A stretch of 49,318 nt of DNA from Candidatus Rokuibacteriota bacterium (lineage in GTDB: Bacteria; Methylomirabilota; Methylomirabilia; Rokubacteriales; CSP1-6), in the NCBI GenBank assembly GCA_003220345.1, contig QHSC01000083.1, positions 1 through 49,318 on the forward strand, in the 5' to 3' direction. Position numbers and translations under genes: made by a program. The notes beneath the pieces are model-generated. The model worked only from the letters and a program-made list of their open reading frames with translations, had not been told where the DNA came from and did not search any database. Position 1 is the first letter of the stretch; every line of letters begins with the position of its first letter. This document shows positions 1 through 49,318 of the stretch, piece by piece.

Positions 1-384
1 GTCTACATCGCCCCCATCCCCGCTCCTCGCGTGGACAGGCACGACCGTGTCGTGTCGGACACCGACCGTGAGATGGCGCGTATCAGCGCGGACGTGGGGG
101 AGCGGCTGGCCAGGCTGGTGCGAGAGCTCGATGGCGTGCCCGTCGAGTCGACGATCCGCTTCGGGCGGCTCGGGAGGGAGCTCTCCATCGAAGCCGAGGT
201 GTTCGGAGCGGACCTGATCGCCATTTCCGCGAAGCCTCGACCGGGGCTTCGCGACCGGATCGGCGCATGGTATCTCGGGCGCGTGGCGCTGGGGTCGAGG
301 ATTCCCCTCGTCCTGCTCCCCCTACCCGCGGTGGGCTCGAGCGGGCAGAGAGAGGACGCCCTGATCTTTTCCGTGCTCCACTAA
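1..384 (+). CDS. Universal stress protein-like, C-terminal part (5' truncated by window)
   Basis: The frame is open from base 1 and ends at TAA 382-384, so the true start lies outside the window. The visible 127 residues include FGADLIAISAK followed by LGRVALGSRIPLVLL, which matches the C-terminal UspA layout (a hydrophobic strand with GADLI, then a loop, then GSVAxRVL..PVLVV). The glycine-rich ATP loop is not canonical, so nucleotide binding is uncertain. The protein is probably a soluble cytoplasmic stress or regulatory protein. It converges with the transporter operon at 476, and two hairpins lie between them. The family call rests on the C-terminal pattern only. Confidence 0.55.
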   Translation, partial: VYIAPIPAPRVDRHDRVVSDTDREMARISADVGERLARLVRELDGVPVESTIRFGRLGRELSIEAEVFGADLIAISAKPRPGLRDRIGAWYLGRVALGSRIPLVLLPLPAVGSSGQREDALIFSVLH

Positions 385-405
385 GCCAAGAACGTTCCGC
401 TTCGA

Positions 406-469
406 GCGCCGGCTTCGCCGGCGCAATCGGAATGGGGGGAGGTTCGGAAGGGGGGCAAAGCCCCCTCCG
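406..469. terminator. Two consecutive hairpins between convergent genes
   Basis: Hairpin 1 spans 406-424, with arms GCGCCGGC and GCCGGCGC and loop TTC. Hairpin 2 spans 445-469, with core GGGGGC-AAA-GCCCCC at 451-465 and flanking arms CGGA 445-448 and TCCG 466-469 beside a two-base bulge. They lie between the ends of two convergent genes, which suits a bidirectional terminator. Neither has a T-tract, so a dispersed palindromic repeat is an alternative. Confidence 0.55.
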
Positions 470-475
470 AGTTGA

Positions 476-1378
476 CTAAGCGCGATTGCGGAGCTTGGGG
501 TCCCAGGCGTCGCGGAGGGTGTCGCCGAAGAGGTTGAAGCCGAAGACGGCCAGGCTGATGGCAAGGCCCGGGAAGATGGCGAGCCACGGCGCCTGCTCCA
601 TGAAGGCGCGGCCCGTGCTGCTCAGCATGAGTCCCCACGAGGGCGTGGGCGGCTGCGTGCCCACACCGAGGTAGCTCAAGGACGCCTCGATGAGGATGGC
701 GTTGCCGAGCCAGATCGACGCGATGATGAGGATGGGCGCCGTCACGTTCGGCAGGATGTGGGTGCCGATGATGCGCAGATCGCGGCAGCCGATGGCCTGG
801 GCTGCCTCCACGAACCGGTTCTGCTTCGCCGAGAGCACGGCGCCGCGGACGATGCGCGAGTTGCCCGGAATGATGACCACGGCGATGGCGAGCATGGCGT
901 TGGTCGTGCTCGGCTTCAGCACGGAGACGATGGCCAGGGCCAGGATGAGCCCGGGAAGGGTCATGAGCGCGTCCATGACGCGCTGGAGGATCATGTCGAG
1001 CCGTCCTTCCCAGTACCCCGACACGAGTCCGATGATGGTGCCGGCCAAGGTGCCGATGCCGACGGCGAGCAACCCCACCCACAGCGAGATGCGGCTGCCG
1101 TGGATGACGCGGCTGAAAACATCCCGGCCGATGTCGTCGGTCCCGAAGGGATGCGCCCAGCTCGGAGCGGCCAGGCGGATCTCGGGCTGGGCCGCGAGGG
1201 GATCGTAGGGCGAGAGGACGTCGGCGAAGATCGCGGTGAGGACCAGGAGCAGGATGAGGGCGGCCGAGGCCATTCCCAGCGGCTTGCGCTTGATGACGGT
1301 CCAGAGGGCCCGCCCCCGACGCACCTCGACGGCTTCTCGCTCGTCGAAGGTCCGTCCGGGCGCGGTTGCGATGGCCAT
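476..1378 (-). CDS. ABC transporter permease, DppC/OppC family
   Basis: This 300-residue inner-membrane subunit belongs to a peptide/nickel/opine-type importer. An OppC_N-like first membrane segment at about residues 36-55 is followed by SPYDP. The BPD_transp_1 domain carries the cytoplasmic EAA loop (EAAQAIGCRDLRIIGTHILPN region), the contact point for the ATPase. The gene is the last of three collinear genes (binding protein, DppB-like, DppC-like) and lies 15 bp downstream of the DppB-like gene. No dppD/dppF-type ATPase follows; the next gene converges. The subunit must therefore use ATPases encoded elsewhere. Substrate cannot be read from the sequence. Confidence 0.93.
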   Translation of the reverse strand: MAIATAPGRTFDEREAVEVRRGRALWTVIKRKPLGMASAALILLLVLTAIFADVLSPYDPLAAQPEIRLAAPSWAHPFGTDDIGRDVFSRVIHGSRISLWVGLLAVGIGTLAGTIIGLVSGYWEGRLDMILQRVMDALMTLPGLILALAIVSVLKPSTTNAMLAIAVVIIPGNSRIVRGAVLSAKQNRFVEAAQAIGCRDLRIIGTHILPNVTAPILIIASIWLGNAILIEASLSYLGVGTQPPTPSWGLMLSSTGRAFMEQAPWLAIFPGLAISLAVFGFNLFGDTLRDAWDPKLRNRA

Positions 1379-1393
1379 GGGCGCCTCAGCTCC

Positions 1394-2344
1394 TCACTGG
1401 TAGCGGATCCGCGGGTCGAGCCACGCGTAGGTCAAGTCCACGAGCAGGTTCAGGGTGACCAGGGTGATCGCGACCAGCATCACGTTGGTCTGCACGATCG
1501 GATAATCGCGGAAGAGGATGGCCTCCACGGTCAAGCGGCCCATGCCGGGGAGGGCGAAGATCGTCTCCACGATGACGGTGCCCGCGAGCAAGGTGCCGAA
1601 CTGGCCTCCCACGAGCGTGATGACGGGAATGAGGGCGTTCTTGAGCGCGTGCTTGTAGATGATGATCCGCTCACCGAGGCCCTTGGCCCAGGCCGTGCGG
1701 ACGTAGTCCTCGCGCAGTACTTCCAGCAGCGTCGAGCGGGTCATGCGCATGGTTGCCGCGGAGAGGCGAAACCCGAGCACGGCCGCGGGCAGCAGGAACT
1801 GCTGGAGATTCGTCCACGGATGCTCCCACAGGCTGGCATAGCCCAGGGGGGGCATCCAGCGGAACCAGATCGCCGCGAACGTGATGACCAGCGTCCCCAG
1901 CCAGAAATCCGGCATGGAGAGACCGGAGATCGCCAGGATTCTCCCCGTGTAGTCCGAGGCCTGGTCCTGCCTGATGGCGGAGAGCACGCCCACGGGAATG
2001 GCGATGCAGAGCCCCAGGATCATGGCGAGGGCGGCCAGCTCGAGGGTGACGGGAATGGATTTCTTCAGGGCAACCTCGATGGGCTCGTTGGTGAAGATCG
2101 AGTAGCCCGGATTCAAGCTCACCATCTGCCAGGCCCAGATCAGGTACTGCTTGTAGTAGGGCTGGTCGAGCCCCAGATCCTTCCGGAGCTTTTCCAGCTC
2201 CTTCGGCCCCACGTTTCCCGACTCTCCCATCAAGGCGGTCAGGGCATCGCCCGGCATCACCCGCATCAGCCCGAAGATGATGAGCGAGGAGAGGATGAGG
2301 ACGGGGATCGAGAGGAGGAGCCGGCGCGCTACATACTTGTACAT
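1394..2344 (-). CDS. ABC transporter permease, DppB/OppB family
   Basis: This inner-membrane permease starts MYKYVARRLLLSIPVLI, the standard DppB opening, with six predicted membrane segments. The EAA-loop region AWAKGLGERIIIYKHALKN is typical of the family. I place the start at ATG 2344 because GGGGAG lies just upstream. The open frame extends 13 codons further to 2383, but that extension is arginine/proline-rich and unlike the family. The gene pairs with the DppC-like subunit at 476-1378 to form the translocation pore. It is co-oriented with the binding-protein gene 81 bp upstream. Confidence 0.93.
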   Translation of the reverse strand: MYKYVARRLLLSIPVLILSSLIIFGLMRVMPGDALTALMGESGNVGPKELEKLRKDLGLDQPYYKQYLIWAWQMVSLNPGYSIFTNEPIEVALKKSIPVTLELAALAMILGLCIAIPVGVLSAIRQDQASDYTGRILAISGLSMPDFWLGTLVITFAAIWFRWMPPLGYASLWEHPWTNLQQFLLPAAVLGFRLSAATMRMTRSTLLEVLREDYVRTAWAKGLGERIIIYKHALKNALIPVITLVGGQFGTLLAGTVIVETIFALPGMGRLTVEAILFRDYPIVQTNVMLVAITLVTLNLLVDLTYAWLDPRIRYQ

Positions 2345-2425
2345 GGGCGCTCCCCGCCGAGCGCGACCAGGTGTGGGGGGCACGCACGCATTGCGCGCGC
2401 GGAGCCACGCCCGCCGGGCGCCCGC

Positions 2426-4126
2426 CTACTTGTCGATCCAGAGCCGGGCGAGCGTCGAGGCCCCATAGCCATCGTTCCGACGGAGGGCGAGCGAGCCGGT
2501 ATTCCGCAGATACGGCTGCCAGCTCAGAAAGCCGGCGTCGTAGGGCATCCACATGCGCAGGACCTGGTCGTGCTCGCGCTCCAGGACCTTCTTGGTGAGG
2601 GTGCGCTGCTCGGCCCGGTCGGGCGTCTTCCGCAGCTTGGTTACCAGCTCGTCGATGACGGGATCGGCGAAGCGCCAGTAGTTCTTCGTCGACTTCGAGT
2701 GCATGTACTGGTACGTCTGCTCGTCCAGGCCCGTGGCGTAGCCCGTCTTGAATCCCCACGCCATCCCGTCCCACTTGCCGTCCGCGTAGCGGCCGAAGAA
2801 CGTCGTGTAGTCGAGCTTGCTGATCTTGATCTCGATGTTGAGGTTGCGCTTCAGATCCTGCTGGACGAGCTGGACCTGGGAGGTCATCTCCGGGAAGTAC
2901 TCGTAGTAGAACAGGGTCGACTCGAATCCGTTCGGGTGGCCGGCTTCCGCGAGGAGCTTCTTGGCCTCCGCCGGCTTGTATTGCCACCAGGGCCCGAGCT
3001 GCGCCGCCGTGGGCATCTTGTCCTGGAAGTAGAAATACGGAATGCCCCAGCCGAGGATGCCGTGCCCGCCGTACAGGGTGTCGACCTGCTTCTGACGATC
3101 GATGGCCATGGAGATGGCCCGCCGAACCCTCACGTCGTTGAAGGGCGGCTTGTCCTGGGCAAGCGCGAGGCCGAACACCGTCTGCACCGTCTTGTATTCC
3201 TGCACCGCGGCGGCCGGCGTGGTCTTGAGGATGGCCGCGGCATCGGCCAGGCTGGCCACGAAGTGGATGTCGCTCTGCCCGGAGCGGAAGGCCGCGAGAC
3301 GTGTGGCCGCGTCCGGCGTGGAGAGGATGTGGTACTCGTCGACGTAGGGGCGGCCCGTGTCGAAGTAGTCGGGGTTGCGGACGAGCACCACGCGGACCTT
3401 CCGGGTGTGCTCCTTGAGGATGAAGGGACCGGTGCCCACGATCCGCTTCTTCAGGTCGCCATCCTCTTCGAGAACTTCACGAGGGAAGACGACCGACACG
3501 GGCTCCGCGAGGTTCTGCGGGAACATCGTGTTCGGCATCTTGAGGTGCACGCGCACCGTGTACTTGTCGGGGGTCTCGATCCCCTCGATCTCCTGAAAGG
3601 TGAAGGACTGCACCCCTTCCTTGGCGTACGCCTCGAAGCAGAACTTGATGTCCTGCGCCACGAGCTCCCGCCCGTTCAGCGGCGGCACGTTGTGCCACTT
3701 GACGCCCTTGCGGAGCTTGAAGGTCCAGACGCGGAAGTCGGGGCTGCCCTGCCATGACTCCGCCAGATCGCCCTTGAGGGTGAGGTCGGTGGTGTTGGCC
3801 GCCTCGTCGGAGAACGGGTAGCGCACGAGGCGGCTGCTCGTCAGAGAGGCAATCTGGAAGAGTCCGACGGAATTGGTGAGCCGCGGATCGAGCACGGGCG
3901 GGTCCCAGGCGGAGGCGCGCACGAGCGTCTTGCCGCGCTTCGGCGGCTTGGTGCTGGGGGGCATCCAGTCCGGGTAAGGGGAGGAGGTCTCGGCCGAGGC
4001 CCGCGTCCGACTCGCCGCGGCCACGAGGGGCGTCATGCCCACCGTCGCCACGCCCGCGCGCTTCAGAAAGTCGCGTCGCGTCACGCGATAGCGAACGGGT
4101 GCCGGGCGGGGGTCATCGGTCGGCAT
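2426..4126 (-). CDS. ABC transporter substrate-binding protein, family 5, Tat-exported
   Basis: This 566-residue periplasmic binding protein is of the DppA/OppA/NikA type (SBP_bac_5). The N-terminus has a twin-arginine signal: R17-R18 in RRDFLKRAG, a hydrophobic stretch, then an Ala-rich cleavage region. Family features include the 'LAESW..' opening of the lobe, LRKGVKWHNVPP (usual form 'LRdGVkFHDG'), VGTGPFIL, and RRAISMAIDRQ. The start ATG 4126 has GAGGAGG about 6 nt upstream. The gene heads an operon with two permeases. Use of Tat rather than Sec suggests folding before export. The ligand could be a peptide, an opine or a metal chelate; nothing visible decides. Confidence 0.92.
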   Translation of the reverse strand: MPTDDPRPAPVRYRVTRRDFLKRAGVATVGMTPLVAAASRTRASAETSSPYPDWMPPSTKPPKRGKTLVRASAWDPPVLDPRLTNSVGLFQIASLTSSRLVRYPFSDEAANTTDLTLKGDLAESWQGSPDFRVWTFKLRKGVKWHNVPPLNGRELVAQDIKFCFEAYAKEGVQSFTFQEIEGIETPDKYTVRVHLKMPNTMFPQNLAEPVSVVFPREVLEEDGDLKKRIVGTGPFILKEHTRKVRVVLVRNPDYFDTGRPYVDEYHILSTPDAATRLAAFRSGQSDIHFVASLADAAAILKTTPAAAVQEYKTVQTVFGLALAQDKPPFNDVRVRRAISMAIDRQKQVDTLYGGHGILGWGIPYFYFQDKMPTAAQLGPWWQYKPAEAKKLLAEAGHPNGFESTLFYYEYFPEMTSQVQLVQQDLKRNLNIEIKISKLDYTTFFGRYADGKWDGMAWGFKTGYATGLDEQTYQYMHSKSTKNYWRFADPVIDELVTKLRKTPDRAEQRTLTKKVLEREHDQVLRMWMPYDAGFLSWQPYLRNTGSLALRRNDGYGASTLARLWIDK

Positions 4127-4444
4127 CCTTGCCTCCTCACCGGATCACGTATGTTCCACGAAAGAAAGAGCTTCCGGTCTTGGCAGGCATGGATTCCCGG
4201 CGCTGCCGCGAGTGCGGCGACGATGCCGCAGGGGCTGCGGCAAGTCAAGCAGAATCGCGCGCAATACCGCGAGAGCTCACGGTATTGCGCGCGGATTCCC
4301 GGTACTCGTCCCGCGAATAAGCCGATCAGACACCAGATCTCCTGCGCCAGGACAGGAGCCCGCCTCTCGCTGACCGAGGACGCCCCACGGCTTATGTCGA
4401 GTGAGGGCCGCGGACTGATCCTAGATCTCGCGTGATGGAATTGG
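4127..4444. other. Intergenic region with two stem-loops
   Basis: No gene is visible in these 318 bases. They hold two perfect inverted repeats. The smaller is at 4225-4241 (arms GCCGCAG and CTGCGGC, loop GGG). The larger is at 4256-4293 (14-bp arms CGCGCGCAATACCG and CGGTATTGCGCGCG around a 10-nt loop containing GAGCTC). They lie downstream of the PEP-CTERM-like gene and upstream of the ABC operon, both on the minus strand. They could terminate the former or regulate the latter. A weak -35-like TTGACT is on the minus strand at 4248-4243, but no convincing -10 follows. Confidence 0.5.
4256..4293. repeat. Perfect 14-bp inverted repeat (hairpin)
   Basis: The left arm is 4256-4269 and the right arm 4280-4293, with a 10-nt loop. 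The arms are perfectly complementary. There is no T-run on either side, so an intrinsic terminator is not secure. An operator for a dimeric regulator of the ABC operon starting at 4126 is an alternative. Confidence 0.7.
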
Positions 4445-5284
4445 CTAAGCGTTCCTCCACCGCCACATCACTCCCAGACCGAGCAGCCCCCCAAAGAGCA
4501 GCATCAGTGTGGAGGCCCCGGGCACGGCGGCGACCGGTTCGCCGAAAAGAAAATCGTCCATCACCACGAGGTCGAGTGCGCCCGCTTCATTCGGTCCCAA
4601 CGCGGCGTTGCCGCTGGTGATGCGGACCCGCGAGACGATGTTGCTGCCGAAATCGACACCCAAGAACGATAGGCTCTCGCTGGCAACCGTACCCGCCGGC
4701 ACGAAGAAGGTGCCGAGCGAGGTATTGCTCGCGTCAAAGAACTGCAGGCTCGTGGTGTTTGCGAGATCGACATCCGTGAACACGGAGCCGAAGCCGCGGG
4801 TCAGCGCCGGAGTGGTGGTGCCCGGAACGAAGAAGTTCACGTCGAGCACGTTGCTGCCGAGCGCGGTGAACAGCCGCTGTGCAGAGAAGGTCTGGAACAA
4901 GCCAGGATAGGTGGCATTGATGTTGCCGAACTCGACCGGCGTGCCGCTTGCCGCGGTGGCGCTCACCTGGAAGCCGGTGCCCCCCGTCGTGAAAACGACG
5001 CCGCGCGGAGAGTTCGTATTGAAGAAGTTGGGGGGGAACAGGTTCGGAGCCGAAAACGCATCCGGCACGCCGTCCCAGTTGATCTCGCGCCGGCCGCTGC
5101 CGAAGGAGCCGGCGACGTTCGGGTTCAAGGTGCCGAGGTCGGCCCGATAGGCATCGACCGTGGCCTGGATTCCGGCGGGGGAGCTTCCCGAAGCCGAGAA
5201 GGTGATCGGCGCCGCGGCGGTTGTTGTTACGTTGAGAACGAGGGTGAGCCCCGCGGCTGCAAGGCCAGATGCAATTATGCGCAT
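4445..5284 (-). CDS. Secreted protein with PEP-CTERM-like C-terminal sorting signal
   Basis: This 279-residue protein has a Sec signal peptide (MRIIASGLAAAGLTLVLNV, cleavage after Ala-rich TTTAAA). The mature part is rich in Asn, Thr, Ser, Phe and Gly, as in extracellular PEP-CTERM beta-sandwich proteins. The C-terminus (254-279) is VPGAST, then LMLLFGGLLGLGV, then basic MWRWRN. This is the VPEPSTxxLL / transmembrane / Arg cluster layout, with the central Pro-Glu replaced by Gly-Ala. Processing by exosortase is inferred by homology to that tripartite signal; no exosortase gene is in the window. Its biological role is unknown. It stands alone, next to a decayed fragment of another secreted protein at 5332-5511. 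Confidence 0.78.
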   Translation of the reverse strand: MRIIASGLAAAGLTLVLNVTTTAAAPITFSASGSSPAGIQATVDAYRADLGTLNPNVAGSFGSGRREINWDGVPDAFSAPNLFPPNFFNTNSPRGVVFTTGGTGFQVSATAASGTPVEFGNINATYPGLFQTFSAQRLFTALGSNVLDVNFFVPGTTTPALTRGFGSVFTDVDLANTTSLQFFDASNTSLGTFFVPAGTVASESLSFLGVDFGSNIVSRVRITSGNAALGPNEAGALDLVVMDDFLFGEPVAAVPGASTLMLLFGGLLGLGVMWRWRNA

Positions 5285-5331
5285 GGTCTAGTGCCCTCCG
5301 TCTGTAGATACGCCCGGCGTGAACCGCTACA

Positions 5332-5511
5332 TCACGTGTCGAACGGCGTTGCCGTTGGCGCTGCAGTCAGCGAATGCTGGTTGGGATCACTGAACAACAC
5401 CTGCGCCTCCGAATAGTGATCTGCTGGCAAGTCAAAGGGCTCGGTGAAGGTTATGTTGAAGCGCACCTCCTCCCCAGTCTTCGGACCCTCACGACCGGTG
5501 GCCCGATTAGC
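5332..5511 (-). pseudogene. Remnant of a secreted (PEP-CTERM-associated type) protein
   Basis: A 59-codon minus-strand frame runs between TGA 5514-5512 and TGA 5334-5332, with no start codon. It contains EEVRFNITFTEPFDLPADHY. I recall this ITFTxPFDLPADHY motif, normally followed by FFVPQV, from exported proteins of PEP-CTERM-bearing bacteria. After DHY the sequence no longer follows the family, and the reading ends about 30 codons later. I read it as a degraded internal piece of a gene, lying just upstream of the intact PEP-CTERM-like gene. The family match is from memory and needs a search. Confidence 0.5.
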
Positions 5512-5830
5512 TCAAGAAGTACCCGCGATTGACCACTCGTACCGCCCTGTCGGTTTCCTTGACAAGGAGGACCTCCAGACAATCGCCCGCGTGCAGCAAC
5601 GCAAACCCAATGCCATTTTGAGGAATCGCGTCTTCAACAGAGGATAGGACGGGCATGTTCCTAGGTTGGTCACGGTTTGGAAGGAATTGCGACACGCCCA
5701 TAACCACGCTTCCATCCCGCCAGAGGCAGAACGATTCGGTAGAGATTGTTGCACCCGTACATTGATCAGGGGCTCGAGCTAGTGGTGCTCGTCGACCCTG
5801 CCGGTCGAGCACCATGCGTTTGCGCGTCAT
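5507..5830 (-). CDS. Hypothetical protein, 107 residues
   Basis: I do not recognise this protein. The start ATG 5830 is chosen because GAGAGGAAGG lies about 7 nt upstream; the frame stays open to ATG 5977 but with poorer context. The sequence has no signal peptide or membrane segment. The C-terminal half alternates short hydrophobic strands with charged residues (FALLHAGDCLEVLLVKETDRAVRVVNRGYFLS), suggesting a small beta-rich domain. Codon use is less G+C-biased than neighbouring genes, in line with the surrounding patch of remnants. It may be a recently acquired or decaying gene. Confidence 0.4.
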   Translation of the reverse strand: MTRKRMVLDRQGRRAPLARAPDQCTGATISTESFCLWRDGSVVMGVSQFLPNRDQPRNMPVLSSVEDAIPQNGIGFALLHAGDCLEVLLVKETDRAVRVVNRGYFLS

Positions 5831-6390
5831 GAGGGCCTTCCTCTCTAAGGGCCTGGCGGAGCGAAGCCCTACGTAAGGTTCCCCCTGGATGGCATACTCT
5901 CGCATGGGTGGAACCACAGGTGTTCCCCAGTCGAGGTAGCAAATAGGAGAAGCTGGCCCGCTTGCCACATGCGTCAACCGTTCAGCCTGACTTCGTGCGG
6001 GTCAACCCAGCGCCTTGACCGCAATGCAACGGATTTGCCCGAGGACGCCTGTGCTGGCGAGATGCCGGCTCATCTCCAGGCGCTCGAGTCCCTCCTGTTA
6101 ACGTTCGGGTCCTCGGACAGCTTTGAACCGCGCCCGTTCCCTGCGATAGCCCTCGAGCACGCATGTGTAGAAACGGACCGCGTAGGCAGGAGGTGTTCTC
6201 GCGAAACAAAGGCTACGAACTGTGACCCAGATGGTACCAGACCCATGCAAGGCCTTCCGCGTCCAGGAATCTCGTTGACAGGGTCGGAGGCTCGATTCTT
6301 AATGTGCGTGCAATCCGCGTGTAACCAGCGCGTGAGCGCGGCATCGCTTGAGGTGCCTTTCCGCTGGTCGCGGAGCGAAAGGAGAGACCG
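5831..6390. other. Gene-poor patch, possible eroded coding remnant
   Basis: No intact gene is supported here and base composition looks less G+C-rich than the flanks. On the minus strand about 6240-6002 one frame reads plausibly (AYAVRFYTCVLEGYRRERARFKAVRGPER), then a TAA, then GLERLEMSRHLASTGVLGQ to a TGA. This could be a broken gene of unknown family or chance. The right end holds the promoter of the protease gene. Confidence 0.35.
6275..6303 (+). promoter_or_regulatory. Candidate sigma-70 promoter for the papain-like protease
   Basis: A consensus -35 box TTGACA is at 6275-6280. After a 17-nt spacer comes CTTAAT at 6298-6303, matching TATAAT at four of six positions. The leader would be about 80 nt before ATG 6391. 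The assignment rests on sequence only. Confidence 0.42.
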
Positions 6391-7266
6391 ATGGCGAGGA
6401 AGAAGAAACGGCTCGTGAAGACGGTCATGGTGGTGAAGAGGGCGAAAGCGACGAAGAAGGTGCGGAAGAAAGGCAAGGCGGAAGCGGTCAAGCGCATCTG
6501 TAACCTGGTGCCCTCGAAGGGCACGGAGAAGGACTGGAAGTACGAGGATGCGGTGGCCGCGGGCGCCCTCGGCGCGGTGGCGGCCTTGCCTCCGACCGTG
6601 GATCTCCGGCAGCCCTGGTGGACGGTCGGCGATCAGGGCCAGACCGGCTCATGCGTGGGCTGGGCCTCCGCGGACGGCGTCGTGCGCTATCACATGGTGG
6701 CGGCGGACAAGCTCAAGAAGTCCCAGATGCTCTCGCCACGCTACGTCTGGATGGCCTCCAAGGAGACGGACGAGTACACGCTGCGGCCGGAGAGCTTCGT
6801 CGAGGAAGCCGGCACCTCGCTCAAGGGCGCCATGGACGTGTGCCGCAAGTTCGGGGTGGCCACCCTCGCCATGCTTCCCTTCAGGATCACCACATTGATG
6901 TATACGGGCGGCGAGAACGCCTTCTACGCGGCGGCCGCCCAGCTGCGCATCGCCTCCTATTTCAATCTTCGCAAGAATCTCAACCAGTGGCAGTCCTGGC
7001 TCGCCGCGCACGGCCCCATCCTGGCCGGGCTGAACGTGGACCAGACCTGGGACGACGCGACGAGCACGAAGGGGAACCTCGACACGCCCCTGCCGAAGAC
7101 GGCGCGGGGCGGTCACGCCATCGCGGTCGTCGGATACACGGCGACGGGGCGGTTCATCATCCGCAACAGCTGGGGCCCGGCCTGGGGCGACAACGGCTTC
7201 GCCTATGCCTCGCCCGCCTACATCACGGGGGCGTTCTTCGACGAGTCCTACGGGGTGACGATCTAG
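6391..7266 (+). CDS. Papain-like (C1 family) cysteine protease with lysine-rich N-terminus
   Basis: This 291-residue protein has a complete papain catalytic set. Oxyanion Gln82 and nucleophile Cys88 lie in DQGQTGSCVGWA, His242 in GGHAIAVVGY, and Asn259 in IRNSWGPAWGDNGF. The Gln-Cys spacing of six residues equals that of papain. There is no signal peptide. Residues 1-35 instead hold about 14 Lys/Arg, resembling the tail of a nucleic-acid-binding protein. There is no long inhibitory propeptide. AAGGAGA lies about 5 nt before ATG 6391. The protein is probably cytoplasmic, or exported by an unusual route. The gene is monocistronic and converges with the ABC operon ending at 7288. Substrate is unknown. 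Confidence 0.88.
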   Translation: MARKKKRLVKTVMVVKRAKATKKVRKKGKAEAVKRICNLVPSKGTEKDWKYEDAVAAGALGAVAALPPTVDLRQPWWTVGDQGQTGSCVGWASADGVVRYHMVAADKLKKSQMLSPRYVWMASKETDEYTLRPESFVEEAGTSLKGAMDVCRKFGVATLAMLPFRITTLMYTGGENAFYAAAAQLRIASYFNLRKNLNQWQSWLAAHGPILAGLNVDQTWDDATSTKGNLDTPLPKTARGGHAIAVVGYTATGRFIIRNSWGPAWGDNGFAYASPAYITGAFFDESYGVTI

Positions 7267-7287
7267 CGGCCCGCGCGGGGCGGGAGC

Positions 7288-8355
7288 TCAGAGCCTGACC
7301 GCGGAGCACTGCAGCACGGTCAGGACGACGGCGTCCCCGGGGCGGAACCGGCGCGTGATGGGCCCCGCCACGCGGAGGACGAGATCGCCGCCGTCGAGCT
7401 GGACCTGATAGTCCACGGCATCGCCGAGATAGCTCGCGCGCAGCACGGTGGCGCGGAGCACGTTCTCTCCCGCGCTCGAGGGCGGGGCGAGCGACGCGGG
7501 CCCGAGGGCGATCTGGTGGGGGCGAATGGAGAGCACCACCGGCCCCGGCGTGAGGTTGGCGTCGAAGACACGGAGACGGAGCGGGCCCCGCACGAAGGTG
7601 TCCGAGCGCTCGGCCGTCCCTTCGATCAGGTTCGTCTTGCCGATGAACTCGGCCACGAAGCGCGTGCGGGGGCGCTCGAAGAGCTCCTCGGCCGTGCCGA
7701 TCTGCGCCACGCGCCCCTGGTCGAGGACGGCTACCCGGTCCGAGATGACCATGGCCTCGCTCTGGTCGTGCGTCACGTAGAGGGTGGTGATCCCGAAGGT
7801 CTCGTGGAGCCGCCGGATCTCGAAGCGCATCTCCTCGCGCAGGCTCGCGTCGAGATTGCTCAGCGGCTCGTCGAGAAGAAGGATCTCGGGCTCGACCACG
7901 AGGGCCCGCGCCACGGCCACGCGCTGCTGCTGGCCGCCCGACAGCTCGCCCGGGTAGCGCTGCTCGTAGCCCGCGAGCTGGACGACGCGAAGCATCTCCG
8001 TGACTTTCCCCTCGCGCTCGGCCCTGGGCACGCCGTTGAAGCGGAGCCCGTACGCGACGTTCTGGGCGACGGTCATGTGCGGCCACAGCGCGTAGCTCTG
8101 GAAGATCATGCCCATCCGCCGCCGCTCGGGCGGGATGACCGTGGCGGGCGAGGAGAGACAGCGGTCTCCCACCCACACCTCGCCGCGGTCCGGCGAGAGA
8201 AAGCCCGCCACCACCCGGAGGGTGGTCGTCTTGCCGCAGCCCGACGGCCCGAGCAACGCCACCAGCTCGCCGGGCTTCACGTCGAGGTCGAGTCCATCGA
8301 CGGCGGCGACGTCGCCGTAGCGCTTGTGGAGCCCCCGGATGCTCACGCCGGGCAC
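7288..8355 (-). CDS. ABC transporter ATP-binding protein, PotA/FbpC family
   Basis: This 355-residue ATPase has Walker A GPSGCGKT (36-43), Q-loop FQSYALWPH, signature [10 protein letters not shown] (138-147), and Walker B ILLLDEP (158-164) followed by the D-loop and switch His in VTHDQSEA. The C-terminal third is a TOBE-like regulatory domain, as in FbpC, PotA and CysA. It energises the permease encoded just upstream (8363-10090), from which it is separated by 7 bp. It is the last gene of an MmgE/PrpD, binding protein, permease, ATPase operon. Confidence 0.94.
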   Translation of the reverse strand: MPGVSIRGLHKRYGDVAAVDGLDLDVKPGELVALLGPSGCGKTTTLRVVAGFLSPDRGEVWVGDRCLSSPATVIPPERRRMGMIFQSYALWPHMTVAQNVAYGLRFNGVPRAEREGKVTEMLRVVQLAGYEQRYPGELSGGQQQRVAVARALVVEPEILLLDEPLSNLDASLREEMRFEIRRLHETFGITTLYVTHDQSEAMVISDRVAVLDQGRVAQIGTAEELFERPRTRFVAEFIGKTNLIEGTAERSDTFVRGPLRLRVFDANLTPGPVVLSIRPHQIALGPASLAPPSSAGENVLRATVLRASYLGDAVDYQVQLDGGDLVLRVAGPITRRFRPGDAVVLTVLQCSAVRL

Positions 8356-8362
8356 GGCGCGG

Positions 8363-10090
8363 CTAGCCCGATCCGCCCGACGGGCGCGCTCCCAGCACGT
8401 CGCGCCCGAGAAGGGTCTGCATGAGGACGACGGCGAGGAAGGTGACGGCGAGCATGAAGAGACCGAGGACGGCGATGGCGCCGAACTGACCTTCCTCCTT
8501 GAGGTCGAAGATGACCACGGACATGACCTTGGTGTTCGGCGTGAAGAGCAGGATGGAGGCGGACAGCTCGCGGATCACTCCGATGAAGATGAAGCACCAG
8601 GTGGCGATGATGCCGCTTCGCGCGAGGGGGGCCGTGATCTCCCCGAGCACGCGGAGGCGCCCCGCCCCGAGGATACGCCCTGCCTCCTCGAGCTCGGGAT
8701 GGATGCCGCGAAAGGTCGCGTCGGACTGCGAGTAGCCCACGGGCATCTCCTTGGTCAGATAGGCCAGGAAGAGGATCCACAAGGTGCCGTAGAGCAGGAA
8801 GGGCGGCCGCGTGTAGGCGATGAAGAGCCCGACGGCGAGGACCACGCCCGGGATGACCACGGGCGCGAGGGCGAGGAAGGCCAGGAGCTGGTGGCCCACG
8901 ATGAGCCGCCGGTTCGTGATGTAGGCGAGGAGGGTGGCCAGCCCCGCGCCCACGCATGCGGTGAGGATGCCCAGCTCGAGGGTGTTGACGATGGCGGTCT
9001 GGGTCGAGACGGAGAGGAACGTGAACGACCAGTTTCCCAGCGTGACGTTGTCCCAGGTCAGCGGCTGCGCCCACGCGCGGGAAAAGGCCGCCTTGGCCAG
9101 GATTCCGTATGGCAAGAAGATCGCGCAGGCCATGACGGCGAGGCAGGCGAGGAGGGCGGGCTGTCGCCAGGGGCCGAGAGCGATCTGATGGCGCTGCCCG
9201 CCCTTGCCTCCCACCGCGGCATAGCCGCGCCTCCCGAGGAGCCTCTTCTGAAGGAAGAGGAGCAGCGCGGTGGCCAGGAGCAGGGGCACGGAGAAGGCCG
9301 CGGCCATCTCGACCTTGGGCGGGTACTGAAAGAGCGCCCAGATCTGCGTGGTGATCGTGTGAAAGCCCGCGGGCAGCGCGAGGATGGCGGGAGAGCCGAA
9401 GAGGGCGAGGGCCTGGAGCACGGAAAGGATGAAGCCGCTCAGGATGGCGGGGGCGACCATGGGCAGGGTCACGGTGAGGGCGACCCAGAGGCGGCTCGCG
9501 CCGAGGATGGAGGCGGCCTCTTCGAGATCGGAGGCGATCAGCTCGAGCGTGTTCACGATCATGATGTAGGCGTAGGGAAAGGTGTAGAGGGCGACCACGA
9601 AGATCAGCCCCGGCATCGTGAAGATATTGAGGAGGGGTGTCTCGGCGCCCGTGAGTTCCCGGTAGAGCTTGTTGAGATACCCGGCATTGGGGCCCGCGAG
9701 CATGACCCAGGCAAAGGCGCCGAGGAAGGGCGGCGTCACGAAGGAGGCCATGACGAGGCCGCGGATGACGCGCTTGCCCGGAAGATCGGTGCGCGCGGTC
9801 AGCCACGCCATGGGGGCGCCGATGGCGAGCGAGAGCAGGGCCGACCAGAAGGCGAGGACCACGGTGTTCCAGAGCGCCTTCTGGAGCCGGGCATCGGTGA
9901 AGACACGGGCGTAGTGCGCGAGGGTGAGACCGCCCTCGCCGCTCACGCTCAGATAGCCGAGCCAGGCGAGCGGGAGGAGCATGAGGAGCAGGAGGGCGGC
10001 CGCGGCGATGATCCAGACGGGGGCGGAGCGGTCCAGCCCCTCGAGCCGCGAGGGCAGGGGGCGTGCGGTGACCGTCAGCTCGCGCGCCAT
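8363..10090 (-). CDS. ABC transporter permease, FbpB-type (two fused permease domains)
   Basis: This inner-membrane protein of 575 residues has two BPD_transp_1 domains in tandem and about 12 membrane segments, the usual FbpB/SfuB arrangement. Each half has an EAA loop: EEAASILGASRLWVALTVTLP in the first and EEAGRILGAGRLRVLGEITAP in the second. The start is ATG 10090 (MARELTVTARPL). The frame remains open further upstream, but that part overlaps the binding-protein gene and is a shadow. It partners the ATPase at 7288-8355 and the binding protein at 10102-11115. Confidence 0.93.
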   Translation of the reverse strand: MARELTVTARPLPSRLEGLDRSAPVWIIAAAALLLLMLLPLAWLGYLSVSGEGGLTLAHYARVFTDARLQKALWNTVVLAFWSALLSLAIGAPMAWLTARTDLPGKRVIRGLVMASFVTPPFLGAFAWVMLAGPNAGYLNKLYRELTGAETPLLNIFTMPGLIFVVALYTFPYAYIMIVNTLELIASDLEEAASILGASRLWVALTVTLPMVAPAILSGFILSVLQALALFGSPAILALPAGFHTITTQIWALFQYPPKVEMAAAFSVPLLLATALLLFLQKRLLGRRGYAAVGGKGGQRHQIALGPWRQPALLACLAVMACAIFLPYGILAKAAFSRAWAQPLTWDNVTLGNWSFTFLSVSTQTAIVNTLELGILTACVGAGLATLLAYITNRRLIVGHQLLAFLALAPVVIPGVVLAVGLFIAYTRPPFLLYGTLWILFLAYLTKEMPVGYSQSDATFRGIHPELEEAGRILGAGRLRVLGEITAPLARSGIIATWCFIFIGVIRELSASILLFTPNTKVMSVVIFDLKEEGQFGAIAVLGLFMLAVTFLAVVLMQTLLGRDVLGARPSGGSG

Positions 10091-10101
10091 CGCGAGGGGT
10101 C

Positions 10102-11115
10102 TCAGGCCCCGAAGAACTCCACGAAGCGCGTCTTGATCTCCTCGTTGCGCTTCTCCAGCTCCTCGGGATCGACGAGGAGGAGCTTGAGCTCGCTGAGCTT
10201 CGGCCGGTCGGCGGGATACTTGACCTCGGGGTGCCCCGTGTAGAGGCCTTCGGTATCCGCGAGCACTTGCTGGATCTCGCGGCTGAAGAGGAAGTCCGTG
10301 AAGAGCTTGGCCGCGTTCGGATGGGGCGCGAAGATCGCGATGGCGGTGGGCGAGATGACGAGAGGCACGCCCTCCTTGGGGTAGACGATCTCCACCGGGT
10401 TTCCTTTCTTCTTGATCTGGTAGAAGGTGTAGTCCCCCCCGTTCACCGCCACCGGCCGCTCCCCCGAGGCGACCACGCCGGAGGGATCCACCGCGGACTG
10501 GACGAGCATGGGCTTGCTCTGCGCGAGCTGCTTGAAGTAATCCCAGCCGTGGAGGTGCACGAGGGCGAGCACGTGGGTGGCGATGACCCCGCTGTAACCC
10601 GGATGCGCCGTCACGAGCTTGCCTTTCCACTTGGGGTCGAGCAGGTCCTTCCACGTGCGCGGTGCCTCCGCCGCCGACACCGCCTTGGTGTTGTACGCGA
10701 TGACGGTGACGGTGGCGCGCAGGCCGTAGTGGTAGCCGTCCTTGTCCTTGAAGCTCGCGGGGAAGCGGTCGACGCCGGCCGGCGTGTGCTTCATGAGGAG
10801 CTTCTTCTCCTTCAGCAGCACGTAGTGCCCCGCGTCCGAGGTGTGGATCACGTCGACGTTCTTGATGTTGGCCTGCAGCTCCTGCATCACCCGCTGGAGG
10901 ATGCGCTGGGAGCCCGTGCGCTGCACCTCGACCTTGATCCCCGGGTAGGCCGTCTCGAAGAGCTTGGCCACCTTCTCCGAGCTGGTGAGGGCGAGCGAGG
11001 TGTACCAGACCACCTTGCCTTCCTTCTTCGCCGCCTCCACGCGCGCGTCCTGGGCGCAGGCGGGAGCGGCAGCGAAGAAGGCGGCGAGCACCGATAGTAC
11101 GAGAAGCTTGCGCAT
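10102..11115 (-). CDS. ABC transporter substrate-binding protein, FbpA/AfuA-like
   Basis: This periplasmic binding protein of about 337 residues has a Sec signal peptide (MRKLLVLSVLAAFFAAAPACAQ) and the FbpA-type opening EAAKKEGKVVWYTS. ATG 11115 is preferred over ATG 11121 because AGGGGA sits six bases before it and abuts the other. The paired tyrosines that hold ferric iron in classical FbpA are not evident, so iron is not a safe ligand. Co-transcription with an MmgE/PrpD enzyme makes a small organic acid an equally reasonable guess. Confidence 0.9.
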   Translation of the reverse strand: MRKLLVLSVLAAFFAAAPACAQDARVEAAKKEGKVVWYTSLALTSSEKVAKLFETAYPGIKVEVQRTGSQRILQRVMQELQANIKNVDVIHTSDAGHYVLLKEKKLLMKHTPAGVDRFPASFKDKDGYHYGLRATVTVIAYNTKAVSAAEAPRTWKDLLDPKWKGKLVTAHPGYSGVIATHVLALVHLHGWDYFKQLAQSKPMLVQSAVDPSGVVASGERPVAVNGGDYTFYQIKKKGNPVEIVYPKEGVPLVISPTAIAIFAPHPNAAKLFTDFLFSREIQQVLADTEGLYTGHPEVKYPADRPKLSELKLLLVDPEELEKRNEEIKTRFVEFFGA

Positions 11116-11125
11116 GGGCATTCCC

Positions 11126-12541
11126 CTAGGCGGTGAGAGATTCCATCAAGGGGGCGAGGCGCTCCAGCCGGTCGAGGCGGGCCACGGCCTCGACGACGCG
11201 GGCGGCCCGCGCCTCGGAGACGGCGAGGGTGGCATTGCCGCGGAACTTCGCCTCCATCTCCTCCCAGGTCATGGGCAGGTCGGGGCCTCCGCGTGGGCGA
11301 TCCTGCCGCTCCTCGAGCAGCCGCCCGTCGTCGAGGCGGATGGTGACGTCGCCGATGAACTGGCGCGGGTAGTCGATGCTCGGATCGATCTCGTACGATA
11401 CGCGCGAGGCCACCTGCAGCACCGCCTCGTCCCGCGCCGCCTCGTCGGTGAACTCGGCGAGTCCGGCGCGGCCTTTGACGAGGATGACCGCGAGCAGGTA
11501 GGGGAGGCTGAACTTCGCGGCATAGCCGTTGGGCGGCTTGTGCTTCGCCGCGAGGGGCTCCCAGAGGCGGGGCAGAGGTCCCTCCGCGGTGCGGCAGCGG
11601 ATCTGGGCGATCTGCTCGGGCTGGATCTTGTGCCGCTCGCGCAGCCTCAGCGCGCAGTCCATGTACGGTTGCGCGATGGAGCCGCACGGGTAGGGCTTGA
11701 AGGTCAGCTCCAGGAGCTCCCAGGCGCGCCCGAGCGTGCCGAGCAGCTCGTCCAGACGCGCGGCGTCGTGGCCGCCCGCGAAGGCCTGGTAGAAGCCGTG
11801 GGCGCCCTCGAAGACCGTTTCCGGCCCCGTGAAGCCGGACCGCGCGAGCAGCGCGGCCACGACGCCCGCATGGGCGGCCCAGCCCGGATGCAGCCGCTTC
11901 GTCCACGAGCCGTCCGTCAGGTATTCGATGATCCCGCCCGCCTGGCTTCCGCAGATCCCGAAGGCGGAGACGAGCTGGTCTTCCGTGAGTCCGCGGAGCC
12001 GGCCCGCGACGGCGGCCGCCGCGAAGCTTCCCGCGAGGGAGGTCGGGTGATAGTGGCGGGCGTGAAAGCGACCGGGCACGGCCAGCCCCACGCGGCACAT
12101 CACCTCGACTCCCGCGATCGCCGCCTCGAGGACGGCGCGACCGGAGGCGCCCGTGGCTTCGCCCACGGCCAGGGCCGTGGTCACGGCCACCGAGCCCGTG
12201 TGAACGATCGCATCCTCGCGCGTGTCGTCGAAGTCGAGGCCGTGGGCGAGCGTGCCGTTGGCGAGCACGGCATGCGACGCGCCCACGCGGGCGGCGGCGC
12301 CGATGAGGGTGCTCTCGGGGAGCCCGCCCAGGCTCTCGGTCGCTCGCAGGACGGCCCGGCCGAACTCCTCTTGCGACGAGGCCAGACAGCTCCCGATGAT
12401 GTCGAGAACGAGCTGCTTCGCCTTGTCCACGACGGGCGCGGGGACGTCATCCAGGGCCAGGCCGAGGGTGAAGCGCGCGTAGCGTCGGGCGACGGATGAA
12501 TGCGGCACGTGGGTTTGCCCGCCTCGTGGCGGGCGAGCCAT
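11126..12541 (-). CDS. MmgE/PrpD family protein
   Basis: This is about 471 residues of the MmgE/PrpD fold, which includes 2-methylcitrate dehydratase PrpD, cis-aconitate decarboxylase and related lyases or epimerases. Recognisable stretches are DIIGSCLASSQEEFGRAVL near the N-terminus, GASHAVLANGTLAHGLDFDDTRE, HYHPTSLAGSFAAAA, and LTFKPYPCGSIAQPYMDCAL. These are the conserved substrate-pocket segments of the family. The start is uncertain: ATG 12559, ATG 12541 or GTG 12508 are possible and none has a clear ribosome site. It leads the operon with the Fbp-type importer, separated from the binding-protein gene by about 10 bp, suggesting the enzyme acts on the imported compound. The exact reaction cannot be assigned. 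Confidence 0.88.
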   Translation of the reverse strand: MARPPRGGQTHVPHSSVARRYARFTLGLALDDVPAPVVDKAKQLVLDIIGSCLASSQEEFGRAVLRATESLGGLPESTLIGAAARVGASHAVLANGTLAHGLDFDDTREDAIVHTGSVAVTTALAVGEATGASGRAVLEAAIAGVEVMCRVGLAVPGRFHARHYHPTSLAGSFAAAAVAGRLRGLTEDQLVSAFGICGSQAGGIIEYLTDGSWTKRLHPGWAAHAGVVAALLARSGFTGPETVFEGAHGFYQAFAGGHDAARLDELLGTLGRAWELLELTFKPYPCGSIAQPYMDCALRLRERHKIQPEQIAQIRCRTAEGPLPRLWEPLAAKHKPPNGYAAKFSLPYLLAVILVKGRAGLAEFTDEAARDEAVLQVASRVSYEIDPSIDYPRQFIGDVTIRLDDGRLLEERQDRPRGGPDLPMTWEEMEAKFRGNATLAVSEARAARVVEAVARLDRLERLAPLMESLTA

Positions 12542-12697
12542 TTCTACTGAAGGCGCCACGACCTGTCAAGACAATCCGTGCCCGGCAACTATGCGATTTG
12601 GCGCCGGGAGATCGCGACGCACCGTGCGGAGGGCCCTCCTCGGACGCGAGCCGTCGGAAGCTTGGCGGGCGGAGGCTCCGTGATATGGTGGAAATCT

Positions 12698-13633
12698 ATG
12701 TCCCTTTCGCTCGACCTCATCCGCAGACTCGAAGCCAACGTGAGCCGCGCCCTCGTGGGCAAGCCCGAGGCCGTGCGGCTGGCCGTGGTGGGTCTGCTCG
12801 CCCGCGGCCACATCCTCATCGAGGACGTGCCCGGGGTGGGCAAGACCACGCTGGCCGCGGCCCTCGCCCGCTCCATCGGCGCCGGCTTCCAGCGCATCCA
12901 GTTCACCTCCGACATGCTGCCCTCGGACGTGATCGGCGTCAGCATCTGGGAGCCGACCAAGAGCGAGTTCGTCTTCAAGCCGGGGCCGCTCTTCACCAAT
13001 ATCGTGCTCGCCGACGAGATCAACCGCACAACGCCCAAGACGCAGTCGAGCCTGCTCGAAGCCATGAACGAAGCGCAGGTCTCGCTCGATCATTCGACCT
13101 ACCCGCTTCCCCAGCCCTTCATGGTGCTGGCGACCCAGAATCCACGCGAGCACGAGGGCACGTATCCTTTGCCCGAGTCTCAGCTCGACCGCTTTCTCCT
13201 GAGAATCCGCATCGGCTATCCGGGCGCTCTCGACGAGAAGGCCGTGCTGCGCGGCGCCGGCTCGCCCGGCCTCGAGACGCTCGTGCCCGTGCTGGATGGA
13301 CGCGAGGTGCTGGCGCTCCAGGAAGAGGCCGAAGGCGTGCGGGCAGAGGAGTCCGTGCTCGACTACCTCATGGCCCTCGTCGAGGCCACCCGTGTCTCCC
13401 CGCTGCTCTCGCTGGGGGTGAGCCCGCGCGGATCGCTGGCGCTCCTGCGCACGGCCCGCGCCCATGCCCTCATCGACGGCCGCGACTACCTCGTGCCCGA
13501 CGACGTGAAGCGTTTGGCCGTCGCCGCTCTCGCGCACCGGGTCCTCCTCAAGGGCCGCACGGCGCAGGGCAGCGGCATGGACGGCGAGGCGATCCTCCGA
13601 TCGATCGTCCAGGACGTACCCGTCCCGCGCTGA
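12698..13633 (+). CDS. MoxR family AAA+ ATPase
   Basis: This 311-residue cytoplasmic chaperone-like ATPase starts at MSLSLDLIRRLEANV. Walker A DVPGVGKT is at 43-50, Walker B IVLADEINR at 102-110, and the sensor/Arg-finger region includes ATQNPREHEGTYPLPESQLDRF, all diagnostic of MoxR. ATG 12698 follows GGTGGA. The frame opens upstream at 12578, but that part is unlike the family. It heads a MoxR, DUF58, transglutaminase cluster, a widely conserved trio in which MoxR is thought to help mature or insert partner proteins. Confidence 0.94.
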   Translation: MSLSLDLIRRLEANVSRALVGKPEAVRLAVVGLLARGHILIEDVPGVGKTTLAAALARSIGAGFQRIQFTSDMLPSDVIGVSIWEPTKSEFVFKPGPLFTNIVLADEINRTTPKTQSSLLEAMNEAQVSLDHSTYPLPQPFMVLATQNPREHEGTYPLPESQLDRFLLRIRIGYPGALDEKAVLRGAGSPGLETLVPVLDGREVLALQEEAEGVRAEESVLDYLMALVEATRVSPLLSLGVSPRGSLALLRTARAHALIDGRDYLVPDDVKRLAVAALAHRVLLKGRTAQGSGMDGEAILRSIVQDVPVPR

Positions 13634-13646
13634 TCCCGAGGCTGCC

Positions 13647-14678
13647 ATGAGGTGGGTCCCGAAGCGGACCTGGAGAGACAGCGAATGGTGGTGGCGGCCC
13701 TTCCGGCCGCGCCGGACCATCTGGCCCACCCGCGACGGCTGGTGGTGCCTGCTCGTCGTCATCGGGCTCGGCGTGGCCGCCATCAACACCGGCAACAATC
13801 TCCTCTATCTCCTCGTCTCGCTCCTCCTGAGCCTGATCGTCGTGTCCGGCGTGCTCTCGGAGCAGTCCATGCGCGGCGTGCACCTGGAGGCCGAGATTCC
13901 CGAGGAGATCTATGCGGGCGCGCCCGCCCTCTTCGGCGCGCTGGTCCAGAACGGCAAGCGCTGGCTCACCTCGTACTCCGTCACCCTCGAGCTCCTTGCG
14001 CGCGGCGGCCCCGCCCGTTTCATCTACGTGCCGAGGCTCGAGGCGGGCGCCGAGCGCTTCGTGACCTGGGAGGTGACCCTGCCCGCGCGCGGCCGCCACC
14101 GGCTGGCCGGCATCCGGCTGACCACGCGCTTTCCCTTCGGCCTCTTCGTCAAGGCGAGCCGGGTCATGCTCGAGGCAGACGTGCTCGTGTTCCCCGCCGT
14201 CCAGCCCATCTCGGCCGAAGCGCTTCAGCGGCTCGTGGGCTCGGGCACGGCCTCGGCGCGCCGGCGCGGGCGCGGCCACGATCTCTACAATCTCCGCGCC
14301 TACCGGCCGGGCGACGATCCGCGCCACATTCACTGGCGCTCGAGCGCGAAGACCGAGCAGCTCGTCGTGCGCGAGATGGAGGCCGAGACCACCGAGGACA
14401 CGCGCATCGTCCTCCGGGGCACGGGCGCGCAGGATCCGGCCCGGCTCGAAGCCGCGCTGTCCGAGGCCGCCTCCGCCACCGTGCATCTGATCCGCGCCGG
14501 CTCGGGCGTGGAGCTGGTCGGGCGCGGGATCGTGGTGCCTCTCGGCCGCGGACCGGGGCAGTCACGGCGCATCCTGACCGCCCTCGCCCTCTACCACCCG
14601 GGGGCGTTCCGCGCCGCCCCCGACACTCATGCGCGGGGCTGGCGCTCGCTCCGCGAGCTCCACATCGAGCTCGGCTGA
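13647..14678 (+). CDS. DUF58 domain-containing membrane-anchored protein
   Basis: This 343-residue protein has two closely spaced N-terminal membrane segments at about 32-70. The DUF58 core follows, with the signature YRPGDDPRHIHWRSSAKTEQL near residues 218-236. DUF58 proteins are usual partners of MoxR ATPases and often have a von Willebrand A-like fold. The gene begins 13 bp after moxR and its stop overlaps the next start by one base (TGATG), so translation is probably coupled. Confidence 0.92.
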   Translation: MRWVPKRTWRDSEWWWRPFRPRRTIWPTRDGWWCLLVVIGLGVAAINTGNNLLYLLVSLLLSLIVVSGVLSEQSMRGVHLEAEIPEEIYAGAPALFGALVQNGKRWLTSYSVTLELLARGGPARFIYVPRLEAGAERFVTWEVTLPARGRHRLAGIRLTTRFPFGLFVKASRVMLEADVLVFPAVQPISAEALQRLVGSGTASARRRGRGHDLYNLRAYRPGDDPRHIHWRSSAKTEQLVVREMEAETTEDTRIVLRGTGAQDPARLEAALSEAASATVHLIRAGSGVELVGRGIVVPLGRGPGQSRRILTALALYHPGAFRAAPDTHARGWRSLRELHIELG

Positions 14679-16735
14679 TGCGCGCGCTCCTGGCCCTCCG
14701 GCTCATCACCTATCTTCTCGTGTGCGCGGGTGTGGGGGCCCTCGCCCTGGCCGGGCTCCTCGCGCCCCTGGGCACCGCCATCGTGGCCCTCGCCCTGCTC
14801 GGCAACTGGTGCATCGATCAGGTGCGCGAGCGCCTGCCCGTGCGCCCCACCCTCGGCTGGGCCCTCATCGTGACCGCGGCCATCGCCATCGTCCTCGATC
14901 TCTTCTATCTCGCGCAGACCATCCTGGACGGCATGGTCCACCTGCTGCTCTTTCTCATTCTCCTCCGACTCTTCCGCCGGCGCTCCCTCAAGGACCTGCG
15001 AGACGCGGGCTTCCTCTCGTTCTTCATGCTCGTGGCGGCCTCCGCCGTCACCTTCAACGTGAGCTTCCTCTTCGTCTTCATCGCCTTTCTCATCCTGGGG
15101 ACCTGGATGCTCATCCTCCACCACCTCGTCTCGGAGGCTTCGCTCTCGGCGGGGGCGAGCCCCGAGGTGGCGGCGGGCGGCATCGGCCCGCGGAGCCCCC
15201 TCTTCCGCGTCTCGCTGGTGGCGGCGGCCGGCACCTTCGCGCTGGCCGGGATGATGTTCTTCATCATCCCGCGCGTGGGCCAGGCCACCCTGCCCTTCCG
15301 CGCCGAGCTGGGGCGGCGCATCTCGGGCTTCACCGACCACGTGGAGCTCGGCGCCTATGGCGAGATCGAGACCGACACCACCGTGGTGATGCGTGTGCGA
15401 TTCCCCGACGACCTCAAGGACCCCGAGCGCCTGCCCAATCTCCGGTGGCGCGGACTCGTCTTCGATTCCTTCGATGGTCGCGTGTGGACGGCGGGCGAGC
15501 GTCAGCGTCTCCTCCTGCGTCGCGAGGCCACGGGCGAGTTCGCCATCGCCGCTCCGCGCGGCACCGGGCCCATCGTCCGCCAGGAGATCTTCCTCGACCC
15601 CATCGGCACGGATGCGGTCTTCGTGGCGCCGCGGGCGCTCCGCGTCGAATTGCGCGGGGGCGCGCTCGGGCTCGACGACATGGGCAGCGTCACCGTGCCC
15701 ACGCCCTCCGCCCGCCTCCAGTACACCGTCGACTCGGAGCTCGAGATGTCCCCGCCGCGGGGCCTGCGCGAGGGCGGGCCGCGCGCGGCCACGGCCGCGC
15801 AGGCCCGCTATCTCCAGCTTCCGCCGCTCGCCGAGCGCATCCCCGCCCTGGCGCGGGAGGTGACGGCGGGCAGCCGAAGCTCCTACGAGGCCGCCCTCAA
15901 GCTGAATCACTACCTCTCCACCCAGTTCAAGTACACCCTCGTGATCAAGCAGCAGAGCGAGCTCGAGCCCCTCGAGGAGTTCCTCTTCGTGCGCCGCTCC
16001 GGCAACTGCGAGTACTTCGCTGCCTCGCTGGCCGTGATGCTGCGCAGCCTGGGCATTCCCGCGCGAGTGGTCGCCGGTTTTCAGCGAGGAGAGTGGAATC
16101 CCTACGGACGCTACTTCATGGTGCGCCTCAAGGACGCGCACTCCTGGGTCGAGGCCTACTTCGACGGCGCGGGCTGGGTCTCCCTCGATCCATCCCCGCG
16201 CGCCGAGCTGGAGAGCGCGCAGTTCGGACCGAATCTCTTCGCCCTCCACCTCGACGCCCTCCGCATGCGCTGGTATCGCTACGTCGTCAACTGGAGCCTG
16301 CGGGACCAGATCGGGGTGGCCGCCTCCGCCCAGCGCGAGGTGATGCACTGGAGCGCCTGGCTCAAGGAATCGCGGGAATCGCTGCGAAGCGTGCCCCGCG
16401 CCGTGGTCGTGGTCTCCGCGGTGGCCGTGCTCGCCCTTCTGGTCGTTCTCTGGCGCGGGGGGCCGAGCGCGGCAGGGCACGCGCGGGGCCCGGGCAGCCC
16501 GCGCTTCTACCTCCAGGCCCTCCGCGCGTTGAGGCGGCGCGGCTTCCGCCGCGGGGCGGGGGAGACCGCGCGCGAGTTCCGGCAGCGCGTCGCCGAGGAG
16601 GCGCCCGCCTTCGCGGAGCCGCTGCAGCGGCTGACCGCTGTCTATGAAGGGTGCCGCTTCGGCGGACGCGCCCTCGGTCCGGACGAGGGCGCGCTGGTCG
16701 AAGCCGCGCTCGCCGAGCTTCGCCGCCGTCGCTGA
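14678..16735 (+). CDS. TgpA-type transmembrane transglutaminase-like protein
   Basis: This 685-residue protein has a block of about six N-terminal membrane segments, a periplasmic region with a transglutaminase-like domain, then a further membrane segment near 590 and a DUF4129-like tail. The catalytic triad is visible: Cys444 in GNCEYFA, His488 in DAHSWVEAYF, Asp504 in SLDPSP. ATG 14678 is embedded in TGATG with the DUF58 stop. The TgpA of Pseudomonas aeruginosa is essential and periplasmic. Here the protein likely processes or crosslinks envelope proteins together with MoxR and DUF58. Confidence 0.93.
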   Translation: MRALLALRLITYLLVCAGVGALALAGLLAPLGTAIVALALLGNWCIDQVRERLPVRPTLGWALIVTAAIAIVLDLFYLAQTILDGMVHLLLFLILLRLFRRRSLKDLRDAGFLSFFMLVAASAVTFNVSFLFVFIAFLILGTWMLILHHLVSEASLSAGASPEVAAGGIGPRSPLFRVSLVAAAGTFALAGMMFFIIPRVGQATLPFRAELGRRISGFTDHVELGAYGEIETDTTVVMRVRFPDDLKDPERLPNLRWRGLVFDSFDGRVWTAGERQRLLLRREATGEFAIAAPRGTGPIVRQEIFLDPIGTDAVFVAPRALRVELRGGALGLDDMGSVTVPTPSARLQYTVDSELEMSPPRGLREGGPRAATAAQARYLQLPPLAERIPALAREVTAGSRSSYEAALKLNHYLSTQFKYTLVIKQQSELEPLEEFLFVRRSGNCEYFAASLAVMLRSLGIPARVVAGFQRGEWNPYGRYFMVRLKDAHSWVEAYFDGAGWVSLDPSPRAELESAQFGPNLFALHLDALRMRWYRYVVNWSLRDQIGVAASAQREVMHWSAWLKESRESLRSVPRAVVVVSAVAVLALLVVLWRGGPSAAGHARGPGSPRFYLQALRALRRRGFRRGAGETAREFRQRVAEEAPAFAEPLQRLTAVYEGCRFGGRALGPDEGALVEAALAELRRRR

Positions 16736-16751
16736 GCGCGGCCCGCGTCTC

Positions 16752-17294
16752 GTGACCACCACGCCTGTGCTCGTCCTTCCCGGCTACGGCGACTCCGGCC
16801 CCGAGCACTGGCAGAGCCTGTGGCAGGCCGAGGATCCCGCCTGTCGCCGGGTCATCCAGCGTGACTGGATGCTGCCCAGGCTCGAGGATTGGCTCGACAC
16901 GCTGGCCCGCCACGTCGCCGAATGCGAGGGGCCTCCCGTCCTGGTCGCCCACAGCCTCGCGTGCTCGCTGGTGGCCCACTGGGTGACGCGATCAGAGGGC
17001 GGCGTGAAGGGCGCCCTGCTCGTGGCCCCGGCCGACGTGGACTCGCCCGCCCACACTCCCGACGAGGTGCGCGACTTCAGCCCCGTTCCTCTCGTGCGCT
17101 TTCCGTTCCCGAGCATCGTGGTGGCGAGCAGCGATGATCCGTTCTCGCCGCTCGCTCGCGCGGCGCTCTTCGCGCGGTCCTGGGGCAGCCGCTTCGTGGT
17201 GCTCGAGCGGGCCGGGCACATCAACGCCGACGCTGGCTTCGGCGAGTGGTCGCATGGGAAAATGCTCCTTAGAGAGCTGACCGGCGCGTCCTGA
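16752..17294 (+). CDS. RBBP9/YdeN family alpha/beta hydrolase
   Basis: This 180-residue protein, normal length for the family, starts at GTG 16752 (VTTTPVLVLPGYGDSGPEHWQ). The opening PGYGDSGPxHWQ is diagnostic. Proposed triad: Ser68 in VAHSLACSL, Asp128/129 in ASSDDPFSP, His156 in RAGHINADAGFGEW. Family members are serine hydrolases of mostly unknown substrate. It follows the transglutaminase gene by 16 bp and probably belongs to that operon. The frame continues upstream to 16644 but overlaps the transglutaminase. Confidence 0.92.
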   Translation: MTTTPVLVLPGYGDSGPEHWQSLWQAEDPACRRVIQRDWMLPRLEDWLDTLARHVAECEGPPVLVAHSLACSLVAHWVTRSEGGVKGALLVAPADVDSPAHTPDEVRDFSPVPLVRFPFPSIVVASSDDPFSPLARAALFARSWGSRFVVLERAGHINADAGFGEWSHGKMLLRELTGAS

Positions 17295-17319
17295 CGGCGC
17301 GCCCGAGAGGAGACACGCG

Positions 17320-17469
17320 ATGATCAGGAAGCTGCCATCCGGAAAGTATCGTCTGTATTCGAGGAAGAAGGATCCGCGCACGGGCCGGAGACGGAATCTG
17401 GGAACGTTCGCGACACGCCAAGCCGCTCTCAAGCACGAGCGCGCCGTCCAGTTCTTCAAGCGGCACTGA
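17320..17469 (+). CDS. Small basic protein, 49 residues, Arm/AP2-like
   Basis: The ORF begins ATG 17320 with GAGAGGAG about 7 nt upstream and ends TGA 17467-17469. The protein (MIRKLPSGKYRLYSRKKD...) is strongly basic. Its pattern of GKYRLYSRKKDPRTGRRR, NLGTF, then an Ala-rich helix resembles the three-stranded AP2/Arm-type DNA-binding fold found at the N-termini of tyrosine integrases, here as a stand-alone unit. I believe near-identical small proteins occur in other G+C-rich bacteria, from memory. DNA or RNA binding is inferred from charge and pattern only. Confidence 0.72.
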   Translation: MIRKLPSGKYRLYSRKKDPRTGRRRNLGTFATRQAALKHERAVQFFKRH

Positions 17470-17587
17470 GCTCGGCGTCCCGTCCGCGCGCCGTCGCGCC
17501 TTCCGCCCGGGGGGACCTTGACGAGGCCCGCCGAGAGGTGCAACGTATGGCGGCGGAAACAGGTCACCATTTCTGAGAGGAGCCATC

Positions 17588-18463
17588 ATGACGGCGAGTA
17601 CCCCCGGGACCTACGAGATCGACGTCCAGGACATCGAGTATCTCCGCCACGGAGACAAGCCGCTTCTCGCGCGACTCTTCAAGCCGCGGGGTACCGGACC
17701 CTTTCCGCTGATGGTCGAACTGCACGGGGGCGCCTGGTGTCGGGGTGACCGGCTGGGTGACACCGCGATCAACGAGCCGCTGGCGAAGAGCGGTGTGGTG
17801 GTGGCGGCCCTGGATTTCCGCATGCCGCCGGACGCGGCATACCCCGGATCGTTCGCCGACATCAACTACGCAATCCGCTGGCTCAAGACCAAGGCCGTCG
17901 AGCTGGGCAGTCGCCCCGACATGGTCGGGTCCATGGGCAATTCGAGCGGCGCGCACCAGGCCATGCTGGGCGGGATGCGGCCGCACGACCCTCGCTACGC
18001 GGCCCTCCCGCTTCCCGCCGGCTCGCCCGCGGTCGACGCCACCGTCCGCTGCGTCATCATGTGCTCGTCCGTCATCGATCCGCTCGCGCGGTACCACTAC
18101 GCCAAGAAGCTGAAGGCGGGTGGCCAACCGTACCCGGAGATCGTCGATCGCGTGCTGCCCTGCCACGATCAGTACTGGCAGACCGAGAACGCCATGGCCG
18201 AGGGCAACCCGGTGCTCGCTCTCGAGCGCGGGGAGAAGGTCGAGCTGCCCCCCGTCCTCTATCTGCAAGGCACCAACGACGCCGCCCATCCGCGCGTCGA
18301 CCTCGACCGCTTCGTCATGCACTACCGAAAGGCGGGCGGCCAGCTCGAGCTGGAGCTCTTCGAGGGCGAGACGGAGGGGTTCATCACCCGGAAAGCGGGC
18401 TCGCCCGCCTCCACGAAGGCGATCGAGCGGATCATCGAGTTCGTGCACAAGCAGGTCGGATAA
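17588..18463 (+). CDS. Alpha/beta hydrolase, esterase-like (HSL/BD-FAE type), catalytic His not evident
   Basis: This 291-residue protein has oxyanion motif HGGAW (46-50), nucleophile elbow GNSSG (117-121, Ser119) and acid Asp231 in QGTNDAAHP. The place where the family usually has the catalytic His (a ...HGF motif) reads ETEGF, with Glu263 instead of His. His234 lies three residues after Asp231 and could not simply substitute without rearrangement. The protein has no signal peptide. AGAGGAG precedes ATG 17588. It may be a weak or non-hydrolytic member. Substrate is unknown. Confidence 0.85.
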   Translation: MTASTPGTYEIDVQDIEYLRHGDKPLLARLFKPRGTGPFPLMVELHGGAWCRGDRLGDTAINEPLAKSGVVVAALDFRMPPDAAYPGSFADINYAIRWLKTKAVELGSRPDMVGSMGNSSGAHQAMLGGMRPHDPRYAALPLPAGSPAVDATVRCVIMCSSVIDPLARYHYAKKLKAGGQPYPEIVDRVLPCHDQYWQTENAMAEGNPVLALERGEKVELPPVLYLQGTNDAAHPRVDLDRFVMHYRKAGGQLELELFEGETEGFITRKAGSPASTKAIERIIEFVHKQVG

Positions 18464-18499
18464 GCCCGACGCGTCTTTCGGGAAGGTCGGAGTCCGCAC

Positions 18500-19558
18500 A
18501 TGGACCGGGGCGGGGATCTTGCCTCGGCGCTCCTGGATTATCTGCGCGCGCGGCTCGATGAGCGCGGCCTCGAGCTCCCGGAGCCCCTGACCCCGATCAG
18601 CGGGGGCTTCGACACACGGATCTTTGCCTTCCGCCTGCGGGGCGCCGCGCCCGCCTTCGCGGGACCGTTGATCCTGCGGCTCCTCGCTCCGCAGCACGAT
18701 CCCGCGCGCGTGCTGCGCGAGCGCGTGACCCAGAATACCCTCGCCGGTCTCGGCTACCCCGCGCCCCGGGTCCTCCTTGCGTGCCCGGACGCCGCCCCGC
18801 TCGGCGGCGCGTTTCTCATCATGGAGCGCCTGCCCGGGGCGTCCCTGCTCCAGGCCCATTATCTCAACCTGAGCCGGGTTCTCGTCGAGACGCAGCTGCG
18901 ACTGCACGCGCTCGACGCGGAGACGCTGCTGCGGGCGATGGACGAGGAGGGCCGGGACTCGCGCGCGACGGGCGGGCCGGCGATGAGCCGCGACGTGATC
19001 ACCCTCGAGGGCCACCTCGCTCAGCTCGAGGCTCGCATTGCCCGTGGCGCGCTGGACGGGCTTCGTCCGGCCATGGCCTGGCTCGTCGAGCAGCGGCCTC
19101 CGGAGCAGTCTCGCCGGGTCATCTGTCACGGCGACTTTCACCCGCACAACATTCTCTTCTCGGGAGGCGCGGTCACCGGAGTCATCGACTGGCCGAACGT
19201 CGTGGTCGCCGAGCCGGCGTACGATGTCGCCACCACGCGCATCATCTTGCGCTTCGCGCCGATAGAGCTCTCGGCCCTGCCGGCGCCGCTGCGCTGGCTT
19301 CTCGCGCGCGCGCGGATCGTCATGGTCAACCGCTATCTCGCCGGCTACCGGCGCCGCCGACCCATCGACCCGCGCTCGCTCGCCTACTACGAGGCGCTGG
19401 GCGCGATGCGGGCCCTCATCCGTGCCGCCGAATCGCGGCGACGCGACGAGGCAGGCGCCGCCAATCCGCTGGATGCCTCCCGGTTCGCCGAGACGCTCGC
19501 CACCCACTTCTCGAGCATCAGCGGGATCACACCCGTGTTGCCGTCGCGGAGGCCATGA
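18500..19558 (+). CDS. Phosphotransferase of the aminoglycoside phosphotransferase (APH) fold
   Basis: This 352-residue cytoplasmic kinase-like protein has catalytic loop HGDFHPHNILF (Brenner motif HxDxxxxN) followed by GVIDWPNV (DFG-equivalent Asp). The N-lobe includes ISGGFDTRIFAFRL, the nucleotide-loop region. These features are typical of APH and choline kinase families. A real antibiotic substrate is unlikely to be inferable; many such proteins phosphorylate small metabolites. It starts 36 bp after the hydrolase gene and is likely co-transcribed. Confidence 0.88.
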   Translation: MDRGGDLASALLDYLRARLDERGLELPEPLTPISGGFDTRIFAFRLRGAAPAFAGPLILRLLAPQHDPARVLRERVTQNTLAGLGYPAPRVLLACPDAAPLGGAFLIMERLPGASLLQAHYLNLSRVLVETQLRLHALDAETLLRAMDEEGRDSRATGGPAMSRDVITLEGHLAQLEARIARGALDGLRPAMAWLVEQRPPEQSRRVICHGDFHPHNILFSGGAVTGVIDWPNVVVAEPAYDVATTRIILRFAPIELSALPAPLRWLLARARIVMVNRYLAGYRRRRPIDPRSLAYYEALGAMRALIRAAESRRRDEAGAANPLDASRFAETLATHFSSISGITPVLPSRRP

Positions 19559-19693
19559 CGGATGCTGCGCTCACACCTTGTCGGCCGATTCGTGGTAGTT
19601 AAGTGAGGCCCTCTGACGCGCCAGCGCCGTCGTCGTCCCGCCGGGGCTGGACACATTGAGCAGTCATCCCCACGTCCTTCAGGAGGGACGCCG

Positions 19694-20554
19694 ATGAGAA
19701 TCTCCGGACGGCGCCTGGTTTCCCTTTTCTTCGCCCTGGCCGCGCTGGCAACTCCCGCGGTCGTCGCGCACGCCCAGAGCGCCAAGTATCCGACGGGGCC
19801 CGTGGTGACGCCGCCTGCCGTGGTGCGCCCGGGTAAGCTCGTGGTCGCCACCAACGCGACCTTGCCTCCCGTGCAGTTCATCGATGAGAAGGGCAATCTC
19901 CAGGGCATGCGCATCGAGCTCGGCAACGAGATCGCGAAGCGGCTGGGGCTCGAGATCAACTGGGTCAACGTGCAGTTCGAGGCGCACATCCCGGGCCTGC
20001 AGGGTGGGCGCTGGGACCTGATCGTCACCGGCCTCTTCTTCACGCCGGAGCGCGCCAAGCTCATGTACCTCATTCCCTACGAGCTCCAGGCGATCAGCAT
20101 CTCTGTGCCCAAGGGCAATCCCAAGAAGCTCGCGCAGCCGACGGACCTCGCGGGACGCCCGGTGGCCGTGGAGATCGGCGGCTACGAGGAGCGCCAGATC
20201 CGCCGCATCAACGAGGAGCAGACCAAGGCGGGCGCCAAGCCGATGGACATCCGGACCTTCAACACGTTCGCGGATTCCTATCAGGCGCTCCGCGCGGGAC
20301 AGGTCGAGGCGGTCGTCAGCGTGGATGCCGTGGCCAAGTTCTACCAGGACAAGGCCGAGTTCGAGCGGGCCATGTCCGGTATTGCCGGGTCGCCCGCCAC
20401 CATTGCGGCCAAATCGAAGGACCTCGCCCAGGCCGTGCTCAAGGTGATGAACGACATGAAGGCCGACGGCGCCTACGATGCGCTCTTCGACCGCTACGGC
20501 GTCTCGAAGATGGCGGGCAGGACCCTCGAGCTCAAGGGCCCCGATCTTCCGTAG
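19694..20554 (+). CDS. Amino-acid ABC transporter substrate-binding protein (SBP_bac_3)
   Basis: This 286-residue periplasmic protein has signal peptide [18 protein letters not shown].. ending in AHAQS. The family 3 pattern includes [37 protein letters not shown], and [18 protein letters not shown], matching the polar amino-acid binding proteins. GGAGGGACGCCG precedes ATG 19694. It is the first gene of a complete three-gene importer. Confidence 0.93.
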
Positions 20555-20569
20555 GCGCCTGGCGCGCTG

Positions 20570-21298
20570 ATGTCGGGCTGGGACTGGGGCGCGTTCCGCA
20601 AGTACCTGTTCAACCTCTATCTCCTCGACGGCGCGTGGACCACGGTGTGGCTGTCCGTGGCCGTCATGGTCATCGGACTCACCCTGGGGCTCGGCGCCGC
20701 GCTGATGCGGATGTCGCGCCACAGGCTGCCGCGGGACCTCTCGCGGTTCTACATCTGGCTCATGCGGGGGACGCCGCTCCTCGTCCAGCTGATCATCATC
20801 TATACCGGGCTGCCCCAGCTCGGCATACGCCTGACGGTGATCCAGTCCGCTCTCCTGGGGCTGGGACTCAACGAGGGCGCCTACCTGGCCGAGATCATCC
20901 GGGCGGGCATCCTCTCCGTGCCGCGCGGGCAGTTCGACGCGGCGCGCGCGGTGGGCATGCCCTACTGGACCATGCTGCGTGTGGTCATCCTGCCCCAGGC
21001 GGCGCGGGTGATCCTGCCGCCGCTCGGCAACAACTTCAACGGGCTGCTCAAGACCACGTCGCTCGCCTCGGTGATCTCGCTCGAGGAGCTGCTGCGGCGC
21101 TCGCAGATGCTGATCCAGCTCGAGTTCAAGGTGCTGGAGATCTTCGTGGTCGCCGCCTGCTACTACCTGGCCATGACGAGCCTGTGGGGCGTGGTGCAGC
21201 GTCGCCTCGAGGCCCATTTCGGTCGGCCGTACGGCTCCTCCGGAGAGCCGCCGCGCCGGATCATCGACCGTACGCTGCTCGAGCAGGACGCGCGCTGA
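20570..21298 (+). CDS. Amino-acid ABC transporter permease (HisM/GlnP family)
   Basis: This 242-residue inner-membrane subunit has the HEQRo motif region ([19 protein letters not shown]) and the cytoplasmic coupling loop with [22 protein letters not shown]. Its single permease gene implies a homodimeric pore. It starts 15 bp after the binding-protein gene and ends in TGATG, overlapping the ATPase start by one base. Confidence 0.94.
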
Positions 21299-22071
21299 TG
21301 CCTCCGGGCGAGCCCGCCGTCCAGGCGCGGGGAGTGCACAAGTTCTACGGCTCCCACCACGTCCTGCGCGGCATCGATCTCGAGGTGCGCCGCGGGGAGG
21401 TGATCGTCGTTCTCGGGCCCAGCGGCTCGGGCAAGAGCACGTTCCTGCGCTGTCTCAATCACCTCGAGGCGATCGAGCGAGGATCGATCCGCGTGTGCGG
21501 CGAGCTCGTCGGCTATCGCGAGACGCCGCGCGGTCTCGTGGAGCTGCGCGACGCCGAGGTGGCCCACGCTCGCCGGCGGATCGGCATGGTCTTCCAGCAG
21601 TTCAATCTCTTTCCCCACCTGACCGCGCTCGGGAACATCACGGCAGGGCCCCTGCACGTCCTCCGCGAAGGCCGCGAAGCCGCGGCGGCCGAGGCGCGCC
21701 GGCTCCTGGCGCTCGTCGGCCTGCCCGAGAAGGCGGAGGCCTATCCCACGCAGCTCTCAGGAGGGCAGCAGCAGCGCGTGGCCATTGCGCGGGCCCTGGC
21801 CATGCGTCCCGAGGTCATGCTCTTCGACGAGCCCACCTCGGCTCTCGATCCCGAGATGATCAGCGAGGTGCTGGAGGTCATGACGACGCTCTCCAGGCAG
21901 GGCATGACCATGGTCGTGGTCACCCACGAGATGGGGTTCGCCCGGGCCGTGGCCAACCGCGTGGTCCTCGTGGACGGGGGTCGCGTGGTCGAGGACACTG
22001 CCCCCGGCGACTTCTTCACGAATCCGAAGAACGAGCGCACGCGGGCGTTTCTCGACAAGATCCTCCATTGA
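21298..22071 (+). CDS. Amino-acid ABC transporter ATP-binding protein (GlnQ/HisP family)
   Basis: This 257-residue protein has Walker [10 protein letters not shown] (40-48), Q-loop [11 protein letters not shown], signature [15 protein letters not shown], Walker [14 protein letters not shown] and switch His in VTHEMGFAR. These match GlnQ-type subunits. The frame is open far upstream, but the real start is ATG 21298, coupled to the permease stop. Confidence 0.95.
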
Positions 22072-22081
22072 AGGAGCCACG

Positions 22082-23140
22082 GTGAAAGACGGCACGATCG
22101 GATTCGGCCTCGTGGGCACCGGCATGGCCGGGCTATTTAACGCCAAGGAGCTACGGCAGGTCAGGGGCGCTCGGCTCGCCGCCGTCTGCTCTCGCGATCT
22201 CGGGCGGCTCCAGGCCTTCGTGAGGGAGTGGGAGGTGCCCCGCTCCTACACTCATTTCAGCGAGCTCTGCCGGGATCCCGACGTGGACGTGGTGTGCGTC
22301 CTCACGCCCACGGGGACCCATCTCGAAGTGGCGCGAGCCGCCTCCGAAGCGGGCAAGCACATCCTCGTCGAGAAGCCCCTCGACGTCAGCCTGGCGCGCG
22401 CCGATGAGATGATCCGCCTCTGCCGAAGGAACCGGACCAAGCTGGGCGTGATCTTTCAGATGCGCTTCGGCACAGTGGCCGCCCGCCTGAAGGAAGCCGT
22501 GCAATCCGGCGCGCTCGGCCGGGTCTTTCTCGCCGATGCCGTGGACAAGTCCAGCCGGACGGCCGCCTACTACAACTCGGCGGAGTGGCGAGGGACGCAG
22601 GCGCTCGAGGGTGGGGGCTGTCTCATGACCCAGTCCATTCACATCGTGGACCTGCTCCAGCACGTGGTGGGTCCGGTGCGCTCCGTGATCGGCCGTGTGG
22701 CCACCGCGCAGCACGCCATCGAGGTCGAGGACACGGCCACCGCGCTGGTGTCTTTCGAGAGCGGGGCCATGGGCGTGATCGAGAGCACGTCGTCGATCAA
22801 GCCCGCTCTCAAGTCGCGGCTCGAGCTTCACGGAGACAACGGGACCATCGTCGCCAATGCCCAGTACGACCAGATCCTGTTCTGGAACGTGGGCGGAAAG
22901 ACGGTGCCGGATGTGGAGAAGCGCTTCGCCATCGGCGACATCGATGATCCGTGGGCGTATCCGCAGGTTCGCCACCGGGTCCAGCTTCAGGACATGGTCG
23001 AGGCCATCCGCGAGGATCGAGATCCCGTGCTGACCGGCGAGGACGCACGGGTCTCGCTCGCCATCGTCATGGCCATTTACGAATCGTCGCGGACCGGCCG
23101 GGAGGTCCTTCTCAAGGATCTCGGCCCAGCGAGCCCCTGA
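22082..23140 (+). CDS. Gfo/Idh/MocA family oxidoreductase
   Basis: This 352-residue NAD(P)-dependent dehydrogenase starts at GTG 22082 after GGAGCCAC. The Rossmann fingerprint is GFGLVGTGMAG near residue 7, and the family EKP motif is in LVEKPLDV. The C-terminal GFO_IDH_MocA_C domain has GGGCLMTQSIHIVDLLQHVVG, carrying the conserved His. It lies 10 bp after the amino-acid ABC ATPase and is probably in the same operon, so its substrate may relate to the imported ligand. The specific sugar, inositol or amino-acid derivative cannot be read. Confidence 0.92.
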   Translation: MKDGTIGFGLVGTGMAGLFNAKELRQVRGARLAAVCSRDLGRLQAFVREWEVPRSYTHFSELCRDPDVDVVCVLTPTGTHLEVARAASEAGKHILVEKPLDVSLARADEMIRLCRRNRTKLGVIFQMRFGTVAARLKEAVQSGALGRVFLADAVDKSSRTAAYYNSAEWRGTQALEGGGCLMTQSIHIVDLLQHVVGPVRSVIGRVATAQHAIEVEDTATALVSFESGAMGVIESTSSIKPALKSRLELHGDNGTIVANAQYDQILFWNVGGKTVPDVEKRFAIGDIDDPWAYPQVRHRVQLQDMVEAIREDRDPVLTGEDARVSLAIVMAIYESSRTGREVLLKDLGPASP

Positions 23141-23257
23141 CCGACGGCAGGCTTCAGCAAATCGTGGTGCTGGGCCTCATCGAGGGCGATCGCGCCGCGC
23201 CGATGACCACCGACCAGGGTCAGAGCGAGCGCGCGCCCCCGATGAGACCCGGCGGCC

Positions 23258-23662
23258 TTACATCGTGCGACGCGTCTCCACGGTGGTGTTCGAGCTCTTC
23301 CGGCTCATGGCCACCATGGCCATGACGATGACGATGAAGAGCACGGCACCGACGATCATGGCGAACGTCGGGTCCATCCCGAGGATCTTGCCCCGCTCCG
23401 TCTCGACGACCCGCTCCGACCTCGTGTCGGAGCGATAGTCCGTCCGGGACTCGGACTTCGACTCCGAGCCGGGCGCGACCTGCGCGGGCGGGTTCGGCTG
23501 AGCCGGCTGAGCCTGCTGCCCCTGCTGGCTCTGGCCCTGCTGCTGCGACGTCGCGTCCTTGTTGGTGTCAGGGCTGGACTGGGCGCCGGCGGCACCCGCC
23601 ATCAGCGCGCCCACGAGCAGCATGCTTCCGAAAACCGCGGTCATCCGCTTCGCTCTCGGCAT
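23258..23662 (-). CDS. Hypothetical exported protein with Gln-rich linker and C-terminal membrane anchor
   Basis: This 134-residue protein has a signal peptide (MTAVFGSMLLVGALMAGAAGAQ). A low-complexity Gln/Pro/Ser linker (about 35-65) and a charged Ser/Arg/Asp stretch follow. One membrane segment (FAMIVGAVLFIVIVMAMVAM, about 98-118) leads to a short basic tail. No enzymatic motif is present. Topology suggests an inner-membrane anchored periplasmic stalk. The gene is monocistronic and divergent from the DUF72 gene. Confidence 0.7.
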   Translation of the reverse strand: MPRAKRMTAVFGSMLLVGALMAGAAGAQSSPDTNKDATSQQQGQSQQGQQAQPAQPNPPAQVAPGSESKSESRTDYRSDTRSERVVETERGKILGMDPTFAMIVGAVLFIVIVMAMVAMSRKSSNTTVETRRTM

Positions 23663-23997
23663 TACCTATCCTCCGTGTGTCTGCCATGGCCTGGAAGTCT
23701 ATGGTTGTCAGAAGCCATCGAGTTCGCCCAACGAGGTACTCGGAGAGCAACCGACGTGCCATGAGGGCGCGGCTCCCCTTTCTTCCAACAGGTCAGCAAT
23801 CTAGGCCGTCCTCACTTGCCCGCTCGAGTGGTCATGGCATCGCACGGGTGCTCCCAAAGGGGCATGACGGCGCAAGTTACCCGGTAGTACGTTCCCGCTG
23901 CCCTGACCGAGCACAACGTGGCGCCGACGCCCGGAGTCGATATACTGCATGGCCTGAGGATGCCAAGGCTGGAACGTTGATCCTGGCGGGGGTAGCC
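23663..23997. other. Divergent intergenic region, no gene seen
   Basis: These 335 bases separate the divergent genes at 23258-23662 and 23998-24696. I see no convincing coding frame or hairpin. A TATACT at 23941-23946 could be a -10 box for the DUF72 gene, but no good -35 lies at the right distance. Confidence 0.4.
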
Positions 23998-24696
23998 ATG
24001 AAGGTGCTGGTCGGGACGAGCGGGTTTGCCTACAAGGAGTGGCAGGGGAGCTTCTATCCGAAGGACATCAAGGCGAAGGACATGCTGCGCTACTACGCGA
24101 CACAGCTCCAGGCGGTGGAGATCAACAACACGTTCTATCGCATGCCGAGTGAATCCGTGCTCCGGGACTGGGCCGAGCAGGTTCCGGACGCCTTCACGTT
24201 CGTGCTGAAGGCGCCCCAGCTCATCACGCACAGGAAGCGGCTGAAGGAGGTCGAGTCGCCGGCCGCGCTCTTCTTCGAGAGGGCGGGGGCGCTGGGTCCG
24301 CGCCTTGGCCCGCTGCTGTTCCAGCTGCCGCCGAACCTGAAGAAGGACATGGCGCGGCTCACCACGTTCCTCGCTCAAGTGCCCACGGATCGGCGCGTCG
24401 CCCTCGAGGTCCGGCACGAGTCGTGGTACGACGACGAAGTCTACGAGGCCCTGCGGGGGCGCGATGTCGCCCTGTGCGTCGCGGATACCGACGAGGCCCA
24501 GATGCCATTCCAGGCGACGGCGGGCTGGGGCTACCTGCGCCTGCGTCGTGTCGAGTACACCACGGCCGACCTGCAAGCATGGTGCGCGCGTATCACGTCA
24601 CAGGCGTGGCGCGATGCCTTCGTCTTCTTCAAGCACGAGGACGAGGCGACGGGTCCGCGACTCGCTCGGCAGTTCATCTCGATGCTGCCGAGCTGA
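23998..24696 (+). CDS. DUF72 family protein (YecE-like)
   Basis: This 232-residue protein of TIM-barrel-like fold starts MKVLVGTSGFAYKEWQGSFYP, the usual DUF72 opening. Further family stretches are YYATQLQAVEINNTFYRMPS, FVLKAPQLITH, LLFQLPPN, and VALEVRHESWYDD. The start is ATG 23998; the upstream extension of the frame is not family-like. Function of DUF72 is not established. The gene converges with the CoA-binding protein gene. Confidence 0.93.
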   Translation: MKVLVGTSGFAYKEWQGSFYPKDIKAKDMLRYYATQLQAVEINNTFYRMPSESVLRDWAEQVPDAFTFVLKAPQLITHRKRLKEVESPAALFFERAGALGPRLGPLLFQLPPNLKKDMARLTTFLAQVPTDRRVALEVRHESWYDDEVYEALRGRDVALCVADTDEAQMPFQATAGWGYLRLRRVEYTTADLQAWCARITSQAWRDAFVFFKHEDEATGPRLARQFISMLPS

Positions 24697-24723
24697 CGGG
24701 GGCCGCCCCGCTCCTCTCCGCGG

Positions 24724-25167
24724 TCACCGGCAGAGCTGCCGGTGGTCGACCATGAGTCAGCGATCCTGGACGACCTTGATGCCGGCGCGCGCGAGCGTCT
24801 CGGCCACCTCGTCATTCCGGATGCCGAGCTGGAGCCAGACGGATTTCGGCTTCGCGGCCAGGATATCGAAGAGATGAGGCGGGATGTCCCGCGAGCGGCG
24901 GAAGACGTTGACCATGTCGACGGGCTCCGGAATCTCCGCGAGGGTGCGGTAGACGGGCTCGCCCAGGATCTCCGTCACGTCGGGGTAGTACACGGGCACG
25001 GGGACGATCTCGTAGCCGGCCTCCGCCATGTACTGCGGGACGTAGAAGGCCGGCTGATCGCTCTGCGCCTCCGTCTTGATGCCGAGCACGGCGATGCGGC
25101 GCGTGTCCTTCAAGATCGCCGCCATGCCTTCGCGCGACTCCACCAGGTTGTCCTGCCAGTCGGCCAT
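24724..25167 (-). CDS. CoA-binding protein (YccU-like), candidate selenoprotein with in-frame TGA
   Basis: This is a Rossmann-like CoA_binding domain: TRRIAVLGIKTE near residue 28, YEIVPVPVYYP, LGEPVYRTLAEIPEPVDMVNVFRR, VWLQLGIRN. Conventional reading stops at TGA 24759-24757 after VVQDR (136 residues). In this family the sequence normally runs on as DRC-LxVEH-R. Here the TGA falls exactly on that Cys, and the next ten codons give LMVDHRQLCR before a second TGA at 24726-24724. The codon is one base from TGC. A stem-loop follows at a bacterial-SECIS-like distance. Selenocysteine insertion would give 147 residues with Sec137. Alternatives are a nonsense mutation or a sequencing error. The family call is firm; the recoding is inference, put at about one in two. 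Confidence 0.85.
24725..24744 (-). promoter_or_regulatory. Candidate bacterial SECIS stem-loop behind the in-frame TGA
   Basis: On the minus-strand transcript the arms CACCGGCA and UGCCGGUG pair over 8 bp around a GCUC tetraloop that begins with G at 24736. Twenty bases lie between the UGA (ending 24757) and the loop. The bacterial SECIS model, as I recall it, asks for 16-37 nt spacing and a G in the first two loop positions; both are met. The region has no U-tract. It could also act as a terminator between the convergent genes. Confidence 0.5.
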
Positions 25168-25215
25168 GACCCCAGTGTATCAATGTGCTAGCCTCCTCGC
25201 AGGAGGACCGCGGAC

Positions 25216-25827
25216 ATGCCCATTCGTCTCACCCGCATCTACACTCGCACCGGCGACAAGGGCGATACCGCGCTCGTGGGCGGTCGCCGCGTCGCCAAGG
25301 ACTCGCCGCGCATCGAGGCTTACGGCACCGTCGACGAACTCAACGCCATCATCGGGCTCGCGCGGGTCTTCAATGCGGAGCGCCTGAAGAAGGGCAAGGC
25401 GCACCGCTGGCTCGACGGGATCTTTCGTCAGATCCAGAACGAGCTCTTCGACCTTGGCAGCGAGCTGGCCACGCCCGATGACGCGGTCTACGAGGGCATG
25501 CATCGGGTGGGCGAAGGCGAGGTCAAGGTTCTCGAGACGCTCATGGATCAGTGCCAGAAGGATCTCCAGCCGCTGAAGTCCTTCACCCTTCCCGGCGGCG
25601 GCCGCGTGGGCGGCTTTCTCCACCAGGCGCGCACGGTGTGCCGGCGCGCCGAGCGCCAGGTGCTCGCCCTCTCCCGGGTGGAGCCGATCAGCCCGTGGAC
25701 CATCGCCTACGTCAACCGGCTCAGCGATCTCCTCTTCGTCCTCTCGCGCTGGGTCGCCCGCAAGGGCGGCGAGACGGAGTACCTCTGGGACCGCGGTCTC
25801 GCCTCGCACGCGCGCAAGAGGACATGA
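25216..25827 (+). CDS. Corrinoid adenosyltransferase, PduO type
   Basis: This 203-residue enzyme adenosylates cob(I)alamin using ATP. The N-terminal ATP-binding motif TRTGDKGDTALVGGRR (10-25) is diagnostic, followed by IEAYGTVDELNA. The later FTLPGG, RAERQVLALSR, and YVNRLSDLLFVLSR complete the PduO signature. AGGAGGACC precedes ATG 25216. The stop overlaps the GNAT start (ATGA), giving a coupled operon. It implies that adenosylcobalamin is made or salvaged by this organism. Confidence 0.94.
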   Translation: MPIRLTRIYTRTGDKGDTALVGGRRVAKDSPRIEAYGTVDELNAIIGLARVFNAERLKKGKAHRWLDGIFRQIQNELFDLGSELATPDDAVYEGMHRVGEGEVKVLETLMDQCQKDLQPLKSFTLPGGGRVGGFLHQARTVCRRAERQVLALSRVEPISPWTIAYVNRLSDLLFVLSRWVARKGGETEYLWDRGLASHARKRT

Positions 25828-26294
25828 GCGGGGCCTTCACCATGCGCCGCGCCCGGCCCGAGGACGCGGCGACGGTCAGGCGCGAGCTGACCGCATACCT
25901 CGACCACATCGGCGACACGCTGGATGCCGAAGGCCTCGATCACGACATCGCCCACTGGCAGGACGAATACGATGGCTGCGCGGGCGTGCTGCTCCTGGTG
26001 ATCGACCAGACGGGGGAGGTGGTAGGCACGGCGGCTGTGCGCATCCTCGAGTCCGGAGTGGCCGAGCTCAAACGCATGTGGCTGCGTCCGACCGCCCGCG
26101 GCCGGGGGCTGGCCCAGGAGCTCCTCGACAAGTGTCTCGATGAAGGTCGGCGGCTCGGCTGCCGGACGATGCGCCTCGACAGCCAGGCCAGGATGGCAGC
26201 CGCGGTCAGGCTCTACCGGAAAAATGACTTTCGCGAGATCCCCACCTACAACGACAATCGTCGCGCGGACATCTGGATGGAGCGCACGCTGTGA
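25824..26294 (+). CDS. GNAT family N-acetyltransferase
   Basis: This 156-residue protein has the acetyl-CoA loop in LRPTARGRGLAQELLDKCLDEGRRLGC (motif A, R/QxxGxG/A variant RGRGLA), and then RLDSQARMAAAVRLYRKNDFREI, the motif B pattern with the catalytic-region Tyr. ATG 25824 overlaps the adenosyltransferase stop by four bases, and its own TGA overlaps the next GTG. Acceptor substrate unknown. Confidence 0.9.
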   Translation: MSGAFTMRRARPEDAATVRRELTAYLDHIGDTLDAEGLDHDIAHWQDEYDGCAGVLLLVIDQTGEVVGTAAVRILESGVAELKRMWLRPTARGRGLAQELLDKCLDEGRRLGCRTMRLDSQARMAAAVRLYRKNDFREIPTYNDNRRADIWMERTL

Positions 26295-27256
26295 GACAGG
26301 GCGCGCTCCTGGCTCTCGTCGTGGCCTTGCTCGTTCCCGCCCCCGCGGCCGCCGGGCTCGAGCCGGGCAACCATCGCGTCTCGCTCCAGCACGACGGCCG
26401 CCCGCGCGCCTACATCGTCCACGTGCCCCCGGCCGCGCGCGACGGCCAGCCGCTGCCCGTCGTGCTGAGCTTTCACGGCGGAGGCGGGAATGCGGACAAT
26501 CAGCAGAAGTACTCGCGGATGGATCCGGTGGCCGACGTCGAAGGGTTTCTCGCCGTCTATCCGGACGGCACCGGCCGCATGAGCGACCGGCTCCTGACCT
26601 GGAATGCCGGCACGTGCTGCGCCTATTCGGTCGTCAATCGCGTGGACGATGTCGGCTTCACCCTGGCCCTCCTGAGCGATCTCGAGGCGCGCCAGCCCAT
26701 CGAGCGGCGGCGCGTGTACGCCACCGGGCTCTCGAATGGCGCCATGATGGCCTGGCGCCTCGCCGTGGAGGCCTCGGACCGCGTGGCGGCCATCGCCCCC
26801 GTGGCCGGGGCCAGGGTATTGAAAGTCGGGCAACCGGCGCGGCCCGTCTCGGTCATGCACTTCCATAGCGTCGATGACCCGCGCGCGCTCTACGGGGGCG
26901 GGCTCGGCCCGCCATTTCCCATGACGACGTCGCAGGTGCTGCACTCGGCCGTCGAGCCCACCATCCGCGAGTGGGCGGCCACCATCGGGTGCCCGGAAGA
27001 ATCGCGCGTGACCGCGGAGCTCAAGGGACAGGCGGGAACGAAGGAGGCGGGGCACACAGCGACGCGGTACGTCTGGGGGCCCTGCCGCGACGGCGGCGAG
27101 GTCGTGCTGTGGAAGCTCGCGGGCGCCGGTCACGTCTGGCCCGGCGGCCTTCCGGACTATCTCCCGCGTCTCCTCGGTCCCTCGACGTCCCTCGTCGACG
27201 CCAACGTCGAGATGTGGCGCTTCTTCCAGCGCTTCACGGTGCCTCTCACGCGATAG
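26291..27256 (+). CDS. Secreted esterase, PHB depolymerase/LpqC-like family
   Basis: This 321-residue alpha/beta hydrolase starts at GTG 26291. It has a signal peptide (RQGALLALVVALLVPAPAAAG), oxyanion motif HGGGGN (62-67), nucleophile Ser148 in TGLSNGAMM, and C-terminal His in GAGHVWPGG. The layout matches the secreted esterase family that includes polyhydroxybutyrate depolymerases and feruloyl esterases. The polymer or ester is not identifiable. There is a four-base overlap (GTGA) with the GNAT gene. Confidence 0.9.
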   Translation: MRQGALLALVVALLVPAPAAAGLEPGNHRVSLQHDGRPRAYIVHVPPAARDGQPLPVVLSFHGGGGNADNQQKYSRMDPVADVEGFLAVYPDGTGRMSDRLLTWNAGTCCAYSVVNRVDDVGFTLALLSDLEARQPIERRRVYATGLSNGAMMAWRLAVEASDRVAAIAPVAGARVLKVGQPARPVSVMHFHSVDDPRALYGGGLGPPFPMTTSQVLHSAVEPTIREWAATIGCPEESRVTAELKGQAGTKEAGHTATRYVWGPCRDGGEVVLWKLAGAGHVWPGGLPDYLPRLLGPSTSLVDANVEMWRFFQRFTVPLTR

Positions 27257-27274
27257 CTCCTCACAGGAGAGTCC

Positions 27275-28033
27275 ATGACGTACCAGATCTACGCGCTCAA
27301 GTACGGCGAGCGGGACACGAAGGAGAGCCAGTTCTTCTTCCGCGAAGCCTCGCAGAAGCCGCTCACTCTCCATTTCTTCATCTGGGTCATCCTGGGCGGA
27401 GCGCATCCGATCGTGGTCGACACGGGCTGCACGGCCGCCGATGCCCAGGCCAAGGAGCTGCGCGCCTTCGTCAGTCCCGCCGACATGCTGGCCAAGGTCG
27501 GCGTCAAGGCGGCCGAGGTGCCCGTGACGCTCGTCTCGCATCTGCACTGGGATCACTGGGGCGGCTATAGCCTCTTCCCCGGCAGCACCTTCTGGATGCA
27601 GCGCGAGGAGCTGGAGTTCTGGACGGGCATCGCGGGGCAACACGAGAACTACCGGTCCTTCGCCATCCCCGAGTCGCTCGCCCAGGTCGTGCGGCTCAAC
27701 TACAGCGGGCGCGTCAAGCTCGTCACGGGCGAGACCGAGGTGATGCCGGGCATTCGCATGCACTGGGTAGGCGGGCACACGGCCGGTCTCCAGGTCGTCT
27801 CGGTGCCCACCGCCAAGGGCACGGTCGTGCTGACCTCCGATGCCTCGCACTTCTATCGCAACATCGAGCGGCGCGACCCCGTGCAGATCATCACGAACCT
27901 GCCTCAGATGCTCGCGGGGTTCGAGAAGATCGACGCGCTGGCGGGGGCGAAGGAGCGCGTGGTGGTGGGCCACGATCCCGAGGTGGCCACGCGGTTTGAT
28001 CAGGTCGAGCCCGGCATCATCAAGATCGCCTAG
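27275..28033 (+). CDS. Metallo-beta-lactamase-fold hydrolase, AHL-lactonase-like
   Basis: This 252-residue protein has the dinuclear metal motif HLHWDH (His89, His91, Asp93, His94). The other ligands lie in VGGHTAGLQ, SDASHFY and VVGHDPE. The N-terminal part includes HPIVVDTGC. This is the layout of N-acyl-homoserine lactonases and related lactonases. There is no signal peptide. Quorum quenching is only one possibility; many such proteins act on other lactones or thioesters. AGGAGAG precedes ATG 27275. It is the last gene of the run. Confidence 0.88.
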   Translation: MTYQIYALKYGERDTKESQFFFREASQKPLTLHFFIWVILGGAHPIVVDTGCTAADAQAKELRAFVSPADMLAKVGVKAAEVPVTLVSHLHWDHWGGYSLFPGSTFWMQREELEFWTGIAGQHENYRSFAIPESLAQVVRLNYSGRVKLVTGETEVMPGIRMHWVGGHTAGLQVVSVPTAKGTVVLTSDASHFYRNIERRDPVQIITNLPQMLAGFEKIDALAGAKERVVVGHDPEVATRFDQVEPGIIKIA

Positions 28034-28159
28034 CAGGCGGCGGATAAAGGCCCATCTGCTTCGTTGGCGCCCTCGGCAGCAGGTTCAACGTACAGGGAGT
28101 ACGCCTCACCTGCCGCCTTCGGGCGCCGCCTCGCATCTGGACCTTTCTCCGCCGCCTGC
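28033..28159. repeat. 127-nt imperfect palindrome between convergent genes
   Basis: The outer arms GCAGGCGGCGGA (from 28033) and TCCGCCGCCTGC (to 28159) are perfect over 12 bases. Complementarity continues with small mismatches through AAAGG/CCTTT and CCA/TGG. GGCGCC sites lie near both inner arms, and GTAC 28090-28093 pairs with GTAC 28099-28102 around the centre at 28096. The element overlaps the stop of the MBL gene by one base and nearly abuts the DedA gene, so it may serve as a bidirectional terminator. Its size and form suggest a dispersed palindromic repeat of the REP/MITE kind. Confidence 0.72.
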
Positions 28160-28176
28160 GGAGCTCTCTTAGGGGA

Positions 28177-28812
28177 CTAGGCTCGCTGCTTGGCCGCCTT
28201 GCGGCGTTCGCGGTAGATCTCGATCGCGATGGGCACGCAGGAGAGCACGATGATCACGATGACCAGGATGTGGATGCGGGCAAAGATTGCCGGAAACATA
28301 CGGGCGAGCCAATAGCCGCCCCAGGTCATGGAGGCGACCCAGCCGATTCCTCCCGCGACGTTGTAGAAGAGGAAGCGCCGGTACTGCATGGTGCCCACCC
28401 CGGCCAGCACGGGCGCGAAGGTACGGACGATAGGCACGAAGCGCGCGATGACGATGGTCTTGGGCCCGTACTTTTCGTAGAAGCGGTGGGTGCGCTCGAC
28501 GTGCTTCGGATTGAAGAGGAGCGACTTCTGGCGCGTGAAGATGCGCGGCCCCAGGCGCACACCGATGGCGTAGCCCACGCTGTCCCCGATGATGGCCGCG
28601 GCGATGAGCAGCCCGTTCAGCCACCAGATATTCAGATGGCCTGCCGACGCGAGCAGGCCCGCGGTGATCAGGAGCGAATCGCCGGGGAGAAAGCACCCGA
28701 TGAGCAGGCCCGTCTCGGAAAAGACGATGGCCACGAGGAGAATGTAGCCGCCCCACTGGATGAGCGCATCGAGCGAGTAGCGGCCGGTGAGAACGTCGAC
28801 GAGGAAATCCAC
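28177..28812 (-). CDS. DedA family membrane protein
   Basis: This 211-residue multi-pass inner-membrane protein has the family landmarks FSETGLLIGCFLPGDSLL near residue 31, and later FVPIVRTFAPVLAGVG with MQYRRFLFYNVAGGIGW. It has a basic C-terminus. DedA/SNARE-associated proteins are flippase-like transporters for lipid carriers such as undecaprenyl phosphate, as established for some members. It is divergent in function from neighbours and has no evident operon partner; the MetE-like gene begins 34 bp upstream on the same strand. Confidence 0.93.
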   Translation of the reverse strand: MDFLVDVLTGRYSLDALIQWGGYILLVAIVFSETGLLIGCFLPGDSLLITAGLLASAGHLNIWWLNGLLIAAAIIGDSVGYAIGVRLGPRIFTRQKSLLFNPKHVERTHRFYEKYGPKTIVIARFVPIVRTFAPVLAGVGTMQYRRFLFYNVAGGIGWVASMTWGGYWLARMFPAIFARIHILVIVIIVLSCVPIAIEIYRERRKAAKQRA

Positions 28813-28846
28813 GCGGGGCGCACCTTAGCGGATCGTGACTCGACTG

Positions 28847-29875
28847 TCAACGAGGCCCGGACAGCTCCTGGCGCGCGAGGGCGGCGCCGGCGCCCAGGGC
28901 GTGGAGCTTGGCGCGGGCCAGCTCGCGGTCGAGGGGCACCATGCCGCAATTGGTGCACGGGAAGAGTCGAGACGGCGCCACGTGACGCAGGGCCTCGCGG
29001 ATGACCGCGGCGACCTGCGCGGGCGTCTCCACCTCCTCGTTGGCCACATCGACGGCGCCCACGAGCACGTCCTTGTCGCCGAGCAGGCCGAGCAGGGAGA
29101 TGGGCACGCGCGAGTTGGCGCACTCGAGAGAGACGCCGCCGATCCGGCTCGCCGCGAGCAGGGGAAAGGTCTGCTCGTACTGCCGCCACTCCCCGCCCAG
29201 GGTCTTCTTCCAGTCCGTGTTGGCCTTGATCCCGTAGCCGTAGCAGATGTGGACGACCGTCCGGCAGGGAAGCCCTTCCACCGCCCGGTTCAGCGCCTCG
29301 ATGCCCCAGTCACGCACCTCGTCCATGTAGACGTTGAAGGCCGGCTCGTCGAGCTGGATCACGTCCACGCCCACGGCGGCGAGCTCGCGCGCTTCCTCGT
29401 TGATGAGCGAGGCGATGGCGAGGCCGAGCTTGGCGCGGCTGCCGTAGTAGGCGTCGTGGATGGTGTCCACCACCGTCATCGGACCGGGCATGGTGAACTT
29501 GATCCGGCGCCCCGTCGCGGTGCGGAGAAACTGCGCCTCGTCGCGGTGGATGGGGCCACGGCGCCGGAGCGGTCCCGCCACCGTGGGCACCTCCGCCTTG
29601 TAGCGGTCGGCGCGGATCCCGATGGTGACCATCTTCGAGAAGTCCACGCCCTCGAGCTGTTCGACGAACCCCCACACGAAGTGCCGGCGCGTCTGCTCGC
29701 CGTCGGTCACGATGTCGATCCCCGCCGCCTCCTGATCGCGAAGGGCCAGGCGCACCGCGTCGCGCTTGCCTTCCTCGAGCGCAGCCCCCTCGAGCCGCCA
29801 CGGCGCCCACAGCGTGCGGGGCGCGGCGAGCCAGGCAGGCTTGGGCAGGCTGCCGGCGATGGTGGTGTCGAGCAT
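28847..29875 (-). CDS. Cobalamin-independent methionine synthase C-terminal domain-like protein
   Basis: This 342-residue TIM barrel corresponds to the MetE C-terminal half only, about the length of archaeal MetE-like proteins. It contains MLDTTIAGSLPKPAWL at the start, GIDIVTDGEQTR, VDVIQLDEPAFNV, HICYGYG (His and Cys zinc-ligand region) and CTNCGMVPL (Cys zinc ligand). The organism also adenosylates cobalamin, so this may be a methyltransferase on another substrate rather than methionine synthase. In actinobacteria and archaea such short forms take methyl groups from diverse donors. Confidence 0.9.
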   Translation of the reverse strand: MLDTTIAGSLPKPAWLAAPRTLWAPWRLEGAALEEGKRDAVRLALRDQEAAGIDIVTDGEQTRRHFVWGFVEQLEGVDFSKMVTIGIRADRYKAEVPTVAGPLRRRGPIHRDEAQFLRTATGRRIKFTMPGPMTVVDTIHDAYYGSRAKLGLAIASLINEEARELAAVGVDVIQLDEPAFNVYMDEVRDWGIEALNRAVEGLPCRTVVHICYGYGIKANTDWKKTLGGEWRQYEQTFPLLAASRIGGVSLECANSRVPISLLGLLGDKDVLVGAVDVANEEVETPAQVAAVIREALRHVAPSRLFPCTNCGMVPLDRELARAKLHALGAGAALARQELSGPR

Positions 29876-29900
29876 TCCGGCTGCATGGTATCATCGCGCC

Positions 29901-30164
29901 GTGAAATATTTGCCCCTCCTCGTGCCGGTCGCCATCCTGATCGCATCGGCGTGCGGCTCGGCCACCGACAAGCAGTGGTACAAGCCGAACGTCGACTACA
30001 CGGCGGCCGACTTCGAGCGCGACCGTATCGAGTGCACACCGAAGAAGAAGTCACTCGACGAGACCTGCCTGAGGGACAAGGGCTGGCTGCCGCTCTCGGG
30101 CGATGTCGGGCCGGCCGTCAAGGCGCCGTCCATCCCCGTTCGCCAGAAGGGCAACAAGTACTAA
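29901..30164 (+). CDS. Small putative lipoprotein, hypothetical
   Basis: This 87-residue protein starts at GTG 29901. A hydrophobic N-terminus VKYLPLLVPVAILIASACGS ends in a lipobox-like ASAC, so the mature protein would begin at Cys. The remainder is polar, contains two further Cys (about residues 37 and 48) that could form a disulfide, and ends NKY. It overlaps the next frame by 62 bases if that gene starts at ATG 30103. I recognise no family. Confidence 0.6.
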   Translation: MKYLPLLVPVAILIASACGSATDKQWYKPNVDYTAADFERDRIECTPKKKSLDETCLRDKGWLPLSGDVGPAVKAPSIPVRQKGNKY

Positions 30165-30780
30165 CCTGCGCGGCATCATCTTCGACTTCGGTGGCGTTCT
30201 CTGGGACATGCGCTGGGATGTCGCCCGCGCCCTCGACCAGGCGCACGGGCTGCCGCGCTCGTCCGTGTTCGACACCCTCTACCGCAGCGACACCTGGCGA
30301 GACATCGAGCGGGGCCGGGGCGACCGTCAGGCCTGGCTCGAGGAAGCGCACCGGACGCTCGAGGAGCGTGCCGGCCACCCTCTCCCACGTCTGCACGATG
30401 AGTGGCGCCGGGCGCAGGGTCCCATCGAGGCCAACCTGAGCCTCGTCCGTGACCTGCGCGCCTCGCACAAGCTCGGGGTGCTGAGCAATGCCGACAGCTC
30501 GCTGCGCGACCGCCTCGAGCGCGAGATGGCCATCCACCATCTCTTCCACGACATCGTCTGCTCGGCGGAGGTGGGCATGGCCAAGCCCGAGCCGGCCGTC
30601 TACGTGATGGCCGCCGAGCGGCTCGGGATACCGCCCAGCGACTGTGTGTTCGTGGACGACCTCGACACCAATGTCGAGGCGGCCCGGCAGGTCGGCATGG
30701 CGGGCGTTCTCTTCCGGCTGGACAAGGGCGACGATCTCCGGGTCCAGCTCGCCGGTCTCGGCGTGCGGCCGCGAGGCTGA
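30103..30780 (+). CDS. HAD superfamily hydrolase (HAD-IA, YihX-like)
   Basis: This HAD phosphatase has motif I GIIFDFGGVLWD (the YihX-like form, with Gly where the second Asp usually lies), motif II LSNAD, motif III KPEPAVY and motif IV FVDDLDTNVEAA. The start is unclear. ATG 30103 gives 225 residues but overlaps the lipoprotein gene by 62 bases and adds an Arg-rich lead. CTG 30166, three codons before motif I, would be compact. Substrate unknown. It is followed by the LLM gene after 3 bp. Confidence 0.86.
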   Translation: MSGRPSRRRPSPFARRATSTNLRGIIFDFGGVLWDMRWDVARALDQAHGLPRSSVFDTLYRSDTWRDIERGRGDRQAWLEEAHRTLEERAGHPLPRLHDEWRRAQGPIEANLSLVRDLRASHKLGVLSNADSSLRDRLEREMAIHHLFHDIVCSAEVGMAKPEPAVYVMAAERLGIPPSDCVFVDDLDTNVEAARQVGMAGVLFRLDKGDDLRVQLAGLGVRPRG

Positions 30781-30783
30781 GCG

Positions 30784-31746
30784 GTGGCCCGCACCGCGGT
30801 CTTTCTCTCTCCGGGCGCGAATCTGGCGGCCGCCGTCGATTGCGCGCGCCGCGCGGACGGCCTCGGCTACGACAGCGTGTGGGTGACCCATGGCCTCGGC
30901 CGTGACGCCCTTCTCGTCCTCTCGGCCTACGCGCGCGTGGCGCCCCGGGTGGGGCTGGGCACGGGCGTGATTCCCATTTACCCGCGGCACCCCGTGCTCA
31001 TGGCGCAAGAGGCGCTGACGCTCCAGGAGATGACGGGAGGTCGGCTGCGGCTCGGCATCGGCGTGAGTCATCGCCCGATGATGGAGGGCGCGCTCGGTCT
31101 GGACATGGGGCGCCCCTTGGAGGTGATGCGCGAGTACGTCGCCGCGCTCCGCCAGGGTCTCGGGGGCCGCGTCCAGCATACGGGCGCGCGCTATCGCGTC
31201 GCCTGGCAGAGCGGCGTTCCGCGCCTGCCCTCGCCGCCGCCGATCTATCTCGCCGGGCTCGGGCCTGCCATGCTCGAGCTCGCGGGCGAGGTCGCCGATG
31301 GCGCCGTGCTCTGGCTCTGCGCGCCCGCCTACGTGCGCGACCACGCGGTGCCGGCCATCCGCCGCGGGCGCGAGCGCGCGGGCAAGACGATGGAGGGCTT
31401 CGAGATCGTCGCGTCGGTGCCGGCCGCGCTCACCGCGGACAGGGCGGCTGGCATGGCGGCCTTCAAGACGGAGCTGGCCCGCTATCTGGCCCTGCCCTTC
31501 TACCGCGCCATGCTCGAAAAGAGCGGCTTCGGCGCCGAGATCGCGGCATGGGACCGCGCCCCGCGCCCTGATGCCATGGCCGATCGCCTCGCCCAGGGGC
31601 TGGGCGCCGTCGGGGACGTCGCGACCATCGGGGCCCTCGTGGCCGAATACCGGGCGGCGGGCCTCACGTTGCCGGCCATTCGCCCCATCGGCTTCGCCGA
31701 CGCCCCGCACTACCTGCCCACGCTGGAGGCGTGCTCGGCTCTCTGA
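30784..31746 (+). CDS. LLM class flavin (F420 or FMN)-dependent oxidoreductase
   Basis: This 320-residue luciferase-like monooxygenase TIM barrel starts at GTG 30784. Family stretches are ADGLGYDSVWVTH, VGLGTGVIPIYPRHPVLMAQEALTLQEMTGGRLRLGIG and EYVAALRQ. These match the F420-dependent branch. It starts three bases after the HAD gene and is probably co-transcribed. Substrate unknown. The F420 assignment rests on family resemblance. Confidence 0.9.
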   Translation: MARTAVFLSPGANLAAAVDCARRADGLGYDSVWVTHGLGRDALLVLSAYARVAPRVGLGTGVIPIYPRHPVLMAQEALTLQEMTGGRLRLGIGVSHRPMMEGALGLDMGRPLEVMREYVAALRQGLGGRVQHTGARYRVAWQSGVPRLPSPPPIYLAGLGPAMLELAGEVADGAVLWLCAPAYVRDHAVPAIRRGRERAGKTMEGFEIVASVPAALTADRAAGMAAFKTELARYLALPFYRAMLEKSGFGAEIAAWDRAPRPDAMADRLAQGLGAVGDVATIGALVAEYRAAGLTLPAIRPIGFADAPHYLPTLEACSAL

Positions 31747-31768
31747 AGTGCTGTGCTAGGGTGGAATC

Positions 31769-32818
31769 ATGGAAGGCGCCGTCGCCCCCACTGCCCCCTC
31801 CAGCCTGCTCCGGCCCGGCAAGATGTTCGTCAATCCGCTCTTCGACTATCTGCTGATCGGCGGCATCGTGAGCTGGATCGCCGGCGGCATCATCTACGGC
31901 GCGGGTGTCCGCTACAACGAAGCGGATCTCTTCTGGGTCCTGCTCGTGTCCAACTGGGCGCATTTCGCCGCCTCGACGGTGCGCCTGTACACCAAGCCCG
32001 ACGCCGTGCGCACCTGGCCCTTCCTCACCCTGGCGTTTCCCGTCGTCACCATCGCCGTGGTCAGCGCCGTGGTCGCCCTCGGCGAGCCCGCGGGGCGCTA
32101 CTTCTTCGCCCTCTACTTTCTCTGGTCGCCGTTCCACTACTCGGCGCAGGCGTATGGCCTGAGCGTGATGTACGCCTACCGGTCCGGGACCACGCTCGCG
32201 CCCATGGACCGCACCCTGATTCGCTGGACGTGCCTGCTGCCGTTCTTCTGGACGCTGCTCCAGCCCCAGGGCGGGCTCGGACTCGTCCTGCCCGCGGGGT
32301 TCTTCGCGAGCTTCCCGCTGCGCGCGGCGCTGAGCCAGACCCTGACCGTGCTCTCGCTGGTCGTGCCCATCGCTGCCTTCCTCTGGCTCCGGAGACAGCG
32401 CGGCATCACGCTACCCGCCATCAGCCTCGTGGTGATCTTCTCCAATGCCATCTGGTGGACGGCCTTCAACTGGTTCGACGCCTTCATCTGGGCCACCGTC
32501 TTCCACGGCCTCCAGTACCTCGCCATCGTGCTCGTCTTCCACATCAAGGATCAGGAGCGGCTCGGCGTCAGCGCGCACGGCTGGCTCTACCACGCGGCGT
32601 GCTTCTACGGCACCTGCCTCGTCCTGGGCTTCGTGCTCTTCCAGAACTGGCCGCAGCTCTACTGGCTGGCGGGCTACGACATCGGGCGGGCGACGTTGCT
32701 GGTGGTGGCGGTCATCAACATCCACCACTTCATCGTGGATGCCTTCATCTGGAAGCTGCGCCGGGATCCCAACTACAAGAACGTGGTCGACGTCCCCGCT
32801 TCCGTGGTCGCAGTCTGA
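31769..32818 (+). CDS. Histidine-rich multi-pass membrane protein, function unknown
   Basis: This 349-residue protein has eight or nine predicted membrane segments, starting after FVNPLFDYLLIGG. Several His are placed at membrane edges in conserved-looking contexts: NWAHF, SPFHYSAQAYG, FHGLQYLAIVLVFH, and INIHHFIVDAFIWKLRR near the C-terminus. The spread of HxxxH- and HH-type sites resembles membrane metal-dependent oxygenases and desaturases, but I cannot name a family. AGGGTGG precedes ATG 31769. Its stop lies five bases from the stop of the convergent P450 gene. Confidence 0.78.
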   Translation: MEGAVAPTAPSSLLRPGKMFVNPLFDYLLIGGIVSWIAGGIIYGAGVRYNEADLFWVLLVSNWAHFAASTVRLYTKPDAVRTWPFLTLAFPVVTIAVVSAVVALGEPAGRYFFALYFLWSPFHYSAQAYGLSVMYAYRSGTTLAPMDRTLIRWTCLLPFFWTLLQPQGGLGLVLPAGFFASFPLRAALSQTLTVLSLVVPIAAFLWLRRQRGITLPAISLVVIFSNAIWWTAFNWFDAFIWATVFHGLQYLAIVLVFHIKDQERLGVSAHGWLYHAACFYGTCLVLGFVLFQNWPQLYWLAGYDIGRATLLVVAVINIHHFIVDAFIWKLRRDPNYKNVVDVPASVVAV

Positions 32819-32823
32819 ACCGC

Positions 32824-34014
32824 CTAGAACGAAACCGGGAGCGCGCTCAGGCCCCGCAAGGTCAAGCTCTGGCGGTACTGGGGCGTGTCCGTGGCCAGGG
32901 CCAGCTTCGGCATCCGCTGCAGCAGCGCATTGATGGCGATCTGGCCCTCGATGCGCGCGAGGGGGGCGCCGAGGCAGAAGTGAATTCCCCAGCCGAAGGC
33001 GATGTGACGATTGTCCGCGCGCGTGATGTCGAGACAGTCGGGGTCGGGAAACTGGGCCGGATCACGGTCGGCGGCCCCGATGAAGGGCAGGACCAGCTCG
33101 CCTTTGCCGATCGTGCGGCCGCCGATGGTGACGTCTTCGCTCGGAATGCGCGCGGTACGCTGCACGGGGCCGTCGTACCGTAGCAGCTCCTCGACGGCGC
33201 TCGCGATCAGCCCGGGGTTCTCGCGCAGCCGCCGGAGCTCGTGGGTATGGCGGAGCAGCGCGAGAGTGCCGTTGCCGATCAGGTTGACGGTGGTCTCGTG
33301 TCCGGCCACGAGCAACAGGATGCAGGTGGCGAGCAGCTCATCCTCGCTGAGCGTGTCGCCGGCTTCCTCGGCGGCGATGAGAGCCGAGAGCATGTCACCA
33401 CGCGGTGAGGCGCGGCGCTCGGCAATGAGCGCGCGGAAGTAGTCGCTGAGCGCGTGGCGCGAGGCCATGCTCCTCGCCGCCACTTCCGAGTCCGGAGGCA
33501 GCCAGATCGCATCGAGGCCGCGGGCGATATCGAGCCCCCACTGCTTGAAGCGATCTCGGTCTTCCACGGGAACACCGAGGAGCTCGCAGATGACGATGAC
33601 AGGCAGCGGGTAGGCGAAGTCCTCGATCAGGTCCATGGAGCCTGCGGTCTCCACACGCTCGAGGAGCCCGTCGACGATCCGCTGGATGTGCGGACGCAAG
33701 ACCTCCACCACGCGCGGCGTGAAGGCCTTGCTGACGAGGCCGCGCAGTCGCGTGTGGTCTGGTGGATCGCGGTCGAGCATCGAGAGGCCGATGCCGGGCG
33801 GGGCGAATCCGAGCCGTGCGGCCACGAATGCCGCGATCGCCTCCTTCGCGAAGCGCGGATCGCGCAACGCCACGAGGACGTCCTCGTATCGTGTCAGCAC
33901 CCAGAACCCGCGGGGGTTGTGGTGGACGGGCTCCTCGGCGCGCAGCCGGTGGTAGGTCGGATACGGGTTGGCGATGAATTCGGCATCCATCGGGTTGAAC
34001 GTGATCTCGCCCAT
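32824..34014 (-). CDS. Cytochrome P450
   Basis: This 396-residue soluble bacterial P450 has I-helix AGHETTVN, the ExxR helix in EELLRYD (with ERxR-like context) and the heme-thiolate loop FGWGIHFCLGAPLARIEG. Length is normal. It is a monooxygenase that needs a ferredoxin and reductase, neither seen nearby. CYP family and substrate cannot be assigned by eye. It is monocistronic and converges with the membrane protein gene, leaving a 5-bp gap. Confidence 0.95.
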   Translation of the reverse strand: MGEITFNPMDAEFIANPYPTYHRLRAEEPVHHNPRGFWVLTRYEDVLVALRDPRFAKEAIAAFVAARLGFAPPGIGLSMLDRDPPDHTRLRGLVSKAFTPRVVEVLRPHIQRIVDGLLERVETAGSMDLIEDFAYPLPVIVICELLGVPVEDRDRFKQWGLDIARGLDAIWLPPDSEVAARSMASRHALSDYFRALIAERRASPRGDMLSALIAAEEAGDTLSEDELLATCILLLVAGHETTVNLIGNGTLALLRHTHELRRLRENPGLIASAVEELLRYDGPVQRTARIPSEDVTIGGRTIGKGELVLPFIGAADRDPAQFPDPDCLDITRADNRHIAFGWGIHFCLGAPLARIEGQIAINALLQRMPKLALATDTPQYRQSLTLRGLSALPVSF

Positions 34015-34147
34015 CAGCTGGCCTCCGCAGGGACGTGTGATGTGTCAACTATGCGCGTTCTCACCGCCGGCGTCGAGTGGCTCGCGTCGGCGCGATCACA
34101 TTCCTCCGCGCGAGGACTGAGAAGACCGCCGGGCCGAGGGCGGCGAG

Positions 34148-34480
34148 TCACTGGCCGAGGTGCTTCGCGAGATACGCGAGAATGCGCTCTCGCTCGCCGG
34201 GCTGCACGGGCATGCCGTAGGTGATCATCCGATCGACGATGGCGGCCCATTCCTCGCGTGTCTGCCGCTGCTGGGCGATCATCTCGAGGCTGTGACAGAT
34301 GATGCATCGCCCGGTCACCATCTGCTGATCACGGTCCCGCGGCAGGGGGTTCGCGTCCTGTGCCCACACGCCGGGGGGGCCGACGCGATCTCGCGGGCCG
34401 GCCACCCAGCTTCCTCCCCAGCCCAGCGCGCCTCCGAGCACGAGCGCGGTCAGCGACCGCGCCAGGCGACTACGCCACAT
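34148..34480 (-). CDS. Monoheme c-type cytochrome, SorB-like
   Basis: This 110-residue periplasmic protein has an N-terminal hydrophobic segment (ALVLGGALGWGGSWVAG) and a single heme c site CIICH at 59-63. Met85 or Met90 (MITYGM) are possible axial ligands. It overlaps the end of the sulfite-oxidase-like gene by 11 bases, which matches sorAB pairs in which a small cytochrome accepts electrons from SorA. Export and c-heme attachment are inferred. The role is electron transfer from the molybdoenzyme to the respiratory chain. Confidence 0.86.
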   Translation of the reverse strand: MWRSRLARSLTALVLGGALGWGGSWVAGPRDRVGPPGVWAQDANPLPRDRDQQMVTGRCIICHSLEMIAQQRQTREEWAAIVDRMITYGMPVQPGERERILAYLAKHLGQ

Positions 34481-35609
34481 CGACCCGAACGGCGTGGATC
34501 ACGTTCCAGCGGTAGCCTTGCGGGTCGCGCGACTTGCTGCCGGGCTGCACGCGGCCGAGGGAATCGGTGGCGCGGGCCATGATGACGTGCGTCCCGGCCG
34601 CGGCGGGCCAGGGAAACTCCCAGCGGCGCCAGGCGTAGCGCATCGCCGGGCCCATCAGCGCAGCCGCCGTCCACGTCTTGCCGCCGTCCACCGAGATGTC
34701 CACGCCGGTGACGGAGCCTTCCCCCGCCCACGCGTAGCCTGCGATCGCCTGCGCGCCGGCCGTGATCTTGGCGCCGTCGAGCGGGCTCATGATGAGCGAC
34801 TTGCATTCCAGTGACTGCAGCGAGTACGTGTGCTTCGGATCCTCGGCGCGCGGCGAGCGGTAGCTTCGCTGCATGAACGGACCGTCCCACTCCTTGTCGG
34901 CGAGCGTGAGCTGGATCAGCCACTTGATCGACGCCGAGCCGATCCAGCCCGGGACGATCAGTCGCGCCGGCCCGCCGTGCAGGTGCGGCACGGGGCGGCC
35001 GTTCATCTCGAGGGCGACCATCGTATGCGGCTCCATGGCCTTCCAGATCGGATGGCTCCGGATGAAGTCCGGCGCCTGCGGCGTGGGGGGCGTGTCGTTG
35101 CCGTCGGGCACCACGTGGGACGCGGTGGGGCGCGGCCGGGCCAGGCGCAGGATGTCGGCGAGCCGCACCCCTTTCCAGACGGCGGTGCCCACCGCGCCGT
35201 TCTCCCACTGGAGACCGGGCGCCTTGGGAGAGTAGAAGCTACGGCCGTTGCCCGCGCATTCGAGCGTGAGGGTCTGGGTGATCTGCTCCATCCGTTTGAG
35301 GTCGTCCAGCCGGAGCGTGAGGGGATTATCCACCTGGCCGTCCACCTTGAGGGCGTACTGGGCGGGGTCGATTTCCGGCCCGTCGTAGTTGTTCCGGACG
35401 AAGAAGAGCTCGGTGGGCGTGATGTCCGCGCCCAGCTGTCCGAACGGAGTCTCGAGATTGATGGGGCGGGGGCTCCGCACGATCAGCTTTTCCTTGCCGG
35501 GCACGGGCGCCGGCGCGGTCTGCGCGGGAACCGGAACGGCGCCGCCGAGAAGCGCGGCCGCTGTTCCCATGTGGATCACGAACGCGCGACGTGTGACGCC
35601 ATTGTCCAT
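34470..35609 (-). CDS. Molybdopterin-dependent sulfite oxidase-like oxidoreductase, Tat-exported
   Basis: This protein of 379 residues has a twin-arginine signal (TRRAFVIHMGTAAALLGG). The oxidored_molyb domain holds the Moco cysteine in TLECAGNGRSFY. HGGPARLIVPGWIGSASIKW and a C-terminal Mo-co dimerisation domain (GYAWAGEGSVTGVDISVDGGKTW) follow. ATG 35609 is chosen for its GGGGAGG site. The enzyme oxidises sulfite or a related sulfur substrate in the periplasm. The cytochrome gene overlaps its end, so the two form a SorAB-like pair. Confidence 0.93.
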   Translation of the reverse strand: MDNGVTRRAFVIHMGTAAALLGGAVPVPAQTAPAPVPGKEKLIVRSPRPINLETPFGQLGADITPTELFFVRNNYDGPEIDPAQYALKVDGQVDNPLTLRLDDLKRMEQITQTLTLECAGNGRSFYSPKAPGLQWENGAVGTAVWKGVRLADILRLARPRPTASHVVPDGNDTPPTPQAPDFIRSHPIWKAMEPHTMVALEMNGRPVPHLHGGPARLIVPGWIGSASIKWLIQLTLADKEWDGPFMQRSYRSPRAEDPKHTYSLQSLECKSLIMSPLDGAKITAGAQAIAGYAWAGEGSVTGVDISVDGGKTWTAAALMGPAMRYAWRRWEFPWPAAAGTHVIMARATDSLGRVQPGSKSRDPQGYRWNVIHAVRVDVA

Positions 35610-35718
35610 GAGCGCCTCCCCACTGCGTGGCCGCTTCGTCACCTCGTGGATTGCCTCGTCTATCTCGACCGCCCGGGGCAGCGATCGCCGCGATTGTACA
35701 GGCTCACGGGCGAACAGG

Positions 35719-37011
35719 CTACGCCGAGGCGTCCCTTCGACGGCCGCGGGCGAGCCAGAGCGCGCCCAGCGTGCCGAGCGCCAGGAGGGGCACGCCGAGC
35801 CAGAAGCGCTGGCGCTCGCGGGCGTGCGCGCGCAGCGTCCGCAGCACGAAGCGGTCGCCCGCGCTGATCTCGCCCCGGGAGGCGAGGAACTGGCGCAGGC
35901 GCTGCTGCTGATCCTCCGTGAGCTTGGCCCGCCCCCACTGCACGTCCTCCTGCAGCGTCGTGAGGCGGCGGACTTCCGCCTGTGCCCGCGCCAGGGCCTC
36001 GCGGCTCTCGTGCCAGGTCTGGCGCTCGCCGCGCGTGAGAAACGCGAGCTCGATGGGCGGCACGGCCTCCTCGAGCCAGTTCAGCCAGTGGTGATCCATG
36101 CGCGGGACGGCGGCCAGGAGCAGCCCCGCGAGCCCGAGGGCGCAGCAGCCGACCAGGCCGACGCCGCGCAAGGCTTCCCAGCCACGCTCGCGTACTCCGC
36201 GCGCGAGACCCAGCCCGCCCCGCACGAGAGCGACGCCCGCCATCATCGCCCCGAAGGTGGCGACGACGGCGGCGCCCGTGGGGAGATCCCAGGCGAACGA
36301 CGCCCAGAGCCCGAGCACGCTGACGAGAAAGCCGAGGGCCCAGCCCGTCACGAGCCTCCGCGCCACGGAGCCGGCGAGGAGGGCGGCCACGGCGGCGGGG
36401 ACGATGAGGTAGGAGAAGACGAGGAGCACGCCGGCAACGCGCACGCTGCTCGTCACCACCACGCCGAAGGTGACGTAGAAGCAGAAGTCCCATCCGCGCA
36501 TGGCGCGGCCGCGGGCGCGGGCGCCCTCGGGGTCGAAGGAGATCTCGAGGAGCGGGCGCCGGATCAAGACGTGCAGCACGCCGATCAGCCCGTACAGCAC
36601 GGCGAGCCTCACCACCTCGGCGGGCGTGACGGTCAGGATGCTCCCCACGAGGAGCTGCTTGATGTGCTCGCTGCCCTGGGGCGCCCGGTCCACCGCGAGC
36701 ACGGTGATGGCGGCGGAGACGGCGTACACGATCCCGATCACGGCTTCTTGCGGGATGACGGCGCGGCGCATGCGCGTCAGGGAGAAGAGCGCGGCGCCGC
36801 ACACGGTGAAGGCCAGCGCGTACCAGTAGGCCGCCTCGCTCTGGATCGGATGCCCGGCCAGGAACGCGGCCGTGATGCCGAGGGCGGCCACCTGGGCGAG
36901 GGCGAGATCGACGAAGATCACGCCGCGGGCGAGCACGTGGAGCCCCAGGTAGACGTGGATGCCCGTCAGCACGAGGCAGGCGAGAAAGGGCAGCCACAAC
37001 AGTTCCAGCAT
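35719..37011 (-). CDS. Zn/Mn-type ABC transporter permease with long C-terminal extension
   Basis: Residues 1-270 form an ABC-3 permease (ZnuB/MntB-like), with ARGVIFVDLALAQVAALG near residue 28, SEHIKQLLVGSILTVTP and VRVAGVLLVFSYLIVPAAVAALLAG. The family normally ends near 270-290 residues; this protein has 430. The extra part adds a membrane segment, then an outside or inside charged region with Glu/Arg/Gln-rich helices (about 320-400, coiled-coil-like) and a last membrane segment (FWLGVPLLALGTLGALWLA). The start overlaps the binding-protein stop by one base. No ATPase gene is present. Confidence 0.9.
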   Translation of the reverse strand: MLELLWLPFLACLVLTGIHVYLGLHVLARGVIFVDLALAQVAALGITAAFLAGHPIQSEAAYWYALAFTVCGAALFSLTRMRRAVIPQEAVIGIVYAVSAAITVLAVDRAPQGSEHIKQLLVGSILTVTPAEVVRLAVLYGLIGVLHVLIRRPLLEISFDPEGARARGRAMRGWDFCFYVTFGVVVTSSVRVAGVLLVFSYLIVPAAVAALLAGSVARRLVTGWALGFLVSVLGLWASFAWDLPTGAAVVATFGAMMAGVALVRGGLGLARGVRERGWEALRGVGLVGCCALGLAGLLLAAVPRMDHHWLNWLEEAVPPIELAFLTRGERQTWHESREALARAQAEVRRLTTLQEDVQWGRAKLTEDQQQRLRQFLASRGEISAGDRFVLRTLRAHARERQRFWLGVPLLALGTLGALWLARGRRRDASA

Positions 37012-37940
37012 CAGCGCCCCGAGAAGGCGTCGACGAGACGCTTGACGTCGAGGTCGATGAGGCCGACGTAGTCACGCGCCTCGGGGTCGGCTCCGACGGA
37101 CGGCGCCAGCCGGGCGATCCGCGCGCCGCTTCGCGTGGCGACCTGCTCGACCAGCGAGGCGCTGGCATAGGGCTCGGCGATGAGCACGCGCACCTGCGCC
37201 TGCTTCATTCGACTGATCAGCGAGGCCAGATACGCGGGCGAGGGAGGGACACCGGGAGTCGGCTCGACGGCCGCGACGATCTGGAGGCCGAAGCGCCCCG
37301 CGAAGTACGGCCAGCTCTCGTGCACGACGACGACCTTGGCGCCGCGATAGGGGGCGAGCGCGGCGCTCCAGCGCGTGAGGCCGGCGTCGAGGCGCTTGAG
37401 GAACTCGGCGCGACGGGACTCGAAGCCGGTCCGGTTCTCCGGCGCCAGTCGCCCGAGAGCCGCGACCATGGCCGCGGTGATGGGGCGCGCGTTCTCGGGA
37501 TCCAGCCAGTAGTGCGTGTTGCCGAAGCCATGGACGTGCTCGCCTCGCTCGGGGCGGACGCGCGCGGTCTCGGTCTGGAGGAGCGCGATGCCCCTGGAGC
37601 AGTCGAGGTCCGCGGGCGGCACGCGCCGGCCCCGAAGGGTTCGCAGCGCGGGGGCGAGCCACGGCTCGTGGTCGAGGCCGACCCGCACGATGAGGGCGGC
37701 GCCTTGCAGGGCGGCGAGGCGTCCCGGTGTCACCTCGATGGTGTGTGGATCCTGACCCGGCGGCGCCAGCGCCTCCACGCGCACGCGCTCCCCGCCCACT
37801 TCTTCGAGGAGCGCCTTGAGATCTGTGGAGGTGGCCACGACGGCGAGCGGGCCGCCGCCCCACGCGGGAGCGGCGGTCCACCATGCAGCCGCGGCGGCGG
37901 CCCAGAAAGCGAGGGCGGCGCCGAGGAGCGCCCGCAGCAC
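37011..37940 (-). CDS. Zn/Mn-type ABC transporter substrate-binding protein (ZnuA-like)
   Basis: This periplasmic cluster A-I binding protein has metal ligands in the expected places: His in GLDHEPWL, THYWLDPENAR, VVVHESWPYFAGRFGLQIV, and a C-terminal Asp/Glu region. The loop that is His-rich in ZnuA is short (ERGEHVHGFGNTHYW). A signal-like hydrophobic N-terminus is present. Start GTG 37940 is chosen because it lies just 4 bases past the amidase stop; the frame stays open to 37991 inside the amidase gene. Zinc or manganese import is likely. Confidence 0.88.
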   Translation of the reverse strand: MLRALLGAALAFWAAAAAAWWTAAPAWGGGPLAVVATSTDLKALLEEVGGERVRVEALAPPGQDPHTIEVTPGRLAALQGAALIVRVGLDHEPWLAPALRTLRGRRVPPADLDCSRGIALLQTETARVRPERGEHVHGFGNTHYWLDPENARPITAAMVAALGRLAPENRTGFESRRAEFLKRLDAGLTRWSAALAPYRGAKVVVVHESWPYFAGRFGLQIVAAVEPTPGVPPSPAYLASLISRMKQAQVRVLIAEPYASASLVEQVATRSGARIARLAPSVGADPEARDYVGLIDLDVKRLVDAFSGR

Positions 37941-37944
37941 CAGC

Positions 37945-39078
37945 CTACTTCTTGGCGGTGAAGACCGACTTCGGGACCATGCAGTGCACACCCTTGCGGA
38001 CGTCCACGACCTGGCTGACCCGGCAGTCGCCGACCATCGACACGAGCGAGTACGCCTCGTAGCGGCTGAGGGGCACCGTCTTCTGCGCGGCCAGCATGTC
38101 CACGGCCTCGCGGACCGCGTTGACCATGGCCTTGTTGAGGTCCTCGTCGAAGCCTGTGCTGATCCAGTGGGTCTTGGTCTCGATGCGCGGCCACTCGAGC
38201 TTCATGTCCTTGCGGACGATGAGCTGCATGACCATCTCGCGATACGAGCACTCAAGCGCGGTCAGGTTGACCTCCCCGTTACCCTGGCGGCAGTGGGAGT
38301 CACCCGTCCACACGAGCCCGCCCTTGACGAAGATGGGGATGAACAGGACGGACCCCTCCTGGATCTCGTTGATGTCCATGTTCGAGCCGTTCTTCCAGGG
38401 CCGGAGCGTGGAGACGGGAGCCATGGGATCGGTCGAGCCGCCCTTGCGGGGCGAGGGATCCTTCGGGTCGATGCCCACGGCAAAGGTGCCGGGGAAGGGC
38501 TGCAGATCTATCGTGATGCCCGGCTTGAACTCGGCCGAACGCTTCTCCCAGTCGAGGTAGAAGTACTTGATGAACCCGTCGGGCATCTCGGGCGCGAGCG
38601 CGCCGATCGTGGGGAATTCCTTGCCCGGCAGGTTGAAGTTGACCCCGAAGGCCTTGGGCACGATCTTGAGGAATCGGATCTCCATCACGTCGCCGGGCTC
38701 CGCGCCGTTGACGTAGATGGGTCCCGTGACCGAATGCGGCCCCCCGCCCGGATTGGCCTTCCGCAGCCCGACGATCTCGTCCATGGTCGTGCCGGGCTGG
38801 ATCTTGTTGTGGGCGTGCATCATGGTCTCGACGGCCACGGTGTCGCCCGAGTTGACGACGAGCTTGGGCGGCTCCTTGGGATCGAGCCAGCCCCACTGCG
38901 TGGTCTCGAGAGTGGCGGCGAGAACGTGAAACTTGCCGCCGCCCATGGAGACGGCGCGATCGCGCTTGGCCTCCTCCATCGTCTGCTGCGCGACGGCGTA
39001 GAGGCCGGCGCCGAGCAGCAGGGCCAGGGCGGCAAGGCCGCCGAAGAGAGCCTTGCGGGTGCGGAGCTTCATCATCAT
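37945..39078 (-). CDS. Exported acetamidase/formamidase family protein
   Basis: This 377-residue FmdA/AmdA-type hydrolase has an N-terminal signal or anchor (ALFGGLAALALLLGAGLYAVA) that cytoplasmic formamidases lack. Family stretches are VAVETMMHAHNKI, GPIYVNGAEPGDVMEI, VGIDPKDPSP, GGLVWTGDSHCRQGNGEVNLTALEC (metal-site region) and HWISTGFDEDLNKA. Start ATG 39078 follows AAAGGAGA. It would release ammonia and a carboxylate from small amides outside the cytoplasm. It is directly upstream of the metal-transport genes. Confidence 0.9.
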   Translation of the reverse strand: MMMKLRTRKALFGGLAALALLLGAGLYAVAQQTMEEAKRDRAVSMGGGKFHVLAATLETTQWGWLDPKEPPKLVVNSGDTVAVETMMHAHNKIQPGTTMDEIVGLRKANPGGGPHSVTGPIYVNGAEPGDVMEIRFLKIVPKAFGVNFNLPGKEFPTIGALAPEMPDGFIKYFYLDWEKRSAEFKPGITIDLQPFPGTFAVGIDPKDPSPRKGGSTDPMAPVSTLRPWKNGSNMDINEIQEGSVLFIPIFVKGGLVWTGDSHCRQGNGEVNLTALECSYREMVMQLIVRKDMKLEWPRIETKTHWISTGFDEDLNKAMVNAVREAVDMLAAQKTVPLSRYEAYSLVSMVGDCRVSQVVDVRKGVHCMVPKSVFTAKK

Positions 39079-39211
39079 GCGGGTCTCCTTTGGTGTGAGC
39101 GGGTCGAGCCGTGAAGAACTCCACGCCCGGACACCGTCGGCCGGACCGTCGCGCATTCTAGCGCGTTTGCGCTCCCTTGGCACCCCTCGGACGCGGCTCG
39201 GAACCGCCTGA

Positions 39212-39679
39212 TCAGGCCTTGCCTTCGAGGGCGCGCTTGAGCTGGTCGAGGTGGTTGTCGTCGTGCCAGGCCATGAGACCGACGAAGTCCTTGACGGTCA
39301 TGCGCCCGCGTGTGGCGTGCACGCCGCCGCGCTCCCACTGCTCGGGCGCGAGCCCGCGGAGGAACTTCAGCGACTCGTCGCGGCGCGCCCGGAAGGCTTC
39401 GAGCGCCTCTTGCACGTCGTTTCGCGAGTACTGCCGATCGATGGCCCAGCGGTCGGGCTCGATGCCCAGGAACTTGGGCTCGTCCATGGCCATGACGGTC
39501 TGGAAGCGGATCATGAAGGACTCTTCGGTGTCGCGCACGTGGCAGACCACTTCTTTCGCCGACCAGTTCGTGTCGTCCGGGCGCTTGGACAGCTGCGCGT
39601 CCGAGGCGCCCTTGATGGCGGCGGCGAAGTCGTGGGCGGTCCGCTCCATGCGCGCCATCTGCTCGTCGAGGCTTGCCAT
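39212..39679 (-). CDS. Possible independently translated DinB domain (internal start)
   Basis: ATG 39679 begins MASLDEQMARMERT and has the strong site GGAGGG seven bases upstream, better than the site at the full-length start. This would give a stand-alone 155-residue DinB protein, the usual size. It shares frame and end with the fusion gene. Confidence 0.45.
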   Translation of the reverse strand: MASLDEQMARMERTAHDFAAAIKGASDAQLSKRPDDTNWSAKEVVCHVRDTEESFMIRFQTVMAMDEPKFLGIEPDRWAIDRQYSRNDVQEALEAFRARRDESLKFLRGLAPEQWERGGVHATRGRMTVKDFVGLMAWHDDNHLDQLKRALEGKA

Positions 39680-40186
39680 CTGGATCCCTCCGTCGGTGAC
39701 CAGTTGATGGAACAGATGCGATTCCCGCTGATAGAAGCCCTGGGTGTGGAACGAATCCCCGAGCCGCAGCAGAGTGTAGTCGAGATGATGCCCGATTTCG
39801 TGCAGCAGCGTCCGCAAGAACGTGCGGAAGGCGACCACCCGCTTCTGCCGGGCCGTGCGCATCCAGAGGGTGATGATGGGGGGCAGGCCCGGGCGCTTCG
39901 CCGTCTCGTAGAGCCCGTGCAGCTCGCCCCATTTCGCGTGCGGTCGCGCGGCCAGCACCTTGACCCGCACGGGGGGCACGCGGAGGGCACGGACCATCCC
40001 GCCCGCCAGGAGCTGCGCAGCCGACTCCGTGAGCGCGCGGTCATCGCTTTCGAGCGCGGACCGGAGCTCCCTGACGAGGGGCCGGAGGGTCGACGCCCCC
40101 GGCAGCGCTACCTGCGTGATCTTCTCGCTGCGGAGATAGATGCCCTGCTGCCGCCGGCTCAGTCGCTCGAAGTACGCGAAGGGCAT
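39212..40186 (-). CDS. HEIGHH zinc-peptidase-like domain fused to a DinB domain
   Basis: This single frame of 324 residues starts at MPFAYFERLSRRQQ (ATG 40186). Residues 1-165 contain HEIGHH (129-134), a zinc-peptidase HExxH motif, with RESHLFHQL about 25 residues later offering a possible third ligand. Residues 170-324 form a DinB-family four-helix bundle with the usual pattern NWSAKEVVCHVRDTEESF and a later His near MAWHDDNHLDQL. At the junction an internal ATG (39679) has GGAGGG seven bases upstream, so the DinB part (155 residues) may also be made alone. A longer start (ATG 40327) would overlap the divergent gene. Confidence 0.82.
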   Translation of the reverse strand: MPFAYFERLSRRQQGIYLRSEKITQVALPGASTLRPLVRELRSALESDDRALTESAAQLLAGGMVRALRVPPVRVKVLAARPHAKWGELHGLYETAKRPGLPPIITLWMRTARQKRVVAFRTFLRTLLHEIGHHLDYTLLRLGDSFHTQGFYQRESHLFHQLVTDGGIQMASLDEQMARMERTAHDFAAAIKGASDAQLSKRPDDTNWSAKEVVCHVRDTEESFMIRFQTVMAMDEPKFLGIEPDRWAIDRQYSRNDVQEALEAFRARRDESLKFLRGLAPEQWERGGVHATRGRMTVKDFVGLMAWHDDNHLDQLKRALEGKA

Positions 40187-40267
40187 CCGGGCGGGAATGC
40201 TACCGCCGGCCCGCGCGACGGTCAACCGAACGATGTGTCCTGCTACCATCTGGCGAGGTGACCGTAG

Positions 40268-41104
40268 ATGATTTGGAGCCTTCGACGGATCGTGAGCCCG
40301 ACTGTCCTTTGGATTGCCGTGGGACATGTCGGTGTAGTTCTGCTAACATTCGCCGTGGCCATGGCTCAGGTTCCTCCGGCGGCACGGGCTGACCTCGCTC
40401 CGACGGGCAAGCTGCGCGCGGGGGTCAACTACGGGAACTTCATCCTCGCCGTCAAGGACGTGGCGACGGGCGAGTCCCGAGGCGTGGCCATCGACCTGAT
40501 GCGCGAGCTCGCGCAACGGCTGGGCGTGCCGGCGGAGATCATCGCCTACGACAGCGTGGCCAAGATGGTCGACGCGGCGCCGACCGGCACGTGGGACATC
40601 GCGTTCCTCGGGGCCGATCCAGCGCGGGCGGGAGAGATCAGCTTCACCGCGGCGTACCTGGAGATCGAGGCGACCTACCTGGTCCCCGCGGGGTCGCCCC
40701 TCCGCACCATCGCGGACGTGGACCGTGAGGGGGTGCGGGTCGCGGCCCCGGCCCGGGCGGCCTACGAGCTCTTCCTGAGCCGCGGCCTGAAGCGCGCCCA
40801 GCTCGTCCGGGCGCCCAACGGCGACGCGGCCATCGAGCTGTTCACCACGGGAAAGGTGGAAGCGCTGGCGGGATTGAGGCAAGGGCTCATCGGGCTTGCC
40901 GCGAAGCACCCGGGATCCCGTATCCTCGATGGCCAGTTCTTCGGCGTGCAGCAGGCCGTCGGTGTTCCCAAGGGTCGCGAGGCGGGCGTCCAGTACTTGC
41001 GCGGCTTCGTCGAGGAAGCCAAGGCCTCGGGGCTGGTGGCTCGAGCGATCGAGCGGACGGGCGCGCGCGGCGTGTCGGTGGCGCCGAAAGCGCCCGCTCA
41101 ATAG
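40268..41104 (+). CDS. Orphan periplasmic binding protein (SBP_bac_3 family)
   Basis: This 278-residue protein has an N-terminal hydrophobic segment (VGHVGVVLLTFAVAMAQVPP) and a family 3 fold: GKLRAGVNYGNFILA, GVAIDLMRELAQRLG, GTWDIAFLGADPARAGEISFTAAYLEIEATYLVP. No permease or ATPase is adjacent, so it either serves another importer or acts as a sensor-like protein. GAGGTGACC precedes ATG 40268. It is divergent from the peptidase-DinB gene across about 80 bp. Confidence 0.9.
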   Translation: MIWSLRRIVSPTVLWIAVGHVGVVLLTFAVAMAQVPPAARADLAPTGKLRAGVNYGNFILAVKDVATGESRGVAIDLMRELAQRLGVPAEIIAYDSVAKMVDAAPTGTWDIAFLGADPARAGEISFTAAYLEIEATYLVPAGSPLRTIADVDREGVRVAAPARAAYELFLSRGLKRAQLVRAPNGDAAIELFTTGKVEALAGLRQGLIGLAAKHPGSRILDGQFFGVQQAVGVPKGREAGVQYLRGFVEEAKASGLVARAIERTGARGVSVAPKAPAQ

Positions 41105-41129
41105 CCCACCGGCTCTAGCCGCGCAGGCC

Positions 41130-41639
41130 ATGCAGCCCGCGATACTCCGCCGAGAGCTGGCCTACGGCGTGGAGATCGTGCGTCAGCTCGTGGCGGGAGT
41201 CTCCCAGGCTGAAGCGCGCTTCAAGCCCACCCCTGAGACGTGGTCGATCCTCGAAGTCGTGTGTCACCTCTACGACGAGGAGCGCGAGGACTTCCGCCCA
41301 CGCCTGGACATCGCGCTGCATCGGCCGGCTTCGAGCTGGCCGACGATCGATCCGGCGGGCTGGGTCACGACGCGCAAGTACAATGACCGCGACCTCGTGC
41401 AAGCGCTTGACGGCCTGCTGACCGAGCGCGAGAGCTCGCTGACCTGGCTGCATGGCCTCTCGGAACCGAACTGGGATGCCGAGTATTCGGCGCCTTTCGG
41501 ACCCATCAGGGCCGGTGATCTCCTGGCGTCCTGGGTTGCGCACGACAACCTGCACACGCGCCAGCTCGTGGAGCTCCGGCGCAGCCGACTGCTGGGGATG
41601 GTTGCCCCGTACCGCGTCAAGTACGCGGGAGACTGGTGA
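41130..41639 (+). CDS. DinB family protein
   Basis: This 169-residue four-helix-bundle protein (DinB/DUF664/YfiT type) has TPETWSILEVVCHLYDEEREDF (first His) and VAHDNLHTRQL (second His pair), the typical metal triad positions. The family includes metal-binding thiol transferases and proteins of unknown role. It starts 25 bp after the binding protein and ends four bases from the convergent enoyl-CoA hydratase. A second and third DinB domain occur in this window. Confidence 0.88.
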   Translation: MQPAILRRELAYGVEIVRQLVAGVSQAEARFKPTPETWSILEVVCHLYDEEREDFRPRLDIALHRPASSWPTIDPAGWVTTRKYNDRDLVQALDGLLTERESSLTWLHGLSEPNWDAEYSAPFGPIRAGDLLASWVAHDNLHTRQLVELRRSRLLGMVAPYRVKYAGDW

Positions 41640-41643
41640 GGCG

Positions 41644-42426
41644 CTACCGACCCGACCACTTGGGCTTGCGCTTCTCGACGAAGGCGCGCGCCCCTTCCAC
41701 GCGGTCCTCCGTGGTGCGCAGCAGCGTGGCCAGATCGTTCTCGAGCCGGATGCCGTCCTGCAGCGGCAGGCCGAGGCCGCTGACCACCGCTTCCTTCGCG
41801 TAACGGAGCGCGATCGGCGCCTTGGCCGCGATGTCGCGGGCCAGCCCCTGGGCCGCGGGCATCAGCTCGGACACGGGCACCACGCGCTCGACGAGGCCGA
41901 TTCTCAAGGCCTCGGCGGCCGGCACGCGCATCCCCGTCAGGATCATCTCGAGCGCCTTGCCTCGCCCCACGAGTCGCGGCAGCCGTTGCGTGCCGCCCCC
42001 ACCGGGAATGATCGCGAGGTTGATCTCAGTCAGGCCGAGCTGGGCATCCTCCGCGGCCACCCTGATATCGCAGGCCAGCGCGAACTCGAGTCCGCCGCCG
42101 AGGGCGAAGCCGCGAATGGCGGCGATGATGGGCTGGGAGCAACGGTCCATCTCGCTCCGGAAGTCGAGGCGCCTGCGCGACTCGCGGAAGTGGGTGGGCG
42201 TCGGCGGCTCGAGGAACTCGCGGATGTCGGCCCCCGCGGAGAACGCGCGATCGCCGCCGCCCGTCACCACCACCACCTTGACGGACTCGTCCATGCGCAA
42301 GCGCGTGAAGATCTCGAAGAGCTCGGTGCGCATCTGGGTGTTCATCGCGTTGAGCACGTCGGGGCGATCGAGGGTGATGAGGGCCACGCCGTCCTGCGCT
42401 TCGTAGCGAACGACCTTGTCACTCAT
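41644..42426 (-). CDS. Enoyl-CoA hydratase/isomerase family protein
   Basis: This 260-residue crotonase has the oxyanion/CoA segment AFSAGADIREF and GFALGGGLEFALACDIRVA. Both catalytic glutamates of true hydratases are in place: GLTEINLAIIPG (Glu144-like) and ALEMILTG (Glu164-like). Hydration of 2-enoyl-CoA in an acyl-CoA degradation pathway fits the neighbouring dehydrogenases. It lies about 110 bp downstream of the CoA transferase gene on the same strand. Confidence 0.94.
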   Translation of the reverse strand: MSDKVVRYEAQDGVALITLDRPDVLNAMNTQMRTELFEIFTRLRMDESVKVVVVTGGGDRAFSAGADIREFLEPPTPTHFRESRRRLDFRSEMDRCSQPIIAAIRGFALGGGLEFALACDIRVAAEDAQLGLTEINLAIIPGGGGTQRLPRLVGRGKALEMILTGMRVPAAEALRIGLVERVVPVSELMPAAQGLARDIAAKAPIALRYAKEAVVSGLGLPLQDGIRLENDLATLLRTTEDRVEGARAFVEKRKPKWSGR

Positions 42427-42537
42427 TTCAGCCCTCGCACTCTACTCAGCCCTCGGCTCGCACCTTCAGTGCTTACCTCGCACTTCCACACTCTCGTGCC
42501 TGCGGCAACTCGGCAGTGTCTCGGCTCGAACATCGTC

Positions 42538-43698
42538 TTACAGATCCTTTCCGGCGATGACGCCGCGACGGTGGAGATCGGCGATGTCACCGTCGCGGTA
42601 GCCCGCCCCGCGCAGGACCTCGGCGGTGTGCTGGCCGAGGAGCGGCGGCGGCCCCGGATCGACCCCGGGCGTCTCGGAAAAGCGGAGGGGAAGGCCCATC
42701 ATCTTGAGGCGACCCAGCTCCGCGTGCTCGTACTCGACCACCATGTTGTGATGTAGCACCGCGGGGTGCGACATGAACGCCTGCAGCGGCTGCGTGGGGG
42801 CGCAGGGGATATCGCTTTCGGTGAGGATGCGCACCCACTCGCCGCGAGGACGCGAGGCGAAGGCTTCTTCCATCAGCGGGGTGAGCGCATCGGAATTGTC
42901 GCGCCGTCCGAACCACGAGGCGAAGCGGGGATCGCCGGCCCATTCGGGCTTGCCCAGCACCTTGCAGAGCTTGACCCAGAACGACTGGTTGCCGCAGGCG
43001 AGGAAGAACCACTCGCCGTCGCCCGCCCGGTAAAGCCGGTACGTCGGCGTATCGCGATAGACGATCTCGCGCCCCGGCCAGTCGACGAAGTTGCCAGCCT
43101 GGAGCGCGAGGATGCCGTGCATGAGCGAGGTCCAGACACGCTGGCCCTGCCCCGTGCGCTCGCGGACGAAGAGGGCGGCGAGGACGGCCTGACACGCCAG
43201 GGCCGCCGTGTAGTAGTCGGTGACGGGGATGCGCACGTACTGGGGCGGGCCGCCGAAGCCCTGGAACGTCATCACCCCGCCCAGGCATTGAAAGACGGGA
43301 TCGTAGCCTGGACGCTCGCTCTCGGGCCCCTCGGGTCCGAAGGCGCTGATCGAGCAGTAGATCAGCTTGTCGTTCATCGGGCGAAGCGTCTCGTAGTCCA
43401 CGCCGAGCCGCTCGACGACTCCAGGCCGCATGTTCTCCATCACCACGTCGGCCGTCTCGGAGAGGCGGTGGATGACGGCGCGTCCCGCCGGGTCCTTGAG
43501 ATTGACGGCAATGGAGTGCTTGCCGCGATTCCACCCATAGAAGCCGTGCAGCTCGCGGAAGGCGTCGCCTTCGAGCGCCTCCACCTTGATGACGCGGGCG
43601 CCGAGGTCGCCGACCATCATGGCGGCGTAGGAGCCGGCAATGTAGGACGTCAGGTCGACGACCGTGATGCCGTCCAGCGGGCCCCGAGCCTGGGGCAT
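42538..43698 (-). CDS. CaiB/BaiF family CoA transferase
   Basis: This 386-residue family III CoA transferase has the opening LDGITVVDLTSYIAGSYAAMMVGDLGARVIKVE and NRGKHSIAVNLKDPAGRAVI, with the conserved Asp in IPVTDYYTAALACQAVLAAL. It would move CoA between carboxylates to activate the substrate of the two dehydrogenases. It starts one base after the dehydrogenase stop, so the genes are one operon. Confidence 0.95.
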   Translation of the reverse strand: MPQARGPLDGITVVDLTSYIAGSYAAMMVGDLGARVIKVEALEGDAFRELHGFYGWNRGKHSIAVNLKDPAGRAVIHRLSETADVVMENMRPGVVERLGVDYETLRPMNDKLIYCSISAFGPEGPESERPGYDPVFQCLGGVMTFQGFGGPPQYVRIPVTDYYTAALACQAVLAALFVRERTGQGQRVWTSLMHGILALQAGNFVDWPGREIVYRDTPTYRLYRAGDGEWFFLACGNQSFWVKLCKVLGKPEWAGDPRFASWFGRRDNSDALTPLMEEAFASRPRGEWVRILTESDIPCAPTQPLQAFMSHPAVLHHNMVVEYEHAELGRLKMMGLPLRFSETPGVDPGPPPLLGQHTAEVLRGAGYRDGDIADLHRRGVIAGKDL

Positions 43699-43699
43699 G

Positions 43700-44830
43700 T
43701 CAGGAGCGGGCAGAAATGGCGTGGCGCGTGATCAGCTCCCGGTGGTACTCGGTGTCGCCGTAGAGCGGCTCGAGGGCCTTGGCCCGCTTCATGTACAGGT
43801 GCAGATCGTACTCCCAGGTGAACCCGATGCCTCCGTGCACCTGGATGGCATCGCCGCACACGCGGCGCGCGGCCTCGTTGACGTAGGACTTGCAGATGCT
43901 GGAAGCGACGGCGGCGTCTTCCGCGCCCGCCGTCAGGGCCCAGGCCGCGTAGTACACCGCGGCGTGGGCGTTCTCCGCCTCCAGCAGCATCTCGGCGCAC
44001 CGATGCCGGATGGCCTGGAAGGAGCCGATGGGCTGGCCGAACTGCTCGCGCACCTTGACGTACTCCACGCTCATGTCGAGGCAGCGGCGCGCCGCTCCCA
44101 GCATCTCGGCGGAGGCGCACACGGCCGCGCGACGCAGGAGGGACTCGAGGAGGGAGGCGGCGCCGCCGGGCTGGCCCATGATGGCTTCGGCCCCCACCGC
44201 CACCTTGTCGAGCCGCAGCTCCGACCAGCGATTCGTGAGATCGATGCCCTTCATCGGTGAGAGCGTGACGCCGACACTCTTCGGGTCCAGGAGGAAGAGC
44301 GAGAGGCCTTCGGCGGAGCGCGCGGGCACGAGGATGACATCGGCCACGTGCGCCCACGGCACGAAGCGTTTCACCCCGGAGAGAATCCAGCCGCTTCCCG
44401 ATTTGGTCGCGCTCGCGGTCGTGGAGGCGGGTTCCCAGTCGAGATGCTCCTCGAGCAGCGCCGCCGTCATCCGCGCGCGTCCCGAGGCGATGGCGGGCAG
44501 CCACTTGTCCTTTTGCTCCGCGGAGCCGCCGAGCATGAGCCCGAGCCCGCCGAGGACCACCGTGGAGAAGAAGGGCCCGGGATACGCGGCCCGTCCCATC
44601 TCCTCGAGCACGATGGCGAGCTCGACCAGGCCGAGCCCGGCGCCGCCGTGCTCCTCGGGGAAGGGAAGCCCGAGCCAGCCGAGCTTGCCCATCTCGCCCC
44701 AGAGCTCGTCGCTATAGCCCTTGCCGTCTTCGGCCATGGCCCGGACGTGGGACGACTTGCAATGCTCCTCCAGCGCCGCGCGCACGGAGTTCTTGAGCAG
44801 GACCTGGTCGTCGCTGAACGAGAAGTTCAC
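43700..44830 (-). CDS. Acyl-CoA dehydrogenase family protein, subunit with catalytic Glu
   Basis: This 376-residue protein has an acyl-CoA dehydrogenase N-terminal helical domain, beta domain and C-terminal domain. The general base Glu is visible in GGIGFTWEYDLHLYMKRA. The C-terminal [GT]SEIQ-type FAD segment is absent, and the end reads PLYGDTEYHRELITRHAISARS. This pattern fits the alpha- or beta-type partner of heteromeric enzymes such as the cholesterol side-chain FadE pairs. It overlaps the other dehydrogenase gene by four bases (ATGA). Confidence 0.92.
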   Translation of the reverse strand: MNFSFSDDQVLLKNSVRAALEEHCKSSHVRAMAEDGKGYSDELWGEMGKLGWLGLPFPEEHGGAGLGLVELAIVLEEMGRAAYPGPFFSTVVLGGLGLMLGGSAEQKDKWLPAIASGRARMTAALLEEHLDWEPASTTASATKSGSGWILSGVKRFVPWAHVADVILVPARSAEGLSLFLLDPKSVGVTLSPMKGIDLTNRWSELRLDKVAVGAEAIMGQPGGAASLLESLLRRAAVCASAEMLGAARRCLDMSVEYVKVREQFGQPIGSFQAIRHRCAEMLLEAENAHAAVYYAAWALTAGAEDAAVASSICKSYVNEAARRVCGDAIQVHGGIGFTWEYDLHLYMKRAKALEPLYGDTEYHRELITRHAISARS

Positions 44831-46044
44831 GCCTTGCCTCCCACCCGATCGGCGCGGGTTTCCTTCGGAAGGCCGAGGATGCGCTCGCCGATGACGTTCT
44901 TCTGGATCTCCGAGGAGCCGGCATAGATGGTGCCGGCACGTGACCAGAGATAGGCGTAGGCCCAGGAGCCCTGCTCGCCCACCGCCGTGTCGATCTCGAG
45001 CTGGAACTCCTTGGGCGCGCCCTCGGTGAGCTGGCCGTACGGGCCGAGGATCTCCAGCGCCAGCTCCATGTAGCGCTTCTCCAGCTCGGAGTACGAGAGC
45101 TTGGTCAGGGAGCCCCCGGCGCCGGGATGCTCGCCACGCTCCAGCTGCGTCAGCGTGCGGAGGGCCTGGTAGCGCTCCACCTCGATCTCGGCCCAGATGC
45201 GCCCGATCTTCTGGCGCACCAGCGGGTCTTCGATCAGCGGCTTGCCGTGCCGGCGCATCTTCTTGGCCGCCTCGACCAGCCGCGAGTGCATCGAGGCGTA
45301 GTTGGTCACGCGCGCCAGCGCGCGGCCCCCGCGCTCGTAGCCCAGCGTGGTCTGCGCGATGGCCCAGCCCTCGCCCAGCTTGCCCATCTGATCGCTCTTC
45401 TCCACCCGCGCGTTGGTCATGAACACCTCGCAGAATTCCGAGGAGCCCGTGATCTGCTTGAGGGGGCGGACGTCGACGCCGGGCTGGCGCATGTTCATCA
45501 GGAAGCAGGAGATGCCCTTGTGCTTGGGCACCTTGGTGTCCGTGCGCGCGAGGAGCAGGCCCCAGTGGGCGACCTTGCCGCCGCTCGTCCAGATCTTCTG
45601 CCCGTTGACGACGAAATGGTCACCCTGATCGACGGCCGAGGTCTTCAAGGCGGCGAGATCGGAGCCCGCGTTCGGCTCGGAGTAGAGCTGGCACCAGAGC
45701 TCCTCCGCCGTCAGGATCTTCTTGAGGTAGCGCTTCTTCTGAGCGTCGGTGCCGTGCACGATGATGGTGGGTCCGACGATGCCGATCCCCAGGCTATTGG
45801 CGGGCGCCGGCGCTTTCGACCGGGCCAGCTCGTCGGCCACGATGGCCTGCTCCATGGGCCGCGCCCCGCCGCCGCCGTATTCCTTCGGCCAGCCCATGCC
45901 GAGATAGCCGGCCTCGTAGAGCTTGCGGTGCCAGCCCAGGCGATCGTCGAGCGTCCGGATCTCTTTGCGCGGCAGGTTGCCCTCGAGCCACGTGCGCACC
46001 TGCTTGCGGAAAGCGATGTCCTCGGGCGTGTAGTTCAGATCCAT
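44827..46044 (-). CDS. Acyl-CoA dehydrogenase family protein, subunit with FAD-type C-terminus
   Basis: This 405-residue protein starts MDLNYTPEDIAFRKQVRTWLEG (ATG 46044, GGAGGA upstream). The N-terminal part carries the usual CYSEPNAGSD-like LYSEPNAGSDLAA and KIWTSGGKVAHW. The C-terminus has AGSSEIQKNVIGERILGLP, the FAD contact segment, but no clear catalytic Glu in the place where the partner has TWE. Together the two proteins could build one complete active site per heterodimer. It heads the acyl-CoA operon. Confidence 0.92.
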   Translation of the reverse strand: MDLNYTPEDIAFRKQVRTWLEGNLPRKEIRTLDDRLGWHRKLYEAGYLGMGWPKEYGGGGARPMEQAIVADELARSKAPAPANSLGIGIVGPTIIVHGTDAQKKRYLKKILTAEELWCQLYSEPNAGSDLAALKTSAVDQGDHFVVNGQKIWTSGGKVAHWGLLLARTDTKVPKHKGISCFLMNMRQPGVDVRPLKQITGSSEFCEVFMTNARVEKSDQMGKLGEGWAIAQTTLGYERGGRALARVTNYASMHSRLVEAAKKMRRHGKPLIEDPLVRQKIGRIWAEIEVERYQALRTLTQLERGEHPGAGGSLTKLSYSELEKRYMELALEILGPYGQLTEGAPKEFQLEIDTAVGEQGSWAYAYLWSRAGTIYAGSSEIQKNVIGERILGLPKETRADRVGGKA

Positions 46045-46207
46045 GAGCGGTCCTCCGTTCGTGCTCCTCGCGATGCGGTTGGGGGTAGACCCGGTTCTAG
46101 CACGGGGTCCGGACCCGGTCAACCTGAGGCGCGACGTGAGGGCGTTCCAGCAACGACGCTTCCGCCCGTGCTACCTTGCGGGCATCGACCGCTCGCCGGA
46201 ACGCACC

Positions 46208-46642
46208 GTGAAACATACGATTCTGTGGCGCCGCCTCGATGTGCCGGGCCATGATGCCTGTCAGCTCGTGGCCCTGGACGACGGCTGGCGATTGTCGGGC
46301 ATGGCGGTGTTCAACCTGGACGGCCGCCCGTGCGCGCTCGGCTACGAGGTGGACGCCGATGCGCGCTGGTCCTCACGAGGCGCGCGCGTGCGTGGATCGT
46401 GGGGCACGGAGCGTGTCGACGTCACCATCCTCGCCGCGCCGGGTGGTACGGCCGACGTGCCCGTGGCGTGGCTTGCCTTCCCCGAGTTGACGCTGGAGCG
46501 CCTGGAGCAGCGGTATCGGCGGCTGGCCCAGGACACGTACGACTACCAGGCTCCCGGCGTGCCCTACGAGGCACATCTCAAGGTGAATGAGCTCGGGTTC
46601 GTGACTCTCTATCCTGGCCTGTGGGAAGTCGAAGCTCGATGA
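46208..46642 (+). CDS. Putative glycolipid-binding protein-like, shortened
   Basis: This 144-residue protein starts at GTG 46208 (VKHTILWRRLDVPGHDACQLVALDDGWRL). It resembles the putative glycolipid-binding family (PF06475) at its start (LWRRLDxPGHDxCxL) and end (LEQRYRRLAQDTYDYQ, LGFVTLYPGLW). Family members are usually near 185 residues. The middle PATNxLPIRRL-type segment is absent, RVDVTILAAPGGTADVPVAWLAF being fused across it. An internal in-frame deletion is likely. The TGA overlaps the next start by four bases. Confidence 0.7.
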   Translation: MKHTILWRRLDVPGHDACQLVALDDGWRLSGMAVFNLDGRPCALGYEVDADARWSSRGARVRGSWGTERVDVTILAAPGGTADVPVAWLAFPELTLERLEQRYRRLAQDTYDYQAPGVPYEAHLKVNELGFVTLYPGLWEVEAR

Positions 46643-47211
46643 ACTACGATCTTCATAAGGCTGATCTCTCCGCCGTAGTGGCCGAGGCGGGCCTCGTCGC
46701 GGACGAGACACGGCGCATCTTCGGGCAGCTCTCCGCCGCGCAGATCAACTGGAAGCCAGGCCAAGGGGATTGGAGCATCGGCCAGTGCTTTGATCATTTG
46801 ATCATCGCGAATCGTCCATACCTTCCGATCATCCAGGAGATCCGGCAGGGCAGGAAGCGCCCGCGTCTCCTCGAGAGCATGCCTTGGCTCCCAGCGCTCT
46901 TCGGTAAGATGATCATCAAGACTCTTCAGCCCGACTCGGGCCGCAAGGTGAAGGCGCGCCCGCAATTCCTTCCTTCGAGCACTGCCATCGATCCGGGGAT
47001 CATCGGCGCCTTTCTCGATCAGCAGGAACGTCTCGTGAAAGAGATGAAAGCGACACGGGAACTTGAACTCGAGCGGATCACGATCACCTCGCCCATCCTC
47101 TCGCTGATCACCTACAGCTTGATGGACGCCTACCGGATCATCGTGGTCCACGAGCAGAACCACTTCGTCCAGGCCAGGCGAGTGCTCGAGGCGCCGGGCT
47201 TTCCGACTTGA
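46639..47211 (+). CDS. DinB superfamily protein
   Basis: This 190-residue four-helix-bundle protein has NWKPGQGDWSIGQCFDHLIIANRPYLP (first His) and VVHEQNHFVQARR (later His pair), typical of DinB_2 metal sites. ATG 46639 overlaps the previous TGA by four bases. Function unknown; it is transcribed with the glycolipid-binding-like gene. Confidence 0.88.
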   Translation: MNYDLHKADLSAVVAEAGLVADETRRIFGQLSAAQINWKPGQGDWSIGQCFDHLIIANRPYLPIIQEIRQGRKRPRLLESMPWLPALFGKMIIKTLQPDSGRKVKARPQFLPSSTAIDPGIIGAFLDQQERLVKEMKATRELELERITITSPILSLITYSLMDAYRIIVVHEQNHFVQARRVLEAPGFPT

Positions 47212-47243
47212 CCTTTCCCTGTCGTCGCCCTAGGGTTTTCGCC

Positions 47244-48797
47244 ATGACTTCATTGAGCGCGCACCGCCGTGTCCTCGCTTTGAGCCTGCTCCCCGCTTTG
47301 AGCCTGTTCCTTGCCTTGATGGTATGCATCCCGCCCGCGTTCGCCGCCGAGGGCGAGCTGCGGTGGGGGCTGCACGTCACGCTGGCGCCCAAGTGGCTCG
47401 ACCCGGCAGAGACCGAGGCCTTCAACACACCGTTCATGGTCCTCTACGCCGTGCACGACGCCCTCGTGAAGCCGATGCCCGCGGGGGTCCTGACCCCGAG
47501 CCTGGCCGAGTCGTGGCAGGAGTCGAAGGATCACCTCTCCTATACGTTCAACCTCCGGAAGAACGCGCGCTTCCACAACGGCGAGCCCGTGACGGCGGAG
47601 GACGTCAAGTTCTCCTTCGAGCGTTACAAGGGCGCCAGCGCCACCCTCCTGAAAGAGAAGGTCAAGGAGGTGCAGGCCGTTTCGCCGACGCAGGCGCGCT
47701 TCGTCCTCAAGGAGCCGTGGCCGGACTTCATGACGTTCTTCGGCACCACGGCCTCGGGCGCAGGATGGATCGTGCCGAAGAAGTACGTGGAGAAGGTGGG
47801 CGACGACGGCTTCAAGACGGCGCCCGTGGGCGCCGGCCCGTACAAGGTGGTCTCCTTCAAGCCGGGGGTCGAGCTGGTGCTCGAGGCCTTCGACGGCTAC
47901 TGGCGCAAGGCGCCTTCGGTGAAGCGGCTCGTCATGCGCTCGATGCCGGAGGAGACGACTCGGGCGGCGGCGCTCAGGGCCGGCGAGGTGGACATCGTCT
48001 ATCTGCTGACGGGCTCGACGGCTGAGGCGCTGCAGAAGGCGCCGGGATACAAGGTGGTGGCGCCGCTCCTCTCGGGCGCCTTCTGGCTCGAGCTGACCGA
48101 GCAGTGGGATCCGAAGTCTCCCTGGCACGACCGGCGCGTGCGGCTGGCCGCGAGCCACGCCATCGATCGCCAGGCCGTGAACAAGGCGGAGACGCTCGGC
48201 TTCTCGCGCCTCACCGGCAACTTCGTCCCGCGGATCTTTCAGAACGCGGTGGCGTACGAGCCGCCCGCCTACGATCCCGCGCGGGCCAAGAAGCTCCTGG
48301 CCGAGGCGGGGTACCCGAACGGCTTCGAGGGCGGCGACTTCTATCCGTTCCCGCCCTACAACTCCATGGCCGAGGCGATCCAGGGCTATCTCCAGGCGGT
48401 CGGCATCCGCACGCAGACGCGCACGATGGAGCGCGCCACCTACTTCACCCAGTGGCGGGAGAAGAAGCTCCGCGGCGTGATCCTGGTCATCACGGCCACG
48501 TTCGGCAATGCGGCGACGCGTCTCGAGCCCTACGCCACCAGGAACGGGATCTACGCGTACGGCAGCGTGCCAGAGATCGACGATCTCTATCATCGCCAGG
48601 GACGTGAGCTCGACCCCAAGAAGCGCGAGGCCCAGCTCCACCAGATCCAGAAGATCATCCACGATCAGGTGATCAACATCCCGATCTACGACCTGGCCTT
48701 CATCTGGGGCGTCGGCCCGCGCGTGGCCGAGCCGGGCGCGGGGCTGATCCCTGGCTACGGATACTCGGCGCCCGCGGAAGACTTGCGGTTGAAGTAG
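47244..48797 (+). CDS. ABC transporter substrate-binding protein, family 5
   Basis: This 517-residue periplasmic binding protein of the DppA/OppA type has signal peptide VLALSLLPALSLFLALMVCIPPAFA. Family stretches are LTPSLAESWQESKDHLSYTFNLRKNARFHNGEPVTAEDVKFSFERYK, VGAGPYKVVSF, and RLAASHAIDRQ. ATG 47244 is preferred over the TTG at 47208, whose lead overlaps the DinB gene. No transporter membrane genes follow in the window; a hydantoinase-like gene begins five bases after its stop. Confidence 0.92.
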   Translation: MTSLSAHRRVLALSLLPALSLFLALMVCIPPAFAAEGELRWGLHVTLAPKWLDPAETEAFNTPFMVLYAVHDALVKPMPAGVLTPSLAESWQESKDHLSYTFNLRKNARFHNGEPVTAEDVKFSFERYKGASATLLKEKVKEVQAVSPTQARFVLKEPWPDFMTFFGTTASGAGWIVPKKYVEKVGDDGFKTAPVGAGPYKVVSFKPGVELVLEAFDGYWRKAPSVKRLVMRSMPEETTRAAALRAGEVDIVYLLTGSTAEALQKAPGYKVVAPLLSGAFWLELTEQWDPKSPWHDRRVRLAASHAIDRQAVNKAETLGFSRLTGNFVPRIFQNAVAYEPPAYDPARAKKLLAEAGYPNGFEGGDFYPFPPYNSMAEAIQGYLQAVGIRTQTRTMERATYFTQWREKKLRGVILVITATFGNAATRLEPYATRNGIYAYGSVPEIDDLYHRQGRELDPKKREAQLHQIQKIIHDQVINIPIYDLAFIWGVGPRVAEPGAGLIPGYGYSAPAEDLRLK

Positions 48798-48801
48798 TCT
48801 C

Positions 48802-49318
48802 GTGGCCCAGTACTCGCTCGGGATCGATATCGGCGGCACCTTCACCGACATCGTCGTCTACGACCACGACTCGGGCCGCCAGATGAGCCGCAAGGTCCTC
48901 ACCACTCACGACGACCCCGCGCGCGCAGTGGCCGCCGGCGTGGCGGCGCTGCTCGCCAGCGGCCGCTTCGAGCCTTCCGCCTTTACGCGCGTGGTGCATG
49001 CCACCACGCTCTTCACCAACGCCCTGATCGAGCGGAAGGGCGCGCCGACCGGGCTCATCACCACCGAGGGCTTCGCCGACACGCTCGAGATCGGGCGCGA
49101 GCGGAAGTACGAGCTCTACGACCTCGCCATCACCAAGCCCGAGCCGCTCGTGCCTCGCCACCTGCGCCTCGAGGTGCCCGAGCGTGTCCAGGCCGACGGG
49201 AGCGTCCGGCGCCCGCTCGATGCCCGCGCGCTGGAAGCTCGAGCCGCGACGCTCGTCAAGGCGGGCGTCACGTCGATCGCGATCGTCTTCCTGCACGCCT
49301 ATGCCAATCCACGCCACG
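48802..49318 (+). CDS. Hydantoinase/oxoprolinase, N-terminal part (3' cut by window)
   Basis: Open from GTG 48802 to the window end without a stop (172 codons visible). It starts VAQYSLGIDIGGTFTDIVVYD, the HyuA/OplaH ATP-binding motif, then THDDPARAVAAGV, VVHATTLFTNALIERKGAPTGLITTEGF and DTLEIGRERKYELYD. Full-length members are about 680-700 residues (HyuA) and use ATP to open cyclic amides such as hydantoin or 5-oxoproline. It lies next to a family 5 binding protein, which may supply the substrate. Confidence 0.9.
   Translation, partial: MAQYSLGIDIGGTFTDIVVYDHDSGRQMSRKVLTTHDDPARAVAAGVAALLASGRFEPSAFTRVVHATTLFTNALIERKGAPTGLITTEGFADTLEIGRERKYELYDLAITKPEPLVPRHLRLEVPERVQADGSVRRPLDARALEARAATLVKAGVTSIAIVFLHAYANPRH

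Follow-up and report, generated by a model that had tools for sequence, protein, structure and literature searches.

Characterized selenoproteins mostly have a thioredoxin-like fold, according to the part of a review on these proteins that was available to us (PMC13188914). Table 1 of that review, so far as covered, holds 119 bacterial selenoprotein families or subfamilies by the review's own count, and neither PF13380 nor a CoA-binding protein is among them. The protein described below probably has in common with the selenoproteins in those sections (PMC13188914) a UGA for selenocysteine (Sec) with Cys homologs, a bSECIS-type hairpin and Sec machinery, but it is Rossmann-type rather than thioredoxin-like and has no UxxC or CxxU motif. 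The nearest by name in the same table, as far as it was seen, is a Sec-containing FAD-dependent oxidoreductase (CoA-disulfide reductase; PMC13188914), which, going by its name, acts on the thiol or disulfide of CoA. CoA-disulfide reductase belongs to another family, TIGR03385, whereas our protein matches PF13380 only.

The closest described proteins are TT1466 (1iuk/1iul) and PH1109 (2d59, 2d5a). They share with our protein the PF13380 (CoA_binding_2) domain over near-full length, the fold, which for this family we take to be Rossmann-type, and the terminal motif around a conserved Cys; the 1iuk sequence keeps DRCLMVEHKRL there. Our protein differs from both in its probable Sec in place of that Cys and in a SECIS-type hairpin within the codons of the last helix. 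Succinyl-CoA synthetase alpha is similar in fold (TM 0.53-0.60) and shares a motif before Cys123/Sec137, but it is a ligase with further domains. Cys123 of that subunit presumably lies near the CoA site. Among the matches listed from the open-license literature, none deals with what the conserved Cys of the PF13380 family does.

The window, i.e., the whole 49,318 bp stretch of DNA analyzed, is contig 397 of a 5.6-Mb draft genome (G000; 429 contigs, 96.63% complete, 7.27% estimated contamination). The putative selenoprotein gene occupies 24724..25167; the original prediction had these coordinates right, and the strand, which it left unstated, is minus. The frame opens with an ATG at 25167 and runs through 136 codons to an in-frame TGA at codon 137 (24759-24757). 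Behind it are codons 138-147 (24727..24756), which read LMVDHRQLCR, and a second TGA (24726-24724) that we take as the true stop. The gene's own terminator is therefore the same codon as the one at position 137; TAA stands in its place in two relatives, G001 and G004. The predicted product has 147 residues including Sec137, and a pipeline treating the first TGA as a stop would annotate the gene 11 residues short.

Residues 23-142 match PF13380 (E-value 8e-35, 120.2 bits against a curated cut-off of 22.8). Because the match spans these residues, homology continues across the TGA, and the extended C-terminus agrees with the family up to residue 142. A Pfam search found no other domain, and no ligase domain, in the 147-residue protein. 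No NCBIfam model reached its cut-off; there were two weak partial matches far below theirs. An AlphaFold2 model, built with Sec written as Cys from 27 of 41 proposed alignment rows, has a pLDDT of 96.6 and a pTM of 0.91. All 27 rows have C in the column of residue 137, two of them being TGA forms written as C. The model predicts a strand at 131-133, followed by residue 137 and a final helix at 138-146. Since this predicted helix lies behind residue 137, a stop there would remove it. TT1466 (1iuk; E-value 2.5e-13, TM 0.84, rmsd 1.7, 41% identity) and PH1109 take the top ranks in Foldseek, and ADP-forming CoA ligases and succinyl-CoA synthetase alpha, including the C123 mutants 2nu6 to 2nua, follow at lower ranks (TM 0.53-0.60, E-value 1.4e-3 and weaker). 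Cys occupies the aligned position in 5/5 solved homologs among the alignments listed.

The codon at this column was read across genomes. A table of 135 rows has 10 TGA, but two rows (L105 and L195) are one genome, leaving 134 distinct loci with TGC in 93, TGT in 32 and TGA in 9. The in-frame TGA of our gene thus falls exactly at the conserved Cys of the family, as originally proposed, and, with nine TGA among 134 loci, its placement at this codon is more than chance. Elsewhere in the 125 Cys loci there is one in-frame TGA. It lies at residue 49 of a Cys-form homolog (L067), away from the conserved Cys, and is either an error or the mark of a broken gene.

Close relatives of the protein are present in several phyla, and a homolog was found at an E-value of 0.001 in 37 of 60 genomes, the window's own included. 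TGA occupies the codon in four of the five genomes of the window's genus (G000, G001, G003, G004) and TGC in the fifth (G002). Across the window's class, 46/95 genomes match at 1e-20, and an in-frame stop occurs only in the same four; 37 of the 48 listed matches were read by codon, and the other 11 show no internal stop. The best 80 of 157 contig relatives, all read by codon, include a single TGA at this position, in a chromosome record of Candidatus Binatia (OX638375.1, L105). In Binatia, the second class, 18/148 genomes match at 1e-30 and five of the 18 have TGA. The alternation of TGC and TGA anticipated for related genomes is thus found both within the window's genus and in a second class. 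In a tree of 133 rows, from which L105 (the genome of L195) and the short L034 were excluded and in which L143 (codon TGC) is present as a fragment, Sec appears in three separate places intermixed with Cys rows. Well-supported branches force a minimum of five changes of the Sec label, although the alignment has few columns, as the program warned; gains and reversions are indistinguishable in this tree. The tree also separates two subtypes of the family in the window's class, L020-L027 with L142 and L028-L048 (without L034) with L143-L149. Where the second strand was read, one subtype has PVPVY and the other a PVNP-like sequence, and TGA occurs only in the first.

The DNA behind the TGA is conserved up to the second stop. 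Between G000 and G003, identity is 376/408 over codons 1-136, 33/33 over codons 137-147 and 18/33 in the stretch that begins with the second stop. Four of the five genus members were compared pairwise; the remaining five pairs have 28-30/33 over codons 137-147 and 10-13/33 in the stretch thereafter. Together with the PF13380 match, the G000/G003 identity provides conserved coding sequence behind an in-frame UGA, as looked for in a selenoprotein gene. The encoded amino acids vary by lineage (HRQLCR, HRRLRR, HRRFAG, HRSPAATFP), and a hairpin persists there.

In the window, this putative bSECIS hairpin lies at 24725..24744 on the minus strand (positions counted by hand) and has an 8-bp stem (CACCGGCA/UGCCGGUG) with a GCUC loop at 24736-24733. 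The stem, the loop and the distance of 20 nt from UGA to loop are as first described, and the folding energy is -13.7 kcal/mol. The 3' arm reaches into the final stop codon and takes in its first two bases. Published bSECIS rules, taken from the part of the review available (PMC13188914), ask for a loop of 3-9 nt, a stem of 4-16 bp, a G in the first two loop bases, a spacing of 16-37 nt and a minimum free energy of -7.5 or lower. In a scripted check, the window hairpin satisfied all of them, and those of 8/9 TGA genes, the window's among them, did so compared to 13/124 Cys genes; the count excludes L105 (again the genome of L195) and L034, which has too little sequence behind the codon. The ninth TGA gene (L192) falls short in energy alone, at -6.7 kcal/mol with a G-U pair. 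The distance from the UGA to the start of the loop is 20 nt in 8/9 TGA genes and 23 nt in the remaining one (G095). Within the genus, two stem pairs changed on both sides: pair 1 is A-U or G-C, and pair 3 is G-C or C-G. The closest Cys relative, in G002, has a C-C mismatch at pair 3 that breaks the hairpin. Among five close Cys relatives in the window's class the best energy is -5.1, and the second class has 2/13 Cys genes that pass -7.5. The observed hairpin was equalled by only 3 to 176 of 2000 random synonymous recodings per gene, which counts in its favor.

Folding of single sequences says less. Folding z-scores range from -1.09 to -2.48 over four cuts of the window, and they are -0.09, -1.52 and +0.24 in three TGA relatives vs. 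-1.26 in the Cys-form G002. Folding energy alone is weak in such GC-rich DNA, the TGA relatives doing no better than the Cys form, and so the case rests on comparison and not on one fold. The Rfam model RF00031 (SECIS_1) has no match in the window's genome, and the same model is silent in 14/14 control genomes, so that its silence carries no information. The stem of G000 and G003 (L203, L204) also includes the TGC codon of an extra Cys146, which is absent from the other seven TGA forms.

The original prediction called for selA, selB, selC (tRNA-Sec) and selD in the same genome, and all four are present in G000. The selB match (338.2 bits, over the family cut-off) is truncated by the edge of contig 107. 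The tRNA-Sec (67.9 bits, over the Rfam cut-off) is identified by ARAGORN as SeC with anticodon tca, and selA (584.6 bits) lies 1.4 kb behind it on contig 22. In G001, selB and selA are side by side, with tRNA-Sec about 1.35 kb beyond selA; because these genes are adjacent there, an assembly break probably explains why they lie on two contigs in G000. Contamination was set aside as the source of selB in G000: the SelB is 85% identical to that of the congener G002, which makes binning contamination unlikely. The Rfam tRNA-Sec model also scored over its cut-off in 5/14 control genomes, which shows its limited specificity, and its score alone is not decisive; selB was over cut-off in 2/14 controls, selD in 2/14 and selA in 1/14.

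The best selD in G000 carries a TGA of its own (context GAG-TGA-ASK). Downstream of the selD TGA in the genus, a palindromic stem with its loop at about 20 nt can be read by eye and is a further candidate. A second selD match without TGA (G000:C175:664-1575) lies inside a 746-residue open frame, with similar ones in G003 and G006, and is perhaps a fused SelD. More broadly, selB is over cut-off in 37/40 genomes around the window's genome and in 16/18 homolog-bearing Binatia genomes. Six of the nine TGA genomes have it (G000, G001, G095, G220, G222, G223). No selB over cut-off was found in the drafts of the other three (G003, G004, G221), and in G003 and G004 neither selA nor tRNA-Sec was found over cut-off. 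Both of the latter have a TGA-bearing selD, which suggests that selA, selB and tRNA-Sec may be missing there through an assembly gap.

In the decoding that we propose, SelB with Sec-tRNA(Sec) would read UGA 137 as Sec, assisted by the hairpin, whose first base lies 12 nt behind that codon, and the ribosome would then proceed to the TGA at 24726-24724. Judging by its family name and fold, the protein probably binds CoA, which would sit in the Rossmann-type cleft with its pantetheine end facing Sec137, where the last helix begins. Sec137 would form a selenenyl-sulfide with CoA, or would attack a CoA disulfide or a peroxide, and CoA-SH or another small thiol would resolve the product; Cys relatives would carry out the same reaction more slowly. 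Of the nine TGA forms, five contain no other Cys, and each of the remaining four has a single one, at three unrelated positions. Because no Cys is common to the TGA forms, a shared resolving thiol would have to come from outside, and CoA is the obvious candidate. The window protein and succinyl-CoA synthetase alpha both read A-G-[VI]-[RK]-x-[IV]-x-x-x-Cys/Sec without gaps, which suggests that Sec137 may be placed like Cys123, near the CoA thiol. Comparing profiles against a single SucD sequence gave no significant match, so this correspondence is by eye only. We infer a redox or thiol role for Sec137, which probably reacts with the CoA thiol or a CoA disulfide. The mechanism as a whole is put forward tentatively, and we think it somewhat more apt to be wrong than right.

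The TGA could be an ordinary stop that ends the protein at Arg136, with the conserved bases behind it left over from the Cys form or serving as a terminator hairpin. The frame is indeed closed under table 11, the stem is located at the gene's end, and the three TGA-carrying drafts named above have no selB over cut-off. Such a stop, however, would cut off the helix at 138-146 that is predicted with high confidence. Nor would it account for nine TGA at the Cys codon in several lineages when all other positions in the set together have one in frame, for identity that stays at 33/33 up to the second stop and then drops to 18/33, or for the two stem pairs altered on both sides. We regard this reading as very improbable. 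A one-base assembly or sequencing error, which the original prediction had itself raised, might be expected from a draft of 429 contigs with 7.27% estimated contamination, but nine genomes from two classes share this TGA, among them the chromosome record OX638375.1. Its recurrence in independent genomes leaves the chance of an error negligible. The open frame past the TGA is silent on the identity of the inserted residue, so that a suppressor tRNA or a change of code might insert another amino acid. The genome has a full Sec system with tRNA-SeC (tca), though, the aligned residue is Cys in 125 other loci, and TGA is also the final stop of the same gene; readthrough of this kind is less probable still than an ordinary stop. 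Taken together, the comparisons make it very likely that the window gene is a bacterial selenoprotein gene in which UGA 137 is read as Sec.

A selenoprotein need not use its Sec in redox chemistry. Sec137 could be an acyl-transfer nucleophile, forming a seleno-ester with acyl-CoA, or a sulfur/selenium carrier or a metal ligand. CoA ligases have this fold too, for example succinyl-CoA synthetase alpha, with its Cys123 mutated in 2nu6 to 2nua, and the divergent neighbor of the gene is a cobalamin enzyme and not a redoxin. Against such roles, Pfam finds no ligase domain in the 147 residues, and the review, in the part seen, considers most uncharacterized selenoproteins likely to be redox proteins (PMC13188914). 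We consider a non-redox Sec137 rather unlikely, without dismissing it. Returning to the redox reading, the protein might found a new selenoprotein family in which the CoA thiol and the single Sec make a one-Sec redox centre, as a CoA-disulfide reductase, a CoA-dependent peroxidase or a de-CoAlating enzyme. So specific an assignment is speculative, and we would lean against it for now. If true, the widespread YccU-like Cys proteins would be slower thiol counterparts of a CoA-dependent selenoenzyme. Several lineages have Sec where others have Cys, and this natural exchange hints strongly at a catalytic residue.

We did not find a CoA-binding selenoprotein among the literature matches listed, including the excerpt of PMC9312308. 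There is none in the accessible portion of PMC9312934, including at all five words beginning with CoA there, and the main text of PMC12013277 (deep-Sep), as far as it was available, has no word beginning with CoA. According to the sections seen of the review (PMC13188914), Deng et al. (2026) predicted that one Methylomirabilota MAG has 63 selenoprotein genes, and an earlier listing of a PF13380 selenoprotein in that work is possible. Within the literature covered, we found no published mention of this selenoprotein family; our high confidence is in the gene. A Rossmann-type protein with a single Sec would thereby be added to the selenoprotein catalogue.

Four long frames on the plus strand of the window (10964-12496, 12496-13647, 28835-30436 and 31753-33180) have no Pfam match and may be wrong frames in GC-rich DNA. 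An alpha/beta-hydrolase group joins both classes (a piece about 6 kb away in G000 and single genes in G220 to G223), and we took this as chance; the copies in G220, G222 and the window were typed by Pfam. By their coordinates, the other groups joining both classes are frames that overlap the selenoprotein gene itself. A DUF72 gene on one side of the gene occurs there again only in G003 among 19 loci. On the other side, a divergent cobalamin adenosyltransferase gene (PF01923; 25216..25827, plus strand) is kept throughout the window's class where compared, in 9/9 close loci and, with wider flanks, in 6/6 genomes. The same search covered 10 other loci, all of which lack it beside the gene, and it is likewise absent from the second-class loci when their wider flanks are included. 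The idea of a conserved partner in an operon was set aside, and any functional link between the adenosyltransferase and the selenoprotein would be hypothetical. The starts of the two divergent genes are 48 bases apart, and they possibly share a control region.
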